Source of the DNA: Bacteroidales bacterium
Lineage (GTDB): Bacteria; Bacteroidota; Bacteroidia; Bacteroidales; UBA932
Assembly: GCA_022647615.1 (NCBI GenBank)
Contig: JALCKZ010000001.1
Location: 2,158,178 to 2,222,177, forward strand
Length of the DNA: 64,000 bases
Direction: 5' to 3'
Under the pieces are notes generated by a model. The model had not been told where the DNA came from. It worked only from the letters and a program-made list of their open reading frames with translations, and did no database searches. A program made the translations under genes and the position numbers. This document shows, in pieces, positions 1 to 64,000 of the stretch. The first letter of the stretch is position 1. Each line of letters starts with the position of its first letter.

Positions 1-183
1 AACATTCTGTGCCTCAGACATATCTCCAAGATAGCCGCGGGCAAAAAATATCACCCTCTGCAAATTTGCAGAGTAAATCTTCTCAAAGAGAGCTTTTTTA
101 TCAATACCTGTGTCCACAGCGTCGGTGCGCTCTACAGGAACGCTTAACCCTGGAACAAAGATACTACTATTATAATTGCTCAT
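1..183 (-). CDS. ECF sigma factor, N-terminal part (runs off the window)
   Basis: Reading the minus strand from an ATG at 183 gives 61 uninterrupted residues to the window edge. The stretch LFEKIYSANLQRVIFFARGY followed by LGDMSEAQNV resembles region 2.1-2.2 of ECF sigma-70 factors. It diverges from a SusC gene that carries an N-terminal STN domain. In Bacteroidota this arrangement goes with a sigma/anti-sigma (FecR) relay, in which the loaded SusC signals through STN to release the sigma factor. The FecR gene is not visible here and may lie further out. A perfect 12-bp dyad (191-202 / 242-253) sits between the two genes. Family is likely from the motif; regulation of susC1 is inferred from position. 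Confidence 0.7.
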   Translation of the reverse strand, partial: MSNYNSSIFVPGLSVPVERTDAVDTGIDKKALFEKIYSANLQRVIFFARGYLGDMSEAQNV

Positions 184-190
184 TTAATTT

Positions 191-253
191 AAGACACTCA
201 AAAACGCGTTTACCATAATTTTTTTTTAGGGATTAAGGCAGTTTGAGTGTCTT
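191..253. promoter_or_regulatory. 12-bp inverted repeat between divergent sigma and susC genes
   Basis: AAGACACTCAAA at 191-202 is the exact reverse complement of TTTGAGTGTCTT at 242-253, with 39 bp between. Each arm points toward one of the two divergent genes, the sigma start being at 183 and the susC start at 280. This could be paired promoter elements for the adjacent ECF sigma factor, or an operator. Sequence is direct; function is inference. Confidence 0.6.
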
Positions 254-279
254 ATAAATAGAAACCTAACATAGTAAAC

Positions 280-3200
280 ATGGGTAAAAAACTATTTTTA
301 AAACTTAGACAAAGAATTGCCTTAGTTTTAGCCCTTCTTCTTGTTGCCCCGTCGTTCATTTTTGCACAAAGCGGAGTGACAATAGAAGTTAATGGCGCAC
401 CGTTAAAAACGGTGATGGAGAGTATCTCTAAACAAAGCAGTTACAGGTTTGTATACACCAATGAGCTGAACGTTGCATCCTATAAGGTGACGGTCTCCTC
501 TAAGAATGAACCTGCTACGGTTTTGTTTGATAAAATTTTTAAACCCCTTAACATCAATTATCGTATCAAGGGGAGCCAGGTAGTCCTTGGCATTACTTCA
601 AATCTTGCGCAGAATACAGAAGAAAATGCACAAAGCGCACAGCAGAAAAAAAATTTAATTTCAGTTAAAGGAACCGTAAAAGATGCTGCGACGGGCGAAC
701 CTATCCCCTATGCTTCTGTCTTTGTAAAAGGCACAACATCAGGAGCATATACAGCAGATGACGGTTCTTTTAATATAGCCCGCGTACCGGCAAATGGAAC
801 GTTGACATTCAATTATGTGGGCTATAAAACTCAGGAAATATCAGTCAACTCCCGCGCAATAATAAACGTTCAGCTTGCATCTGAAGCTGTAAATCTGGAC
901 GATGTTCTTGTTGTTGCATACGGTACTGCAAAAAAGGAATCTTTTACCGGTTCTGCAGAAGTTGTTAAATCAGACAAGCTGCAAAAAAGAACGGTATCCA
1001 ATGTAACAAAGGCAATTGACGGAATGGTTACCGGAGTTCAATCAACTTCCGGAAGCGGCCAGCCAGGCGCAGGAGCATCAATCATCATCAGAGGATTTGG
1101 CTCAATCAACGCAGCCAGAGACCCTCTTTATGTAGTTGACGGAATTCCTTACGACGGCAATATCAACTCCATAAACCCTTCAGATATAGAGTCTATGACA
1201 ATTTTAAAGGATGCATCTGCAGGAGCTCTTTACGGTTCCAGAGGTGCAAACGGAGTTGTTATGATTACTACAAAAAAGGGAACAAACGGAGACTTGTCAG
1301 TTGAGTTCAAGGGTTCATGGGGCGTATCCTCACGCGCTATTCCAATGCACTCAACACTAAATGCTTACGGCTATGTGGAAAGCATTTACAACTCATACCG
1401 CGGAGAACAAATCCGTAACGGAGTATCACCTGCAGATGCAGGCCAGGCTGCTCTTAATGAGATGATTAATGGCTCAGGCAAAATCTTTGGAACTAACGCA
1501 ATGTACAATCCGTTTGACTGCAACGCCGCAGATATCATTGACTTAAGCACAGGCAAAGTAAAGTCAGGCGCAAAGCTAAAATGGAATGAGAGCTGGATGG
1601 ACGCTGTGACTCAGAATAATCCTCTGCGACAGGATTATGTATTAACTCTATCGGGAGGCAGCGAAAAAACAAAATATATGTTTTCTCTCGGCTATCTGGA
1701 TGAGAAAGGAATGGTTGTCACGACAGATTTCAACAGATATTCAGGCAGAGCAAACATTGACTCACAAGTTAAAGATTGGTTGAAGACGGGAGTTAACATG
1801 AACGTTGCAAAGTCCAAGGCTGTAACTACTTCCCTTGGTTCAGGCGACGGCTCTTCTTCTACCGCATCATCAAATGTTTTCCATGCTTCATTCTTAATGG
1901 CCCCTATCTATCCTGTATATGAGAAGGATGACAATGGCCAGACAATTTATGAAAACGGCAGCGCAGTTTATGATTACGGTGTAAGCCGCCCTTCCGGAGC
2001 AAGTCCAAACTGGAGCAGCATCGGAGCACTTTACAATGACCGTTATCGTTTTGCAGTTGAGAGTGTTAGCGGCAGAACTTATATAGACCTTGGAGGCCTT
2101 AAAGAAGGACCGCTAAAGGGTTTAAAATTTACTACCACATTTGGTTTTGACTACAAAAACAGCAGATATGATTATTACTACAATCCATACACAGGCAATG
2201 CAGTTGAGACAAACGGAAAGGTAGAAGTTGATACTTATAAAACTTTCAGCTACACATTCAACCAGCTGCTTAATTACAACCGCACTTTTGCAGAGAAACA
2301 TAATCTTGATGTTTTAGTTGGACATGAGTATTACTCATACAAGAATAATTACTTCGGAGGCAGCAAGACAGGTCTTCCTTTTGGAGGAATGTATGAATTA
2401 TCAGCCGCTTCAACTCTTTATTCTCTAGATGGTTATGAAGACAATTACGGAATCGAGTCTGTACTGTCGAGATTAAATTATAACTATGACAATAAATACT
2501 ACTTCTCCGCAAGTTACAGAAGGGATGCATCTTCCAGATTTCAGAAGAGCAAGAGATGGGGAGATTTTTGGAGCGTAGGTGCAAGCTGGAGAATTTCAGA
2601 AGAGAAATTCATGAAGGATATCAAGTGGATTAACAACTTGACAGCCAAGGCTTCATACGGTGTTCAGGGAAATGATAACATTGGAACATATTACGCATGG
2701 CAATCTTTCTATAATCTTGGATTTCCTAACGGAGCTCTTTCCGGCGCCCTTATTTCTTCCTTGGAAAACAAGGACCTGAAATGGGAAAAGAACGGAAATC
2801 TTAACCTTGGTTTGGAGGGCAAGTTCCTGGATAACAGGATTCAAGCATCAGCAGAATGGTACAGCAGAAAAACTACGGACATGCTGATGGCATACCCGAT
2901 GGCTACTTCTCTTGGATTTTCATCCTTCAATAAAAATGTAGGAAGCATGCGCAACAGAGGATTTGAATTCTCCGTTACGGGAACTGTAATGCGTACAGAT
3001 AATCTTGAATGGAATGTAACATTGCAGGCTTCAACTATAAAGAACAAAGTGCTGACACTTGCTGATAAAGACGAGATTATAAGCGGTACCTACATTACAA
3101 AAACAGGTGAAACGCTTAACTCTTTCTATGTATCAAAATCTGCCGGAGTTGACCCTGCTACAGGTGATAAACTTTATTGGGTTTGGGATACGGACGCTAA

Positions 3201-3753
3201 TGGAAACAAAGGAACAGAGTATATATCAAACAGTTACAGTAAAGCAGTTTCTTGCCGCCACATTGCAGGCAGCAGAATTCCTACCGTATACGGCTCTATC
3301 TCAAGTGATTTCAGATACAAGAATTTTGACGCCTCTATCATGACAACATACTCAAAAGGCGGAAAGATTTACGATGGTGTTTATCAGGCAATTATGTATC
3401 CGTTCTATCCGGGCGTAACAGCAGCTTCCAACAGAACAAAAGCATGGAAGAACCCTGGAGATATTACAGATGTTCCAAGAATTGATATTGCAGGCAATTA
3501 TGCAACAACAGATGATGATTTGTTTGACGCATCATACTTTGCAATAAAGAACATTACGGTTGGATATACACTTCCTAAGAGATGGACAAGCAAAGCTCGC
3601 ATGTCCTCTGCAAGAATCTCATTAACAGCAGATAATCTTTGGGTATTCACAGCCCTTAAAGGCATGGACCCTCAGACCAATTTCACCGGCAGCACAGGTT
3701 ATACCTACAGCGCCGCAAGAACAATTTCATTTGGCCTGGATATTAAATTCTAA
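280..3753 (+). CDS. SusC-family TonB-dependent transporter with STN signalling domain
   Basis: 1157 aa. Signal peptide about residues 1-30 (ends FIFAQ). STN domain about 33-103, the part that talks to a FecR anti-sigma. A carboxypeptidase-D-like regulatory domain lies about 127-200. A TonB-box-like stretch DDVLVVAYGT is at 207-216. The plug domain (IIIRGFGSINAARDPLYVVD onward) reaches to about 335, and the beta-barrel continues to the end. Predicted outer-membrane import channel for an oligosaccharide, working with the SusD lipoprotein whose start is 17 bp downstream. The STN domain plus the divergent ECF sigma gene indicates substrate-induced transcription. Substrate cannot be read from sequence; nearby hexosaminidase and AGE epimerase suggest an amino-sugar glycan. 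Confidence 0.95.
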   Translation: MGKKLFLKLRQRIALVLALLLVAPSFIFAQSGVTIEVNGAPLKTVMESISKQSSYRFVYTNELNVASYKVTVSSKNEPATVLFDKIFKPLNINYRIKGSQVVLGITSNLAQNTEENAQSAQQKKNLISVKGTVKDAATGEPIPYASVFVKGTTSGAYTADDGSFNIARVPANGTLTFNYVGYKTQEISVNSRAIINVQLASEAVNLDDVLVVAYGTAKKESFTGSAEVVKSDKLQKRTVSNVTKAIDGMVTGVQSTSGSGQPGAGASIIIRGFGSINAARDPLYVVDGIPYDGNINSINPSDIESMTILKDASAGALYGSRGANGVVMITTKKGTNGDLSVEFKGSWGVSSRAIPMHSTLNAYGYVESIYNSYRGEQIRNGVSPADAGQAALNEMINGSGKIFGTNAMYNPFDCNAADIIDLSTGKVKSGAKLKWNESWMDAVTQNNPLRQDYVLTLSGGSEKTKYMFSLGYLDEKGMVVTTDFNRYSGRANIDSQVKDWLKTGVNMNVAKSKAVTTSLGSGDGSSSTASSNVFHASFLMAPIYPVYEKDDNGQTIYENGSAVYDYGVSRPSGASPNWSSIGALYNDRYRFAVESVSGRTYIDLGGLKEGPLKGLKFTTTFGFDYKNSRYDYYYNPYTGNAVETNGKVEVDTYKTFSYTFNQLLNYNRTFAEKHNLDVLVGHEYYSYKNNYFGGSKTGLPFGGMYELSAASTLYSLDGYEDNYGIESVLSRLNYNYDNKYYFSASYRRDASSRFQKSKRWGDFWSVGASWRISEEKFMKDIKWINNLTAKASYGVQGNDNIGTYYAWQSFYNLGFPNGALSGALISSLENKDLKWEKNGNLNLGLEGKFLDNRIQASAEWYSRKTTDMLMAYPMATSLGFSSFNKNVGSMRNRGFEFSVTGTVMRTDNLEWNVTLQASTIKNKVLTLADKDEIISGTYITKTGETLNSFYVSKSAGVDPATGDKLYWVWDTDANGNKGTEYISNSYSKAVSCRHIAGSRIPTVYGSISSDFRYKNFDASIMTTYSKGGKIYDGVYQAIMYPFYPGVTAASNRTKAWKNPGDITDVPRIDIAGNYATTDDDLFDASYFAIKNITVGYTLPKRWTSKARMSSARISLTADNLWVFTALKGMDPQTNFTGSTGYTYSAARTISFGLDIKF

Positions 3754-3770
3754 TAAGGGAGGAATTGAAT

Positions 3771-5321
3771 ATGAAAAAAATAATTAAAAATTTATCTATA
3801 GTTTTCATCGCGACAGTTCTTTTTGTTGCAGGAGGGTGCTCAAAGCAGCTAGATACTGTTCCAACTAATCAGGCTACCGGTACTACTCTTTTTGAAAACG
3901 TAACGAATGCGCAGACCGCCCTAAACGGTATCTACAGAGCTCTTTATACTTGGCAGCTTGCAGGCGGATGGGCAGGAGAGAACGGAGGAATAATGGCTTA
4001 CAACCTTGTAGGTTGCCTTATGGGTGAAGACCAAATTCAGCATGAAGCAGGACCAGGCTGGTTCACAGATGATTATAAGCTTAATGTTTACGGATATTAC
4101 ACAACCGTAAAAGGCCGTTCATACAACGTATGGTATTACTTCTACTATATAATTGCAAACACTAATTATATTCTTGCAGAAGAAAATACTCTATCCGGAG
4201 ACGCAAGCGCAGTTAAAGATTTGATGGGACAAGCTTATGCACTTCGCGCTCTATCTTATTGGTATCTTACTCAGTATTTTTGCCAGCATTCTTCTAGTGC
4301 TCCGGGCGTTCCAATTTACACAGAACCTACCACGGCAAAATCAGAAGGAAAGGGCAGAGGTACTGTCGCTGAGGACTATAAGCAAATGACAGCAGATGCG
4401 GCAAAAGCTGTTGAACTGTTAAAAGCAGGCGGACTTAGCCAGGTCAACAAGTCACATATAGACCTTGCTGTCGCTTACGGAATTCAAGCTAGAATAGCTC
4501 TTCTTACAGGCGATTATACAACTGCTTACACTGCTGCAACAAGCGCTATTTCAGCACATGGCAGCGGCGTGGGAAGCTGGAGCGATGTTAAAGTTATTAA
4601 CGACGCTTCCAAGAGCAATGTGATGTGGGGACTGCTAATTGAGACTTCACAAAACCTAATGGATGATTGGGCTAACTTCCTGTATTTCATGGATGCAGAC
4701 GTTGCAGAGTCTTACGCTTCCAGAGCAAGAGAGTGCATAGATTACGGTTTGTGGAAATTGATTCCTGCTACCGATTACAGGCTTGCATGGTGGAACGGAG
4801 AAATTGCAAATGAAGAGTCAGGAAATTCTAAAGTAAGTTATTGCCAGCAGAAATTTAAGTTCTTAAACTCTGCAGCAGGCACCGGAGATTTCATTCTGAT
4901 GAGAACGGAAGAGATGGTACTTATTGCAGCAGAGGCGGCATGTCAGAAATCAGATTTCACAAGTGCTAAAACTTATCTGGAAATGCTTGAGTCTAAGAGA
5001 GATCCAAACTACGCAGCAAGAATTGCCAGCCTGGATCCTTCAAAAACTTACCAGACAGATACAAAGCTTGCACCGGTTTCTTACATGGATGAAGTGCTGT
5101 TTCAAAGAAGAGTTGAGCTATGGAGCGAACTTCCAAGAGTCTTTGATTTGCAGAGACTTGGACTTGGATATACAAGAGACTACACTGGTTCTAACCAAAC
5201 TCAAAAATGCATAGGAAAGAACACAAGCGCAGGCTCAAAGTATTTCATTCTGCCAATTCCACAAGCGGAAATAGATGGTAACGCAAATATTACATCGGCC
5301 GACCAAAATCCTGAGCCATAA
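3771..5321 (+). CDS. SusD/RagB-family surface glycan-binding lipoprotein
   Basis: 516 aa from ATG 3771. The reading frame opens earlier at a TTG (3765), but a GGGAGGA ribosome-binding site fits the ATG. Signal peptide with lipobox VAGGC, so a lipoprotein expected on the outer leaflet of the outer membrane. It has the SusD layout: N-terminal TPR-like region including LRALSYWYLTQYF, and a C-terminal half ending in the conserved FQRRVELWSELPRVFDLQRL helix and YFILPIPQAEID. Partner of the preceding SusC, forming the lid of the SusC/D importer. Same operon as 280-3753 and 5359-6207. Confidence 0.93.
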   Translation: MKKIIKNLSIVFIATVLFVAGGCSKQLDTVPTNQATGTTLFENVTNAQTALNGIYRALYTWQLAGGWAGENGGIMAYNLVGCLMGEDQIQHEAGPGWFTDDYKLNVYGYYTTVKGRSYNVWYYFYYIIANTNYILAEENTLSGDASAVKDLMGQAYALRALSYWYLTQYFCQHSSSAPGVPIYTEPTTAKSEGKGRGTVAEDYKQMTADAAKAVELLKAGGLSQVNKSHIDLAVAYGIQARIALLTGDYTTAYTAATSAISAHGSGVGSWSDVKVINDASKSNVMWGLLIETSQNLMDDWANFLYFMDADVAESYASRARECIDYGLWKLIPATDYRLAWWNGEIANEESGNSKVSYCQQKFKFLNSAAGTGDFILMRTEEMVLIAAEAACQKSDFTSAKTYLEMLESKRDPNYAARIASLDPSKTYQTDTKLAPVSYMDEVLFQRRVELWSELPRVFDLQRLGLGYTRDYTGSNQTQKCIGKNTSAGSKYFILPIPQAEIDGNANITSADQNPEP

Positions 5322-5358
5322 TGTTTTGCATGGATGATAAAAAATTACAAATTTTAAA

Positions 5359-6207
5359 ATGAAATCATTTATGAAAAAGATATTTTTAATATTAATGGCA
5401 GTTGCGGCAGGTGCATTTTTCACCTCATGCAAAAGTATAGACGGGACGGTTTACAAGCCGACAGATGTAAGCGCATCTTTCCCATCTTCCGTTATTCAAA
5501 TTAATATGCTCCCTGCGGACGGCAACAAATTCCAGGTTCCGCTGTGGAGAGGAAATAAGAACGGCGCGGCATCAGTTCCGGTCACGATAGATGACCCGTC
5601 GGGAGCTTTCACCCCATCATCAACTTCTTTTGATTTTGCTGATGGAGAGTCAGTTGCATACATCACATTCTCTTATGCAGACCTGAATAATTTTACTGGA
5701 GCGGCAAATGATATCACAATCACTCTAAAAAATGATTCTGATGTTTCCGTTTCCGGCATATCTTCTACTCAGGTACAGGCCAAGAGAAAGCTGACTATGA
5801 AGCTGATAGGCAATGGCACATATCACAGCGACTGGCCGGAAGAAGATTGGTCTCAACCCGTTTATGAAGCGGAAGAGGCTCATTACTATGAACTTCCTGA
5901 CTGCTTCTATAATGACGGATATTCTGCGGCAAAGGGCTACACAATTTGCTTCTCAATAAGCAAGGGCAAAGTAATTTGGCCTGACGAGCAAAACACCGGA
6001 GTTTACAGCAGCGGAAGAACCAGCAAAATGTATTTGACTGTAGGCAGTGTAAAACTTACAGGACGCGTAGTTGAAGCTACCGTAGATTACCACTTCCCTG
6101 GTGCTGCAAACACAGCCAAGAGATGGTATGAAGGCGGAAGCGCAGCTGATCCTGCATATCCGGAAAGATTCACTTTCCCAGACAGTTATACAATGCCAAC
6201 AGATTAA
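5359..6207 (+). CDS. PUL lipoprotein in SusE/F position, function unknown
   Basis: 282 aa. Lipoprotein signal with lipobox FTSC near residues 21-24. The mature part is beta-rich: residues about 30-145 look like a Calx-beta-type or Ig-like module (SFDFADGESVAYITFSYADL), followed by a domain rich in aromatic residues. It is the third gene of the susC-susD operon and lies just upstream of a strong hairpin terminator. Genes in this position in other PULs usually encode surface glycan-binding proteins, so a carbohydrate-binding role is plausible, but no specific family is recognised. Confidence 0.8.
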   Translation: MKSFMKKIFLILMAVAAGAFFTSCKSIDGTVYKPTDVSASFPSSVIQINMLPADGNKFQVPLWRGNKNGAASVPVTIDDPSGAFTPSSTSFDFADGESVAYITFSYADLNNFTGAANDITITLKNDSDVSVSGISSTQVQAKRKLTMKLIGNGTYHSDWPEEDWSQPVYEAEEAHYYELPDCFYNDGYSAAKGYTICFSISKGKVIWPDEQNTGVYSSGRTSKMYLTVGSVKLTGRVVEATVDYHFPGAANTAKRWYEGGSAADPAYPERFTFPDSYTMPTD

Positions 6208-6300
6208 AAAATATTCCAGCTGTTGCAGGCAGTAATACTACTGTTTGCAATAGCTGAAATTAAATTTGACAGGTTAGGTTAAAGAACAATATTTAAGTGG

Positions 6301-6333
6301 AAAATGCCGCCCCAAAAGGACGGCATTTTTTTG
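6301..6333. terminator. Intrinsic terminator, probably bidirectional
   Basis: AATGCCG and CGGCATT pair around an 11-nt loop and are followed by T7 on the plus strand. The minus-strand reading also ends in a short T run. It sits between the convergent susC1 operon and the GH20 gene. Confidence 0.85.
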
Positions 6334-6358
6334 TTAGAAAAACCTTCTTTAATAATAG

Positions 6359-8182
6359 TTACTTATCGGAACCGTCAAAAATATGTTTGGCGTAGTTGTA
6401 ATTGTACAAATCGTAGAACTTGCGCATACTGTTCATTCTCAACAAGAAAGACTCATAATTTTTGTTCTGGGGCTGGCTCCATTGAACTTCGCACAAAGCA
6501 GCAAGACGAGGAAGTATCATATACTCAGCTTGCTGGAAAGTAGGAATATATTCCGTCCATAAGTTTGCCTGCAAACCGCGAATATGTTTTGATTCCTCTT
6601 TGCTCAATGATGAAGGGACAGGTTCATAACTGTAAACTTGCCGGACAGGAATGTAGCCCCCTATTGCAAATGGCTCTTTATCAACATTTTTAGCCTGATA
6701 ATAATCAAAGTATAAATAAGTGTTAGGAGCCATAACCGCATCATGTCCGTTGCGCACGGCAGTCATTCCTCCAACCTCTCCCTGCCATGACATAATAATG
6801 TCATCCTTGGCCAGGTCACCTCCTTGAATTTCATCCCATCCAATAATCTCACGCCCCTTTGAAGCAAGATATTTGTCAATGCGTCCTGTGAAATAGTACT
6901 GCAACTTGCGGAATGCATTGCTCTTTGCATCTGTCTTATAACCCTCTTTCTCAACAAGTTTCTGGCACAAAGGACATTTTTCCCAATTACTCTCCGGACA
7001 CTCGTCACCTCCGATATGAATAACTTTCCCAGGGAAAATTTCCATCAGTTCATCCAAAACTCCTTTAACAAATTCAAAAGTTGTCTCTTTGCCAACGCAC
7101 AAAATTCCGTCAGAAATTCCCCACTGAGTCCAAACGTCTCTTGGCTCTCCGCTGCAGCTAAGCAATGGATATGAGGCAATTGCAGCAGTCATGTGGCCCG
7201 GCATATCAATTTCAGGAACTATCGTGATAAACCTCTCAGCCGCATACTTTACAATTTCCTTTGCCTGCTCCTGTGTATAAAATCCGCCATAAGGCTTGCC
7301 GTCCCATTTACCTGGCAATTTGCCAATTACGGTCTCTTTTCTCATGGAACCTATCTTGGTCAAATTAGGATATTTCTTAATCTCAATTCTCCAGCCCTGA
7401 TCATCAGAAAGATGCCAGTGAAAAGTATTGCAATTGTGAAGAGCAAGAATATCAATGAATTGCTTAACCTCTTCAACGCTCCAAAAATGACGTGAACAAT
7501 CCAGCATCATACCCCTCCACGCAAAACGCGGAGCATCAGATATTTGGCAGGCCGGCACTGTTATGCTTTTGTAGTTCCCGACAGTTTTTTTTGCATTGCC
7601 AGACGTTGCCACAGTCTTTGCCTTTGCAACCGGCAGCGCCTTGCGCAAAGTCTGAAGTCCGTAAAAGACACCCGCATCCGAACCACCGTCAATCACGATT
7701 GTCTTCTCAGCAACCATCATCTTATATGCCTCCTTATTTTTAGAAAGGCACATTCCCTCTTCATTATTGCATTTTGCATCCTTGCCGTTATGCATGTGCT
7801 CACCATCATGAACTCTCAGCACAATAGCATTCTGCAACTTACTGAAGCTCTTGTACATGCCGTAATGCTTCTGACCAGGTGCAGCTGGCTTGTCAAACGG
7901 TTTAATTGCAACCTCAATCCCCGTAGCATCCTTAATATACTGCTGCAAAAACTTGGCGTTGCTCACCATCTTGGCATCAGCCGCATCATAACGGACAACC
8001 GTAGAACTACTTAACACAAAGCTCTTTGCAGGAACTGCAGAAGTAGCAGCATTCCCCGCAGAAACAGAGGTAATCTCCATAGGTTTAGGAATCACCTGAT
8101 TAAAATCCGCCTTGCCGCTCTGGGCAAGCGCGCTGCCAACAAACGCTACACACATAACAAACGGTAAAAAAATCCTTTTCAT
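6359..8182 (-). CDS. GH20 beta-N-acetylhexosaminidase
   Basis: 607 aa from ATG 8182, which follows AAAGGAT; an in-frame ATG at 8233 lies inside the promoter and repeat array. Signal peptide about 1-21. The GH20b N-terminal domain is followed by the catalytic barrel with HWHLSDDQGWR (about 255-265), VPEIDMPGH, and the catalytic pair in HIGGDE (about 389-394), where Asp orients the acetamido group and Glu is the acid. It removes terminal beta-linked GlcNAc or GalNAc by substrate-assisted catalysis, in the periplasm or at the surface. Complete and of normal length for the family. A TACTTTTG -7 box at 8211-8218 lies just upstream and abuts a 20-bp repeat array. Confidence 0.93.
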   Translation of the reverse strand: MKRIFLPFVMCVAFVGSALAQSGKADFNQVIPKPMEITSVSAGNAATSAVPAKSFVLSSSTVVRYDAADAKMVSNAKFLQQYIKDATGIEVAIKPFDKPAAPGQKHYGMYKSFSKLQNAIVLRVHDGEHMHNGKDAKCNNEEGMCLSKNKEAYKMMVAEKTIVIDGGSDAGVFYGLQTLRKALPVAKAKTVATSGNAKKTVGNYKSITVPACQISDAPRFAWRGMMLDCSRHFWSVEEVKQFIDILALHNCNTFHWHLSDDQGWRIEIKKYPNLTKIGSMRKETVIGKLPGKWDGKPYGGFYTQEQAKEIVKYAAERFITIVPEIDMPGHMTAAIASYPLLSCSGEPRDVWTQWGISDGILCVGKETTFEFVKGVLDELMEIFPGKVIHIGGDECPESNWEKCPLCQKLVEKEGYKTDAKSNAFRKLQYYFTGRIDKYLASKGREIIGWDEIQGGDLAKDDIIMSWQGEVGGMTAVRNGHDAVMAPNTYLYFDYYQAKNVDKEPFAIGGYIPVRQVYSYEPVPSSLSKEESKHIRGLQANLWTEYIPTFQQAEYMILPRLAALCEVQWSQPQNKNYESFLLRMNSMRKFYDLYNYNYAKHIFDGSDK

Positions 8183-8210
8183 ATCCTTTAAGTTTAAATT
8201 ATCCAAAAGC

Positions 8211-8218
8211 CAAAAGTA
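8211..8218 (-). promoter_or_regulatory. Putative -7 promoter box of the GH20 gene
   Basis: Minus-strand TACTTTTG matches the Bacteroidota -7 consensus TAnnTTTG, 29 bp from the GH20 ATG. Where a -33 element would be expected, the 20-bp repeat array begins. Confidence 0.5.
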
Positions 8219-8332
8219 CGTCGTAATAACCAATAATACGCCGTAATAACCAATAATACGCTGTTATATCCAATATCACGTCGTCATATCCAATATTACG
8301 CTGTCATATCCGGTAATACGGCGTTACAGCAT
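8218..8332. repeat. 20-bp tandem repeat array A (five units plus a partial)
   Basis: Five consecutive 20-bp units start at 8218, 8238, 8258, 8278 and 8298, with a degenerate sixth. Consensus ACGNNGTNATANCCAATANN. Each unit has an ACG-N-CGT-like core. It lies in the 301-bp gap between the divergent GH20 and DUF4434 genes. Four related arrays occur at 26551, 28013, 29044 and 33513; there are no spacers, so it is not a CRISPR. Confidence 0.9.
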
Positions 8333-8399
8333 TTGTACATTAACTGTTACAAAAATAAAAATTATTTTTTGAAATGCAAGCATTAATAAATTTTTTTAT

Positions 8400-8407
8400 T
8401 ATATTTG
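8400..8407 (+). promoter_or_regulatory. Putative -7 promoter box of the DUF4434 gene
   Basis: TATATTTG matches TAnnTTTG, 76 bp before the ATG at 8484. No well-spaced -33 TTTG is seen. Confidence 0.4.
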
Positions 8408-8483
8408 CTTTACAAAGCAAGAGGTTTTATTAACATCTTGCTCCTAAACTAAAGATTGAATTAACCTGTAAAGGGACTTTATT

Positions 8484-9605
8484 ATGACAGATTTTAATCG
8501 CAGAGATTTTATTAAGAAGGCTGCGCTTGCAGCTTCAGCGGCCGTTGTAACTCCTTCACTTCTAAATGGTGCGGAGCGTACGGCAAATATCAATTCTATT
8601 ATCGGCGGTAAAGGCGGAGATGGGGTAAGCGTTGGAGAATTTGGCAATAAGCTGATTGTTCCAAAGGAGAATGGCATACGCATTACGGGTACTTTCCTGG
8701 ATGAGATTTCCCACGATATTCCTCACCAGAACTGGGGGGAGAAGGAATGGGACCGTGATTTCAGATACATGAAAGACATTGGCATTGATACAGTTATAGA
8801 GATTCGCTCAGGTTACAGAAAGTTCATTACATGGCCAAGTCCATACCTATTAAAGAAAGGGTGCTACATGCCTTCAGTTGATTTGGTAGATATGTTTTTG
8901 AGGCTTGCGGAAAAGTACGGAATGAAATATTATTTTGGACTTTATGATTCCGGAAGATACTGGGACACAGGAGATATGACATGGGAGATAGAGGACAACA
9001 AATATGTCATTGATGAGATTTGGAAGATGTATGGGAGCAAGTACAAGAGTTTCCAGGGATGGTATATCAGCGGAGAAATCAGCCGCCGTACCAAGGGCGC
9101 TATCAGCGCTTTCCATCAAATGGGCAAGCAGTGCAAAGATGTTTCCGGCGGTCTTCATACTTTTATTTCTCCATGGATTGACGGAAAGAAAGCCGTAATG
9201 GGAACCGGCAAAATGACTAATGATCAGGCAATTTCAGTGCAGGAGCACGAGAAGGAGTGGAATGAAATATTTGACGGAATTCATGATGTTGTGGATGCTT
9301 GCGCATTCCAGGACGGTCACATAGATTATGATGAGCTGGACGCGTTTTTCTCTGTAAATAAGAAACTTGCAGACAAATACGGAATGCAGTGCTGGACAAA
9401 CGCAGAGTCATTTGACCGCGACATGCCTATCAATTTCTTGCCTATTAAATTTGACAAGCTGAGAATGAAGCTGGAGGCCGCAAAGCGCTGCAATTATGAC
9501 AAGGCCATCACTTTTGAGTTCTCACACTTTATGAGCCCGCAATCTGCTTATTTACAGGCAGGCCACCTGTATGACAGATACAAGGAGTACTTTAATATAA
9601 AGTAA
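8484..9605 (+). CDS. DUF4434-type glycoside-hydrolase-like protein with Tat-like signal
   Basis: 373 aa. The N-terminus MTDFNRRDFIKKAALAASAA has the twin-arginine pattern (RRDFIKK), so Tat export is expected. The body from RITGTFLDEISHD onward looks like a TIM-barrel DUF4434 domain: a strand with DIGIDTVIEIRSGY, then YYFGLYDSGRYW and FQGWYISGEIS, whose Glu sits where barrel hydrolases carry an acid. No biochemical activity is firmly assigned to the family. It is followed by a sugar porter and an AGE-family epimerase on the same strand, which suggests it acts on the same glycan. Confidence 0.75.
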   Translation: MTDFNRRDFIKKAALAASAAVVTPSLLNGAERTANINSIIGGKGGDGVSVGEFGNKLIVPKENGIRITGTFLDEISHDIPHQNWGEKEWDRDFRYMKDIGIDTVIEIRSGYRKFITWPSPYLLKKGCYMPSVDLVDMFLRLAEKYGMKYYFGLYDSGRYWDTGDMTWEIEDNKYVIDEIWKMYGSKYKSFQGWYISGEISRRTKGAISAFHQMGKQCKDVSGGLHTFISPWIDGKKAVMGTGKMTNDQAISVQEHEKEWNEIFDGIHDVVDACAFQDGHIDYDELDAFFSVNKKLADKYGMQCWTNAESFDRDMPINFLPIKFDKLRMKLEAAKRCNYDKAITFEFSHFMSPQSAYLQAGHLYDRYKEYFNIK

Positions 9606-9722
9606 TATTAAGCTCCCGACAGAAAATTACTAAGCTCATTATTTAAGATTTTACTTAACCTTTTATTTAAATATTACCTGACCTGTTCTTTTAACAAAAC
9701 AAAACAACTTATTAATTAACTC

Positions 9723-11192
9723 ATGAAAAATCAGACAAATACGGGGTACATTGTTTTTCTGGCAGTGGTTGCCGCAATGGGAGGAATCCTGTTTGGTTAT
9801 GATACGGCTGTAATTTCAGGTACAGTATCCGATGTTGCCAAACAGTTTTCTCTCAACACAATGCAGCAAGGCTGGTATGTCGGTTGCGCGCTAATCGGCT
9901 CAATAATAGGAGTTTCTGTAGCCGGTCTTTTGAGCGACGGACTCGGCAGAAAAATCACAATGCTTATCTCCGCCGTCTTTTTTTCATGGACTGCAATAGG
10001 TTGCGCGATCTGCACCACTTTTCCGCAACTGGTCATTTACAGGATGATAGGAGGCTTCGGCATAGGTATTGTTTCTATAGTTTCCCCTATTTACATCTCT
10101 GAAATATCAGTCGCAAAATACAGAGGCACAATGGTATCCATGTATCAACTTGCCGTAACAGTAGGTTTTGTACTAGCATACATTATTAATTATTGGATAC
10201 TACAAGCCTCTGTAAGCGGGCAGTTCACATCTCCGTTTTGGAACAGATTATTTGTAACGGAAACATGGCGCGGAATGCTTGGCGCAGAGATAGTTCCGGC
10301 ACTTTTATTCTTCCTGATAATCTTCTTGATTCCGGAGAGTCCGCGCTGGCTTATTATTAAGAATCGCGATGGTAAAGCACTTGGGGTTTTAGGAAAAATA
10401 TACAGGACAAAGGAAGAGGCTCAGCAACAGCTGGAGTATACAAAGTCTATATCGTCCTCAGCAAACAACACAGCATCAGCAATAAAAGAGAATACAAGCA
10501 GTAAAGCATCTGGCAGCAACAACACAAGCAGCACAAAATCAGAGTGGAAACAGCTAAACACCAGAGGGATGCGCAAGGCGCTCTGGATTGGAATTGCAAT
10601 TGCAATGCTTGGTCAGTTCATGGGTGTTAATGCAGTTTTGTATTACGGCCCTTCAATTTTCCAGGATGCCGGACTGGACGTAACTCACTCTTTGTTCTCT
10701 CAAGTACTTGTAGGTCTTGTAAATATGGTCACCACAATTATTGCGGTAATAATAATAGATAAGGTAGGAAGAAAGAAACTTGTTTACTGGGGAGTATCGG
10801 GAATGATTCTATCTCTTTTAATGATAGGCTTTTACTTCCTGTTCAAAGATTCAATGGGACTTCCAAATTTGTTCCTGCTAATCTTCTTCTTGTTCTATGT
10901 TTTCTGCTGCGCCATCTCAATTTGCGCCGTTGTATTTGTCATATTATCAGAGATGTATCCAAACAGCGTCCGCGGACTTGCAATGTCAATTGCAGGACTT
11001 TCTTTGTGGATTGGCACCTATTTAATTGGACAGCTGACTCCTTGGATGCTGGAGAATTTAACCCCTGCGGGAACATTCTTCCTGTTTGCGGCAATGTGCG
11101 TTCCATACATATTAATAATGTGGAAGGGAGTTCCGGAGACAACAGGCAAGACGCTTGAGGAGATTGAACAATACTGGAAATCAAAGGATTAA
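9723..11192 (+). CDS. MFS sugar porter (sugar/H+ symporter family)
   Basis: 489 aa with about 12 membrane helices. Signature motifs include GGILFGYDTAVISG in helix 1, LSDGLGRKITM between helices 2 and 3, PESPRWL before the central loop, DKVGRKKLV and PETTGKTLEEIE near the C-terminus. These define the sugar porter family. The central cytoplasmic loop (about 240-277) has a Ser/Asn/Thr-rich insertion not expected in the family. It sits 73 bp upstream of the epimerase gene, an arrangement like nanT-nanE in amino-sugar loci. It would carry the monosaccharide or disaccharide released in the periplasm across the inner membrane. Confidence 0.9.
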   Translation: MKNQTNTGYIVFLAVVAAMGGILFGYDTAVISGTVSDVAKQFSLNTMQQGWYVGCALIGSIIGVSVAGLLSDGLGRKITMLISAVFFSWTAIGCAICTTFPQLVIYRMIGGFGIGIVSIVSPIYISEISVAKYRGTMVSMYQLAVTVGFVLAYIINYWILQASVSGQFTSPFWNRLFVTETWRGMLGAEIVPALLFFLIIFLIPESPRWLIIKNRDGKALGVLGKIYRTKEEAQQQLEYTKSISSSANNTASAIKENTSSKASGSNNTSSTKSEWKQLNTRGMRKALWIGIAIAMLGQFMGVNAVLYYGPSIFQDAGLDVTHSLFSQVLVGLVNMVTTIIAVIIIDKVGRKKLVYWGVSGMILSLLMIGFYFLFKDSMGLPNLFLLIFFLFYVFCCAISICAVVFVILSEMYPNSVRGLAMSIAGLSLWIGTYLIGQLTPWMLENLTPAGTFFLFAAMCVPYILIMWKGVPETTGKTLEEIEQYWKSKD

Positions 11193-11210
11193 TAGATAAA
11201 TATTTATAAT

Positions 11211-11238
11211 CCCGATAGTTAATCTGTCGGGATAAAAA
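11211..11238. other. Stem-loop built from two facing copies of the CCCGAYAG motif
   Basis: ATCCCGATAG and CTGTCGGGAT face each other across TTAAT, then A6. The only T-rich stretch is on the minus strand before the stem, so it is not a plus-strand terminator between the porter and epimerase genes. The right arm is a copy of the dispersed TCNCGACAG motif. Confidence 0.6.
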
Positions 11239-11265
11239 AGAATATATACAACTTAAAAATAACTT

Positions 11266-12432
11266 ATGAACTTTAAAAAATTGGCCGACCAATACAAGTC
11301 GGAACTTTATGACAATGTCCTCCCTTTTTGGCTGGAACACTCTATTGACAAAGAGTTTGGAGGATATTTCTCCTGCTTAAACAGAGACGGCAGCGTATAT
11401 GACACTGACAAGTTCATCTGGCTGCAGGGGCGTGAAGTCTGGTTATTCTCAATGCTTTACAACAATGTTGAAAAGAGACAGGAATGGCTGGACGCTGCAG
11501 TTCAGGGTGGAGAATTTCTTAAGAAATTTGGTCACGACGGGAACTACAATTGGTACTTCTCTCTTAACAGGGAGGGCAAGCCGCTTGTACAACCTTACAA
11601 CATTTTCTCAGACACTTTTGCAATCATGGCTTTTGGACAGCTTGCGCTTGCAACTGGTAATGAGGAGTATGCAGAGATCACAAAGAAGACTTTTGCAAGA
11701 GTTCTGGAGAGAAGAGGAAATCCAAAAGGACAGTGGTGCAAGATTTATCCGGGCACCCGTCCAATGAAAGACTTTGCGCTTCCTATGATTCTATGCAACC
11801 TGGCCCTTGAAATTGAGAAACTTATGGACCCAAAGACACTTGATGAGACAATAGATATTTGCCGTCATGAAGTGATGGATGTTTTCTATCAGAAAGATTT
11901 GGGACTGATTGTAGAGAATGTAAATGCAAAAGACAACTCGCTTCTTGATTGTTTTGAGGGACGCACAATTAATCCCGGACATTCACTGGAGGCTATGTGG
12001 TTCATGATGGCGCTGGGTGTCAGAGCAAATGATAAAGAGCTGATAAATAAAGCAATAGAGATAGCTTTAAAGACCATAGATTTTGGATGGGATAAAGAGT
12101 ACGGCGGCATATTTTATTTTATGGACCGCAAGGGTTATCCTCAGCAGCAGCTGGAATGGGACCAGAAACTTTGGTGGGTTCATCTGGAGGCTGCAATCAC
12201 TATGATTAAAGCTTATCAGCTTACCGGCAACAAAGAGTGCCTAAAATGGTTTGAGAAAGTTCACGATTATATGTGGAAACATTTTAAGGATACTAAATAC
12301 CCGGAATGGTTTGGATATCTGAACCGTCGCGGAGAAGTATTATTACCTCTTAAAGGAGGTAAATGGAAAGGATGTTTCCATGTTCCAAGAGCCATGTATC
12401 AGATATGGCAGATTCTGGAGAAATGCCAATAG
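11266..12432 (+). CDS. AGE-family sugar 2-epimerase
   Basis: 388 aa, one (alpha/alpha)6-barrel domain and no signal peptide, so cytoplasmic. Family hallmarks: KFIWLQGREVWLFS (about 45-58), QPYNIFSDTFAIMAF, PGTRPMKDFALPM, the catalytic-site region NPGHSLEAMWFMM, and KLWWVHLEAA. The family includes N-acylglucosamine 2-epimerase (NanE-like) and cellobiose 2-epimerase; the two are hard to separate by eye. With an MFS porter directly upstream and a GH20 enzyme close by, interconversion of GlcNAc and ManNAc is the better guess, but mannan-type cellobiose epimerization remains possible. Confidence 0.85.
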   Translation: MNFKKLADQYKSELYDNVLPFWLEHSIDKEFGGYFSCLNRDGSVYDTDKFIWLQGREVWLFSMLYNNVEKRQEWLDAAVQGGEFLKKFGHDGNYNWYFSLNREGKPLVQPYNIFSDTFAIMAFGQLALATGNEEYAEITKKTFARVLERRGNPKGQWCKIYPGTRPMKDFALPMILCNLALEIEKLMDPKTLDETIDICRHEVMDVFYQKDLGLIVENVNAKDNSLLDCFEGRTINPGHSLEAMWFMMALGVRANDKELINKAIEIALKTIDFGWDKEYGGIFYFMDRKGYPQQQLEWDQKLWWVHLEAAITMIKAYQLTGNKECLKWFEKVHDYMWKHFKDTKYPEWFGYLNRRGEVLLPLKGGKWKGCFHVPRAMYQIWQILEKCQ

Positions 12433-12492
12433 AATCTAATTTACAGAGAGATATAAAAATCAAACAAAATAAAATAACCAAAATCATTACCT

Positions 12493-15400
12493 ATGAAACA
12501 AGCTAATTTAAAAAGAAGCCTTTGGAGCGTGATGCGCAGGTTATTCACAATTCTTTGTGTAATAACAATTTCTGCAGCAGCTTACGCACAGAGACAACAA
12601 GTTAGCGGTACTGTTTTAGACTCAGACGGAGCACCGCTGCCCGGTGCTTACGTTGTGATTAAAGGTACTACTAACGGGGCGACTACAGGACTTGACGGAC
12701 GTTATAAAATAACGGCCAAACAGACTGATGTCCTGGTATTTACATTCATCGGCATGAAGACTCATGAAGAGAATGTCGGAAGACGCGCGGTCATTAACAT
12801 TAAGATGGAATATGAGGCTAACAAGCTGGAAGATGTTATTGTAGTTGGATACGGCACAAAAACCAAGACTACTCTAACAGGCGCTGTATCAGCGGTTAAG
12901 GGAGATGAACTTCTTAAGACTCCTGCAACCAATGTATCCAACATGCTTGCAGGCCGCGTAACAGGACTTACAGCTGTACAGGAATCCGGACAGCCAGGTT
13001 CAGACCACGCCTCTTTGAACATCAGAGGTTCTCAATATGGCGTTACCTACATCGTAGATGGTATGCCTCGTTCAATCAATGACATAGATCCAAATAACAT
13101 TGAGAGTATCTCCGTATTAAAGGATGCTGCTGCCGCTGCGGTTTACGGACTTCAGAGTGCAGGAGGTGTTATTATTGTTACTACCAAACACGGTAAAGTT
13201 GGTGAGAATCAGATTACTTATGATGGAAGCTACGGTATTTCAAAAAATGCAAACTTCCCTACTTTCCTTAACGGACCTGAGTATGCTTACTACTATAACA
13301 AAGGATTGGAGATGGACGGATATTCCCCAATATTCACTGATGATATGGTAGCAAAGATGACTAACGGAGATGATACTGACGGATGGGCAAATACAAACTG
13401 GATTAAAAAAGTATTTGGGACCGGTCACAATCAAAAACACACCGTTACCGCAACCGGAGGCAATGACAACATAAAATACTTTGCCTCACTAGGTTACATG
13501 GGACAAGATGGTAACATCAAGAACTTCACATACAAACGTTACAACTTGCGTTCAAACATTGACGCACAGCTTGCAAAAAATCTTAAGATGACTTTTGGAG
13601 TTGCGGGACAATATAGCAAACAGGAGCGTCCGGGATTTGGAGCAGGTGGCGGAGAAGGAGGCAGCGGAAGTGATGAATGGATGTCAGTGGCACGTCAGAC
13701 TATTGCCGCACTTCCTTTCCTTCCAACAACTTACAACGGTCTTCCTGTTGCATCTCCTAATAAATACGGACAAGGCTCAAGCCCAATAGCGGCTACTGAA
13801 CTGTCGGGATACAATAAGAATTTCTCTTTAGACTTGCAGACAACTTTGAATTTGGTTTACAGCGTTCCTTGGGTTAAAGGGTTGGAAATCAAAGCAAACG
13901 GCTCATGGGACCACGGCTACAGCTACAGCAAGATTCTTGCAACACCTTATTACGTAATGCAAGCTGCTCTTCCAAGTGCCTCAAGTACAGATATTTCTTA
14001 CTCAAAAATGATGGACGTACGCAACGTTACATACAACACTTTGGGAGAAGGAACTTCTCGTTATACAAGCATGGTTGGAAATATCGGCCTATACTATAAT
14101 CACACATTTGGGGACCACTACGTTGATGTAACGTTAGTTGGAGAGGAAAGAGATAACAGGTCAAACAATTTGGCCGCATACGGAAAGAGTCTTCCATTTG
14201 TTGAACTTGCAGAACTAGACTTTGCAACCGCAGCTGACAGTCCAATTTCAGGTATGAGTTACCACTCACGTACAGCAGGTTACGTTGGCCGTATCAGTTA
14301 TGATTATGCAAAGAAATATTTTGTTGAACTATCCGGAAGATATGATGCTTCTTACAGATTCAATGGAATGAACGGTTCAAGATGGGGATTCTTCCCTGCC
14401 GCTTCTCTTGGATGGAGAATGTCACAGGAGCCTTGGCTAAAAGATGTACAATGGCTTGATAATTTAAAGATTAGAGCATCCATCGGAGAGACCGGAGATG
14501 ATTCAGTTTCACCATACAAATTCCTAAATCTTTATAGCGCAACATCACCGCTTTATTTGAACGGAACACGCTACACTACTTTGTATGACTCATCAGTTGC
14601 AAATCCTTATCTAACATGGGAGCGCGTTAAAGCTTACAACGTTGGATTTGATGCCTCTATTTTCCATGAATTGTTGGGAATTGAATTTGATATGTTCTAC
14701 AACTACAATTATGATATTCTTCAATCAATGGGCGGCAACGTACCAGGCTCAGTTGGTTCATATTACAAAGATGTAGAGAACTACAGCAAGATGGATACCA
14801 AAGGATTTGAGCTTAAACTTACTCACAAGAACTCTATAGGCAGCGGCAGTAACGCATTCAATTACAGCATTGCGCTTAATTTGTCTCATGCCTATACGCG
14901 CTGGCTTAAGTATCCCGACAGTCCTAATGAACCTGCTTATCAGAGACTTACAGGTCATCAGGTTGGAGAGATGCTAGGTTGGGTAGCAGAAGGGCTTTAC
15001 AGAAGCGAGGAAGAAATTGATAATTCCGCATGGCCATTTGGACAACGTCCAAGAGTTGGAGATATCAAATACAGAGATATAAACGGAGACGGAGTTGTTG
15101 AATATCAGGATAAAGTATTTACCGGACGTTCCAATACCCCTGTACTTCAGGGCGGTCTGTCAATCGATGGTTCTTGGAAAGGATTTGATTTCTCATTCCT
15201 GTTCACGGGAGCTACAAGATGTGACGTATCACTAACCGGTACATATTACAATGGAAATGATGATAATACGGTCTATACGGAAACCTTCAAAGAGGGAGGC
15301 AACTCTCCTAAATGGCTGGTTACCGGAGCATGGACGGAGGATAACCCTAACGGAAAATATCCTCGTCTAACCGTTTCATCACCAACCAATAACAACGGTC

Positions 15401-15648
15401 TTGCTTCTACTTTCTGGTATAAGAACGGAAAATATTTGCGTCTAAAATCTGCGCAAATTGGATACAACGTTCCTTCTAAGTGGCTAAACTACATTAAAGT
15501 AAAGAGTTTACGCGTTTACATAGAGGGCACAAACTTGTTTACATGGGACGGCCTTCCTAAAGGAATTGATCCTGAGTCCCCTGGTGTAAATAACGGATAT
15601 TATCCTCAGCAGCGTACATTTATGTGCGGTCTAACTATCACATTATAA
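12493..15648 (+). CDS. SusC-family TonB-dependent transporter (second PUL)
   Basis: 1051 aa. Signal peptide about 1-33 (ends AAAYAQ), then a carboxypeptidase-D-like domain (QVSGTVLDSDGAPLPGAYVV), the LEDVIVVGYGT TonB-box region, the plug domain (LNIRGSQYGVTYIVDGMPRS) and a C-terminal beta-barrel ending MCGLTITL. Unlike the first SusC it lacks an STN domain, so a different regulator must control it; no dedicated regulator gene is next to it, the nearest being the ROK protein at 26.8 kb. Operon with the SusD and DUF5018 genes that follow. Substrate unknown. Confidence 0.94.
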   Translation: MKQANLKRSLWSVMRRLFTILCVITISAAAYAQRQQVSGTVLDSDGAPLPGAYVVIKGTTNGATTGLDGRYKITAKQTDVLVFTFIGMKTHEENVGRRAVINIKMEYEANKLEDVIVVGYGTKTKTTLTGAVSAVKGDELLKTPATNVSNMLAGRVTGLTAVQESGQPGSDHASLNIRGSQYGVTYIVDGMPRSINDIDPNNIESISVLKDAAAAAVYGLQSAGGVIIVTTKHGKVGENQITYDGSYGISKNANFPTFLNGPEYAYYYNKGLEMDGYSPIFTDDMVAKMTNGDDTDGWANTNWIKKVFGTGHNQKHTVTATGGNDNIKYFASLGYMGQDGNIKNFTYKRYNLRSNIDAQLAKNLKMTFGVAGQYSKQERPGFGAGGGEGGSGSDEWMSVARQTIAALPFLPTTYNGLPVASPNKYGQGSSPIAATELSGYNKNFSLDLQTTLNLVYSVPWVKGLEIKANGSWDHGYSYSKILATPYYVMQAALPSASSTDISYSKMMDVRNVTYNTLGEGTSRYTSMVGNIGLYYNHTFGDHYVDVTLVGEERDNRSNNLAAYGKSLPFVELAELDFATAADSPISGMSYHSRTAGYVGRISYDYAKKYFVELSGRYDASYRFNGMNGSRWGFFPAASLGWRMSQEPWLKDVQWLDNLKIRASIGETGDDSVSPYKFLNLYSATSPLYLNGTRYTTLYDSSVANPYLTWERVKAYNVGFDASIFHELLGIEFDMFYNYNYDILQSMGGNVPGSVGSYYKDVENYSKMDTKGFELKLTHKNSIGSGSNAFNYSIALNLSHAYTRWLKYPDSPNEPAYQRLTGHQVGEMLGWVAEGLYRSEEEIDNSAWPFGQRPRVGDIKYRDINGDGVVEYQDKVFTGRSNTPVLQGGLSIDGSWKGFDFSFLFTGATRCDVSLTGTYYNGNDDNTVYTETFKEGGNSPKWLVTGAWTEDNPNGKYPRLTVSSPTNNNGLASTFWYKNGKYLRLKSAQIGYNVPSKWLNYIKVKSLRVYIEGTNLFTWDGLPKGIDPESPGVNNGYYPQQRTFMCGLTITL

Positions 15649-15670
15649 ACACTATAATAGGATGAATATT

Positions 15671-17332
15671 ATGAAAAAATATACATTATTATCATTGATT
15701 GCATGTGTAGCTCTGCTGCTGAATTCTTGCAACAGCTATATGGATTTGACACCAACAAATTCACAATCTGACAAGATGTTGTTTGCAGATGCAAATTATA
15801 CAGAACTGGCAGTCAATCGTTTTTACCACTTCATTGATGCAATGGGTCAATTTGATGTTGGCCAATCATCTGTCGGACTAACAGAAGGAATGACAGAGAC
15901 TTTGAAGTATGGTTGCACCACATTAAATACACACATGTGGTTTGCAAACCAGATTGCTTACGCAGAAGATGGTCTTCCTGCTTCAACGGCAGCATTTTTC
16001 CTGGGAAGCTGGGACCTTCTATATGGCTATATATCACAAGTTAACATAGCTATCAGAAATATCGACAAGTACGCTGCTTATGATGACGCAACAAAGACTC
16101 GTCTTCTTGCAGAGTGCAGATTCTTCAGAGGCTGGCTGTATTTTGAAATTCTAAAACGCAGCAAGCAGTGCATTTTAAGAACTGAAGATTTGGACAATAC
16201 ATATCAGTATAACATGCCGCTAAGTTCAGAGGCTGATTGCTGGCAATATGTTTATGATGAGCTGGAATTTGCTGCTACAAATCTTCCGGAGACAAGTGCT
16301 ACGGGACGTTTGACAAAGTACGCCGCTTACGGAATGCTTTCACGTGCAATGCTTTATGCAGAGCGCTGGCAGGATGCTTTTGATGCTGCTTCCGCAGTTA
16401 TCAAGTCTGGCAAATATTCATTAACCGCAGATTACAAGACAGCTTGGTCAACAACTGCAGCACAAGGAAATACTGAATCAATCATTGAATATCAGTACAA
16501 TCTGAGCGGAGTAACTCACAGCTTTGACCTTAACTTCTCACCCGGCGGAGACGCAGGAATTGTAACGGGAGCTCTCGGCACCCCTACTCAGGAAATGGTA
16601 GAGATGTATGAAAAAGCTAACGGAACACAAGTTGACTGGAGCGAGTGGGATAACGCCACAACTACAGCTACAACAGCTACCCCTCCTTATGATGAACTTG
16701 AGCCAAGATTCGCAGAGACAATTATTTACAACGGCTGCACTTGGAAAGGACGCACTATGAATATCACCACGGATGCAGCAAGCAAAGATGGTTACATAGC
16801 ATGGAAAGAGAAACCTCAGACAGGCGGCAAGACAACCACAGGATATTTCTTAAGAAAACTTGTAGATGAGACTCACGATATGTCTGTAAATGACCGTGCT
16901 ACATCTCCTTGGATTGCACTGCGCTATGCGGAAGTTTTGCTAAACGCTTCAGAAGCAGCATATCACATCAGCGGCAAAGAGGCTGACGCAAGAACTTACA
17001 TGAATCAGGTACGTGCAAGAGTTAATCTTCCACAGAGAAATTACTCAGGCACAGATCTTTTGGCTGCCATTCAGCATGAGAGAAAAGTTGAGCTTGCATT
17101 TGAAGGACAGCTTTATTGGGACATGCGCCGCTGGAAACTTTCAGCTACCGCTTATACCGGAACAAGAGTTCACGGACTAAGAATTGACAGAATTGGCGGA
17201 GTCCTTAATTACACTTATGTTGACTGCGACGGACAAGACAGATACTTCCCGGCAAGATTGTATCAGATTCCTATGCCGGAAGATGAGTTGCAGAACAATA
17301 CCGCTGTACAACAATTTGAAGCATGGAGGTAA
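15671..17332 (+). CDS. SusD/RagB-family lipoprotein (second PUL)
   Basis: 553 aa from ATG 15671; an in-frame ATG at 15662 leaves no room for a ribosome-binding site, while AGGATG lies 9 bp before the chosen ATG. Lipobox LNSC gives a surface lipoprotein. SusD features: MDLTPTNSQSD after the lipid anchor, LLAECRFFRGWLYFEIL helix, and near the C-terminus AIQHERKVELAFEGQLYWDM with RRW, then RLYQIPMPEDELQNN. It pairs with the preceding SusC. The stop codon lies 5 bp before the next gene's ATG, so the three genes are probably one transcript. Confidence 0.93.
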   Translation: MKKYTLLSLIACVALLLNSCNSYMDLTPTNSQSDKMLFADANYTELAVNRFYHFIDAMGQFDVGQSSVGLTEGMTETLKYGCTTLNTHMWFANQIAYAEDGLPASTAAFFLGSWDLLYGYISQVNIAIRNIDKYAAYDDATKTRLLAECRFFRGWLYFEILKRSKQCILRTEDLDNTYQYNMPLSSEADCWQYVYDELEFAATNLPETSATGRLTKYAAYGMLSRAMLYAERWQDAFDAASAVIKSGKYSLTADYKTAWSTTAAQGNTESIIEYQYNLSGVTHSFDLNFSPGGDAGIVTGALGTPTQEMVEMYEKANGTQVDWSEWDNATTTATTATPPYDELEPRFAETIIYNGCTWKGRTMNITTDAASKDGYIAWKEKPQTGGKTTTGYFLRKLVDETHDMSVNDRATSPWIALRYAEVLLNASEAAYHISGKEADARTYMNQVRARVNLPQRNYSGTDLLAAIQHERKVELAFEGQLYWDMRRWKLSATAYTGTRVHGLRIDRIGGVLNYTYVDCDGQDRYFPARLYQIPMPEDELQNNTAVQQFEAWR

Positions 17333-17337
17333 TTATT

Positions 17338-19050
17338 ATGAAACAGATGAAAAAATTTATGATGATAATGCTGGCGTTTGCAGGAATTTTTGCAAGCTGC
17401 CAGAGTCCTCAGGATTTCACACCAACAACTGAATCTCTTGGACTTACAAGCGTTTCAGCTATGTTCAATTCTGGAACATATAAGGGAAATTCCGCAGCAA
17501 CATTTACCGCCACGGTTTCTGACCTTACTCAAGATATTGTAATTAAAATACCTTATTATTACCCGGAAGAGAGCAATAATCAGGTTACTGATATTACTAG
17601 CATGAAGGTCTATGCAACAATGGATTACAACTGCTTTATAGAGCCAAAGCTTGGCATCTTGGACCTAACCCAGCCAAACTATTTCACCTATACGGACGGC
17701 CGCGGAGAGCAGCATAAAATCTGCATCAGGGGTGAAATTGTTAAACTGTCGGGAAACAAAATACAAGCTTTCTCTGTCACAAACCCTTCACTTACAGGAA
17801 TTGTTGACAACACAGCTAATACAGTTACCTTCCCTGTCGGCGCAGGTGTTGATGTGAGCGCAGTTACACCTTCCATCACTCTTGACCCTCACGCAACCTC
17901 TAATTATGACGGAGTTGCAACGATGAACTTCTATAAGGACACGCTTGTAACTGTTACCGCTCAGAACGGAGATAAGAGAGAATATAAGATTGTTCTTAAA
18001 CAGCCGGAGAAAACTTCTTACGGATTCCGCTCAGGCTCAGAGACTTTATTGTGGAGCAAACAAGCCTCTGCAATTGGCTCGCCTTACGAGGTTTTGAACA
18101 ATGTATCATTGGCTGTATGCGACGGTTATGTTGTAGTAAACAGCAGCAACGGCACAACGCCGGTTTATCTGGACCTTGCAAATGGCTCAGCCAAAGGGAG
18201 TATCAACCTTGGCTCTGCTGACGCATCGGGTTGCGTAAAGAATGATGATGCAGGCAATATGATAATCTGCAACTATTCTGCTACTGAGTTTAAGATTTGG
18301 AGAACTAACAGCGTTAAAACAGCACCTACATTATTGCTTTCTTATACTATTCCCGACGGATTCCCTCTTGGATACAAAGTACGCGTTCACGGAGATTTGG
18401 ACGGAAACGCTTTGATAGTTGCAACTGTAGAAGGCATTGACGGAGTGAGTGTTAGCAATGATATTGTTTACTGGACAATAACTAACGGAACTGTTGGTGC
18501 ACCGGTTAGAGCAACCACTTCCAACATTGGAGCAACTCCGGGCTGGGGAGCAGGTCCCGGCAACAACGCAGATGTCTCTCCTCTTTCAAACAACATTGCC
18601 AACGGTTTAATGGCTTCATGCTATGACAGCGGATATGATAATCTGTACTTTGTTAACGGAACTTCATTTGCGGGAAGCGTAATGCTTGGCCCTCAAAGCG
18701 ACGGAACAGGCTGGGGATACAACAACAATTCAATCGGCACAGTTACCTTTAACAAAGCCGTTTATGCAGCATTGCTTTGCACTTCTCACTTCCCTCAATG
18801 GGGTATGGCTCAGTTGCTTTACATGTATGATGCAAGCAATCCAAGCTCATTTGCAGGAACTGTAGATGCAACAACACCAATGGCTTACAAACCAACATTA
18901 ACTTCATACTACTCAACCGGAGATGGAGTTGGAGCTTGCGGAGATGTTGTACTTTATTCAACACTAGATGGTTACATGATGTATATGGTTTACATCGAGC
19001 ATAACAATGATGCCATCGAATGCTTCAAATTTGACTGTATTAAGCAGTAG
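17338..19050 (+). CDS. DUF5018-type PUL lipoprotein
   Basis: 570 aa from ATG 17338, which follows GGAGG by 9 bp; an in-frame ATG at 17323 overlaps the SusD stop and is less likely. Lipobox FASC. Residues about 25-230 contain two beta-sandwich repeats of the DUF5018 kind (IQAFSVTNPSLTGIVDNTAN, then VTVTAQNGDKREYKIVLKQ). The C-terminal half looks like a propeller-like fold with aromatic-rich surface loops (DUF4623-like). Such genes sit third in SusCD operons and are thought to bind or present glycan at the surface. No enzyme motif seen. A terminator follows at 19069. Confidence 0.8.
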   Translation: MKQMKKFMMIMLAFAGIFASCQSPQDFTPTTESLGLTSVSAMFNSGTYKGNSAATFTATVSDLTQDIVIKIPYYYPEESNNQVTDITSMKVYATMDYNCFIEPKLGILDLTQPNYFTYTDGRGEQHKICIRGEIVKLSGNKIQAFSVTNPSLTGIVDNTANTVTFPVGAGVDVSAVTPSITLDPHATSNYDGVATMNFYKDTLVTVTAQNGDKREYKIVLKQPEKTSYGFRSGSETLLWSKQASAIGSPYEVLNNVSLAVCDGYVVVNSSNGTTPVYLDLANGSAKGSINLGSADASGCVKNDDAGNMIICNYSATEFKIWRTNSVKTAPTLLLSYTIPDGFPLGYKVRVHGDLDGNALIVATVEGIDGVSVSNDIVYWTITNGTVGAPVRATTSNIGATPGWGAGPGNNADVSPLSNNIANGLMASCYDSGYDNLYFVNGTSFAGSVMLGPQSDGTGWGYNNNSIGTVTFNKAVYAALLCTSHFPQWGMAQLLYMYDASNPSSFAGTVDATTPMAYKPTLTSYYSTGDGVGACGDVVLYSTLDGYMMYMVYIEHNNDAIECFKFDCIKQ

Positions 19051-19068
19051 GGTTATATAAGTTGGAAA

Positions 19069-19101
19069 ACTCCCGCCCCACTTTACGGCGGGAGTTTTTT
19101 T
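19069..19101 (+). terminator. Intrinsic terminator of the second susCD operon
   Basis: ACTCCCGCC and GGCGGGAGT form a 9-bp stem with an 8-9-nt loop, followed by T7. It ends the transcript of the DUF5018 gene. Confidence 0.9.
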
Positions 19102-19136
19102 ATTTAAATTTACATAGTGAAAATCATTTAAATTAA

Positions 19137-20549
19137 ATGAAAAGAATATCAAGTAATTGTCCCTGTTTTGCGGTGCGGTTTTTAGTTTTAATTTTCATCG
19201 CGACAGTTACACTTTTCTCCTGTACAAAGGGAAACGACGACCATTTCGTATACCCAAAGGGAGATACGACAAGCAAGACAACTACCTTAAAACCAAGATA
19301 TTTGTGGATTGACGCAGCAGCAAACTTTAAATCTTATGCAAATTCAAAAGATAATATTGCGGCAGATTTAAAGCTGGCTTATGACGCGGGATTCACAGAC
19401 ATTGTAGTTGACGTGCGTCCTTCCGAGGGAGATGTGCTGTTCAAAACATCTGCTGAGCGGCAGGTTACAAAGCTTGATATTTGGGAGGGTTCATCATATC
19501 GCTTCTTTGAGAGAACGGCAACATGGGATTATCTTCAGGCGTTTATAGATGCGGGGCATGCGCTTGGTCTTAAAGTCCACGCTGCAATCAACACATTTAC
19601 GGGAGGTTGCAAGTATATGTACGGACTTGGAGAGCAAGGCATGCTGTTTAGAGAATCCTCCAGAAAAGATTGGTGCACATCAATTAATACTGCATCAGGA
19701 ATTGTGAACGAGATGGATATTTCCGACCCTTCTACATACGGAACAAAATTTTTAAATCCGTTAAGGGAAGATGTACAGAACTATATTCTACAAATGCTCA
19801 GAGATTTAGCCGCATATAAAATTGACGGCATATTCCTGGACCGCTGCAGATATGATGATGCATCTAGCGATTTTTCTGACTACACCCGCGCAAAATTTGA
19901 GGCATACATTGGAACAACTGTCGGGAACTGGCCAAATGATTGCCTGGCATATAATACTGACCCTAGCTCAGTTACAAGCGCCACTGCTCCAAAGTACATG
20001 AAAAAATGGCTGGAGTTCAGAGCAAAAACCATATATGATTTTGTCTCAAAAGCACGTGCGGCAGTAAAGGCCGTTAACCCGTCAATACAATTTGGAACTT
20101 ACGTTGGAGGCTGGTACTCAAGTTATTATGAAAGCGGAGTAAACTGGGCAAGCAGCACTTATGACACATCTTTATACTATCCAAACTGGGCCTCCGCAGA
20201 TTATAAAAACTACGGTTATGCAAGTCTGCTTGACTTCATGCTGATTGGCGCATACGCCACTCCTTCAAATGTTTATGGAAGCACAGAGTGGACTATACAG
20301 GGCTTCTGCAAACAAGCCGGAATAGTAATTAACGGCGCTACAAAATACGCAGGCGGACCCGATGTCGGCAACTGGTACACAGGCGGACAAACGCCTGCAA
20401 CACTCAGTCTTGCAGTTACAAACAGCGTAGACGCCTGCATCAATTCAGGCAACGGCTACTTCTGCTTTGACATGAGTTCAGTAAAAGCGAACGGCTACTG
20501 GGATGAACTAAAAGCCGGGATTGACAAATACAAAGCTGCAAATAAATAA
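19137..20549 (+). CDS. GHL10-type (DUF187-like) glycoside hydrolase lipoprotein, intact copy
   Basis: 470 aa. Lipobox LFSC near residue 30. The body is a TIM barrel of the GHL10 type: RYLWIDAAANF start, DIVVDVRPSEGDVLF, GLKVHAAINTFTGG, and the active-site strand IDGIFLDRCRYDDASSDFS, whose acidic residues match the family's catalytic region, then IQFGTYVGGWYSSYYESGVN. Related proteins hydrolyse amino-sugar or cell-wall-type glycans, but specificity is unknown. A frameshifted paralogue lies at 23904-25507; the two share the DRxRYDDxxSDFS and GVNWAS segments. Probably surface or periplasmic. Confidence 0.8.
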   Translation: MKRISSNCPCFAVRFLVLIFIATVTLFSCTKGNDDHFVYPKGDTTSKTTTLKPRYLWIDAAANFKSYANSKDNIAADLKLAYDAGFTDIVVDVRPSEGDVLFKTSAERQVTKLDIWEGSSYRFFERTATWDYLQAFIDAGHALGLKVHAAINTFTGGCKYMYGLGEQGMLFRESSRKDWCTSINTASGIVNEMDISDPSTYGTKFLNPLREDVQNYILQMLRDLAAYKIDGIFLDRCRYDDASSDFSDYTRAKFEAYIGTTVGNWPNDCLAYNTDPSSVTSATAPKYMKKWLEFRAKTIYDFVSKARAAVKAVNPSIQFGTYVGGWYSSYYESGVNWASSTYDTSLYYPNWASADYKNYGYASLLDFMLIGAYATPSNVYGSTEWTIQGFCKQAGIVINGATKYAGGPDVGNWYTGGQTPATLSLAVTNSVDACINSGNGYFCFDMSSVKANGYWDELKAGIDKYKAANK

Positions 20550-20613
20550 TAGTTCCCTCGCAACTTTTTACATATATTTGATTCACAATAAGTTAGTTTA
20601 TAAACATACTGAG

Positions 20614-22531
20614 ATGAAAAAAATTAAACAACTGATTTGCAATTACATACAAAAAGTTCCGTTGGAACTTTTACTTGTGCTGGCATCAATAAATATTGCA
20701 AATGCACAAAGCGTTGTTAAGTCATTCTCCAACAGAATGGTAAACGGATTTGTCATGTGCAATGGAAACGGGGTGGAAGGGGTTGCGGTAACTGACGGAT
20801 ACAACGTTACCTGCACCAACAAGACAGGTTATTACATGCTTGAAACAAATCAGGATGCAAAGTTCATAAGCATCTCTACCCCTGCAGGATACACAACATC
20901 ACGCAACGGTTCCAGACCTGCGTTCTACCAGGAAATAAGCAAGAACAATGTAAAATCAAATGAAGGAAATGATGGCTGGCCGCGCAATGACTTTGAAATC
21001 TTTAAGAACCAGGATGAGCACCATATCTTTGTTGCCCAAGCAGACGTGCAGGTAACAAGCAATAAGGAACTAGATATGTATGAGCCAATTGTGAAGGATA
21101 TCAATGAATTCATGTCAACATACGTTAACGGAGCATATTCTAGTTTAAGTAATAATCAGACGCAGAATACGAGCGCTAAAAAGAGTAAAAAATCTAAACG
21201 CGGAAGTAAGAAAACCACAAATACAATCAACACAAATATATTAACAGACATATCTGTCGCGAGTGAAAAAATAGATATTTTTGGAGTGGACTGCGGAGAC
21301 ATGGTTGGAGATTCACCGCAGCTTTTCCCAAGATACATAGAGATTCAAGACCGTCTTAATATGCCTATTTTCAAAACAATAGGCAATCATGACCAAACTT
21401 ACGGCGGCCGCACATTTGAGACGTCATACTCTACTTTTGAGAAATATTTTGGACCTGTCCGCTACTCTTTTAACAAGGGGCAGGCTCACTACATTTTTTT
21501 GGATGACAATTTTTATATAGGTCGCGACGGAGATTACATTGGCTACATTGATGAAACTACGTTCCGCTGGCTAGAGCAAGATTTGCAATTTGTGCCAAAG
21601 GACAAAATAATATTCCTGGTAATTCACATGCCGACCTCTCTTACAAAACAGCAGCAGCCATTCCAGTTTGACTTCAATTCACTTGCAGATCAGCTGGTTA
21701 ACGCAGAACATTTGTACAGCGTTCTGGCAGGCCGCAAGACACATATCATATCGGGTCACATGCATTATAATCTGAACATTGACCACTCGCTCATGCCGTT
21801 TGCAAAAAATAGTAGAAGCACTGCTGTTAATACAGGCAATGCAAAAGGTAATTCGCAAATCAAGATTGATGATGCAAACGGATGCCTGCAAGGTACTGAT
21901 ATTTATGAACATAACATAGCGGCAGTCTGCGGCACGTGGTGGTGCGGTGCCCCCTACCCCGGCAAAATTTGTCTGGACGGAACACCTCAGGGCTACGCAA
22001 TATTTGATGTCAACGGCAAGAATGTCAAATGGTTATACAAAGGCGCAGGACTGCCGGATTCATATCAGGCAAAAGCTTACTTAAAAGATGCAGCCACTTC
22101 TGCACTTCTGCCACTTCTGCTACTTCTGCTACTTCTGCTAATGCTGCACTTCTGCTACTTCTGCTAATGCTGCTACTGCCACTGCTTCAACCGCAACATC
22201 CGCAAGTTCCGCAAGTTCTGATAAAGAGCTAATTGCAAATGTTTGGAATTTTGATGAGGGATGGAAAGTTGAGTGGTACCTGAACGGGAAATGCATGGGC
22301 AGGATGGAGCAATACACAGGCAATGACCCTGATGCAGAGGCGCTTTGTTCTGACCGAAGCAAAATAAAATATGACTGGATAGCCCCAATGCCAACAGAGC
22401 ATCTGTTCCGCGCAAGGATTCCGGCAGAGTTATTGACAGGCAATCAAAACGGCAACAAGCACACAGACAATCAAATAGAGGTTGTTGTCACAGATCGCTT
22501 TAACAGAGAATACAAAGCAGCTGTAAAATAA
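20614..22531 (+). pseudogene. Calcineurin-like phosphoesterase, frameshifted in a repeat tract
   Basis: From ATG 20614 (MKKIKQLICN, signal peptide ending IANAQ) the frame stays open to 22167. It covers the N-terminal MetallophosN module (MVNGFVMCNGNGVEGVAVTD) and the metal-binding domain with DCGDMVGDSPQLFPRY, KTIGNHDQTYG and SGHMHYNLNID. Then it runs into a repeated ACTTCTGCT tract (about 22086-22230) and ends in a false poly-Leu tail. The C-terminal domain (IANVWNFDEGWKVEWYLNGK to RFNREYKAAVK) continues in another frame to 22531. Correct reading of the tract would give a Thr-Ser-Ala linker; two one-base losses, each at a GCACTT step, account for the shift. Slippage, decay or read error are all possible. 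Confidence 0.8.
22086..22230 (+). repeat. Ser/Thr-Ala microsatellite (9-bp unit ACTTCTGCT)
   Basis: Imperfect tandem copies of ACTTCTGCT and GCTAATGCT encode a Thr-Ser-Ala-Asn linker between the phosphoesterase catalytic and C-terminal domains. Two one-base losses inside the tract break the frame. Confidence 0.85.
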
Positions 22532-22532
22532 A

Positions 22533-22568
22533 AAAGGCAACCTCTTAGTAGAGGTTGCCCTATTTTTT
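22533..22568. terminator. Bidirectional terminator between convergent genes
   Basis: GGCAACCTCT and AGAGGTTGCC form a perfect 10-bp stem with a 4-nt loop, A-rich before and T-rich after. It serves both the phosphoesterase (plus) and the esterase (minus). Confidence 0.9.
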
Positions 22569-22579
22569 AATAAAATTAA

Positions 22580-23892
22580 CTACTTAAATGCGCCCCCCAC
22601 AGCCCAGCCGGTAACTGTAGAAATGTACGGAGCTATCAGCATTGCCATCTTCTTTTGTCCCTCATAATTAGGATGTTCAGACGCTCCAAGGTCAGTTGTA
22701 TTATTACAGTAATCTTGAAAAATTGCAGCCAGGTGCAAGTTGTTTGAACTGCCCTCAACAAACTCCGCAACATAGTCAAAACAAGGGCCTTGCACGCGCG
22801 GAGCAATGCATATAATTGGAATATTACCATACATTTTACGCACCGCAGCAACTATCTGCGAATAAGCCTCTATAAAATCTTTTTTATCTGGATAAGGCTC
22901 CGTGCCAAAATCATTAGTACCCAGGTTAATCACCGCAACATCAGGCTTTTGAGAGTCAGAGGCATAATCATATTTATTATCAGCCACATCCCCAAGATTG
23001 CCTTTGCTGCCTGAATTATTTCCGCTATTGGCTAGCATTTCGGCAGCAATTTTTGCATGTCCCGGCTCATCAAAAATATTAAACATTTTATCTCTCATAT
23101 TCCCGACAGATACTTTCTTTGGGTCTCCCCAGTTGCGTACGACTCCCCTACCGGAATGTGCAATTAAAGTGTAATCAGCATGAAAGTAACGGCTTAATAT
23201 ACAGCCAAATGCCTTGTTGCAATTTTCTGTTGCCGCAAAGAAATCTTCTTTGCCGGAGAGAGATTCAGTGCCATATCCGCAAGTCAGCGAGTTGCCAATA
23301 AATAAAATGCGGCGTTTCTTGATAGGATTATTGGCACCAAGTTTTACATCGGAACAAGATTTATCCCTTGCAATAATGCTTGACGATTTTTTATTTTCTT
23401 GGATAATTTTGCCGTCGGGAGCTAAAAGGAATTCATGAAGAGTAGTCATACCCTGCTCACCCTCAGTACGTTTCTGAATGAGCAAAGTATGCGGTCCCTT
23501 AGACAAATTCTCAGCAAGCACAACTGTTGTGTCATTGCCGTGCGCAATAGCAACCTTGCTTAACACGCCGTCAATGAAGACATTATAGTAATCACGTCCG
23601 GTATCTGAAAGCCGCACTGCGCAATAACCTCCTGTAAACTTGAAAGTTGCATGAACGCCGGCCCAGTCAAAAGAAACGCTGCCGGAGTTTTCTTGTTACC
23701 GGACTGCATGCTGCCGGCAGATTGCACATTTCCGCTACTGTGAAAAAGCACCCTTCCGGAGTAAGTTATCTGAGGGTCAGAGGCTTTCACGATTTTAACC
23801 GATTGTCCCTTCTGTTCAGTTTGTGCGCATACATTGCCATTAAAAGCAAAAGCCGCAAGTGCTAATAAAGAAATTGCCATAATATTTTTCAT
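22580..23892 (-). pseudogene. CE2-type SGNH carbohydrate esterase, frameshifted
   Basis: The N-terminal piece starts at 23892 with a signal peptide (FNGNVCAQ) and the CE2 N-terminal domain start ITYSGRVLF. The rest lies in another frame, where VSFDWAGVHATFKFTGGYC and AVRLSDTGRDYYNVFIDG follow on. The SGNH domain then shows RILFIGNSLTCGYG (Ser block), INLGTNDF (Asn block) and EHPNYEGQ, where ASEHPNYEG gives the Asp/His block. The break is at a T4 run at 23688-23691 (A4 in the coding strand). An intact version would be an acetyl-xylan or acetyl-glycan esterase of about 436 aa in the periplasm. Decay or a one-base sequencing error. Confidence 0.8.
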
Positions 23893-23903
23893 GGTATATA
23901 TAA

Positions 23904-25507
23904 TTATCTACTGCTCAATGCATTTTTAAGAGGTCCCCACCAGCCATAATGCACAATATGACTCATATCAAAAATCATCACGCCTCCGTCACAACCGCCG
24001 CCGGTAACTACATCACTCGCCCCACTTACACTATTTGCAACACTTGCACTATTTGCAACACTTGCACTATTTGCAACACTTGCACTATTTGCACTACTTG
24101 CACTACTCGCACTACTCGCACTACTTGCACTACTTGCGCCACTGCCCAACAGCACATGCATGTTACTTACAAATCCATTAACGTTGCCGCGATAAACTGA
24201 TACACAGATACTTCCTGTCAACGGCACAGCACCTCGCAACACATCTTTTACGGCTCCGATGTTTCCGGCGGAAATGTTTTCATAATAGAAACCGCTCATA
24301 TAAACATCCAGCAATTCCGCATACCCCTGCTTGCCATATTTAGCTGTAGCCCAAGGATATTTTCTAATTACTCTTGCAGGAGCAATTGTAGTTGCAGGCA
24401 ATTTTACCATTTGGGCAGACAAGTCATAATGCTCTGATGCCCAATTAACTCCAACGTTATAATAGCTGTCATACCAGGCACCTGTATAAACTCCAACTTT
24501 TAAATCCGGATTAATTTCCTTCACTTCTTTTCTAGCTCGCGACAGGAATTCTTTGATTACATGTGCTCTCCATTCCAGCCATTTGCCATAAAGCTGCCCC
24601 GGCACAATATTCTGCTTATCAGCGTTATAAAGAGAATCCGCACGACCGCGGGACATAATCATTCTTACACGGCTGGCAACATCCACTCTTCCGCCAACAG
24701 CGCCATTGCCAACATTACCAATTGACACATAAGCCTTTACACTGTCAGCTGCCGCACTTGGATTCCAGCTGAAAACATCTTGCGGCCAATTTTTAACGGC
24801 ATGTCCAATATATTTCTCAAACTTTTCCCTGGAAAGACTACTAAAATCAGAAGTTATATCATCATAACGCACTCTATCAAAGATAATTCCGTCAAGAGCT
24901 TTATACTTGCCAACAAACTCCTTAATGATAGACAACTCATAATCTTGCACTTGCGGGTCCGCAGGATTCAGCATGGCATTGTAATTCCAATACATCTGAG
25001 TATGGGAAAAATCTCATTGCGCCAGTAAACCTGTGATTGCCAAGAGCTTATATTAACAGCGCTTAAGCCTCCCTCAGCGCTCAAAGCTCCATTACTGATT
25101 TTGCGATTACTCTCACCGGCAAACAGAATTCCGCTGCGATAATAATTGTGACCTCCCGCAAAAATATTCATAGAGGCAAAAACTCCCATCCCGGATTTAT
25201 GTCCCTCATCAATAACAAGTTGCACAAGATCATAATCAGGAGCTCTCCTAACGCCCATCCATTCACCCATATACGGAGCAATTTTACTCTGATAAGCAAC
25301 CGTTCCCATGATTGACTTAACATCCAGCACCATATCTGTAACGCCCGCAACTTTCATTTTATCAATGTAATAGCGGACAGAATCAGCATCTGAGAGACGG
25401 GAATAATTTGCTTCAATATCCATCCACATGTATATGTGTCTGGTCTGCTGTGCATTCAATGGCATAGCAAAAAACAAAAGCAATATCAGAAAAGTTCTAC
25501 TTTTCAT
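23904..25507 (-). pseudogene. GHL10-type glycoside hydrolase, frameshifted paralogue
   Basis: The first part starts at ATG 25507 (MKSRTFLILLL, signal peptide ending LNAQ), overlapping the upstream gene by 11 bp, and covers RHIYMWMDIEANYSRL, VTDMVLDVKSIMGTV and GVFASMNIFAGG. The frame then breaks at an A5 run (25007-25011). The second part resumes with QMYWNYNAMLNPADPQVQDY and has the active-site strand LDGIIFDRVRYDDITSDFS. The C-terminal region carries a long Ala/Ser/Asn/Val microsatellite (24010-24150) just before GVMIFDMSHIV. It is the paralogue of the intact gene at 19137. An intact form would be about 530 aa. Confidence 0.8.
24010..24150 (-). repeat. Ala/Ser-rich microsatellite inside the GHL10 paralogue
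   Basis: Repeated GCAAATAGTGCAAGTGTT-like units give SASVANSASVAN and SSASSASSAS in the coding frame. The intact paralogue at 19137 has no such insertion here. Confidence 0.85.
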
Positions 25508-26534
25508 ATAGAACAACAGCAGTTGGCACGTTACGCTCTGTTCCGTCAGACGGAGAATTCAGCGCCTTCCCATCCTTGCCCACAATTTCAGAAGAGCCCC
25601 CACCATCCAGATTCACAGCACATACCGCACCCAATGAAATAAATTTTGCAGCAAGCTCATTCAATGTAAGCCCTATGCTTCCATTCTGATTGCGGCCATC
25701 GCAAACTATCACAATCACCTTACCATCAGAGGTTGCGCCAATTGCAGTACGAGGCTGTCGGGATAAACCTGCGGTTCCGCCTGCATCCAAAAGTTCACCC
25801 CAATATGAGGCAACCGCAACATTCAAGCTGTTTTTTACCAAAACAGGACCGCCTCCAATTGCCTCAGCAGGAGACCATTGCACCGCTCCGACAGATTTTG
25901 AAGTAACGGGAGAACTCAAATATGTTTTTGTTTGCTCATCATTCCCCATAGTTGAAGGAAACGCATAAGGCTTGTTCGCCTGGTCAGCAACGCAGTAAAC
26001 CCACTGAGCCTCAAAGCTCCCGGAGTATGTAAGGCCAAAAGCACCACGCACAGGATAGGTCACGATAGATTTTCCTTTTTGGTCTGTGCAGTTGTAATCT
26101 GCCTGAGCTGCAATGCTTTTCACAATTCCATCATGAATCAGCAAGCTCAAAGAAGCTCCGTTATAAAAGTATCCGCCGTTGGTCACAACGTAAGGAGTCC
26201 CGGCACCCGAAGACTTGAACTGTGTAAAAATTCCGGATGGAGTTGATGCCGCAGATGGCTGATATGCAGCAAAATGCAGCTTTGTATTTGCTTTAGTATC
26301 CGCAATAGCAACCCATCCCACACACTTAGTCCCGTCTGAAAAGTTCTCTGTAAACTGGCTGACACTCAATCCTGTAGGATAATTCGTAGTAGTCCCGCTG
26401 CCAGTACCGCCGCCGGAACTGCTCCCACCTCCTGAAGGATAAGTAAACGTACCGCTTCCTCCGCTGCCACCGCCGCAAGACGCCAGCAACGCCGCCATCG
26501 TGAATAAAATCACTGCTCTAAAATTCCTTCCCAT
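25497..26534 (-). CDS. Phosphodiester glycosidase (NAGPA-like) lipoprotein
   Basis: 345 aa. Lipobox LASC followed by a Gly/Ser-rich spacer (20-60). The NAGPA domain is recognised by VVTNGGYFYNGASL (about 130-143), EAIGGGPVLVKN, QPRTAIGATSDGKVIVIVCD and LDGGGSSEIVG near the C-terminus. Family members cleave GlcNAc-1-phosphodiester bonds to sugars, as in the uncovering of mannose-6-phosphate or in removal of GlcNAc from cell-surface phosphoglycans. It shares an operon with the downstream GHL10 gene (11-bp overlap). Array B of the 20-bp repeat begins 17 bp upstream of the start codon. Confidence 0.88.
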   Translation of the reverse strand: MGRNFRAVILFTMAALLASCGGGSGGSGTFTYPSGGGSSSGGGTGSGTTTNYPTGLSVSQFTENFSDGTKCVGWVAIADTKANTKLHFAAYQPSAASTPSGIFTQFKSSGAGTPYVVTNGGYFYNGASLSLLIHDGIVKSIAAQADYNCTDQKGKSIVTYPVRGAFGLTYSGSFEAQWVYCVADQANKPYAFPSTMGNDEQTKTYLSSPVTSKSVGAVQWSPAEAIGGGPVLVKNSLNVAVASYWGELLDAGGTAGLSRQPRTAIGATSDGKVIVIVCDGRNQNGSIGLTLNELAAKFISLGAVCAVNLDGGGSSEIVGKDGKALNSPSDGTERNVPTAVVLYEK

Positions 26535-26550
26535 AACATCTAATTTTATA

Positions 26551-26640
26551 ACGCCGTAATAACCAATATAACGTTGTCATATCCGATATGACGTTGTAAT
26601 ATCCAATATAACGTCGTCATAACCAATATGACGGCGTGCA
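26551..26640. repeat. 20-bp tandem repeat array B (four units plus a partial)
   Basis: Units start at 26551, 26571, 26591 and 26611 with a truncated fifth. Consensus as in array A and in the same orientation. It lies between the divergent phosphodiester glycosidase and ROK genes, in the probable 5' leader of the former. Confidence 0.9.
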
Positions 26641-26651
26641 ATCTTGGTTCA

Positions 26652-26659
26652 CAAATTTA
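26652..26659 (-). promoter_or_regulatory. Putative -7 promoter box of the phosphodiester glycosidase gene
   Basis: Minus-strand TAAATTTG matches TAnnTTTG. If used, the transcript would begin upstream of array B and carry it in the leader. Confidence 0.4.
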
Positions 26660-26701
26660 TGTAAAAACTTTATAAAGTAGCCTTTAGAAAATAAAAATTT
26701 T

Positions 26702-26709
26702 TATCTTTG
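26702..26709 (+). promoter_or_regulatory. Putative -7 promoter box of the ROK gene
   Basis: TATCTTTG matches TAnnTTTG, 72 bp upstream of ATG 26782. Confidence 0.5.
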
Positions 26710-26781
26710 TGAATAGCAAACATAAACGGCGTTTGCAAATGATAAAGACAGCACCATGAACGTACTGTTAAACAGAGGATT

Positions 26782-27987
26782 ATGACAGAAACTTTTTTAC
26801 GCCAGGCTGAAGAGGGAAATAAAAATGCCCTTTTGAAGCGGCAGATTATTGGTCTTTACATCACCGGCGGGGACTTCAGCATTACTGATTTAAGCAAGGA
26901 GCTTAACTTATCCGTCCCTACGACCACCAAACTTATTGGAGAGCTTATAAATGAGGGCTTTGTGCATGACTATGGCAAGCAAGGCCGCAGCGGCGGAAGG
27001 CGCCCAAATATTTACGGACTTAACCCGTACGCCGGCTATTTTGTCGGAGTTGACATTACTCAAGACTCTGTAAACCTGGGTATTATAAACTTCAAGGGGC
27101 AGATGGTATTTTATAAAGGTGCCGTTCATTTTAAAATTGATAACACTATTCAGTCTCTCGACAGACTTTGTACTGTTGTAAAGAACTTTATATCAGAGAG
27201 TAAGATTGTCAAGAAAAAAATACTTTCAATAGGTGTGAATCTGTCGGGACGCGTAAACTCAGAAACCGGCTACTGCTACAACTACTATTTTGAAGAGCGT
27301 CCGCTATCTGTTTTGCTGGAGGAGAGAATGGGATATCCCGTTCATCTAGAGAATGATACGCGTGCCATGACTTATGGCGAATATATGTGCGGAGTCGCAA
27401 GTAACGAGAAGACAATGCTTTTCATCAACGCCAGCTGGGGCCTTGGAGTCGGCATCATAATAGACGGCAAGCTATATTACGGAAAATCAGGCTTTTCCGG
27501 AGAGTTCGGACACTTCCCTATGTTAGACAATGACGTTCTTTGTCGCTGCGGAAAATCCGGCTGCCTGGAGACCGGCGCATCCGGCTCAGCGCTGCACAGA
27601 CTATTTCTTGAAGCCTTAAAGCAAAAGAAAATATCCTTATTATCAGATAAATACGCCAAAGGAGAAGACATCTCACAAGAAGACATACTGCGCGCCCTGA
27701 GGCATGAGGATATACTCGCGATAGAAATCATGGAGCAAATTGGAAATACACTTGGCCGTGCGGTTGCAGGACTAATCAATTTGTTCAACCCTGAACTAAT
27801 AGTCGTCGGCGGAACACTCTCAGTAGCAAAAGATTATCTAATGCTGCCGCTAAAAAGCGCCATCAACAAATACTCCCTGTCCCTGGTCAACAAAGACACC
27901 ACAATCAAAACCAGCAAGCTCGGCGACAAAGCCGGCGTCACAGGCGCCTGTTTCCTGGTCCGCAGCAAAACCCTGGGGTTACTTTAA
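26782..27987 (+). CDS. ROK-family (NagC-like) transcriptional regulator
   Basis: 401 aa. N-terminal winged helix-turn-helix (about 14-75: LLKRQIIGLYITGGDFSITD, then ELNLSVPTTTKLIGEL) followed by a ROK sugar-binding domain with GVDITQDSVNLGII, HLENDTRA (about 188-195), SGEFGHFP (239-246), the zinc-binding CRCGKSGC (254-261) and GLINLFNPELIVVGG. ROK regulators of this build respond to an amino sugar or its phosphate. Position beside the NAGPA and GHL10 genes suggests it controls the amino-sugar locus; targets are not proven. Repeat arrays flank both ends of the gene. Confidence 0.88.
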   Translation: MTETFLRQAEEGNKNALLKRQIIGLYITGGDFSITDLSKELNLSVPTTTKLIGELINEGFVHDYGKQGRSGGRRPNIYGLNPYAGYFVGVDITQDSVNLGIINFKGQMVFYKGAVHFKIDNTIQSLDRLCTVVKNFISESKIVKKKILSIGVNLSGRVNSETGYCYNYYFEERPLSVLLEERMGYPVHLENDTRAMTYGEYMCGVASNEKTMLFINASWGLGVGIIIDGKLYYGKSGFSGEFGHFPMLDNDVLCRCGKSGCLETGASGSALHRLFLEALKQKKISLLSDKYAKGEDISQEDILRALRHEDILAIEIMEQIGNTLGRAVAGLINLFNPELIVVGGTLSVAKDYLMLPLKSAINKYSLSLVNKDTTIKTSKLGDKAGVTGACFLVRSKTLGLL

Positions 27988-28012
27988 TCTTACGCCTAAT
28001 TACCGTGTAATA

Positions 28013-28103
28013 CAACGTAATATTGGTTAGTACGCTGTACTGTACTATTGAGTAATTCAGCGTAATATTGGTTATTACGCCGTACTATTCAGTAATACAG
28101 CGT
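28013..28103. repeat. 20-bp repeat array C (inverted orientation, abuts RAYT 3' end)
   Basis: Units 28019-28038, 28044-28063, 28064-28083 and 28084-28103, with one 5-bp interruption, read AATATTGGTTATTACGCCGT, the reverse of arrays A, B and D. The last unit ends exactly at the stop codon of the transposase gene. Confidence 0.85.
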
Positions 28104-28912
28104 CATTTTAGTATCCTTTTTATTCTTTCTTGGCTGTCATGGAGCAGACTAGCTATTTGCCGAATTGAGCCAGTTGTGGTGGTTCTTAGGTATTTTATTA
28201 GGTCGTCTGCTTCTGCCGGTTTTAGCATGTTTAGGTTTTGCTTTGAGTATTGTTTTGATATGTAGCATATTGCATTTGACAGTAGCTCTTTGTCGTCAAT
28301 ACGCTTGGATGAAAATATGTCTTCTGATTTTTCCTTTGGCGCATCTTTTTGTGATGTAACAACGTATCTCATAAAATCATCAAAATCCTCATAGCGCCTG
28401 TCGCAAATTGTTGTGTCAACGGTAATTATATCGGACAGCCTTTGAGGGGCAGGCAAACTGTCGGGAGACTCATCACATTTTCCAAAGTGCATCTTAGCTG
28501 AACTCCAAAAATAATCCTGTGGTTTTGCGCAAATCCCGGCCTCCACCGGATTGTTTAGAATATAAGCACATTTTGAAATCATATGATTTTCAGAGAATTG
28601 TACTGTACTTAAAAAAGGAGTTCCAAATAGCTTTTCCGATAAATTGTACTTGCGATTATGCCATCGGCTGTACTCACGCAAAAATACCGTCATCATCTTA
28701 GTGAGACAGTCTGTTTGCAACATAAGATGGCAATGGTTTGACATGATGCAAAACTCATAAAGCGTTGAGCTAAATTTATCAAGTTCACGTTGCAAATATC
28801 TAAGCATCATTATCTTATCATCATCATCGTAAAAAACTGTAAACTTTGCATTCCCTCGAAATGCGACATGCATCACTCCCTCTTGAAGTCGCGGCTCTCT
28901 TTTCCCCTTCAT
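28103..28912 (-). CDS. REP-associated tyrosine transposase (RAYT, Y1/IS200-like)
   Basis: 269 aa. Y1-transposase fold: HVAFRGN (15-21) replaces the usual HVxNRGN, the HUH metal-binding motif is IMSNHCHLML (His60, His62), and a candidate catalytic Tyr lies in LREYSRWHNRKY (Tyr81). CAYILNNPVEAGIC matches the YIxxNPVxAG signature of RAYTs. Such enzymes nick single-stranded DNA at REP hairpins and are tied to their spread. The C-terminal about 100 aa may bind DNA. The gene is flanked on both sides by 20-bp repeat arrays in inverted orientation (28013-28103 and 29044-29135). It looks intact. Confidence 0.88.
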   Translation of the reverse strand: MKGKREPRLQEGVMHVAFRGNAKFTVFYDDDDKIMMLRYLQRELDKFSSTLYEFCIMSNHCHLMLQTDCLTKMMTVFLREYSRWHNRKYNLSEKLFGTPFLSTVQFSENHMISKCAYILNNPVEAGICAKPQDYFWSSAKMHFGKCDESPDSLPAPQRLSDIITVDTTICDRRYEDFDDFMRYVVTSQKDAPKEKSEDIFSSKRIDDKELLSNAICYISKQYSKQNLNMLKPAEADDLIKYLRTTTTGSIRQIASLLHDSQERIKRILK

Positions 28913-29043
28913 AATTCTTTAAATAAAATTTTAGCAATAATATTATGCAAATAACTAAAATGCAAGCAATTATATCTATCATCCGCAAATATTTACAATT
29001 CCGGATTTTTTAAGAAGTAAAATTGTATCTCAATCCTTTTTGC

Positions 29044-29135
29044 ACGCCGTGTTAACGGTTATTACGTCGTAATAAACGATAGTACGGCGTATTAACCAGT
29101 AATATGGCGTAATAACTGGTATTACGGCGTTAAAG
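29044..29135. repeat. 20-bp repeat array D (upstream side of RAYT)
   Basis: Units start at 29044, 29064, 29084, 29104 with a partial at 29124, in the opposite orientation to array C. More diverged than arrays A and B, but the ACGNNGT core and 20-bp period hold. It ends 1 bp before the MBOAT stop codon. Confidence 0.85.
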
Positions 29136-29136
29136 A

Positions 29137-30699
29137 TTAAAATTGGAAGTAAATGAACGGCTGGATCTGGCTGCTCTTGGTTTGGATTACTATGTAGATG
29201 ATGATTATCATTACAAGGGCTTTGAACCATAGAGGTGTGGCGGTGAAACGCTCCTGAAGTTTGTTGGTGATGCGGTCCGGCACGTAATGTAATGCATAAC
29301 CTAATACTATCAGTGCCAGGACTTTCCAGTAGCCAACGATGAGCTGCGGCAGGATTGAGGCGTGGAATGAAGTAAAGATTTGACTCAAAACATCGCTGGC
29401 AGTGCTAAGGTCATGCGCGCGGAAGAAAATCCAGCAGAAGCATACAAAGTTGAATGTCAGGAAGATATTGATGAACCGTCTGAAGCGGTTTACCGGTTTC
29501 ACCTTTCTGTCGTGACCTTTATCAACATTTTTATCGTGACCTGTAATACTTCTCCACACTTTATTTGCTGCAAGCGCTACCCCGTGCATGCTGCCCCACA
29601 AAATAAAATTCCAAGATGCGCCGTGCCATAAGCCGCATAAGAACATGGTTGCCAGAAGGTTAAAGTATTGCCTTATTTTTCCTTTTCTGTTGCCGCCAAG
29701 AGAAATGTAAACGTAATCTCGCATCCAGGTTGACAAAGAGATGTGCCAGCGATGCCAGAAGTCGGTGACAGACACAGATTTATAAGGATTATTGAAGTTT
29801 ATGTTGAAATGGAATCCAAGCAACAGGGCAATACCAATCGCCATGTCTGAATAACCTGAAAAATCGCAGTAAATTTGCAGCGCGTAGCCGTATGTTGCAA
29901 GCAAGTTTTCAAGGCCGGAAAACAGTGTAGGTGAGTCAAATACGCGGTCCACAAAGTTGATGCTTATGTAGTCTGAAATGACAGCTTTTTTGAAAAGTCC
30001 GCCAGCAATCAGAAACAATGCAACACCAATCATTTTATCAGTAACAACCAGATTTTTACGTATTTGCGGGATAAAATCCTTCGCCCTCACGATAGGTCCT
30101 GCAACTAGTTGCGGGAAGAATGAGACATAAAATGCATAGTCCAAAAGGTTGTGCAGCGGCTTAATCTCGCCTCTGTAAATATCTATGGTATAGCTCAATG
30201 ACTGGAATGTAAAGAATGAAATCCCGACAGGTAGGAATATGTCTTTTGGCTGAAAATTGCCGCCAATCAGATTAGAAAAAATCTCTCCAAAAAAGTTTGT
30301 GTACTTAAAATATGTAAGCAATCCCAAATTTATGCAGATGCTGAGCGTGACCAAAAGCGTCTTACAAGTATGTATGTGTTTGTCTGACAACTTTTTGCCA
30401 GCCTTAATACTACCTGTCGCGAACTTAAACTTCTGCTCAATTTGTTCCATTGCATAGCCGATGCAAAAGTCTGAAGTTGTGACTAATGCAAGAAGCCAGA
30501 AATAAAGGCCGCTGGATTTGTAATAGAAATAGTAAGAGAACAACACCACAAACAGCAGACGGCCAGTCTGTTGCTTGCGCAGCAAATAATATATAATGAT
30601 GAAAGCCGCAAACAGCCACAGGAATAGCCCGCTGCTAAAAATCATCGGAGCCTGTGCGTTGTACGTCAGCACATCTTTCAACTTTGATATATCTATCAT
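29137..30699 (-). CDS. MBOAT-family O-acyltransferase
   Basis: 520 aa, about 11 membrane helices. The MBOAT core is clear: DFSGYSDMAIGIALLLGF, DFWHRWHISLSTWMRDYVYI (about 313-332), and GLWHGASWNFILWG, where His359 is the expected catalytic residue. This is the AlgI/PatA/DltB group that moves acyl groups across the inner membrane onto extracytoplasmic polysaccharide. Start overlaps the stop of the SGNH gene upstream by 4 bp, so the three genes (33475 down to 29137) are translationally coupled. The acceptor polymer is not evident. Confidence 0.93.
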   Translation of the reverse strand: MIDISKLKDVLTYNAQAPMIFSSGLFLWLFAAFIIIYYLLRKQQTGRLLFVVLFSYYFYYKSSGLYFWLLALVTTSDFCIGYAMEQIEQKFKFATGSIKAGKKLSDKHIHTCKTLLVTLSICINLGLLTYFKYTNFFGEIFSNLIGGNFQPKDIFLPVGISFFTFQSLSYTIDIYRGEIKPLHNLLDYAFYVSFFPQLVAGPIVRAKDFIPQIRKNLVVTDKMIGVALFLIAGGLFKKAVISDYISINFVDRVFDSPTLFSGLENLLATYGYALQIYCDFSGYSDMAIGIALLLGFHFNINFNNPYKSVSVTDFWHRWHISLSTWMRDYVYISLGGNRKGKIRQYFNLLATMFLCGLWHGASWNFILWGSMHGVALAANKVWRSITGHDKNVDKGHDRKVKPVNRFRRFINIFLTFNFVCFCWIFFRAHDLSTASDVLSQIFTSFHASILPQLIVGYWKVLALIVLGYALHYVPDRITNKLQERFTATPLWFKALVMIIIIYIVIQTKSSQIQPFIYFQF

Positions 30700-31772
30700 T
30701 TATTGTACTCTTTTATTAACGCGCAATACAGCAATTGACCCTGGAGCGTGTAACCTTCCGGCAGGAAGTGGACGTGGTCTGCGCGCATTAAGCGGGCAGA
30801 TGTCCAATTTCGGCATGCGTTTTCACGGCCGCCAGAGATTGTGTATAAGTCCCAGTAAGCCAGGTTGTTGTCTTTTGCGTATTTTACTATTGTTGCTGCG
30901 CACGGAGCATTAAACGGATTCTCCGAATACGTTGTACTTGTGCGAGTTACTGTCTTATAACGGCGGCTTTTTCTGCCGTGTTTGGAGTGCCTGCTGCTTA
31001 TCGGCACCCTAACTTTGTAGCTGGAGCGGTGCGCCTTATAACATCCTGCAGGAGTTGTAAGCAGCAGCGGAGTTCCAGGAAATGCCTCATTCAGAGCCTT
31101 TACCAAATCATCAATTTGTTTGTAATGCTCGTCTGAATTGTAATATCTGCCGTAACTTTCATTTGTCCCAAAGGAAACAATTATCAAATCCGGCTTATGG
31201 TGTTTTGCAATCAGACCTCTATGAAGAATCTGATTATCATCGGATTGTGAAATCAATGGATTATCCTCTTGTTCAAGTGTATACGTACACACTTGCTGCA
31301 TCGTGCGGGAATTAAGATAAGAGTTGCAAGTTGCACCGTTAATTCCAAAATCTTTGTAAGCTATTGAGCCAAAGGATTCTGACAGCAAATCTCTAAGTGC
31401 GTGAGGATAGACATGACCGCGTACATGGCTATCTCCTATATGGATAATATGCAGTGTATCATTTGATTGCGGTGCCTCAAAATCTTTCTCCAGCATATTA
31501 TTTTTAAGATAATTTTTCCTGATGCCGCGCAATTTGTTCATTATTGGCGCAAGAGTTTTGCCGGGGTCATGCAGAACATTTTCTCCCATTCCCCTGAAAC
31601 TACCTGGTATATTGGCAATTGGGACTGCAATCTTTACATCATCATTTTTTTGCTGGTCGGCAGAAAACTTGGATTGCTCAGTGGATGATATTTTTGATTG
31701 CGCACTTGCAGAGATATAAACTACAACCGCACAAGCAATTAGGGAGACTGTCGCGAATAAAATTCTTTTCAT
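30696..31772 (-). CDS. SGNH/GDSL hydrolase partner of MBOAT (1)
   Basis: 358 aa. N-terminal signal or anchor (MKRILFATVSLIACAVVVYI). SGNH blocks: IIHIGDSHVRGHVYPHALRD (block I Ser, GDSH), IIVSFGTNES (block III Asn), and near the C-terminus ADHVHFLPEGY (block V Asp and His). Together with an MBOAT gene this resembles AlgX/AlgJ or PatB systems, in which SGNH proteins transfer or remove acetyl groups on exported polysaccharide. ATGA overlaps on both sides (4 bp) show tight coupling in the operon. Confidence 0.85.
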   Translation of the reverse strand: MKRILFATVSLIACAVVVYISASAQSKISSTEQSKFSADQQKNDDVKIAVPIANIPGSFRGMGENVLHDPGKTLAPIMNKLRGIRKNYLKNNMLEKDFEAPQSNDTLHIIHIGDSHVRGHVYPHALRDLLSESFGSIAYKDFGINGATCNSYLNSRTMQQVCTYTLEQEDNPLISQSDDNQILHRGLIAKHHKPDLIIVSFGTNESYGRYYNSDEHYKQIDDLVKALNEAFPGTPLLLTTPAGCYKAHRSSYKVRVPISSRHSKHGRKSRRYKTVTRTSTTYSENPFNAPCAATIVKYAKDNNLAYWDLYTISGGRENACRNWTSARLMRADHVHFLPEGYTLQGQLLYCALIKEYNK

Positions 31773-33475
31773 TTTTGTCCCTCCGTCAAAGCTTTAAATA
31801 ATAATTTTGCTATCTTTTTTCCTCCGCGATAGTTTATATGCGTATAGTCTAAATTTGCCATAGGCGGCTTGTTATCAACCATGTGCGCCATGCTATCCTC
31901 GCCTCCCATCGCCTCAAAAGTATTCCAAAAAGCAACTCCGGATTTTTGCGCCATCCTATTCTGTGTTGACAGCAAAAGCCTGATTCCGGACATTGTGTGA
32001 ATTGAGCCATCCTCACTCCTTTGATCTCTATCGCTGACGCCAAGAAGTAAAATTGACGTATTCGGAAAACATTTTTTAAGGTACGCAATTGTCTTCAAAA
32101 AACCTGATTCATACCAATTGTAGTTCTTAGCTCCGGGACTTGCAACATTTAATCCGTACTCCAAAATGATTAAGTCATAGTGTCTTACGGCATTGAATGA
32201 TGTTAAAGTCTGATATGGAATTGCATGAAGTCTTGTGCCTGAATTGCCCCTTAATGAAAAATTATCAACGGTAACACCGCGGGAGCCATCCATTGCGACT
32301 CCATAAACAACTGTCTTATTTGACTGATTTATAGTCCATTTTACACTTCCTATGCGCCCGTCCACATGCAAAGTTTGCATGGAAGCGGAAGCCGGAACAT
32401 TGAAAGTTTGTTCCGTTGTATTATTAACTCTCGCAGATATATTTGCTCCGTATCTACTTGTAAAATAGATTGTTGAACGGTTGCATGTATCCAGCCGGGC
32501 TGCAAGTTTTTTCTGTCCGCGCAAAAAAACATAGGCGCCATTTGCCGGTTCAGTATAATGTCCTGAAATCCCGAGCTTTGTGCGGTCATAACCTTTTGTG
32601 TCCATCGCTGAGTGATCCGTGAAACCCTCTGATTTTTGGCGTATTGTAGGACGCGGCGCATCCGCAACAGCATTAATATTCACAAAACCTACACCTCTTC
32701 CGCCGTACTGTTTTTGGAACATCTCCCTTAAGTTAACCGTCAGAATATCAGCCTCTATAAAAGAATCTCCAAATACTGCTATCCGCACCGGCCTGCTCCC
32801 CGCACTATTAAGCGCAGCGTAAAATGTACCCATCCCGTTGGAAGAGCCGCTGCCATAATCTATTATTTTAGTGGTATTTGCAGGCTCCGAGTATTGAGAA
32901 TTGCCCGCAGCATATTGTGAATCAGCACTTCCTCCCTGCCGTTGCGACATTTCTTCGCGACGTTTGGCCAGCGCTTTTTTATGTTTTGCAATTTCAATTT
33001 TCGTCTTTTCGTTAGTTGCCTGAGCGTCAGCTAATTCAGCTTTTACTTTTGCAAGCGCTGCACGCGCCGTATCCAGATTCGCCTGAGCCTGAGCCAGTGC
33101 CGCCTTTCCCTCTTCAGTAGTAGTATCGGCCATCGCAGTTTCAACAGCTTTAGCAGCCTCATCCTCAATCCTTTGATGCTCAGCGACAGCCATTGTATCT
33201 TCCGGCACAAACTCCGCCTGATACGAATCGTCCATAAGAGCCTCATCCGCACCGCTCACATCAGCAGAATCAGAAATCCCAATAGCAGAAGAATCCTTAA
33301 CAGCGTGCATCCTGTCGGGATTAGCATTTTTATCCCCGTCTCTCAAATCACTCAAAAGGTCAACCCTGCGCAACGTGGTGTTGCCCAGCCTGATAGGTGG
33401 TATAAAATATAACGCTAACAAAACCGCCAGGATAATCAACGTCACCCACAGCGATTTCCTCAAATTATTCTCCAT
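31769..33475 (-). CDS. SGNH hydrolase with long coiled-coil N-terminus, MBOAT partner (2)
   Basis: 568 aa. One N-terminal membrane helix (about 9-27, LWVTLIILAVLLALYFIP), then an Ala/Glu/Lys-rich coiled coil (about 105-180), then an SGNH domain: VRIAVFGDSFIEADILTVNL (block I), LIILEYGLNVAS (Asn block) and NLDYTHINYRGGKK (Asp/His block). The coiled coil may hold the catalytic domain away from the membrane or bind the MBOAT partner. First gene of the three-gene operon. A TAAATTTG -7 box lies at 33497-33504 and array E lies just upstream of that. Confidence 0.85.
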   Translation of the reverse strand: MENNLRKSLWVTLIILAVLLALYFIPPIRLGNTTLRRVDLLSDLRDGDKNANPDRMHAVKDSSAIGISDSADVSGADEALMDDSYQAEFVPEDTMAVAEHQRIEDEAAKAVETAMADTTTEEGKAALAQAQANLDTARAALAKVKAELADAQATNEKTKIEIAKHKKALAKRREEMSQRQGGSADSQYAAGNSQYSEPANTTKIIDYGSGSSNGMGTFYAALNSAGSRPVRIAVFGDSFIEADILTVNLREMFQKQYGGRGVGFVNINAVADAPRPTIRQKSEGFTDHSAMDTKGYDRTKLGISGHYTEPANGAYVFLRGQKKLAARLDTCNRSTIYFTSRYGANISARVNNTTEQTFNVPASASMQTLHVDGRIGSVKWTINQSNKTVVYGVAMDGSRGVTVDNFSLRGNSGTRLHAIPYQTLTSFNAVRHYDLIILEYGLNVASPGAKNYNWYESGFLKTIAYLKKCFPNTSILLLGVSDRDQRSEDGSIHTMSGIRLLLSTQNRMAQKSGVAFWNTFEAMGGEDSMAHMVDNKPPMANLDYTHINYRGGKKIAKLLFKALTEGQK

Positions 33476-33496
33476 GTGTTCCTCTCAAAAGGGCTG

Positions 33497-33504
33497 CAAA
33501 TTTA
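33497..33504 (-). promoter_or_regulatory. Putative -7 promoter box of the SGNH-MBOAT operon
   Basis: Minus-strand TAAATTTG matches TAnnTTTG, 21 bp upstream of the start codon at 33475. Array E occupies the upstream region. Confidence 0.45.
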
Positions 33505-33512
33505 TAAAAAAA

Positions 33513-33592
33513 GACGCCGTCATACTAGTTATTACGACGTATTACCAGTTAATACGACGTAATATTGGTTAATACGTCGTGCTTTTGGTTGT
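33513..33592. repeat. 20-bp repeat array E (four units)
   Basis: Units start at 33513, 33533, 33553 and 33573. Same orientation as A, B and D. It fills most of the gap between the SGNH start (33475) and the stop of the phytase-like gene (33599). Confidence 0.85.
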
Positions 33593-33598
33593 GCGCAG

Positions 33599-34876
33599 TT
33601 ATTTTATTTCAAGAACCTTGAACCAGTCTTGCAGGATGCCTTTGTAGCCGCTTTGGGAGTCGCTGATGAGGATGATGGTCTGGTTGCCGTTGTTTAGGAC
33701 GGGGCCCAGGCACATGCCTTCATAGTTGGCTATGTTGAAGTCGTTCAGGGATTTGATGGCGGTTGTGAACTGGTAAAGGAGACGCTTTGGCAGGATTTGG
33801 GCATCGGAAGGGATAGCAGCGCTAAACTGTGAACCGGAACCTGCAATCGGCTTGCAATCAGCCGGATTCACATGATAGAGCTTGCAAACAACGCGCGCCC
33901 CTATTATGCCTGACGGGATGTAAAACTCCCTTTCAAGCACAATCAAAGAACCATCGTCAAGCGCAAGTAACTCGCTGACACCCATTGCATAAGGCATATC
34001 GGCAGCAGCGCCTTTAGCGACAGAAGATTGAGAAAGTACCTGACTCGCGACAGATGTTATCATTGAGAACAAATCCCCTACGCTGTCATCGGAACCGCCG
34101 TTCTTTGCGGCATTCGCTTTTTTCTCTGCAGCAGCCTTATTCTCAGCCTCTACCGCAGCCGCAGCAGAAGGAGCATCCATCTTGTATACATATTGCGCAA
34201 CTGGCTGCAAATTTTCATCAAAGGACTGGAATCTCAGCACATTGCACACTCCATTTTTAGCAGTAGCTTGAGTGCCATCAGATGGAATAGTGCTCTCGGT
34301 AGTCGTCCAAAACAAGTGAGTCTTAGCATTATACGCAAGACTTTCAAAACCGTAATTAGAGGACGCACCAGAAAAAACTGTCGGGATATTCAACTTTCTC
34401 CCCGTCCTTGCACCCTTCATATCATACTCATACACAGCTTTATCCGCCTCTCCGGAAATAAACACGGTACCGCTACCGCTTGACGCAGAGGCATTTTTAG
34501 AAACAGCACTTGCACCAGCAGGAAAATATACAATTCCTTCCGCATCACGATTAGAACCACCTGCAGATAAAAAAGAAACTCCTGTTCCGCTAGATGAACT
34601 ATTTGAAGCAGAGGTAATTGTACCACTCTTTTTATCAATCTTAATCTCAAAAATAAAGAAGCCGTCGCCCCCGCTTTTATCGCTCACAACCGCGTAATGG
34701 CTCTCATCAATCATGGAAATTCCGCTGTAGTCCCCCGGAGTGACAGTCTGCGGAAAACTCTGTTGTTCAAGAGCTTTCACAACTTCCAATTCATGCACCT
34801 GAGCGTTCGCATCAGAACTTTTGCCGCATCCCGCCGCAACAAGCGCAGCCATCAAAAACAAAAAAGACCTCTTCAT
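33599..34876 (-). CDS. Esterase-like/phytase-like beta-propeller lipoprotein
   Basis: 425 aa from ATG 34876 (MKRSFLFLMAALVAAGCGKS, lipobox AAGC); the longer frame from 34909 reads through the promoter. The body matches the 'esterase-like activity of phytase' domain: DYSGISMIDESHYAVVSDKS, DAEGIVYFPAG, YGFESLAYNAKTHLFWTTTE, MGVSELLALDDGSLIVLERE, NFDIANYEGMCLGP-like ending NYEGMCLGPVLNNGNQTIIL. Two Ala/Ser/Lys-rich insertions interrupt it (about 88-100 and 232-262). Family members are calcium-dependent phosphoesterases, but activity is often untested. Exact substrate unknown. Confidence 0.78.
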   Translation of the reverse strand: MKRSFLFLMAALVAAGCGKSSDANAQVHELEVVKALEQQSFPQTVTPGDYSGISMIDESHYAVVSDKSGGDGFFIFEIKIDKKSGTITSASNSSSSGTGVSFLSAGGSNRDAEGIVYFPAGASAVSKNASASSGSGTVFISGEADKAVYEYDMKGARTGRKLNIPTVFSGASSNYGFESLAYNAKTHLFWTTTESTIPSDGTQATAKNGVCNVLRFQSFDENLQPVAQYVYKMDAPSAAAAVEAENKAAAEKKANAAKNGGSDDSVGDLFSMITSVASQVLSQSSVAKGAAADMPYAMGVSELLALDDGSLIVLEREFYIPSGIIGARVVCKLYHVNPADCKPIAGSGSQFSAAIPSDAQILPKRLLYQFTTAIKSLNDFNIANYEGMCLGPVLNNGNQTIILISDSQSGYKGILQDWFKVLEIK

Positions 34877-34898
34877 ACCTCTAATAATTAAACAACTA

Positions 34899-34906
34899 CA
34901 AAGGTA
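34899..34906 (-). promoter_or_regulatory. Putative -7 promoter box of the phytase-like gene
   Basis: Minus-strand TACCTTTG matches TAnnTTTG, 22 bp from ATG 34876. A TCCCGACAG motif (34919) occupies the -33 side. Confidence 0.5.
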
Positions 34907-34981
34907 CACTTTTTAAGCTCCCGACAGATACTGCATTTGCGAGCTATTTCAGGCAATATTTTGCAACAGCTTAGGATTCAA

Positions 34982-35461
34982 TTACTTTTGCAAAATCCAG
35001 CCTGCGTTATTAAACAAATTTCCCATCTCAATGGCAGTAACCATAGCATCAGAACCTTTGTTACCAGCCTTAGTACCAGCACGTTCAATAGCCTGCTCTA
35101 TGGTATCGGTGGTCAAAATACCATAGGCAATTGGCACACCTGTCTGCAAAGAAACGGTAGCAACGCCCTTGGCAGATTCATTGGCAACCATCTCAAAATG
35201 AGCAGTTGCGCCACGTATAACAGCACCCAGACAAACAACAGCAGAGTACTTTCCGCTCTCAGCCATTTTCTTTGCAACCAAAGGAATCTCAAAAGCACCT
35301 GGCGCCCACACAACATCCAGATTATCAGAATTTCCGCCATGCCTCAAAAAAGCATCTTCTGCTCCCGACAGCAATTTTCCGGTTATAAATTCATTGAATC
35401 TTGCAACAGCAATCCCAATATGCAGATTGTCCGCTAATAATTTACCTTGTATAACATTCAT
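34982..35461 (-). CDS. ribH: 6,7-dimethyl-8-ribityllumazine synthase
   Basis: 159 aa. It condenses the RibA/RibD product with 3,4-dihydroxy-2-butanone 4-phosphate. Family motifs: [27 protein letters not shown] (34-62 region), [20 protein letters not shown] and [23 protein letters not shown]. The last residues [10 protein letters not shown] are unusual for RibH and are encoded by a copy of an interspersed repeat (GCAAAATCCAGCCTGCGT on the plus strand) also found at 62.3 and 63.4 kb. Last gene of the ribD-ribE-ribBA-ribH operon; 77 bp separate it from ribBA. Confidence 0.96.
34985..35009. repeat. Interspersed mini-repeat, copy overlapping the ribH 3' end
   Basis: Contains GCAAAATCCAGCCTGCGT, identical to copies at 62349-62371 and 63440-63463. 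Here it encodes the C-terminal residues of RibH on the minus strand. Confidence 0.8.
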
Positions 35462-35538
35462 AATTTCAGATATTTATATTTATTCTTATTAATTATTCTA
35501 ATCCTAGTTCTAGTTCTAATTATTCTTATTATTTACTC

Positions 35539-36807
35539 CTATTGTTTAACATTTTTAACATGCAGCAAATGCCCCATTTTCAAATACTTAGTATAGAGAT
35601 AAAAATTATCTTCAGCCGTAGACTCCATCTCAATCGGCTCCCTCCGCACAATCTCAATCCCATACTTTTCCAACCCATGAATCTTGTCTGGATTATTAGT
35701 CATAAGTGCTAACTTCTTAACACCCAAATCATTGAGAATAGCGGCACCATCGCTATAATCACGCAAATCCGGCTTGAACCCAAGGGCCACATTCGCCTCC
35801 ACAGTATCCATTCCGCCGTCCTGTAAATGATAAGCTCTCAGCTTGTTAATCAGGCCGATACCGCGTCCTTCCTGACGCAAATAGAGCAAAACTCCCCTGC
35901 CCGTCTTCTCAATTTTTTTCATGGCATAATGCAGCTGGTCTCCGCAATCACATCGTAATGAACCAAATACATCGCCAGTCAAACATTCAGAATGAATCCT
36001 GCAAAGAACCGCATCATCACTAGCAGACGCAACGCTCTCATTACCAGCCCTATCGGCAGATGCAACATTCCCCTTAACCAACGCAACATGATGTGCGCCC
36101 GTAATAGAATTCACATAACCGTAAATTTTAAAATTCCCGTATTTAGTTGGTAATGAAGCTGTCGTGATACGTCTAATTATTTTCTCTTTTTTCTCGCGAT
36201 AGGTTATCAAGTCGGCTATTGTGATAATTTTAAGACCATGACGCTCAGCAAATTGCAGCAGCTCAGAAGTTCTCATCATTGTCCCGTCATCCCTCATAAT
36301 TTCACAGCACAAGCCGCACTCTTCCATACCGGCAAGCCGCGCAATATCTACCGTAGCCTCTGTGTGTCCGGCTCTTACAAGAACACCGCCCTCCCTTGCA
36401 CGGAGCGGAAACATGTGTCCCGGCCTGCGAAAATCAGCTGGTTTCACATCAGAATCTACACATTTCCTGGCAGTTACTGCACGTTCAAAAGCAGAAATTC
36501 CGGTAGACGTAGAGACATGGTCAATAGAAACCGTAAAAGCAGTGGAGTGGTTATCAGTGTTATAATCAACCATTTGAGGCAATCCAAGCCGTTCAGTCAT
36601 TGCCGCGCTCATCGGCATGCAAATAAGCCCGCGCCCGTTAACCGCCATAAAATTAACGTTTTCCGGAGTCGCCCACCTGGCAGCACAAATCAAATCCCCC
36701 TCATTTTCCCTCTCAGGGTCATCCGTCACAACAATCAACTTCCCCGCCTTGAAATCCTCCAAAGCCGCCTCAATACTTGCAAATTTATTTTTATCAATCT
36801 CACTCAT
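35539..36807 (-). CDS. ribBA: Bifunctional DHBP synthase / GTP cyclohydrolase II
   Basis: 422 aa. The N-terminal RibB domain (1-205) has [24 protein letters not shown] and [14 protein letters not shown]. The C-terminal RibA domain has zinc ligands in [20 protein letters not shown], then [20 protein letters not shown] and [17 protein letters not shown]. The two activities supply both precursors of lumazine. An insertion of about 15 residues rich in Ala/Ser/Asp ([16 protein letters not shown]) lies in RibA just before the zinc site. Operon with ribE upstream and ribH downstream. Confidence 0.97.
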
Positions 36808-36820
36808 ATATATCTAATTA

Positions 36821-37639
36821 TTAAAATCCATTTCGCGACAGGAATTCCATGTCAATATTTGACACTTTTTTTGAGCAGCAATCTGCAGAGTTTTGCTCAT
36901 CAGAAGCAGCGCATTTTATTGCGGGTAAGCATTTTGCCGTAGAACCGCACAAAAATCTCTCAACATATTTTCCCAGGATGTCACACTCAATATTTACAGA
37001 ATCGCCCACTCGTTTCATACCCAGAACAGTACGGCGTCTAGTCTCAGGAATCAGAGAAACAGAAAATTCATTACCATGCAATTTACAGACGGTCAGACTT
37101 GTACCATCAAGAGCAACAGAACCTTTCATGACCACATACTTAAGGATTTCAGCAGCGGCCCGCACAGAAACAACAACAGCGTTCCCCTCATCCCTCATTG
37201 AAGTAATAACCCCGGTACCATCTATATGCCCCGTAACAATGTGACCATTAAGACGTCCGGCAACATTTGCATTTGCAGGCATACCAATCTGATCATTAAG
37301 CAGATTCCCTACAAGCAACGCACGCTCAAGATTAACCGCATCATTACACTTCAATGCACCAAGCGTACTGCTGCGCAAAGTCTCAGGCATCACATCAGCG
37401 CAAAAGTTGCAATCGTCAAACGCTGTAACAGTCAGACACACACCATTAACCGCAATGCTATCCCCAATCCTAACACCACGAAAAAAGCTATTGCTTATTC
37501 TAGAACTGGTCAACACAGGATTATCCTTGAGATTCAAATTGCAATTCAATTTTTCAACAGCAATCTTAATCACGCAACCAGCACCACCATGACTAACGGA
37601 AACCACCTTACCAATTTCTTCAACAATTCCAGTAAACAT
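36821..37639 (-). CDS. ribE: Riboflavin synthase alpha chain
   Basis: 272 aa from the conserved MFTGIVEEIG start (ATG 37639). Two lumazine-binding repeats: GDSIAVNGVCLTV ... GHIVTGHIDGTGVI, and GSVALDGTSLTVCKL ... VNIECDILGKYVER. It dismutates two lumazines to riboflavin. It is longer than the usual 200-215 aa because of an insertion in the first repeat (about residues 38-53, SSRISNSFF) and a Cys/Ser-rich tail of about 45 residues. Such a tail is odd but the core looks functional. 13 bp separate it from ribBA. Confidence 0.94.
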   Translation of the reverse strand: MFTGIVEEIGKVVSVSHGGAGCVIKIAVEKLNCNLNLKDNPVLTSSRISNSFFRGVRIGDSIAVNGVCLTVTAFDDCNFCADVMPETLRSSTLGALKCNDAVNLERALLVGNLLNDQIGMPANANVAGRLNGHIVTGHIDGTGVITSMRDEGNAVVVSVRAAAEILKYVVMKGSVALDGTSLTVCKLHGNEFSVSLIPETRRRTVLGMKRVGDSVNIECDILGKYVERFLCGSTAKCLPAIKCAASDEQNSADCCSKKVSNIDMEFLSRNGF

Positions 37640-37661
37640 CTTTAAAAATTTTATCAAATTA

Positions 37662-37786
37662 ACTACAACTTCATTTTCACATTAACTTCACCACAACTTC
37701 ATTCTCACATTAACTTCACCACAACTTCATTCTCACATTAACTTCACCACAACTCCATACTCACATTAACTTCACCACAACTTCAC
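37662..37786. repeat. 28-bp minisatellite between ribD and ribE
   Basis: About four and a half tandem copies of a 28-bp unit containing CACAACTTCATTCTCAC and ATTAACTTCAC, nearly identical. It fills almost all of the 143-bp gap inside the rib operon and lacks any reading frame signal. Confidence 0.9.
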
Positions 37787-38907
37787 TTTTTCAAAATTCC
37801 CCTTATATAAAAATCATCACCGACAACACCTGTCTCAACATCACGCAGCTGTAACGCATTACGCATCAAATCAATACCGGCCCCTTCAACCGGAGTACGC
37901 GCTCCATGACCTCCAATAATCTTTGGGGCAATAAATGCAATCACCTCATCCACACAGCCTTCTTCAATTAGAGAACCATTCAAATTTCCGCCACCTTCAA
38001 CCATAACAGAATCAATCCCTAACTTCCCTATTTTCAACAACATATCCTTAACGCAAACCATACCGTGCTTGTCATCACACAACAAAGTATCAACACCGGC
38101 ATTCTTCAAATCGGCCAAGCGCTTAGCCGGAGCATCTTCAGTATGAGCAATAATCGTCCGATATTGTTTTGCGCTGTAAATCAGCTTAGCACCAGCAGTA
38201 ACAGAAGAAGTCAAACATTCCGCAATAGATGCGCTGCTATCCACAATAATCCTAACAGGCTGTCTGCAAGAGCCATCTAACCTGCAGTTAAGCAGAGGGT
38301 TATCCGCCCTCACGCTCCCAATGCCAAGGGCAACCGCCATATTCTCAGCGCGCAGATGATGCACCATCTCACGCGCAGCATCAGATGTAACCCATTTAGA
38401 ATCACCTAAATAAGAAGCAATCTTACCATCCAAAGTCATTGCATATTTCAGCATAACCCAAGGAAAACCTGTCGTGATATACTTAAGAAAAATTCTATTT
38501 TGTTTAATTATTTCATCGCGACAGATACCTACAGTGACCTCTATTCCCGCCTCTCTTAAAATTGAAATTCCTTTGCCGGAGACAAGAGGATTTGGGTCCT
38601 CAATGCCAACAAACACTCTCTTAATTCCGTGACTAATAACTGCTTCCGTGCATGGAGGAGTTTTCCCAAAATGACAGCAAGGCTCCAGCGTGACGTACAA
38701 ATCTGCACCCCGCGCATCCTCCGTACAATTCTTAAAAGCATTGCGTTCTGCATGAGGTCCTCCAAAACGCTCATGCCAACCTTCACCAATGATTTGATTG
38801 TTTTTGACCACCACAGCCCCAACAAGAGGATTTGGATTAACCCATCCTAATCCTTTAGATGCCAGGCTAATGGCTCTTTTCATGTAAAAAATATCCTGCG
38901 TATCCAT
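37783..38907 (-). CDS. ribD: Bifunctional riboflavin biosynthesis deaminase/reductase
   Basis: 374 aa from ATG 38907. The frame stays open to an ATG at 38937, but those ten codons are the riboswitch terminator hairpin, so the shorter start is preferred. The deaminase domain has zinc ligands HAE (52-54) and PCCHFGKTPPC (76-86). The reductase domain starts near 150 (PWVMLKYAMTLDGKIA) and includes VRADNPLLNCRL and VEGGGNLNGSLIEEG. It performs the second and third steps after GTP cyclohydrolase II. First gene of the operon, under an FMN riboswitch. Confidence 0.96.
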   Translation of the reverse strand: MDTQDIFYMKRAISLASKGLGWVNPNPLVGAVVVKNNQIIGEGWHERFGGPHAERNAFKNCTEDARGADLYVTLEPCCHFGKTPPCTEAVISHGIKRVFVGIEDPNPLVSGKGISILREAGIEVTVGICRDEIIKQNRIFLKYITTGFPWVMLKYAMTLDGKIASYLGDSKWVTSDAAREMVHHLRAENMAVALGIGSVRADNPLLNCRLDGSCRQPVRIIVDSSASIAECLTSSVTAGAKLIYSAKQYRTIIAHTEDAPAKRLADLKNAGVDTLLCDDKHGMVCVKDMLLKIGKLGIDSVMVEGGGNLNGSLIEEGCVDEVIAFIAPKIIGGHGARTPVEGAGIDLMRNALQLRDVETGVVGDDFYIRGILKK

Positions 38908-38937
38908 AAAAAATGCCCCAAGTAAAACCCGGGGCAT
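38908..38937 (-). terminator. Riboswitch-linked hairpin directly before the ribD ATG
   Basis: GATGCCCC-like arm ATGCCCC and GGGGCAT pair across an 11-nt loop and are followed by T6 that runs straight into the ribD ATG. It has the form of an intrinsic terminator and leaves no space for a separate ribosome-binding site. Confidence 0.85.
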
Positions 38938-38971
38938 CTAAATGTAATTCAGCAGGATACACTCCCGCATT

Positions 38972-39122
38972 TCTAATCTTCTACCATCCGGACTTTACCG
39001 TCGGTATCGGAATTTCACCGATTCAGTCCCCTTAAAACCAGCACGTTGCATAACAACCGCCCTAAGAGGAGTCGCGGACTTTAACCGCCGGTAGGGAATC
39101 ACACCCTGCCCCGAAGACTACT
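38972..39122 (-). promoter_or_regulatory. FMN riboswitch (RFN element)
   Basis: On the minus strand the RFN signature is complete: GGGGCAGGGTGTGATTCCC, then ACCGGCGGTTAAAGTCCGCG, a variable stem, GATTCGGTG-like ACTGAATCGGTGAAATTCCG, and ACCGACGGTAAAGTCCGGATG with GAAGAT. These are the conserved FMN-binding segments. It lies between a TACCTTTG promoter box and the ribD terminator hairpin, so FMN binding should favour the hairpin and lower expression of all four rib genes. Confidence 0.97.
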
Positions 39123-39131
39123 TATTGGCCG

Positions 39132-39139
39132 CAAAGGTA
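39132..39139 (-). promoter_or_regulatory. Putative -7 promoter box of the rib operon
   Basis: Minus-strand TACCTTTG matches TAnnTTTG and places transcription start a few bases before the riboswitch. Confidence 0.6.
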
Positions 39140-39254
39140 ACACATTTTTGTGTATAAAAAATTCAATGCAAGATAAACTTCCGAAAAATTTCTTTGGAAC
39201 AATTGAAAATGATCATTACCTGTTGTCTGGTATATTCAGACACTAAATATTCAT

Positions 39255-40082
39255 TCAAAAAATTAGAGAATCCGCAATATTAACGATCCTTGTAATGCTT
39301 TGATTTCCAGGACTGAAAACGATCAATCCATTATTAAAATACTTTATAATGCCTCCGCCAAAGTCTCCAGTCACTTTCACAAAAGACTGATCTTTAATGG
39401 CATAAATGGTATCCTTTGTTGATAAAAACAATATGTTTCTGTCGGGATCTACCGTCATGGAAACGATTTCATTACCCTTCTGCAATCCAACTACAAGACT
39501 AACATTCTTGCCGGACGGCGAATAGGAATAAACCCCGCTTCCTATAGCAACATATACGGAATCAGACATTTCCACCACAGCCGACACGGGTTTGGGAGAG
39601 ACAAGTAATTCATTATATACTCCACCTTTAGCATAGGCATATAACATATAACGTTTGTCCTTTTTGTTTCTGTCAAACAAATAAACCACCGCCTTGCCAC
39701 CCGCTATACCCATATCAGAAGATGGCAACTTCACGATTTCCTTATATGTACCGGACCGTCCAATATAGCACAAAGATTTACCGCGCACTACCATAAGCAA
39801 ACCTTCAGAAGTAAAGGCATAAGAAGATATAGGAAGTTCTGATTTTTTTCCCAATTGAGACATGCCACCCCAACCAAGTAAATACATTTTGCCGGAAGAG
39901 GCTATTGCAATATACCTGTCGGGAGAAATATCCAGACAATTTATAAACTTAATTCTTTTTAGGGAATCGGTCATATTCCCGTTAAGCATTACCTCATACC
40001 GCAACGTATTTTTCTGCTGTGCATGCGCCGCAACAAAAGACAATAAAAAAAGAAATGAAAATATAACTAAGCGCCGTTTCAT
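39255..40082 (-). CDS. Secreted beta-propeller-like protein, function unknown
   Basis: 275 aa. Clear signal peptide (LLSFVAAHAQ, about 1-21). The mature chain is a series of short beta-strand blocks of about 40 residues (CLDISPDRYIAIASSGKMYLL, VVEMSDSVYVAIGSGVYSY, MTVDPDRNILFLSTKDTIYA), the pattern of a propeller. No catalytic motif is seen. Third gene of an operon of secreted proteins starting at 42159; 22 bp separate it from the preceding gene. Function unknown; ligand binding is a guess. Confidence 0.7.
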   Translation of the reverse strand: MKRRLVIFSFLFLLSFVAAHAQQKNTLRYEVMLNGNMTDSLKRIKFINCLDISPDRYIAIASSGKMYLLGWGGMSQLGKKSELPISSYAFTSEGLLMVVRGKSLCYIGRSGTYKEIVKLPSSDMGIAGGKAVVYLFDRNKKDKRYMLYAYAKGGVYNELLVSPKPVSAVVEMSDSVYVAIGSGVYSYSPSGKNVSLVVGLQKGNEIVSMTVDPDRNILFLSTKDTIYAIKDQSFVKVTGDFGGGIIKYFNNGLIVFSPGNQSITRIVNIADSLIF

Positions 40083-40104
40083 AATTATAAAAGATTATAC
40101 AACT

Positions 40105-41163
40105 CTACCTCTTTGTTAATTTAACCTTCCACTCATCGCCGATAGGCGAGTATATATCATACTTCTTGAGCAGGGACAATCCAGAATCTTTAAGTACGCC
40201 AAACGCGGCATCCTCCACTTTGTCCTCCACTTTGTCCTTCATTTTACCCTCAAGATCATCCTTAATTGAATTCAAATATTTTTTAACACTCTCCTTACCG
40301 GTATTAAGAACAGCGTTAATCACAAGTTTCTTATTATCAAATCTGCCCAATTCCTCCATCTTATAAACATCTCCGCTTATAACGGCATCAGAAGCATCTT
40401 TAAGATACGACATTGTTTCATTCTTAATATTTTTCATAAACCTCCCGGTCAGCACCGCTATCTTGCCCCCTTCAAAACTATCCACCTTATCTATCAGGTC
40501 ATCTAAAAACTTGTCCGCCTCATCAGGTTCATCCGCAGAAGGCGCTTCTCTAATTGCATTATCGGAAGAGTTCACGGAGGCCCACTCTCCATAATTCCAA
40601 GAAGAAACAACTTGACTCCGTACAAACGCAGAGCTTTTATCCTCATACGCTTTAAGTTCAAGGTCACCACTTGACAACTGCTTAAGAGACACCGCATTCT
40701 GATTGTCCATGGTCTTATATTCTTTCATGAGATTAACATAACTCTCATTAGCCGCCGAATCTTTATAGCGCTGTTGCTCGGATAATTTGTTGGCAAGGGC
40801 TATGGCCTGCACCGCCGCCTCTCTATCTGCAGCAGCCTTCTGTTCAGCAGCTTTCTCTGCAGAAGCATTATCATTTGTATTGGTTGTCAAAGATGAAAAA
40901 AGAGCAGAAATTAACCCTCCCGCAAGTTGCATTCCTATTGCATGTTGAGAAGAAAAAGAAGAAGATGATGATGAAGATGATGATGACTTTGGCGCTGGAG
41001 TTACAATTCTATGATCAGAAGTTTTAGCAGTAGAAATTTTTCCTCCCGACAGTGTTTCAAGTTGCTTTATAGCACTCTGAGCGTCTAGGCATTCTGGCAA
41101 CGACAACATTAAAACAAATATTGCAACGATTGCCGCAAACGGTTTTATTAAAAATTTTCCCAT
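40105..41163 (-). CDS. Secreted Ser/Ala-rich protein of unknown function
   Basis: 352 aa. Signal peptide about 1-29 (ends CLDAQ). Residues about 58-70 are a poly-Ser run, followed by a hydrophobic Gly/Ala segment (GMQLAGGLISALFSSL) and a coiled-coil-like Ala/Glu/Lys stretch (about 103-140). The C-terminal half is charged and helical with repeated KDKVEDKVED. No recognised domain. It lies in the middle of the three-gene operon between the TPR protein and the propeller-like protein, so the three may form one cell-envelope complex (inference). Confidence 0.7.
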   Translation of the reverse strand: MGKFLIKPFAAIVAIFVLMLSLPECLDAQSAIKQLETLSGGKISTAKTSDHRIVTPAPKSSSSSSSSSSFSSQHAIGMQLAGGLISALFSSLTTNTNDNASAEKAAEQKAAADREAAVQAIALANKLSEQQRYKDSAANESYVNLMKEYKTMDNQNAVSLKQLSSGDLELKAYEDKSSAFVRSQVVSSWNYGEWASVNSSDNAIREAPSADEPDEADKFLDDLIDKVDSFEGGKIAVLTGRFMKNIKNETMSYLKDASDAVISGDVYKMEELGRFDNKKLVINAVLNTGKESVKKYLNSIKDDLEGKMKDKVEDKVEDAAFGVLKDSGLSLLKKYDIYSPIGDEWKVKLTKR

Positions 41164-41190
41164 ACAGAAGAGTTAAAAAATAAACCAAAA

Positions 41191-42159
41191 TTATTCATAT
41201 TGGAAATTTAATTCCCACTCATAAATCTTATCCTGAGCCGCCCTTGCATCAGTTGCACCAGGCGATAAAAGCAGGTAATACTTCATGTACATAATCGCCA
41301 GATCGAACCTCCCGTTTTGAGCCTGCAGCAAGGCTATGTTAAAGTATGCCGGAGGGTAAGAAAGACTATTTATTTCCAGTGCTTTATAGTAATAAGCGAT
41401 GGCATCTTCATACATTTTTTGCTGTCCCAAGCCATTAGCCTGAACAATCAATTTCCTCTGTTCCTCGCTAATAATATTGCTCTTATTTTCGGCCATAAGT
41501 TTTTTCAAGTTATTCATTTTTCTGTCCGACACTTTAAGCATATAGTTATGCTGCAGAGTAAACAATATATTGCAGAGTCTGTTCACAGGAGAAGAGGCGT
41601 AGTCAATAACAGTTCCTCCGCCGTTAATCCCTATATAATCCTTACCGCTTTCACCTAGATTATCGATATACCTAAATCCGTTATCTATCCTGTCACGCGA
41701 CAACACACGTAAATTCCTCTCATAATAGGCTGGCAATATTTCTATTACGGTATCAACATCATAAGAGATATATTTGTTTTTTTCTTCGCTTTCCCTCTTT
41801 TTATTTTTCTTCCTCCTGCTATCTTCATTACCAACCTTATCCTGTTCACCAGCAGAAGTCTCATCGCTCAACTTTCTCTTCGTATACTCGGTTTTCATGA
41901 AAACTCCTTTATCGTTGATAATAACTCCTTTGCAGCTTCTAAAATGAAATAATGATCCCAAGTTACGTTGGGAAATAAGAGCTGTCATTTCTTCGGCAAC
42001 CTTCACGGATGACGTATCAAGTTTGCACAACTTCGGATAAACTACTATCCACGTTACACCCTTGGCATCTATAAAAGAGTCTGTTTTTCTGATTTGCCCG
42101 TTAACCGCAACAGAGCATAAGAGCAGGACAAGCGATACGCACAAAATTTCCTTTTTCAT
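41191..42159 (-). CDS. Secreted TPR protein, function unknown
   Basis: 322 aa from ATG 42159 (MKKEILCVSLVLLLCSVAVN, signal peptide ending VNGQ); the frame is open to 42372 but that stretch holds the promoter and IS end. The middle has a Lys/Arg/Glu-rich patch (SRRKKNKKRESEEKNK). The C-terminus carries about two TPR repeats: LGQQKMYEDAIAYYYKALEI and AYFNIALLQAQNGRFDLAIM. First gene of the operon, with a well-formed promoter at 42226-42257. Likely periplasmic and part of a complex with the next two products. Confidence 0.78.
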   Translation of the reverse strand: MKKEILCVSLVLLLCSVAVNGQIRKTDSFIDAKGVTWIVVYPKLCKLDTSSVKVAEEMTALISQRNLGSLFHFRSCKGVIINDKGVFMKTEYTKRKLSDETSAGEQDKVGNEDSRRKKNKKRESEEKNKYISYDVDTVIEILPAYYERNLRVLSRDRIDNGFRYIDNLGESGKDYIGINGGGTVIDYASSPVNRLCNILFTLQHNYMLKVSDRKMNNLKKLMAENKSNIISEEQRKLIVQANGLGQQKMYEDAIAYYYKALEINSLSYPPAYFNIALLQAQNGRFDLAIMYMKYYLLLSPGATDARAAQDKIYEWELNFQYE

Positions 42160-42225
42160 TGTATAACAAGTATTTATAATTATTATGTGATCTCTTATTT
42201 TGCACGCCGCGCCCCTTGTACAATT

Positions 42226-42257
42226 CAAAGTTAAGCATTCAACTGGGAAAAAACAAA
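42226..42257 (-). promoter_or_regulatory. Bacteroidota-type promoter (TTTG-N20-TAACTTTG)
   Basis: On the minus strand TTTG (42257-42254) is followed after 20 bp by TAACTTTG (42233-42226). Spacing and boxes fit the -33/-7 consensus well. It would start transcription about 60 bp before the TPR gene. Confidence 0.75.
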
Positions 42258-42346
42258 ACTCACATGTTGAAAAACGCCACAAGGAAAAAATAAGATATTT
42301 TTCGTACACTGGCTTGGCTAGACATAACTTTTCACGCATGAGAATA

Positions 42347-43300
42347 TGACTTGTCCTGAAATAAGTTGACAAAAAATTAATTTAAATGTAAAACTTATTT
42401 AGGATTATGATCAATTACACCATGCCCTTTAGAAGGGCCCAAAATCAATTCAGTGATGAAGAAAGCACCAGAACAAACTGCCAGTCACTCCAGCGTTGAA
42501 GAGCTTGAAGCTCAGCTGAAAGCGCTCAAATCTGAGCTGGACCGAGAGAAGCTGAAGAATCTGGCACTCAGCACAATGATCGATACGGCAGAGGAGGAGC
42601 TGCATATCGACATAAGAAAAAAAGCTGGAGCCAAACAGTGAACAAACTTCGCGAGCGTGCTCCGGAAGAAAGTTTGGAGTCACTATGCGCACTGTTTGGC
42701 AAAACACGACAGTCTTATTATCATCGACTTGGATATAATTACCATCAGTATGCGGAAGATGGTATCATCTTGGATTTGGTACAGGAATACCGCAAGACCA
42801 TGGGACGCTTAGGAGGTCGAAAGTTGTGGAATCTCATTAACCGGCGGGCACCATGTCGTTTCATTGTAGGCAGGGACAGGTTGTTTGATCTTCTTGACAG
42901 AGAGCATCTTAAGGTAAACCGTAAAAGACGGGGAACGCGTACTACGTTCAGCAGTTCATGGATGCACCTCTATCCTAATCTTGTCAGGGATCTGGTGCCT
43001 GAGCCAGTCTCTGCATGCGGATTACACAGTGGAAGCTCTTACGATGGCCATTAGGAATGCCGGGTGCAATCCGAAGAACGCCCTCACCTAAGTCTGAACT
43101 ATGCTACTCCGAACCAAGCATATTCAATGACGGGAGAGCAAGTGAAAAAGTGGAAAAACTACTACAAAAGCAAGCAAAGTCACAAATCAGATGATAATAT
43201 TATTCTATCTTTGACAAATGATGTTAGGACTGATTCCGGGACATCAGGACTTTGCACTCAAAAGTCTATTTAATCTGTCAATAAATTTCAGGACGAGTCA
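42347..43300 (+). mobile_element. Decayed IS3-family insertion sequence
   Basis: Terminal inverted repeats TGACTTGTCCTGAAAT at 42347 and its near complement ATTTCAGGACGAGTCA ending at 43300 bracket 954 bp. This is shorter than a typical IS3 element because the transposase core is deleted. No target-site duplication is obvious. Confidence 0.85.
42453..43273 (+). pseudogene. IS3 orfA/orfB transposase remnant
   Basis: Three pieces remain. OrfA tail (42453-42641): coiled coil VEELEAQLKALKSELDREK and the marker HIDIRKKAGAKQ. OrfB start (42638-43054) overlaps it by 4 bp and carries the HTH_21 region (LCALFGKTRQSYYHRLGYNY, GRLGGRKLWNLI). The catalytic DDE core is missing: the frame breaks near 43000-43060, and only the C-terminal signature ERPHLSLNYATPNQAY (from about 43070) survives. 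A nonfunctional transposase. Confidence 0.88.
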
Positions 43301-43325
43301 GATTGACAAGATTTGCAAATAAACC

Positions 43326-43357
43326 ACAAAAAAAACGCCGCACAAAGCGCGGCATTT
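43326..43357 (-). terminator. Intrinsic terminator of the toxin-antitoxin operon
   Basis: On the minus strand ATGCCGC and GCGGCGT pair around a 7-nt loop, followed by T8. It touches the toxin stop codon. Confidence 0.85.
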
Positions 43358-43659
43358 TATGAATCCTTCTTTCTCAATTCCTTCTGCACCTTCTTGTTGT
43401 AAACTTGCCCTCTGGACACCAGATATTCAAACATCACAACATCATCCTTTATGTAAACATGAAAGGTGAAAATAGCTCTATAATCCCCTATCCTTATTCG
43501 ATATACATTTTTATACCCTACAAGAGGAACGCAGTTGTTAATATCCTTAACGCTCCGCGCATTCCTTACTTCCCTTATAACATCCTTAACAGAATCCAGC
43601 ATCTTTCCGGACAGCTTCTTAATCGCCTTTGTAAAGCTCTTAGAATAACCCACTTTCAT
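43357..43659 (-). CDS. RelE/ParE-family toxin
   Basis: 100 aa. The toxin fold is shown by YSKSFTKAIKKLSGKMLDSV, a helical pair, then VPLVGYKNVYRIRIGDYRAI and the C-terminal strand DDVVMFEYLVSRGQVYN. RelE homologues cut mRNA on the ribosome, ParE homologues poison gyrase; the two cannot be split by eye. The start ATG overlaps the antitoxin stop (ATGA), the usual antitoxin-then-toxin order. Confidence 0.88.
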   Translation of the reverse strand: MKVGYSKSFTKAIKKLSGKMLDSVKDVIREVRNARSVKDINNCVPLVGYKNVYRIRIGDYRAIFTFHVYIKDDVVMFEYLVSRGQVYNKKVQKELRKKDS

Positions 43660-43916
43660 AAATCAAGCCATTTCTCAAAATCCTTTGTCTCCTTCTCATT
43701 CAGATAATCCTTCCCCTCAGGATCATTCTTCAGCAAATATCCATAAACAGCAGAATCATCATAATTCTCAGCCGCCCTGTCAAGAATTCCCTCAATCAGA
43801 TTCTTTAAATTAGTCCCGTGTTGTGCCGCCATCACAGAAAGCGCCCTAAATGTTTTTCCCTTAATATCAATCACTTTCTTCTTTGTAACTGCAGCATCAT
43901 TTGTCATTGTTCTCAT
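43656..43916 (-). CDS. Antitoxin of the RelE/ParE-type pair
   Basis: 86 aa. The N-terminal half (KKKVIDIKGKTFRALSVMAA, then QHGTNLKNLIEGILDRAA) looks like a ribbon-helix-helix DNA-binding module; the acidic C-terminus (DPEGKDYLNEKETKDFEKWL) would wrap the toxin. It overlaps the toxin gene by 4 bp. A strong promoter at 43939-43970 is probably autoregulated, as is usual for such pairs. Confidence 0.82.
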   Translation of the reverse strand: MRTMTNDAAVTKKKVIDIKGKTFRALSVMAAQHGTNLKNLIEGILDRAAENYDDSAVYGYLLKNDPEGKDYLNEKETKDFEKWLDL

Positions 43917-43938
43917 ATCAATTCATTTATCTCCATCG

Positions 43939-43970
43939 CAAATATATATCATATATACGGAATATGCAAA
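43939..43970 (-). promoter_or_regulatory. Bacteroidota-type promoter of the toxin-antitoxin pair
   Basis: Minus strand TTTG (43970-43967), 20-bp spacer, TATATTTG (43946-43939). Exact match to consensus spacing, 23 bp before the antitoxin ATG. Confidence 0.75.
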
Positions 43971-44045
43971 ATATATTTATAATTTTTATCCCGACAGATT
44001 TTCACCGTTTTATTAGCGCTGAAAGAAGAAAGGCCAAGCTCTTCA

Positions 44046-44063
44046 ATGTCACTATAGTGACAT
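44046..44063. promoter_or_regulatory. Perfect 18-bp palindrome, probable operator of the sheath gene
   Basis: ATGTCACTATAGTGACAT is fully self-complementary and has the TGTCA-N6-TGACA layout typical of a dimeric regulator site (CRP/FNR-like spacing). It lies 27 bp before a TACATTTG -7 box. Confidence 0.7.
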
Positions 44064-44089
44064 CATTAAGATTTATCATTAAAAAAAGT

Positions 44090-44097
44090 TACATTTG
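44090..44097 (+). promoter_or_regulatory. Putative -7 promoter box of the sheath gene
   Basis: TACATTTG matches TAnnTTTG, 20 bp before ATG 44118. The palindrome covers the region upstream of -33. Confidence 0.55.
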
Positions 44098-44117
44098 ATA
44101 AATCAAAACTTAAAGCT

Positions 44118-45659
44118 ATGACATACGTAAAGACTCCGGCCGCCACAGAGACATACCTAATTAATCCCAACATAAAAAAACCAATATTCGCGCTAACAAT
44201 GCCTGCATTTGTGGGTTATACAGAATTTGCCAAAGACAACATGGATGATTTAACATATAAGCCAAAGAAAATATCCTCCATGAATGAGTACGTTAAATAT
44301 TTTGGCAAAGCCCCTGATTTAATGTTTGATATGGACATCATTAAATTACAGGCAGACAAGGAACTTGACACGCCGTCACCCATTATTTTTCAATTAGGAA
44401 TTGACGTTGCAGAAGATGGGAATACAGAAAATAAATCCAAATATATCTTTTGCGTTACCGGAAATACATGTCACAATCTCTACTACAATGTGGACATGTT
44501 CTTTCAAACAGGCGGCAAAAACTGCTACATAGTCTCTGCAGGAAACTATCGGGATAAAATTGATAAAAAGGCTTTAATTCAGGGTATTGCAGAGCTCAAA
44601 AAAGTTGATGAAGTAAATTTGATTGCTATCCCGGAAGCAATAGGACTAAGCAATTCAAATGATTTTAGTCAGGTCCAAAAAAGTATGCTGGCACATTGCG
44701 GGAATGATATGAAAAACCGTTTTGCGCTGCTTGATATATATCCAGATACAGAAGATGGTTCCGGTACAGATAAAATGATAGAGACATTTTGGGATGGAGT
44801 AGGTACAGAATTTTTATCATACGGAGCAGCATTTTTCCCTTACATTAACACTAATAGACTTAAAACCAGCGATATATCCAATGCGACCATAACGTATAAC
44901 ATGGGATTCTTAACTTACTACAACAAGTTTGCAGAGCATGACCCGACATTTGCCAAAACCGTACAATCACTTCTAGATTGGGACAACCAAGGTTCAGATG
45001 ATAATGCATTTCACACGGCATTACTCAATGCTTCACCCATGTACCGGCAAGCAATTCAAACTGTCATATCTAAATCCAACGCGCTTCCTCCTTCTTGCAT
45101 GATTGCTGGCCTGCTTTCCTTAGTTGACTCATCACATTGCTCATATAGGGAGATTAACAAGATTCCAATGTGCCTATATACATCTTTACTCCCGACAGTT
45201 AATCTTGATTACAGCCAGATATCCGCTCTTGGAAATCCCGCAAATGGCAAAGCTATAAATATCATGTATATAGAATGTGGGGGAATGGTATTATCCGGAG
45301 CTCGAACATTAGACTGTAAATCTGAATATTATAGCCTTATATCAATGCGACAATTAATGATACAAATTGAGACATCACTTAAAGACTTTGCCAAACAATT
45401 TATACATGAAACCAACACAGCATGCACATGGGAATATATCAAAACCTCTATAGAGTTTTTCCTGTGTCATTTATGGAAGGATCGCCTTCTGAAAGGCCGT
45501 TGGCCTGAAGAAGCATTTCAAGTACAAGTGGGGCTCGGTGATACCATGGTTGCTGACGACATCTTTAACGGCTTCATGCGCATTAAAGTCATGGTAGCAC
45601 CAACAGCTCCATCAAAATTTTTAGAAATACCCATTACATTGGAAATGGGAAAAAGCTAA
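44118..45659 (+). CDS. Orphan contractile-injection / phage tail sheath protein
   Basis: 513 aa, no signal peptide. The C-terminal third matches the sheath family: GARTLDCKSEYYSLISMRQL, MIQIETSLKDFAKQFIHETN, FFLCHLWKDRLLKGRWPEEA, FQVQVGLGDTMV, and the terminal strand pair FMRIKVMVAPTAPSKFLEIP. The N-terminus has the sheath-like start (FALTMPAFVGYTEFA). In phage, T6SS-iii and extracellular injection systems the sheath lies next to tube, baseplate and ATPase genes. None of those is within view, so this is an isolated sheath gene. Its product is normally cytoplasmic and assembles around the tube. The neighbour at 45683-47251 is convergent. Confidence 0.82.
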   Translation: MTYVKTPAATETYLINPNIKKPIFALTMPAFVGYTEFAKDNMDDLTYKPKKISSMNEYVKYFGKAPDLMFDMDIIKLQADKELDTPSPIIFQLGIDVAEDGNTENKSKYIFCVTGNTCHNLYYNVDMFFQTGGKNCYIVSAGNYRDKIDKKALIQGIAELKKVDEVNLIAIPEAIGLSNSNDFSQVQKSMLAHCGNDMKNRFALLDIYPDTEDGSGTDKMIETFWDGVGTEFLSYGAAFFPYINTNRLKTSDISNATITYNMGFLTYYNKFAEHDPTFAKTVQSLLDWDNQGSDDNAFHTALLNASPMYRQAIQTVISKSNALPPSCMIAGLLSLVDSSHCSYREINKIPMCLYTSLLPTVNLDYSQISALGNPANGKAINIMYIECGGMVLSGARTLDCKSEYYSLISMRQLMIQIETSLKDFAKQFIHETNTACTWEYIKTSIEFFLCHLWKDRLLKGRWPEEAFQVQVGLGDTMVADDIFNGFMRIKVMVAPTAPSKFLEIPITLEMGKS

Positions 45660-45682
45660 CAGACGCAATCAACAAAAAATCA

Positions 45683-47251
45683 TTAAGGCTTCACCCTCTT
45701 AATTTCCACCTGGCTGTCACACTTCACATCTCTAATGTTCTGACCTTCAGCCATAATAAGAGTGCGCAAAGAAGGCATATTATTGCAATGCAGAACATCC
45801 ATTTTCAAATTGCGGGATACATCAATGGTCTGTATTCTGTTGCTCCAGCAGCGCAAAAACTTGAGTTCATGATTGTGAGAAAGATCCAGCTCTTCCAAGT
45901 CATTATCATGACACCATAAGTCTTCAAGCCACTTATTTGCAGATAAATCCAAATGAGAAATATGATGATTGGCACACTGCAGACGTTTAATATTCTTAAA
46001 ATATTCAAGCCCTTTTAAAGATCTAATCTCGCCCCTATCAGGCTCATTATGATAAAAATCAAGTTCATCCACCATAAGCGCTTCATCACGTGAAATCTCT
46101 CCATCGCCATTAAAATCAAAGTTCTTAACCACATACTCTCTAAACAACGGGTCATCAAACTCCACATACTTTACATTCCAAGAAATGCCAGGAATATCTC
46201 CGGCAGGATTACTCTCACGTCTTGCCCATTGATAGTCTGTCGTTTGAGCTTGCTTATTCAAGGCCTCAATATCAGCGGCTTCATTCATCTGAGCCATACT
46301 CATTTTTAGCACATCAGACGTTGTACCCCTATCATTTTTTCCCACTCCGTTATTGACATTATCCAGCATCCACCTGCATCCACTAACATCTGTAACCGCC
46401 CCTGTATTAAGATTTTGATTAAGTCCAACAACACCTCCGCCAATGCTGCATCTCATTGAACCTACAACAGCAATACAAGAAGTAACTGAACTATGAACAT
46501 TATAAGCAGCAATACCTCCGGCAACCTCAGTACCTCCTGATGCACTGATTTCCTTAATTTTACAAGAGCACACAGAAGTAACAGAACCAAAATTAGACCA
46601 CCCAGCCATACCGCCCGCATAATCTCCATGAACAAGTTCACCGTCAAAATAACATCCATACATAAAACCGTTATACAGCTGTCCCACAACACCTCCTGCA
46701 ATTCCTCCTTCAGAAAATACTTTAGCTCCAACAACAGAACACCACTCAAAAGTTCCTCTGCTAAATGCCGCCAATCCGCCGGCATAACCGCCAACACAGT
46801 GAACATCAACGTTCTTCACATTAAGATGTAACACCTTAGCCCTCAATCCAACATATCCAAACAATCCAGCAACCGGATTAGGTTTCACAGTATTAAGCTT
46901 AAGATTAGAAATAGTATGAGACTGCCCATTGAATATCCCGACAAAAATATGACTTGGCTCCACACTATTATCCCCAATAGGACTCCACTCCATATGCTCA
47001 CAAACCTCAGCCAAATCCAAATCACTCTCCAGCAAAACCATCTTACCCTCAAACTGCGTCTGCTCAACCCCCTCCGGCAAATCATGGCCATTCACAATAT
47101 CCGCAAAACCAATCAAATCAAAAACAGTAAAAATCTTATACTCTTTAGTAGAAGCAGGAGCCTTAACAAACCAGTCAAACCGGTTCAAAAAATTCTCAGA
47201 AGAGCACCAGCCATTGCCGGCACACCCCTCATTCATTGGATTTTGTCCCAT
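45683..47251 (-). CDS. GLUG-repeat / EF-hand / leucine-rich-repeat protein without signal peptide
   Basis: 522 aa. Residues about 80-310 are a beta-solenoid with GLUG-like repeats (VAGLFGYVGLRAKVLHLNVK, GGYAGGLAAFSRGTFEWCSV, EVAGGIAAYNVHSSVTSCIA). A single EF-hand or dockerin-like loop FDFNGDGEISRDEA follows near 390-403. The last about 110 residues are short leucine-rich repeats of the Bacteroides type (LQCANHHISHLDLSANKWLE, LDLSHNHELKFLRCWSNRIQ). Relatives with this build are usually secreted, but no signal peptide is seen from ATG 47251. Convergent to the sheath gene, 23 bp apart. Could be a cytosolic protein loaded into a contractile particle (speculation). Confidence 0.75.
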   Translation of the reverse strand: MGQNPMNEGCAGNGWCSSENFLNRFDWFVKAPASTKEYKIFTVFDLIGFADIVNGHDLPEGVEQTQFEGKMVLLESDLDLAEVCEHMEWSPIGDNSVEPSHIFVGIFNGQSHTISNLKLNTVKPNPVAGLFGYVGLRAKVLHLNVKNVDVHCVGGYAGGLAAFSRGTFEWCSVVGAKVFSEGGIAGGVVGQLYNGFMYGCYFDGELVHGDYAGGMAGWSNFGSVTSVCSCKIKEISASGGTEVAGGIAAYNVHSSVTSCIAVVGSMRCSIGGGVVGLNQNLNTGAVTDVSGCRWMLDNVNNGVGKNDRGTTSDVLKMSMAQMNEAADIEALNKQAQTTDYQWARRESNPAGDIPGISWNVKYVEFDDPLFREYVVKNFDFNGDGEISRDEALMVDELDFYHNEPDRGEIRSLKGLEYFKNIKRLQCANHHISHLDLSANKWLEDLWCHDNDLEELDLSHNHELKFLRCWSNRIQTIDVSRNLKMDVLHCNNMPSLRTLIMAEGQNIRDVKCDSQVEIKRVKP

Positions 47252-47465
47252 AACTTAAGTTTTAAAAAATTAATAATAAAAGAACCCCAAAAAAGGAAAC
47301 AAAAGGAAACAATAAAGGAAATAAAAAGAACAAAAAGAGAACAAAAAAAGAACAAATAATAAAACGACAAGTGGCTTAGTAGTAAGTAAACAGTTAGCAC
47401 ACAATCACCTACATAGAAGCCAATGTGAAATTAACAAAATAATCCGACACTAGCAAACCTCCCAT

Positions 47466-48196
47466 TTATCCTCTTAGAGTCCCATCAATTCCTTTCTGCA
47501 AATCCTCCAGGAACCACAAACATTCCTTATTTGCAAACTCTGCTTCTTTTGCGAAACTATTAATCAACTCATCCATCATTTGAAACATTATTACACTTGG
47601 CTTAACGCTCGCATTATCTGGATTTGTAACGTAAGTTCTTATAGGATTGATAATTCCATCTGGCACCGGCACTTGGTTCTTATTAATGGATACTAGCATA
47701 TCCTGCCCCGTTTTGAGAGTATCATCACCCAAAGCATTAATTACCCACTTAAAATCAGCTATTAATACCTTATACAAATTATATGCATTATCAATTTCTC
47801 CACAAATAGCATTTGCCTTGGCGTATAATTACGCCCCTCCAATAATGCAGAGATTTGCGACTTAGTTGTGTAAAAATTGTTTTTAAGCTTCACGGAAAAA
47901 TTTTTAGCACCCGACACATCCCCAACCTTAATCATATTCCTCAGCACAATCATATCATTAGGATTAACACAAGCCATAAAATTCACAAAAGCCTTCCTCA
48001 ACTCATTAAGCCAAGCCATATCCTGTTGATACTTGAATGTATTGATTTGCAGCTCTTTATTCTTTCTGTTTTGTTTAAGAGAGATAATGATTGTAACAAG
48101 TGCCGCTAATGCCATCAGAGCTGTAGCTATTGCCCCTGTTGCAGATATAAGATTTGTGCTGTTCATAAGGATAAGTTTATACATCAAAGTTATCAT
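47466..48196 (-). pseudogene. Small membrane-anchored protein, frameshifted
   Basis: The first part (from 48196) has one transmembrane helix (LISATGAIATALMALAALVT, then IIISLKQ) and a helical region to LLEGRNYTP. In frame it then reads into a wrong tail. The natural continuation (KANAICGEIDNAYNLYKVLI to QKGIDGTLRG) lies in another frame and ends at 47466. The two frames cross near 47815-47830. Joined length is about 240 aa. Family not recognised. It sits on the edge between the sheath region and the AT-rich island. Confidence 0.65.
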
Positions 48197-48425
48197 AATT
48201 ATTTTTATCCCGACAGATCCGCTGTTAAAAGGATATTTTGGAATTTATAAGACAAAACTTAAGTTTTGCCAGCAAAATTATGAAGTGCCTATACACCTGG
48301 TTAGATTACAAAATTCCCGCATACTTTGTATGCAAGCAACCGCAGCAAAGTAGTAACTACGTAGTTAGGTAAAAGCCATGCATCCAAAAACTCTAATTAT
48401 ACTGACAGGATTAAAAGAAATAGTC

Positions 48426-48433
48426 TAAATTTG
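48426..48433 (+). promoter_or_regulatory. Putative -7 promoter box of the STAND NTPase gene
   Basis: TAAATTTG matches TAnnTTTG. It overlaps the TTG at 48431 that opens the longest frame, which argues for the ATG at 48473 as the true start. Confidence 0.5.
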
Positions 48434-48472
48434 AATTTACTTATTCAGTTAGTTAGAAATAATTCAACCGCA

Positions 48473-51400
48473 ATGAAATTCGATATGAAAGAAAAAAAAT
48501 CCATTTATATTTTTTCATGTAAAAAGTCAAAATATGATTCAGATGATAAGGACACAGACGCCTTATTGTGCCTTAGAAATCTATTGCATGGCACAAACTC
48601 AAAATTGGATGAAAGGTCTGGTAAATACCCTAATATTGATGGATATTTTGAACTGACGGATGAGGGGGGCAGTATCAGCGAAAAATTAGCTTTTCAAATT
48701 AAAAGCTACCCAAAATCAGAAAGGGGACTTTCAAAATATCGTATCCCATCATATATACTTGGCTACGCTGAAAGGATGAAAGGAGAAGTAGTTATATTTA
48801 TCGCAGCAGATTATGAAGAAAAAAAAATATACTGGAAATATATAGACTCTGATTACATTCAGATGTGTGCGAATAATGGGTTACAAGAAAGTTATACCTA
48901 TGTTTTTAACAACTCTGAAATTGCCTGTAGGGAAAACATTAATCTAACGATTGAGATATGGAGAAAAATCTATCATAAAAAAATGTCTTCCATTATTGAT
49001 CGGAAGACAGAAGTAAGCAGAAAAATAAAGAATCTTCTCAGATCGTTTAACAATGTAAAAAATATTTTTTTTGGTCTTCCAAATTCTTACATAGATCGAA
49101 AAGAAGTCTTAGACCTATACAAATGGATAAGTGGTCCACTATGTGGGGAAAATAATATAGCATTACTCGTAGGCAATGCCGGGACAGGCAAGAGTGTAGT
49201 ACTTAAGCAACTAATAAATAAATTGTCTGAAAATAATATTTCTTATATGGCAATAAAAGCCGACATGCATAATATCACTAAAAGACAGAATGCTAATGAG
49301 TTAGAATGTTTATGCGAAGACTTCGGTTATATTTCTTCATATAATGATAAATCAGTTCTAATAATTGACCAAATAGATGCTTTGTCGCAAAATCTTTCTA
49401 ACGATAGAATGGAACTAAACAGTTACTTAGCCTTAATAAACAATTTCGCCACATCCAACCACATTAAGGACATTAGAGTTGTTATTTCATGCAGAAAGTT
49501 TGATTTAAAATATGATCCATCACTTAGCAATCTGATAAATAATAAGATTATAATGCTCCAACCCCTTACATGTAATGATGTAAAAGGTATTCTCGAAAAA
49601 CTTCAGAGAAATTTATCTGCAAAGTTATCTCCATCAACTATCGAATTGCTTAGAACGCCACAATACTTAGACATGTATTGCAGGCTTTACAATATCAATG
49701 GACTTACTAAAAATTATAATTCTTTTATAGACTTATATGACGAACTATGGAGAGATATTAAGAATGAAAATAAAAAAACTAATATAGAACCAGTATTGTT
49801 TGACATTGCAAAGAAAATGAGGGATGCACAAACTTTAAATATCAATTGGACAGTTACAGACAATAATGAAGAAGAGACTAAGATACTAGCAAGCAATGGA
49901 ATTATTTGTTATAACGAAAATAAAATACATTTCTTTCATCAAAGTTTTTATGATTATGTTTTAGCAAGAAAATATATTGTATCCAATCAATCATTTGTTA
50001 AAGATATAGTGAGGGAGCATCAGGGCCTATTCCTTAGAACTACAGTTAAACTGATGCTTGACTATTATAGAGAATATGATAATATTAAATATAACAGCGA
50101 GGTAAAAGCACTGCTCGCATCTGAGAAAGTACGTACCCATATTAAACTGTTAGTTTTAAATCTATTATGCACCTACACAGAAATAACACCTCTTGAAAAA
50201 AAATTACTATTATCGTTAAGGAAAAACGACAGTGACTTATACTATTATTTTGTAAAACAAGTGAATTCTTTAGAATGGTTTGATGAAATTAAGAGGGATA
50301 TTCAGAACGACGTAGAGGATTTAATGATTAATAGCCACAACTGCTCAGATATTTGGCAATTTTTATTCCATTATGTTGCTATCAAACCTAATGAAGTATA
50401 CCTAATGGTGGGCACTATAAGAGATTCCGTAACAAAAAATGAGACTGCAAAACGTGTATTATGGTTTACGAAAGATTACAGCTTAGCTGAAGTCCAAAAG
50501 TGGTATCACTTCTTTTATAGTAAATCAAAAAATTATGATCATGTTTATATTGAAAATGCTATAGCAAGTAATATCACTTTTGCATGTGATGAAACTGGAG
50601 AAATATTAAAACAGCTACTTTTAGAGCAAGGAAATCCAAGACAGCAGTATGAAAAGCACTATTTTATATTCGATATATGCGAACAACTATACAACAAGGA
50701 TGCACTAACTTTTTACCATACTTTAAAAGATGTTATAATTTGTGTGATACAAAAATCATCAGTTGCTATTGATAAAAACTCTCTCCGAATAGACAACATT
50801 TTTTATGGGATTCTTCACGATGCGAATAACAATCAAGTTATAAAATGGTTAATTAAAATTTTACAAAACAATATTAATAGCAATGCTGATTCCGTTCATC
50901 AGGAAGTCAAATTCTATTTAAGTTACCGTTCTGTTACTACTTACATCATCGCATTTCAAGTAATGGAAATTGAGCCAAGAGAGTTTATAAAAGAGATCTC
51001 TCAAATTTATTATAATAGCAAATTGATTGATCTACTGTTATCTCATCAAGCGACAAGCTATTATTTGAGATTATTATTGGGAAAAACATTTAAAGTGCTA
51101 AATGAAAATGAAAAAGAGTCATTTCGTGATTTTGTGTTAAATTTTAAGTCTGAAACAGATTACCTCACAAACGGCAAAGAGAAAAATGATAATCAGCAAC
51201 CTTATCCGTATTTACATTGTAGGCAAAGAGAGTTAATTTACACAATTCCAGAAGAGGAGTTAACTGGAGAGATAAAAAAAATACGAGGTGAACTAGACAG
51301 AAAATACCCCTTCTCTTGCACAAATGTAGAACCAATATATGATGTTTCTATGGCATCTATTTGTGGTGGAATTACAAGTCATGATAAATATAAATTGTTT

Positions 51401-52774
51401 TCAAAAAAGACTTGGCTAAACTCGTTTTTACAATTACAAGAAAATAGTCGTTCAAGTAAAGGACAACTAAGACATCTTGACTTAAGAATACATTCAAAAG
51501 AATTTGAACAGTGCGTTTCAGAAGAACCCGATAAATTCTTTCCATTCATAAAACAAATATCACAGAATACGAAGATTAACGTTTGCTATAGATTATCAGG
51601 TATATTAGGCCTATTAAAAGGCCACTGCAATCCGGTTGACGTTTTTCCATTATTTAAACAAATACTTGATGATAAGACATCATATTCAAACCAAATTTTT
51701 AACATAATTGGGTTACTCGTAAAAAATGAAAGTTGGTTTATTGATGATATTATTATTTTTCTCAAAAAAGTTATTACCTCAACATTTAAAGAATCAAAAT
51801 ATAGCACTGACATAGAAAATCATGAAATAGATGGCACTAGCGATTTATTAATGAGTGGAGTTAATTCAGAGCAAGGAAATGCAATCGAAGCACTCATTAA
51901 AATATGCGGGATAAAAAAAAGACAGGCAACCATATATAAATATCTTACAGAGTTATACCCCTCTTTATGTCCAGAATTACAACTAGTAGTTATTTACAAT
52001 ATTTATTATAAGGAGTATTATAATGATTTCTTATTCCCTTCACTCTTAACAATATATACAAGCGAACCAATATCAGAGTTTTTATTAATCCGCCCAGAAA
52101 TAATCAATAAGTATTTGCATGACGAACCTAAAATCATATTGCCATACTTAAGATCAATACTACACCATAAACGCGCACAAAGATTGCTATCAAATATATT
52201 ATTTTGGGGATGCGGATATGAAAAATCAAAAGAAGAATCAAAAGTACTATTAGATACACTTTTGCTTGACAATAACTTAAGTGCTATATCTGTACTAATT
52301 CAAATGTCAATGGAGAACATATTTGATGCCACATATCACTCATTATCAAAGCTATTATTAATAAAATATAGAAATGATGAAAGAGATGAGATTTTAACAA
52401 CTTACATGAGACATTGCAGTTCTCTCCCAGTAGATGAGTTTCCCTTATTCAACACGTGGTTGTTTTTGTCAATAAAACGTTTCAAGAGAGATAATATGTA
52501 TGGTGTCCTTGATTACATTAAAAAAAGTTCTAATACTTATCCATCAGAATGTTATAAAAGCATAAAGGCAATCATCTCTTCAACAAATGTAAGCACAGGA
52601 TATTACGATAAAAACATATTAGAGGTACTATTAAGTATTTACAAATGTTTGAAAGAGGAAGATGACGTTACATCAATGGAGGAAATAATGGACACATTTG
52701 ATGAATTAATGTTACATGGAAATGTATATGAGATTAATGACGCAATGACAATGACAGAATTTAACACATATTGA
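48473..52774 (+). CDS. DUF4365-STAND NTPase, putative anti-phage effector (Avs-like)
   Basis: 1433 aa from ATG 48473. N-terminal DUF4365-like domain (about 20-170) with the nuclease-type pattern KYPNIDGYFEL ... LAFQIKSYPKSE, a likely PD-(D/E)XK core. The STAND ATPase follows: Walker A VGNAGTGKSVVL (about 233-244), Walker B VLIIDQIDAL (295-304), then ISCRKFDLKY and a winged-helix-like part with FFHQSFYDYVLARKY. From about 520 to the end the chain is helical repeats suited to sensing. This is the effector-ATPase-sensor order of Avs proteins. Base composition is AT-rich and the gene lacks the TCNCGACAG motif, both signs of transfer. Confidence 0.78.
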   Translation: MKFDMKEKKSIYIFSCKKSKYDSDDKDTDALLCLRNLLHGTNSKLDERSGKYPNIDGYFELTDEGGSISEKLAFQIKSYPKSERGLSKYRIPSYILGYAERMKGEVVIFIAADYEEKKIYWKYIDSDYIQMCANNGLQESYTYVFNNSEIACRENINLTIEIWRKIYHKKMSSIIDRKTEVSRKIKNLLRSFNNVKNIFFGLPNSYIDRKEVLDLYKWISGPLCGENNIALLVGNAGTGKSVVLKQLINKLSENNISYMAIKADMHNITKRQNANELECLCEDFGYISSYNDKSVLIIDQIDALSQNLSNDRMELNSYLALINNFATSNHIKDIRVVISCRKFDLKYDPSLSNLINNKIIMLQPLTCNDVKGILEKLQRNLSAKLSPSTIELLRTPQYLDMYCRLYNINGLTKNYNSFIDLYDELWRDIKNENKKTNIEPVLFDIAKKMRDAQTLNINWTVTDNNEEETKILASNGIICYNENKIHFFHQSFYDYVLARKYIVSNQSFVKDIVREHQGLFLRTTVKLMLDYYREYDNIKYNSEVKALLASEKVRTHIKLLVLNLLCTYTEITPLEKKLLLSLRKNDSDLYYYFVKQVNSLEWFDEIKRDIQNDVEDLMINSHNCSDIWQFLFHYVAIKPNEVYLMVGTIRDSVTKNETAKRVLWFTKDYSLAEVQKWYHFFYSKSKNYDHVYIENAIASNITFACDETGEILKQLLLEQGNPRQQYEKHYFIFDICEQLYNKDALTFYHTLKDVIICVIQKSSVAIDKNSLRIDNIFYGILHDANNNQVIKWLIKILQNNINSNADSVHQEVKFYLSYRSVTTYIIAFQVMEIEPREFIKEISQIYYNSKLIDLLLSHQATSYYLRLLLGKTFKVLNENEKESFRDFVLNFKSETDYLTNGKEKNDNQQPYPYLHCRQRELIYTIPEEELTGEIKKIRGELDRKYPFSCTNVEPIYDVSMASICGGITSHDKYKLFSKKTWLNSFLQLQENSRSSKGQLRHLDLRIHSKEFEQCVSEEPDKFFPFIKQISQNTKINVCYRLSGILGLLKGHCNPVDVFPLFKQILDDKTSYSNQIFNIIGLLVKNESWFIDDIIIFLKKVITSTFKESKYSTDIENHEIDGTSDLLMSGVNSEQGNAIEALIKICGIKKRQATIYKYLTELYPSLCPELQLVVIYNIYYKEYYNDFLFPSLLTIYTSEPISEFLLIRPEIINKYLHDEPKIILPYLRSILHHKRAQRLLSNILFWGCGYEKSKEESKVLLDTLLLDNNLSAISVLIQMSMENIFDATYHSLSKLLLIKYRNDERDEILTTYMRHCSSLPVDEFPLFNTWLFLSIKRFKRDNMYGVLDYIKKSSNTYPSECYKSIKAIISSTNVSTGYYDKNILEVLLSIYKCLKEEDDVTSMEEIMDTFDELMLHGNVYEINDAMTMTEFNTY

Positions 52775-53068
52775 TATGTGGTTAATCTTAACAGATTTAA
52801 GAAAAAAAATATTTTAGAATAATCCGATTAGGGTTTATCAATATTTAGCAATTGTTTCTTTTTTTTCCCCCCCCCCAAAAAAAAAACTATTCCATTTGTT
52901 ACGCCTAAGCCAGTTTCAATCGGCTAGAGACAAGTAGAGCCGATTCCAAGCAACATAACAACAAAATTCATCTTGTATTAACAAATTAAGTACAGTTTTT
53001 TAGGCAAAGTATTAAACTATAATTTAAATTCTTAGACGGAAGTATTATATCAAAACAAAATAAACATA
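52775..53068. other. Convergent intergenic stretch with homopolymer block and hairpin
   Basis: No gene seen. A run of about T8-C10-A10 lies near 52859-52886. A hairpin AATCGGCT (52918-52925) / AGCCGATT (52938-52945) with a 12-nt loop follows and may end transcription from one or both sides; it lacks a T run. Confidence 0.6.
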
Positions 53069-55870
53069 CTATTCTGATATCAAATTCTGTTGTCTAATAA
53101 CATCTATGAGTTTAGAAATATCATCTTTCGTCTTATCAAAGCAAAAGACATCCATCATATATTTTTGAATCTCAGATATTGTGCTTTCTTTTATCTTACT
53201 ATGATTTTTTACAATATCGTATAAATCGACATGGAATTGATTTAATTTTGACTGAACTTCTTTAACGCAAGTTATCTTATCTTCGAGACGGGTAAAATGT
53301 TTATTGATAACAGTAAGTACTTTATAATCATTAGCTTTATAAAGCTTCCATAAAGTTATCAAATTATCATACTTTTTACCTTTGTTTACAGAACTCACGA
53401 GTTTAATAAAATCATCCTGCGAACCTAACACATTGGGGATCTTAAAAATTTGCCGACAGAACGACTGACAAGACAACTCTACACCATTATTAGCGGTGCT
53501 ATTATCAATGATAAAATTATCAAGATAAAAAGATGGATCATTTTCAATAAATTCTCTAAATACATCACAAGCTCCTGGCATTATTGTAACTTTTCGCGTA
53601 TCATTTGTTAATTCGATATTTTCAATACAGCTTTCAAAAACAAAATAATGGACTACGCTCATTGTCTTGTTTTGAGCAAGATACCTCTTTAACATCTCAA
53701 AATTTATAGATTGCAATTCTTCCTTTGAAAAGATACAGGCATAATCATTGTCTTCATGAGTTATTGTACTTCTCAGCATAAAGCCTACGAATCTATATGG
53801 AAAGTAATATTTATTTCCAGAAACAGCAATTGACAATAGTTGTTTGTATACTTCATATTTTAAATTAAAGTCAAAATAATTTTTGTATGAACGCTTGTTA
53901 GTGATTGAAAAAGAATAATGGGTTAAATCCCTATCAGGTGTTTTAAGTATAGAAGAATAGTAAAAAGTTAAAATAAGGAAATAAAGTACCTTACTTTCAT
54001 CTGAATCGAAATGTGCATACCCATCCGAATTAATAGGATTAGAAGTGATGTACTCAATGACATAATTTGACTTCCCCGAATTTAGCCATTCATAAAGCTT
54101 ATCATAAAATAATTTATCATTTAATTTAGATAATGCAATAAATTCTTTCTGTTCAATGCCTTTGTATATAGCAGTATAAAAATATGAGTCAAATGCGGAG
54201 ACAGAAGAAATAGATAAATAGCTATCTAAAAAATTCGTGTAACCAACCTTTGGGAAAAGACGCCTCAAAATTTTTATTGATTGTGGACACACTACATCTG
54301 CAATCTCAGGCTTATCTTTTTTACCGGAATCTTCATTATTTTCTTCATACTTTTGTTTCAAAGTAAAATACGAATTCGCTTCAAAAGGATTATAGGAATC
54401 ATTTGTGATGTATTCTTTATGAAACAATTTCACAAATTCATCATAAAACCTAAACTTGATAAGTGATAATAAAATAAAATCCTGCAACTTAACTTCACTC
54501 TTGAACGGCATATAGTCATTAATAAATTGGTTATAAAACCTTTTCATGTCACGAATATTATACAACACGCTTTCAAATAAATAAATGCTATTATCAAAGA
54601 ATTTCAGAAGATTAGTACGAATGCTTAGTGAATCTTCTGAGGTATCAATAGCATTCAAGATATAACCATACAAAAGATTCAGATACTTTGTGTACGGCCT
54701 GACAGGAATCTTATATTCCATATTAAAAAACTTATCGATAAAATATTCATTTTTTGCATACGCTTTGCCGATTGTCTTATTAACGTATCCATCATCAAAC
54801 GCAGTAACAAATACAGTATTTTTAAAAGAGGCGTTTCTATCAATCAGCTTAAGCACCGCAATAATTTCATTTTCAGTAAGTCTGTCAAAATCATCAATAA
54901 ACACAAAAACTATCCTTTTAGTTCGTTCTATAGATATATTAATAAAATCCTTCAATTTTTTAGTATCCATTAAACGCATATGCATTTCAACAGTTCCCAT
55001 CAGACTAAACCTAGAAGAAATACGTAAAGAACGAATATATCTAGATATTAGAGGATTAACGTCATTATTATAATCGCTTAATTTCAAACAGAATTCATTG
55101 AAAAAATCTTCTTGGATACACTCACAATCTTTTGATTGTCTCGGATTAAAGTCAATAATAATACTACGATTCGAGTAACATTTTTTTATAACATCTTTCA
55201 TCACATTCATAAAAGATGTCTTGCCATAACCCCATGGAGATATCACTCCGATACTAAAGGATTTTTTAAAGCCTGATGTAAATACTTTATTTATAATAAA
55301 TTCCGCATGTTCTTTAAAATCTAATTTATCTTGCTCAGTATCTTTGATTGGGTCGTCAGGCAATAAATGCACTCTATCCGTCATATAAACATCTTTTGAA
55401 ATGATTTTTGCCTTATAAAAAATGTACCGGTTATAAATCATTTCTATCAACATTGCTACTATAACAAAACACCAAATATCTAAATAAGCCATTCCAAATA
55501 TTTTATCGTACACAAGACTTACATCACTCCTATAAAACACATGGATGACTAGCACAGTAAAAATCGCAAATATTGTTGCATTACCGACATATAGTTTCTT
55601 CCAAGATTTATGCATCCACCTGATAATATACAAGATAAAAACAACAGTAATTAATATTCCAGTTAATTTGCTTTTGAGAATATCAATTGGTTCGACATAC
55701 TTATGAATAAATTCAATAACAAAAACTTTATTAGAAATAATTATGCATGCAACAGCACAACATAAATAACATAAAAAAGCGTTTCTTCCAGTTAGCCAAA
55801 TTAATACCCTTAGAATGGATGACTTAAAGCTATAATGCTTAATAGTAATACTGCATTTTTTAACATTCAT
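53069..55870 (-). CDS. Membrane KAP-family P-loop NTPase
   Basis: 933 aa. About four N-terminal membrane helices (31-47, 70-86, 98-113, 130-147). KAP NTPase: Walker A GVISPWGYGKTSF (208-220) and Walker B VFVFIDDFDRL (321-331), with the characteristic FNPRQSKD after the first strand and KNTVFVTAFDDGYVNK. The long C-terminal part (about 450-930) is helical and unrecognised. KAP proteins are membrane-associated ATPases found in defence and conflict loci. Last gene of an operon; 25 bp after the HEPN gene. AT-rich composition suggests acquisition. Confidence 0.88.
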   Translation of the reverse strand: MNVKKCSITIKHYSFKSSILRVLIWLTGRNAFLCYLCCAVACIIISNKVFVIEFIHKYVEPIDILKSKLTGILITVVFILYIIRWMHKSWKKLYVGNATIFAIFTVLVIHVFYRSDVSLVYDKIFGMAYLDIWCFVIVAMLIEMIYNRYIFYKAKIISKDVYMTDRVHLLPDDPIKDTEQDKLDFKEHAEFIINKVFTSGFKKSFSIGVISPWGYGKTSFMNVMKDVIKKCYSNRSIIIDFNPRQSKDCECIQEDFFNEFCLKLSDYNNDVNPLISRYIRSLRISSRFSLMGTVEMHMRLMDTKKLKDFINISIERTKRIVFVFIDDFDRLTENEIIAVLKLIDRNASFKNTVFVTAFDDGYVNKTIGKAYAKNEYFIDKFFNMEYKIPVRPYTKYLNLLYGYILNAIDTSEDSLSIRTNLLKFFDNSIYLFESVLYNIRDMKRFYNQFINDYMPFKSEVKLQDFILLSLIKFRFYDEFVKLFHKEYITNDSYNPFEANSYFTLKQKYEENNEDSGKKDKPEIADVVCPQSIKILRRLFPKVGYTNFLDSYLSISSVSAFDSYFYTAIYKGIEQKEFIALSKLNDKLFYDKLYEWLNSGKSNYVIEYITSNPINSDGYAHFDSDESKVLYFLILTFYYSSILKTPDRDLTHYSFSITNKRSYKNYFDFNLKYEVYKQLLSIAVSGNKYYFPYRFVGFMLRSTITHEDNDYACIFSKEELQSINFEMLKRYLAQNKTMSVVHYFVFESCIENIELTNDTRKVTIMPGACDVFREFIENDPSFYLDNFIIDNSTANNGVELSCQSFCRQIFKIPNVLGSQDDFIKLVSSVNKGKKYDNLITLWKLYKANDYKVLTVINKHFTRLEDKITCVKEVQSKLNQFHVDLYDIVKNHSKIKESTISEIQKYMMDVFCFDKTKDDISKLIDVIRQQNLISE

Positions 55871-55895
55871 GGATTAATCTTTAATTTGGGGCCTA

Positions 55896-56687
55896 TCAGT
55901 CAAATAAGCCATTATAAAACATTTTTTTATTCACAGCCTTTCTATTGATGGCCTCGACAATGATATTACAAGCGTTCACCAACTCATCTATCTCCTTACT
56001 CGTCAATTCAATGTTCTTTAATGAATAGCCATAATGTACAGACCGACCTCCCCTATGCACAATGCTATTCCTTATATCATACATTTTCTCCATGTTATTA
56101 AAGAGATCAATCTCTAATTCCAGACCAGTAAACTTTTTAAATAAGTTAACAAGTCGCGGTGCATCAGACACTTGTGTCTTCCTTAAAGATTTAGTAATTT
56201 TTTCTAAAGAACCCGACTTCTGATCATCAGTAAATTTTAAAGACTTCGTGTATTTGTTAAAGTTGATTTCTTCTCCCAATATAAGACCTGTTAAAGTATC
56301 TACAATATAACATTCATATGCTGAAAAAATGCCCAAATAGAGCAGCTTCATAAACGTATTATTATGTTCCCTATTTTTCCAGTCCATACAAATTGAATAG
56401 ATCTCGTTTATATCATTTTTGTAGTTGATTATAGCATCTTTGGGATTAATATTTATAAAAATATTACCGCAATTATAAGCAACCACACCAGAACCGCCGC
56501 AATATATAACATATGGCAAGGATGGATTTTTATCTGAAAAACAAATATCTTCTTCTACTCTTTCAATGTCATACTCAGGGCCAATCTTATTTATATCGTC
56601 CTCAGTCACACCCGCATAAAAATCCAAAGCCATATTCAAGCCACTTTTTCCTATAATATTTCCCTTAGTGTAAATTATTTTTTTCAT
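55896..56687 (-). CDS. HEPN-domain protein in KAP operon
   Basis: 263 aa. The C-terminal half (about 105-255) is helical and holds the RNxxxH motif RNSIVH (206-211) in KMYDIRNSIVHRGGRS, the hallmark of HEPN ribonuclease-like domains. The N-terminal half (about 1-100) is a beta-rich region with no known family. HEPN proteins often act as RNA-cutting toxins, here possibly controlled by the adjacent KAP NTPase (inference). It stands 18 bp from the KAP remnant upstream and 25 bp from the KAP gene downstream, in one operon. Confidence 0.72.
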   Translation of the reverse strand: MKKIIYTKGNIIGKSGLNMALDFYAGVTEDDINKIGPEYDIERVEEDICFSDKNPSLPYVIYCGGSGVVAYNCGNIFININPKDAIINYKNDINEIYSICMDWKNREHNNTFMKLLYLGIFSAYECYIVDTLTGLILGEEINFNKYTKSLKFTDDQKSGSLEKITKSLRKTQVSDAPRLVNLFKKFTGLELEIDLFNNMEKMYDIRNSIVHRGGRSVHYGYSLKNIELTSKEIDELVNACNIIVEAINRKAVNKKMFYNGLFD

Positions 56688-56705
56688 ATTTCAGAGTTAA
56701 CGATA

Positions 56706-56906
56706 TTAATATGACTCAAATATTACTAACATTTTGATGAAAGTTGTCTTGCCAGTATCCCATGCACCATTGATTGCCAATGTGAAACCTTCTTGATAAA
56801 TTCTAATAACATTAGTTAACGCTACCGCATTGGGCTCTCTGTTGAATTTGTCATTTACAAACGGATTATCAGCAGGTATTTCAAAATCATTATGTTTTGC
56901 CTTCAC
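56706..56906 (-). pseudogene. KAP NTPase N-terminal remnant
   Basis: 66 aa. It has the usual KAP start (NDFEIPADNPFVNDKFNREP) and an intact Walker A (AINGAWDTGKTTFIKM), then stops four or five residues later (LVIFESY). The rest of the domain is missing. Likely left by a deletion that joined it to the HEPN gene. It differs from the complete KAP gene at 53069, which has a different N-terminus. Confidence 0.75.
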
Positions 56907-56969
56907 ATTAAAATCAGATTAATATCATAAATATTGCTAATAACTTTTTAGTACATAAGGACTAAACGA

Positions 56970-57608
56970 TTATTCATCCCCGATAATACTTCTTAAAAGA
57001 AATTCCAAAGACTTAGCTTCAGCAACTAACATATCATACAAATTATTCCTCTGTCTTTTTGAATCAAAAAACTTACCTCGCACCACATCGATTACAGCAA
57101 ATGAAATTTCTTCATCAATATTCTTTTTTAACTCATGTTCCATCAAAGCAATTATCATATCCGCCTGTCCTCGGCTCAACGCATTTTCATCATGCGAATC
57201 GATATACAGCTTTACGTAATATTTTTTATTTCTTAGCATCAGCCCTAACTCCGGATTTAGGGAAACTATAAGACCACCTACCCGCCATTTTATCTTAGGA
57301 GGTTCTCCAATCCATGCAATCTTCTTATGTCCAAGGAAATTAATGTAACCACTTATTGCCTTATTATAATTGTTTTGCTTAGTTTCATGGACATTTCCAG
57401 CAACTTCTTTTAAATCATCTATACTCCCCACATTCTTATGGAAACTTATTATAGCCTGCCTTAACCTGCGCCAATAATCCGTTTTGGCATCATATTCTCC
57501 CTCAATAATTTTCTCTACTACTCTTTTGGCAGCAGAAATTTTGCCTCCTGCAGTTTTGTTTATGTATCTCATAAACCCAGTCAAGGAAACTTTTAACTCA
57601 TTTTCCAT
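56970..57608 (-). CDS. Unknown protein, first gene of KAP-HEPN operon
   Basis: 212 aa, no signal peptide or membrane helix. The N-terminal third is basic and helical (FMRYINKTAGGKISAAKRVV, DYWRRLRQAIISFHKN). The middle is beta-rich (VGGLIVSLNPELGLMLRNKK, then YYVKLYIDSH), the end helical with FAVIDVVRGKFFDSKRQR. The mixed strand pattern with acidic and Lys residues could fit a nuclease fold, but no motif is clear enough to name one. It is 63 bp upstream of the KAP remnant in the same orientation and shares its AT-rich composition. Confidence 0.65.
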   Translation of the reverse strand: MENELKVSLTGFMRYINKTAGGKISAAKRVVEKIIEGEYDAKTDYWRRLRQAIISFHKNVGSIDDLKEVAGNVHETKQNNYNKAISGYINFLGHKKIAWIGEPPKIKWRVGGLIVSLNPELGLMLRNKKYYVKLYIDSHDENALSRGQADMIIALMEHELKKNIDEEISFAVIDVVRGKFFDSKRQRNNLYDMLVAEAKSLEFLLRSIIGDE

Positions 57609-57812
57609 AATTAAATGATTTTATAAATAATTTCTATTTCTTGTACTCCAATTTAATTTTTAACATTAAGATCCTCATTTTATTCTACTGCTTGAAGTTT
57701 ACGAATAAATTGACAGATTCACACCTATTTTGGAAAACATTTACCTCACTATATCCAAAATATCTCCTTATAAAATGTTTAGCAATGCAAGCTATATCTT
57801 AGTAATAAAAAA

Positions 57813-58505
57813 TTAAGGCTTTTTTATCACCATTTTTAATCTATAAAAAGTTGGATACTTTTCATCTTTATCTGCAATAAATGTAAACCCCATATTCACC
57901 TCATACTTACCAGATTCTAGTGTATTCAATACCCTAATCCAATTATTAGCTTCCCTAACTTCATAATCAGTATCCATAACATAAGCTCCATTTTTATCCA
58001 AATTACTAATTTTAATTCCTAGGCAATAAATCCTTTTAATTATCTTATCATTAAAAAAAGCATACTTAAAATCTATGTACTTGCTATTCGTAGAAGAAAT
58101 TGTCCCAGAAAAATATGGAGAAGCATCTCCGATGGTATATCCCATACGACTAAAGACACTTTTTGGTAAAGGCATATTCGGCTGCAAGCTCATACCATCA
58201 ATTGCAAAATTTTCAAAACGTCTGTCATTATTTTCATTTACCTCTCGCTCATTTAATTTATGCACTTTTTCATCTAATTTGCCTTGCAAATCACTATTTT
58301 TAAGTGAATTTAAAATGGCGATGTTATTATCATGATTACTTTTATAACTGTATACAACATTTATTGTATCGGGTTTTTCATGAATAAAAATTGTTCTACT
58401 AGGGAAAAGTCTATCACATGCTTTTGTAACAAAAACCGTCAAAAAAATTATAACCAAATTTCTAAACCACCATTTATGTGAGATTAATTTAATTTTTTTA
58501 CACAT
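57813..58505 (-). CDS. Single-pass membrane-anchored protein, function unknown
   Basis: 230 aa. One N-terminal membrane helix (WWFRNLVIIFLTVFVTKAC, about 12-30), then a charged helical linker (about 60-95, KLDEKVHKLNEREVNENNDR) and a beta-rich C-terminal domain (about 110-228: YFSGTISSTNSKYIDFKYAF, then ESGKYEVNMGFTFIADKDEK). No family recognised. It precedes the KAP-HEPN operon by 204 bp on the same strand. Probably periplasmic domain or inner-face anchor; a partner role in the defence locus is only a guess. Confidence 0.6.
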   Translation of the reverse strand: MCKKIKLISHKWWFRNLVIIFLTVFVTKACDRLFPSRTIFIHEKPDTINVVYSYKSNHDNNIAILNSLKNSDLQGKLDEKVHKLNEREVNENNDRRFENFAIDGMSLQPNMPLPKSVFSRMGYTIGDASPYFSGTISSTNSKYIDFKYAFFNDKIIKRIYCLGIKISNLDKNGAYVMDTDYEVREANNWIRVLNTLESGKYEVNMGFTFIADKDEKYPTFYRLKMVIKKP

Positions 58506-58686
58506 TTTGTTGTTAAAAATATTTAGTGGATTGAAATGAGAGCCACATTTTAGTTTAAAATATCGTCATTCGCGCTTATACAACAAGTCAGACACATCCA
58601 CTATAAAGTATCATTTCCTTGTTCCTTATAGACACATATAAAATTCTTAGTCGTACAATGAACGCCAGAACCGCCATGTTTTTCCC

Positions 58687-59247
58687 CTATCTCCTCACAT
58701 ACACCTTCCTACCGCTCCCATTGATATAATACTTGCCACCTCTTGGTCCAGTGTAAATTTGATAACCTGAACTGTTGGTTCCATTTTCAGATGAACTCGC
58801 AGAAGAAGGTGATGACTGTGATGATGACGTTGTCCCAGATTTAGATCGATAGATGGAATTATCGGAACTATTGCCCTTATGTTGCCAACAATAATCGCTT
58901 CCCGGGTCTGCCCTTCTTGTACACCTTGTTCCTTTCTTAGTAATCGCCTTACATTGACGGAAAGCCATAGTGTCTTTATTTCCCTGACTTATAGTATTGT
59001 TAACCGGAACAGCCTCGACCTCGGGAATTGTAGATAAAATACTGAGAACATCATTAATCTTAGAGCGCAGCATATTTATTTCGTTATCCTTTTGCGCAAT
59101 TATTTGGTCCTTAGAAGATAATGATAGCGTTAAGGCACCAATGCTATCATTAAGAGATTTATTTGTTCTTAATAACTCAGATCTAGACTGAGAATAAACC
59201 GGAAAACACGACAATAAAGAGAACAGAATAATTATTAGTTTTTTCAT
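58687..59247 (-). CDS. Secreted DUF5763 / PBCV-basic-adaptor protein
   Basis: 186 aa from ATG 59247 (MKKLIIILFSLLSCFPVYSQ, signal peptide). A short coiled coil (about 22-65) comes first. Residues about 95-125 hold QCKAITKKGTRCTRRADPGS ... YCWQHKG, the Cys/His pattern of DUF5763. A Ser-rich linker follows, and the C-terminus TGPRGGKYYINGSGRKVYVR matches the PBCV-specific basic adaptor domain, known from viral and phage proteins. Secreted or periplasmic. Function unknown. A TAACTTTG -7 box lies at 59275-59282. Confidence 0.8.
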   Translation of the reverse strand: MKKLIIILFSLLSCFPVYSQSRSELLRTNKSLNDSIGALTLSLSSKDQIIAQKDNEINMLRSKINDVLSILSTIPEVEAVPVNNTISQGNKDTMAFRQCKAITKKGTRCTRRADPGSDYCWQHKGNSSDNSIYRSKSGTTSSSQSSPSSASSSENGTNSSGYQIYTGPRGGKYYINGSGRKVYVRR

Positions 59248-59274
59248 AGAGTAATAGATTATTGGTTCCGATTC

Positions 59275-59282
59275 CAAAGTTA
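59275..59282 (-). promoter_or_regulatory. Putative -7 promoter box of the DUF5763 gene
   Basis: Minus-strand TAACTTTG matches TAnnTTTG, 28 bp from ATG 59247. Confidence 0.45.
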
Positions 59283-59348
59283 TAAAAATAATTGCAAGAA
59301 TAAACCTATTATTTTAAGCACCAGCATTTTAATAAATAACAGACTCAT

Positions 59349-59748
59349 TTTTATCCCGACAGTCAATCCTCCCCCGTTCTAGAGGCATACGCCAAACCCG
59401 CCCATAATTGGCGGCTTTGTGCGTGCATGTGCACTTGCCAGGAACTCGAGGCAAGTGCACATGAATAATAATAGTTCGTCGGAAGAACCGCAGAGCAACC
59501 TCTGGCCAGCAGCGCACTTAAAATCAAAAATCAGGTTGTTGTACAACTATGCAAAAAACATTAGGAAACAGCACATTGCAGAACATGCTAGGCAAAAGAA
59601 CCCGCAAGAAAGGCCATGCTAGATTTTGCAAAACTCACAGGCAATCAGGCATATACAAAAAGACATCCAACGCACAAGCAACACTGAGCGACGTTTTGCA
59701 ACCACCTGACAATCAGTTAGTTTTTCAAAGTTCTGACACAACAGGTCG
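59349..59748 (+). repeat. Structured repeat element, copy 1 (possible RNA)
   Basis: It begins with TTTTATCCCGACAG and shares long blocks with copy 2 (61851). A perfect 14-bp stem at 59426-59439 and 59450-59463 (arm CATGTGCACTTGCC, 10-nt loop) is its centre. Smaller hairpins: CCGCC/GGCGG and CAGAG/CTCTG. Short frames in both directions are conserved only where the DNA is and are not credible genes. Confidence 0.8.
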
Positions 59749-59793
59749 CAAACTGCAGAGATTTCCACTAAAACGATTCAAGAATTAAAATCT

Positions 59794-60066
59794 TTGGGCG
59801 AAATACAAAAAAATATATTATCCACATTTGAATTACCAAATAGCACAATAAACTCTCTTAAAACTCTTTCGCAAAATATACATAGGATAACTGCCTTTGA
59901 AACATTAGATAAACTAAGAGAATCGCTTATCGATATAGGACCACTCCTTTCACGTTCTGCAGATAATGAAATGCTCTCATCATTAGAAAAAAGTATCCAG
60001 CAAAAACAAAACATAAAAACCCTTAACAATATGGACACGGATAGCAACGATAAATTAAAAGAATGA
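59794..60066 (+). CDS. Small unknown protein or 3' remnant
   Basis: 90 aa from a TTG; the frame is open further upstream to 59737 with no ATG. The sequence (IQKNILSTFELPNSTINSLK, then LDKLRESLIDIGPLL) has helical, protein-like composition, unlike the repeat before it. It may be the end of a gene whose 5' part was replaced by structured repeat copy 1. No family recognised. Confidence 0.35.
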   Translation: MGEIQKNILSTFELPNSTINSLKTLSQNIHRITAFETLDKLRESLIDIGPLLSRSADNEMLSSLEKSIQQKQNIKTLNNMDTDSNDKLKE

Positions 60067-60101
60067 AGACATCTAATTGTTTATATCCCAACTATTGTGT
60101 G

Positions 60102-60929
60102 CTAATTATGCCTATTTGGATGCCTGAAATAATCATTTACATATTCCCTGGCAAAAAATCTAGGGTTAGCATTATTAAGTCCTGCGCCTCTAGTTGGTTC
60201 TCCAAATAATGCCGCTTCTAACTTGTCCGCTCTTTTAATATTATATTGATTCGCAATGTTATGCATTCTAGTGCAGTAATCGATGTACACATGATTAAAT
60301 ATTCTTCGATCTCTTAAAATCAGATTTCCCTCATTATTAAGCGCATACATTTGATTCGCATCCATATGTAAATCGTCAATTAGCATTGCACAATGAAAAC
60401 ACATGGCAAACTTATCAAAAATAAGAGGTTGAATTTCATCAACATGATTGAATCTCAGAAAATATAATACTTTTGAAATGAAGCTTTCACCAAGTCCATT
60501 TATATGATTTTCTCCTCCATTCATCATAGAATTAAACGCCTCAATAATACTATCATTGTTAGCACCTTCAAGTATATTTCTAACTTTAGCTATTTTGTTA
60601 TATATACTATCTTCCCCTTCTTCAAGGATGTGTTTAAAATTATTATTAGCACCTTTGTGCCCGCCTCCCCATAAAACAGTAGTTATTAAGCCAACATAAT
60701 TATTTCCTTGCTGGAAATAGTTTGCGACATCTTCTCTTGTAAGTTCATCATTAAGCAACGGTTCTATAGCAGCAAATTCGGGAAAATCATTTAATGCATC
60801 GTGAATGCTTCTAAACATATCGCCATTATTTCTAAACTTCCATTGAAAAGGTCCTTGTTCAAAATTATTGATATACTCAACATTATGTTGAATATATTCA
60901 AGAAATGTCATGTCTTCAACGTATTCCAT
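60102..60929 (-). CDS. OGG-like DNA glycosylase-fold protein (tentative)
   Basis: 275 aa, no signal peptide. The segment INGLGESFISKVLYFLRFNH followed by IQPLIFDKFAMCFHCA resembles the helix-hairpin-helix and 'PLIxD' part of the 8-oxoguanine glycosylase-like family seen in mobile and defence regions. TTVLWGGGHKGANNNFKHIL may be a substrate loop. Whether a catalytic Lys/Asp pair is present cannot be settled by eye: Lys146-like and Asp residues exist in the right region. Stands alone between two structured repeats. Confidence 0.5.
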   Translation of the reverse strand: MEYVEDMTFLEYIQHNVEYINNFEQGPFQWKFRNNGDMFRSIHDALNDFPEFAAIEPLLNDELTREDVANYFQQGNNYVGLITTVLWGGGHKGANNNFKHILEEGEDSIYNKIAKVRNILEGANNDSIIEAFNSMMNGGENHINGLGESFISKVLYFLRFNHVDEIQPLIFDKFAMCFHCAMLIDDLHMDANQMYALNNEGNLILRDRRIFNHVYIDYCTRMHNIANQYNIKRADKLEAALFGEPTRGAGLNNANPRFFAREYVNDYFRHPNRHN

Positions 60930-60956
60930 ATATTATATTTTAAAAGTTATTTTAGT

Positions 60957-60964
60957 CAAATTTA
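60957..60964 (-). promoter_or_regulatory. Putative -7 promoter box of the OGG-like gene
   Basis: Minus-strand TAAATTTG matches TAnnTTTG, 28 bp before ATG 60929. A TCCCGACAG copy (60973) lies on the -33 side. Confidence 0.4.
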
Positions 60965-60970
60965 GCAATT

Positions 60971-61070
60971 TATCCCGACAGCTAATCATCCTCGTTCTAG
61001 AGGCATACGCCAAAACTCGCTAGAGGTGCACAGAGCAACCTCTGACCAGCAGCGCAGGCAAAATCTATAA
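60971..61070 (+). repeat. Structured repeat element, copy 3 (internally deleted)
   Basis: It shares TATCCCGACAG, GTTCTAGAGGCATACGCC and the CAGAGCAACCTCTG hairpin with copies 1 and 2, but lacks the 14-bp stem and about 90 bp around it. Confidence 0.75.
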
Positions 61071-61107
61071 TCTAATGAGCATTAAAGTAAAAATACAAAG
61101 ACCAACC

Positions 61108-61335
61108 CTATTCCAAGAAATCCAATAGTTCCTTCTTTGTAGAACCAATAGTCCTTAAATTATTCAATATGATGAATTCCGGAACAGGTGAAATATGGGA
61201 TTGCAAAACAACGGGACGCTTGAGATCCTTTCTTGACCAGACTTCGTGTCCGCCACCTGTGCGTATAACTTTCAGACCTTTTTCAGTCAAAAAAGATCTG
61301 AAATCCTTAAGATCAACGTTTTGGACCTTTCCCAT
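61108..61335 (-). CDS. HicA-like mRNA interferase toxin
   Basis: 75 aa. A double-stranded-RNA-binding-like fold with the catalytic His in TGGGHEVWSR (about 27-36), close to the HicA pattern GSHxxW/F. Strand VVLQSHISPVPEFI follows. HicA toxins cut mRNA. The start overlaps the stop of the upstream HicB-like gene (TAATG), giving antitoxin-first order. Confidence 0.75.
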   Translation of the reverse strand: MGKVQNVDLKDFRSFLTEKGLKVIRTGGGHEVWSRKDLKRPVVLQSHISPVPEFIILNNLRTIGSTKKELLDFLE

Positions 61336-61706
61336 TAAGCAAAAGCTGGCATAGGAACACTAGTATCAACTTTTTTGAAAGGACGAGTATTTAATATTTC
61401 ACTAAGAGTCTTGTTCTTAGATAAAAGATTAGAGAACAAAGGTGGTGTATATTTCTTAGATTTTTTTTGCCAGCCTAGCTGAAACAACACATCTTCAAAA
61501 GTCTTTTTATTCAGGGTATACTTAAAAAATTCGCTCATACAAACCTTAAAAGACTCCTTTGCCTCTCTTTCGTCAGCACCATAACCATAGACATCAAGGG
61601 CAGGACAATAAACAACCGTCTGACCTCCATCTTCAAAAAGGATATAAGACAGTCTTACCCTTATCTCTTTATTATTGGTTTTAATTTTTCCAGAAACTAC
61701 GCCCAT
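61335..61706 (-). CDS. HicB-like antitoxin
   Basis: 123 aa. The partial RNase-H-like fold is visible: VRLSYILFEDGGQTVVYCPA, then LDVYGYGADEREAKESFKVC, matching the HicB pattern 'P.L.V.GxGxTxxEAxxN'. The C-terminal 50 residues are basic and lack an obvious helix-turn-helix. An SD sequence GGAGGAAAT precedes the ATG and a TATATTTG -7 box is at 61727-61734. Translationally coupled to the toxin gene. Confidence 0.75.
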   Translation of the reverse strand: MGVVSGKIKTNNKEIRVRLSYILFEDGGQTVVYCPALDVYGYGADEREAKESFKVCMSEFFKYTLNKKTFEDVLFQLGWQKKSKKYTPPLFSNLLSKNKTLSEILNTRPFKKVDTSVPMPAFA

Positions 61707-61726
61707 ATTTCCTCCACCTTTTGGTG

Positions 61727-61734
61727 CAAATATA
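61727..61734 (-). promoter_or_regulatory. Putative -7 promoter box of the HicBA-like pair
   Basis: Minus-strand TATATTTG matches TAnnTTTG, 21 bp before ATG 61706. Confidence 0.55.
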
Positions 61735-61850
61735 ATTCATTTTTCGAAAAATCTTAAACACTTCCTACAAAATGTTAGCACTATTAACAATTGAAAAAAT
61801 AAGCATATAGATCAATCATATTTAGGTTGGTTTATTAAAGTTAATAAAAT

Positions 61851-62309
61851 TTTTATCCCGACAGCCCAATCCTCCCCGTTCTAGAGGCATACGCCAAACC
61901 CGCCTCAGGTCGGCGGCTTTGTGCGTGCATGTGCGCTTGCCAGGAACTCGAGGCAAGTGCACATGAATAATAATAGCTCGTCGGAAGAGCCGCAGAGCAA
62001 CCTCTGGCCAGCAGCGCAAGCAAAATCTGTAATCAAGTTCTATCACACAACAAACACCAGCTTCCTCACATGGAATCAGGAATCGCAAAATCAAGTTGTG
62101 CCACAACTTTGCAAAAAGCATTGGAAAACAGCGTATTGCAGAACACCGCTAGTCAAAAGAACCTGCAAGAAAGGTCAGGCTGGATTTTGCAAAACTCGCA
62201 GGCAATCAGGCATATACAAAAAGACACCCAGCGCATAAGCAATGCTGAGCGACATTTTGCAACCGCCTGACAATCAGTTAGTTTTTCAAAGTTCTGCCAC
62301 AACAGGCCA
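61851..62309 (+). repeat. Structured repeat element, copy 2 (possible RNA)
   Basis: Same order of blocks as copy 1 plus an insertion of about 55 bp (near 62041-62100). The central stem 61928-61941 / 61952-61965 differs from copy 1 by one A-to-G change that keeps pairing as G-U only on the plus-strand RNA. It also carries the mini-repeat core in inverse orientation (62164-62180). Confidence 0.8.
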
Positions 62310-62348
62310 CCAGTAACAAACATTTCCTAACCCCCTAGTACTCACCCA

Positions 62349-62371
62349 CTTTTGCAAAATCCAGCCTGCGT
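62349..62371. repeat. Interspersed mini-repeat, intergenic copy
   Basis: Contains GCAAAATCCAGCCTGCGT, identical to copies at 34985 and 63440. Lies just upstream of the cupin promoter. Confidence 0.8.
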
Positions 62372-62403
62372 CAGCAAACCCCCTAACGCCTCCCAAAAAT
62401 CCC

Positions 62404-62411
62404 TACCTTTG
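62404..62411 (+). promoter_or_regulatory. Putative -7 promoter box of the cupin gene
   Basis: TACCTTTG matches TAnnTTTG, 46 bp before the ATG at 62458. A similar TACCTTTA (62768) precedes the nucleotidyltransferase. Confidence 0.5.
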
Positions 62412-62457
62412 CCCCACCAACCAACAACCAACCATCAAACAAACCAACAAACAAACC

Positions 62458-62787
62458 ATGCACCTCATCAACACCCCTCTCCTAGACACCATCACCGCCC
62501 AAGCCAAGCAATCCCCTCGCCTCCGCATGAATCACAACTTTCATGAATCGCCGGAGTCCAAGTCTCAGCGGCTTCTTAACGCTATGGAGCCCGATACTAT
62601 TATGCCTATTCACAGGCACTTGCAGTCGGATGAAACGCAGATTTTGTTGCGCGGGAAGATTGAGGTGACCGCGTATAATGACAAGAAGGAAGTTACGGAG
62701 AGGTATATATTGGGCTCAGCGACAGGTAATTATGGTGTTAATATTCCTAAGGGGCAGAAATTTCCTTACCTTTACCCCACAAAATGA
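62458..62787 (+). pseudogene. WbuC-like cupin, C-terminally truncated
   Basis: 109 aa. The start is a normal WbuC-type cupin: RMNHNFHESPESKSQRLLNA, MEPDTIMPIHRHLQSDETQI and LLRGKIEVTAYND, so the metal-binding HxH...E set is present. After GVNIPKGQ the expected second cupin motif (WHT and following) is missing and the frame ends in KFPYLYPTK. The end overlaps the promoter-like leader of the next gene, so a deletion probably fused the two. Family function: sugar-modification or LPS-locus metalloprotein of unclear role. Confidence 0.75.
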
Positions 62788-63228
62788 CCCCTACCCAACA
62801 CCAATTCATATCGCTTCTTAAGTGCGGCCTGTGGGGCACGCATCCGGACCCGCAACAGTTCGCAAAAGCGGATTGGCCGGCCATTGTTAAAATGGCTAAG
62901 GAACAGTGCGTTGTGGCCCTCATCACGGATGCAATGAACGAGCTGGCGGCCACAATGTGAGTCCCCATTGACAAACCCCTTCTTTACAAGGCTCAATTTT
63001 GACGCCGTCAGGATTGCGCGTAGAAACGCACAGCTGAACGCTACGTTGGCAGAAATCACGGAGTTGTTAAATTCCAATAGCATACCATCAGTAATTCTTA
63101 AGGGTCAGGGTGTTGCGCAGAACTATAGGAAGCCGGAGCAGCGCATGTCCGGGGACATTGACCTGTACGTTGGAGAGGCCAATTACAAGAAAGCAATCGA
63201 CATTTTGCAGCACTCTGGCAATAAGGCA

Positions 63229-63249
63229 CTTTTGCAAAATCCGGCTGGC
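63229..63249 (+). repeat. Interspersed mini-repeat, diverged in-frame copy
   Basis: CTTTTGCAAAATCCGGCTGG is two or three changes from the other copies. Encodes LLQNPAG inside the nucleotidyltransferase. Confidence 0.65.
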
Positions 63250-63439
63250 ACAACGCAAAAATCCAATGAAACCGTGAAGCATTATCACATGCAATACGGA
63301 GACGTCCAGGTGGAGCTGCACAAGTTTGCCAACTACCTTTATAACCCTATAGAGAACAGATATTTCCAGCGGCTCACAAAAAGATATTTGCAAAATCCTA
63401 GCAATCAGTCGGTTTTACCAAGCACTAGCAATCAACCAG

Positions 63440-63463
63440 TTTTGCAAAATCCAGCCTGCGTTA
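63440..63463 (+). repeat. Interspersed mini-repeat, in-frame copy
   Basis: Contains GCAAAATCCAGCCTGCGT. Encodes LQNPACVMQ with the following bases. The stretch before it (63388-63439) has two related half-copies around AGCAATCAGTCGG and AGCAATCAACCAG. Confidence 0.8.
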
Positions 63464-64000
63464 TGCAAAAAATCCAAACCCCGCCCCCGCAATTTGATGC
63501 CGTATTTCTTTTCAGCCATCTTTTCCATCATTTCATATCTGGCGGTATTGGATTGCGCCAATTATGCGATTGGGTCAGGTTCATGTATATGCATAAAAAT
63601 GAGATAGATACAACTCAATTGGGAACCGACTTAAAAAAGACCGGCCTGCTGAGAGCGTGGAAGATTTTTGGATATATTGCTGTAGAGACGCTTGGACTCC
63701 CGACAGATTTTTTCCCGTTTTACGAGCGTCGGGAAGAGCAAGGGGAAAAAGTGCTGGAGAGAATATATCAGGGAGGAAATTTTGGATTTTATTCGGAAGA
63801 TAAAAAGAACCGGCCAAGGTCATATATAGTTGGCAAAATGTACGGCTTTTGGAGAACGAATATATGGTACATCGAGTTGATGAGCTTGTTTCCAAAAGAC
63901 GCCTTGACAAGTCAATTTATTTATTGGTTCTCAGGTATTTACCACCTATTCACAGATTATAAAAAATAATCATCGGATTAATTCCCATCGGAAAAAATAA

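Follow-up and report, generated by a model that had tools for sequence, protein, structure and literature searches.

The window, a stretch of 64,000 nucleotides, contains a gene for a RAYT-like Y1/HUH transposase that is bracketed by two arrays of a short repeat with the core ACGNCGT, array C between the ends of the RAYT gene and a ROK-family gene, and array D between the RAYT start and an MBOAT gene (Table 1). The last core of array C (28097–28103) overlaps the outermost base of the RAYT stop codon, while array D begins with a core at 29044, 131 bp upstream of the RAYT start, and ends 6 bp from the MBOAT stop codon. On the ROK side, array C starts about 24 bp past the stop codon, or about 2 bp if a degenerate start that may extend back to 27990 is counted, and one core spacing of 45 bp interrupts its 20-bp register. 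This layout, a Y1/RAYT gene flanked by two 20-bp ACGNCGT arrays of which one reaches the stop codon and the other stops short of the start, had been described in the first-pass annotation and is borne out by a clean ORF and by 18 two-core matches in the window (3 mismatches allowed) against 0.00 in shuffled sequences.

Table 1. Genes and repeat arrays of the window discussed in the text (window coordinates).
Feature	Position	Strand	Basis or remark
RAYT-like Y1/HUH transposase, 269 aa	28103..28912	-	clean ORF; Pfam Y1_Tnp
Array C, ACGNCGT cores between ROK gene end and RAYT gene end	28012..28103	+	core pattern, unit scoring
Array D, five cores, 20-bp period	29044..29130	-	core pattern, unit scoring
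Array of the same 20-bp family, five cores, between NAGPA-domain gene and ROK gene	26551..26637	-	
Array of the same 20-bp family, four cores	33514..33580	.	18 bp from stop codon
Array of the same 20-bp family, six cores	8218..8324	-	
MBOAT gene	29137..30699	-	syntenic neighbour of the RAYT also in G001 (91% aa identity)
ROK-family gene, other side of array C	26782..27987	+	not a RAYT neighbour in G001

The predicted protein matches Pfam Y1_Tnp (E = 5.1e-8) and has intact catalytic residues, including the HUH histidines H60/H62 and a single catalytic tyrosine, Tyr117, in a Y---NP motif (YILNNP), all of which are invariant among relatives in the protein alignments (A1, A3). Its AlphaFold model (pLDDT 78.6) has the TnpA-REP fold, with the top match over all PDB chains being 4er8 (E 2.3e-6, TMt 0.63), a REP-associated tyrosine transposase with a bound REP hairpin; a PDB search with the sequence itself returned spurious matches only. 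The C-terminal part (about residues 140–269) is all-helical and found no match in a Pfam search. Against NCBIfam NF047646 (REP-associated tyrosine transposase) the protein scores 38.6 bits (E 8.9e-10), below the curated cut-off of 80, and judged by this score it is a relative of that family rather than a curated member. The genome analysed here (G000, hereafter own genome) contains about nine Y1 genes, one of which has arrays within 300 bp on both sides. An IS200/IS605 insertion sequence would move as a unit and leave several near-identical copies, whereas the RAYT gene is single copy both here and in the sister species (G001), where its locus is kept.

The repeat unit is 20 bp long and consists of ACGNCGT followed by NN, TA, five bases (often YYGGW or its complement), TA and NN. 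Core and spacer are each quasi-palindromic, so that two adjacent cores bound a hairpin-capable 27-mer. Of the initial description as tandem direct repeats, the 20-bp period and the ACGNCGT core stand, but the units are not plain direct repeats. The opposite orientation proposed for arrays C and D agrees with leave-one-out unit scoring (+13.4 and -13.1 bits, respectively), with the reserve that one unit gives most of the score of array D and that its flank motifs point the opposite way. Orientation by flank motifs alone (TTTTGC / CATTTT) was dropped, since it conflicts with the unit scores for some arrays.

The genome was read in stretches around arrays and Y1 genes, and the consensus was mapped genome-wide against the RAYT genes, as the first-pass annotation had proposed. 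The two-core pattern occurs at 53 places (3 for the reversed pattern), which group into about 17 arrays, all intergenic save for short overlaps with predicted ORF ends; a stop codon lies within 18 bp of the array start in about 12 of the 17. Chaining is the norm, with the longest chains reaching six cores. Spacers differ at 3.9 of 13 positions within an array and at 4.8 between arrays (permutation P < 0.0005), and this greater likeness within arrays fits local growth. Covariation of the unit hairpin is weak in the own genome, where 8–20 is the one variable pair that covaries (P 0.007), with no covariation between the central N positions of the two cores, and many arrays may thus be products that are no longer good substrates. 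The arrays also do not have the form of a REPIN, in which two inverted REPs fold into one hairpin: their chained units share cores, and no inverted pair with a spacer was found among the 20-bp arrays of this genome. No shared function was found among the array-neighbouring genes, and a regulon reading was set aside because these genes are unrelated. An Rfam search returned no family for the arrays or for the REPINs described below, and its only match in the window is an FMN riboswitch (38972–39122, minus strand, RF00050, 113 bits). A 28-bp tandem repeat (4.3 copies, 95% matches) lies between two genes at 37665–37785.

When array positions were rotated around the genome with their clustering kept, bracketing of some Y1 gene by arrays within 300 bp on each side had a probability of P = 0.0009. 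The RAYT is a gene flanked by a genome-dispersed repeat, and the own genome alone makes the link between the two suggestive. G001 is a fragmented MAG, and its RAYT was pieced together from two contigs that overlap by 127 bp. The gene is intact (259 aa, 61% identity) and adjoins the same MBOAT gene. Its repeat is a 26-bp palindrome, ACGCCGTCTTTAATTAAAGACGGCGT, found on both sides of the gene with one base differing on one side, about 20 bp after the stop codon and about 100 bp before the start; on the side away from MBOAT, a separate ordinary terminator precedes the palindrome. Short chains with a 19-bp period and cores shared between units are present as well, and an earlier reading of the repeat as species-private was dropped once alignment of the RAYT–MBOAT gap with G001 exposed this 19-bp type. 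Synteny with G001 breaks at array C (window 6207 / 28012): the downstream neighbour of the RAYT there is the gene at window 5359–6207, which about 22 kb separates from the RAYT in the own genome. Two blocks of BspA-type LRR genes with arrays between them are absent from the matching G001 contig (G000:C1:923.8k-936.7k, L027), and an array lies about 50 bp from the end of one of them.

Elements of type A (20-bp) or type B (19-bp) were found in two of the 39 genomes of the genus, exactly the two with a RAYT orthologue, and as both are sisters this co-occurrence counts as one event. The strict 20-bp pattern is confined to the own genome in a search of 118 relatives, and the exact three-core pattern had no match in GTDB r220 contigs and viral contigs, so no phage or wider carrier was seen. 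The core itself reaches further. An ACGNCGT element lies within about 150 bp upstream of all six RAYTs of two related clades (those of the own genome, G001 and the congeners G006, G007, G009 and G025), and the own genome, G001, G006 and G007 have one downstream too; array D thus fills the slot that a palindrome or REPIN occupies in the relatives. The RAYTs of the four congeners are 35–40% identical to the own RAYT. Half-sites of long ACGNCGT pairs number 38 in G006, 49 in G007, 51 in G009 and 25 in G025 (reversed-pattern controls 0–5) and are at background in the remaining congeners, except for 10 in G023, where REPINs are present and a matching RAYT was not found. The first-pass annotation had taken the repeat as the partner of the RAYT and had named arrays in RAYT-less genomes as a test. 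The search leaves this link standing, since types A and B occur only with the RAYT and long REPINs are abundant in congeners with related RAYTs, G023 being the one addition; it is the relatives, rather than proximity, that make the case. A RAYT paralogue at 859k of the own genome groups with the RAYT in the tree, and no ACGNCGT-type palindrome was found beside it.

In the four congeners, the element is an inverted pair ending in ACGNCGTCTTTNTGTACAA, with copies sitting just upstream of the RAYT, as in the example TTACGTTGTCTTTTTGTACAA..TTGTACAAAAAGACAACGTAA (102 bp start to start); G006 and G007 have an inverted pair downstream of the RAYT as well. An alignment of 32 copies from these genomes (A2) yields a 121-bp REPIN of four helices, in which a 19-pair outer stem encloses a central hairpin and two small ones at its sides; 80.3% of cells are paired. 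Double-sided compensatory cells number 203, compared with 97 in shuffled and 75–117 in slid controls; as the structure was itself derived from these copies, the slid control is biased towards it, but the excess is large. The outer stem is conserved and bears the tag, while the inner hairpins vary freely yet stay paired. The congeners' element is a multi-copy pair of inverted REPs in one hairpin. Its inner sequence varies among copies with the length nearly fixed, and its central hairpin is often terminator-like with a T run.

Orthologous sites of the two sisters were compared at array D and at positions 1838689, 939872, 18106, 1447499 and 990726. At D and 1838689, the own genome has the 20-bp type and G001 the 19-bp type. 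Both sisters have the 20-bp type at 18106, degenerate in G001, and the 19-bp type at 1447499 and 990726. At 939872, the G001 contig ends within a 19-bp-type unit; at this site of the own genome, 20-bp units apparently adjoin, at a core, a degenerate remnant of the 19-bp type. In both sisters, the RAYT is flanked by the repeat type that is live in that genome. The synonymous divergence (pS) of the RAYT from G001 is 0.79, compared with 0.53–0.62 for four neighbours, whose amino acid identity is 74–92%. In this one sister pair, the higher divergence of the RAYT sequence is compatible with either rapid co-evolution or an exchange of the segment that holds the RAYT. A possible, if rather doubtful, extension is that RAYT and REP turned over together, the RAYT having been replaced or having diverged fast at a fixed locus (its synonymous sites are saturated) and the elements at orthologous sites that were occupied beforehand having been rewritten between spacer types, with junctions at ACGNCGT cores as exchange points where the RAYT or recombination would swap or add units.

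A second partnership is visible in the own genome. The RAYT at 965k has a different tag, GTTGTGSCACAAC, on both sides of the gene and at 29 half-sites in the genome, which makes one repeat per RAYT the pattern here. Its REP is GTTGTGSCACAAC-TTTGCAAAA, and at some places (445769/445778, 580577/580586) a single core serves two REPs. Copies of the 965k-type REPIN family (GTTGTGSCACAACTTTGCAAAA tag) lie in the window at 59535–59742 and 62095–62303. A long tandem repeat lies within 200 bp upstream of three of the five other RAYT genes, with units of 24, 35 and 83 bp (L033:5071-5273, L034:5508-5700, L037:4400-5042), and of 8 of 137 genes elsewhere; the units of the 83-bp array contain the palindromic TTTTCCGGAAAA.

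Because the RAYTs of the sister and the congeners have ACGNCGT elements, the repeats are taken as the REP/REPIN partner of this RAYT lineage. We consider it probable, at roughly 0.7, that the locus is a REPtron, in which a resident single-copy RAYT has its partner repeat on both sides and dispersed intergenically, the 20-bp arrays being a collapsed and tandemly multiplied form of REP/REPIN. In the congeners with related RAYTs, the partner is a REPIN, an inverted pair of REPs that each end in the palindromic ACGNCGT and that enclose three small hairpins. Loss of the inside of the inverted pair would leave a 26-bp palindrome (a ‘double foot’ REP), as in G001, and in the own genome such palindromes would have expanded into tandem arrays. 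ACGNCGT is itself a palindrome, and the two ends of an element are thus both direct and inverted repeats, so that adjacent units can share a core; slippage or recombination at the shared core may then add units with a 20-bp period. We infer the direction from REPIN through palindrome to array, array growth by slippage and a role of the RAYT in this growth. The RAYT most likely would bind single-stranded hairpins bounded by the core, nick and rejoin them, and have dispersed the elements in this way; other RAYTs nick and rejoin single-stranded GTAG REPs (PMC8266576). The first-pass annotation had suggested that the arrays would be a different type of substrate, direct repeats in place of imperfect palindromes. 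A fundamentally different, non-palindromic substrate is not supported in this form, since the arrays have their core in common with palindromic REPs, from which a derivation is the simplest account of them.

The arrays could instead serve mainly as transcription terminators or 3′-end RNA hairpins (C for ROK and D for MBOAT), with the RAYT between them by accident. The closeness of array starts to stop codons suits such a role, as do the T runs that follow several arrays on one strand (CATTTTTTT), the better folding of many arrays than of shuffles on both strands, and the G001 palindrome with T7 beside MBOAT, which resembles an intrinsic terminator. We nevertheless regard an accidental placement as unlikely, because one core family flanks six RAYTs in two clades, copy number follows the presence of the RAYT among congeners, the rotation test gives bracketing so low a chance, and the palindrome on the other side of the G001 RAYT has an ordinary terminator in front of it. 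REPs are commonly located after genes (PMC3733652) and the terminator and REP readings are not exclusive; a terminator role at gene ends, partly supported by these observations, is compatible with a REPtron.

With a unit of about two helical turns, a palindromic core and most unit pairs lacking compensatory change in the own genome, the arrays might be iteron-like double-stranded sites for a DNA-binding protein, either the RAYT itself through its helical C-terminal domain or some unrelated regulator, and function in control rather than mobility. This is quite improbable given that the neighbour genes have no common function, that the element of the relatives is a covarying hairpin structure and not an iteron array, and that the C-terminal part lacks a Pfam match. 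The proposal of the first-pass annotation that the gene and both arrays are mobilised with their ends, that is, as one transposable cassette moving as a block, is not supported and is very improbable: each genome has one copy of the gene, which in the sister keeps its position beside the same MBOAT gene, most arrays lie far from any Y1 gene, and REPtrons reportedly do not move as one unit (PMC6006769). The excess pS of the RAYT together with the different repeat types flanking it does point to a possible exchange of the whole segment in one piece.

As a probable REPtron, the locus resembles the RAYT (TnpA-REP) systems with REPINs of Pseudomonas fluorescens SBW25 and E. coli in its single-copy Y1/HUH gene flanked by a dispersed intergenic repeat, in the inverted REP pairs of the relatives and in having several RAYTs per genome that differ in their repeats. 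Clusters of tandem REPs or REPINs have been described too, some of them beside RAYTs (PMC3116915). In contrast to those systems, the RAYT-flanking elements of this lineage lack a GTAG/GTGG tag at the hairpin foot; a palindromic tag, ACGNCGT, lies within the stem, units measure just 20 bp and share their core with the next, and the REPIN of the relatives has three covarying inner hairpins. With both the NCBIfam cut-off and the GTAG tag missed, the system is classed as a variant of REPtron/REPIN. 

Subclass 2.6 of TnpA-Y1 comprises Bacteroidetes with ‘atypical’ REP structures (PMC6006769), and the locus is like it in its Bacteroidetes host, the absence of a GT[AG]G motif and atypical flanking structures copied elsewhere in the genome. 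The RAYT is longer (269 aa), its HUH motif is NHCH and YILNNP departs from the subclass motif YIH[QN]NP; it appears close to subclass 2.6 without being placed in it. For double-foot REPs (subclass 2.4), an origin from an inverted REP pair that lost its centre has been proposed (PMC6006769), and the 26-bp palindrome of G001 looks like such a collapse, although its foot is ACGNCGT instead of GT[AG]G and the form is multiplied in tandem in the own genome. TIRYTs (PMC3733652) and subclass 2.1, which has a C-terminal helix-turn-helix (PMC6006769), likewise combine a Y1 gene with inverted repeats on both sides and a C-terminal helical extension, but the repeat consensus here is not GGGGWSAS and the C-terminal part of the RAYT has no HTH match. 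CGTC-tagged REPs have an unpaired CGTC at one end, a stem of 8–9 bp and a loop of 4–5, and were described as families without a known transposase (PMC3733652), whereas CGTC in the ACGNCGT elements occurs only within the paired ACGNCGTC end.

Work on how RAYTs recognise and spread REPs, and on how the two stay matched over time, has mostly used proteobacterial REPs with a GTAG tag. The genus studied here provides a series with one tag and related RAYTs, from covarying REPINs through collapsed palindromes to tandem arrays, and its RAYT–repeat pairs are small and cheap for in vitro testing. The two sisters, which differ in repeat type at shared sites, offer a rare view of a RAYT–repeat partnership changing, and the series suggests a rule by which a REP with a palindromic tag can expand into tandem arrays.
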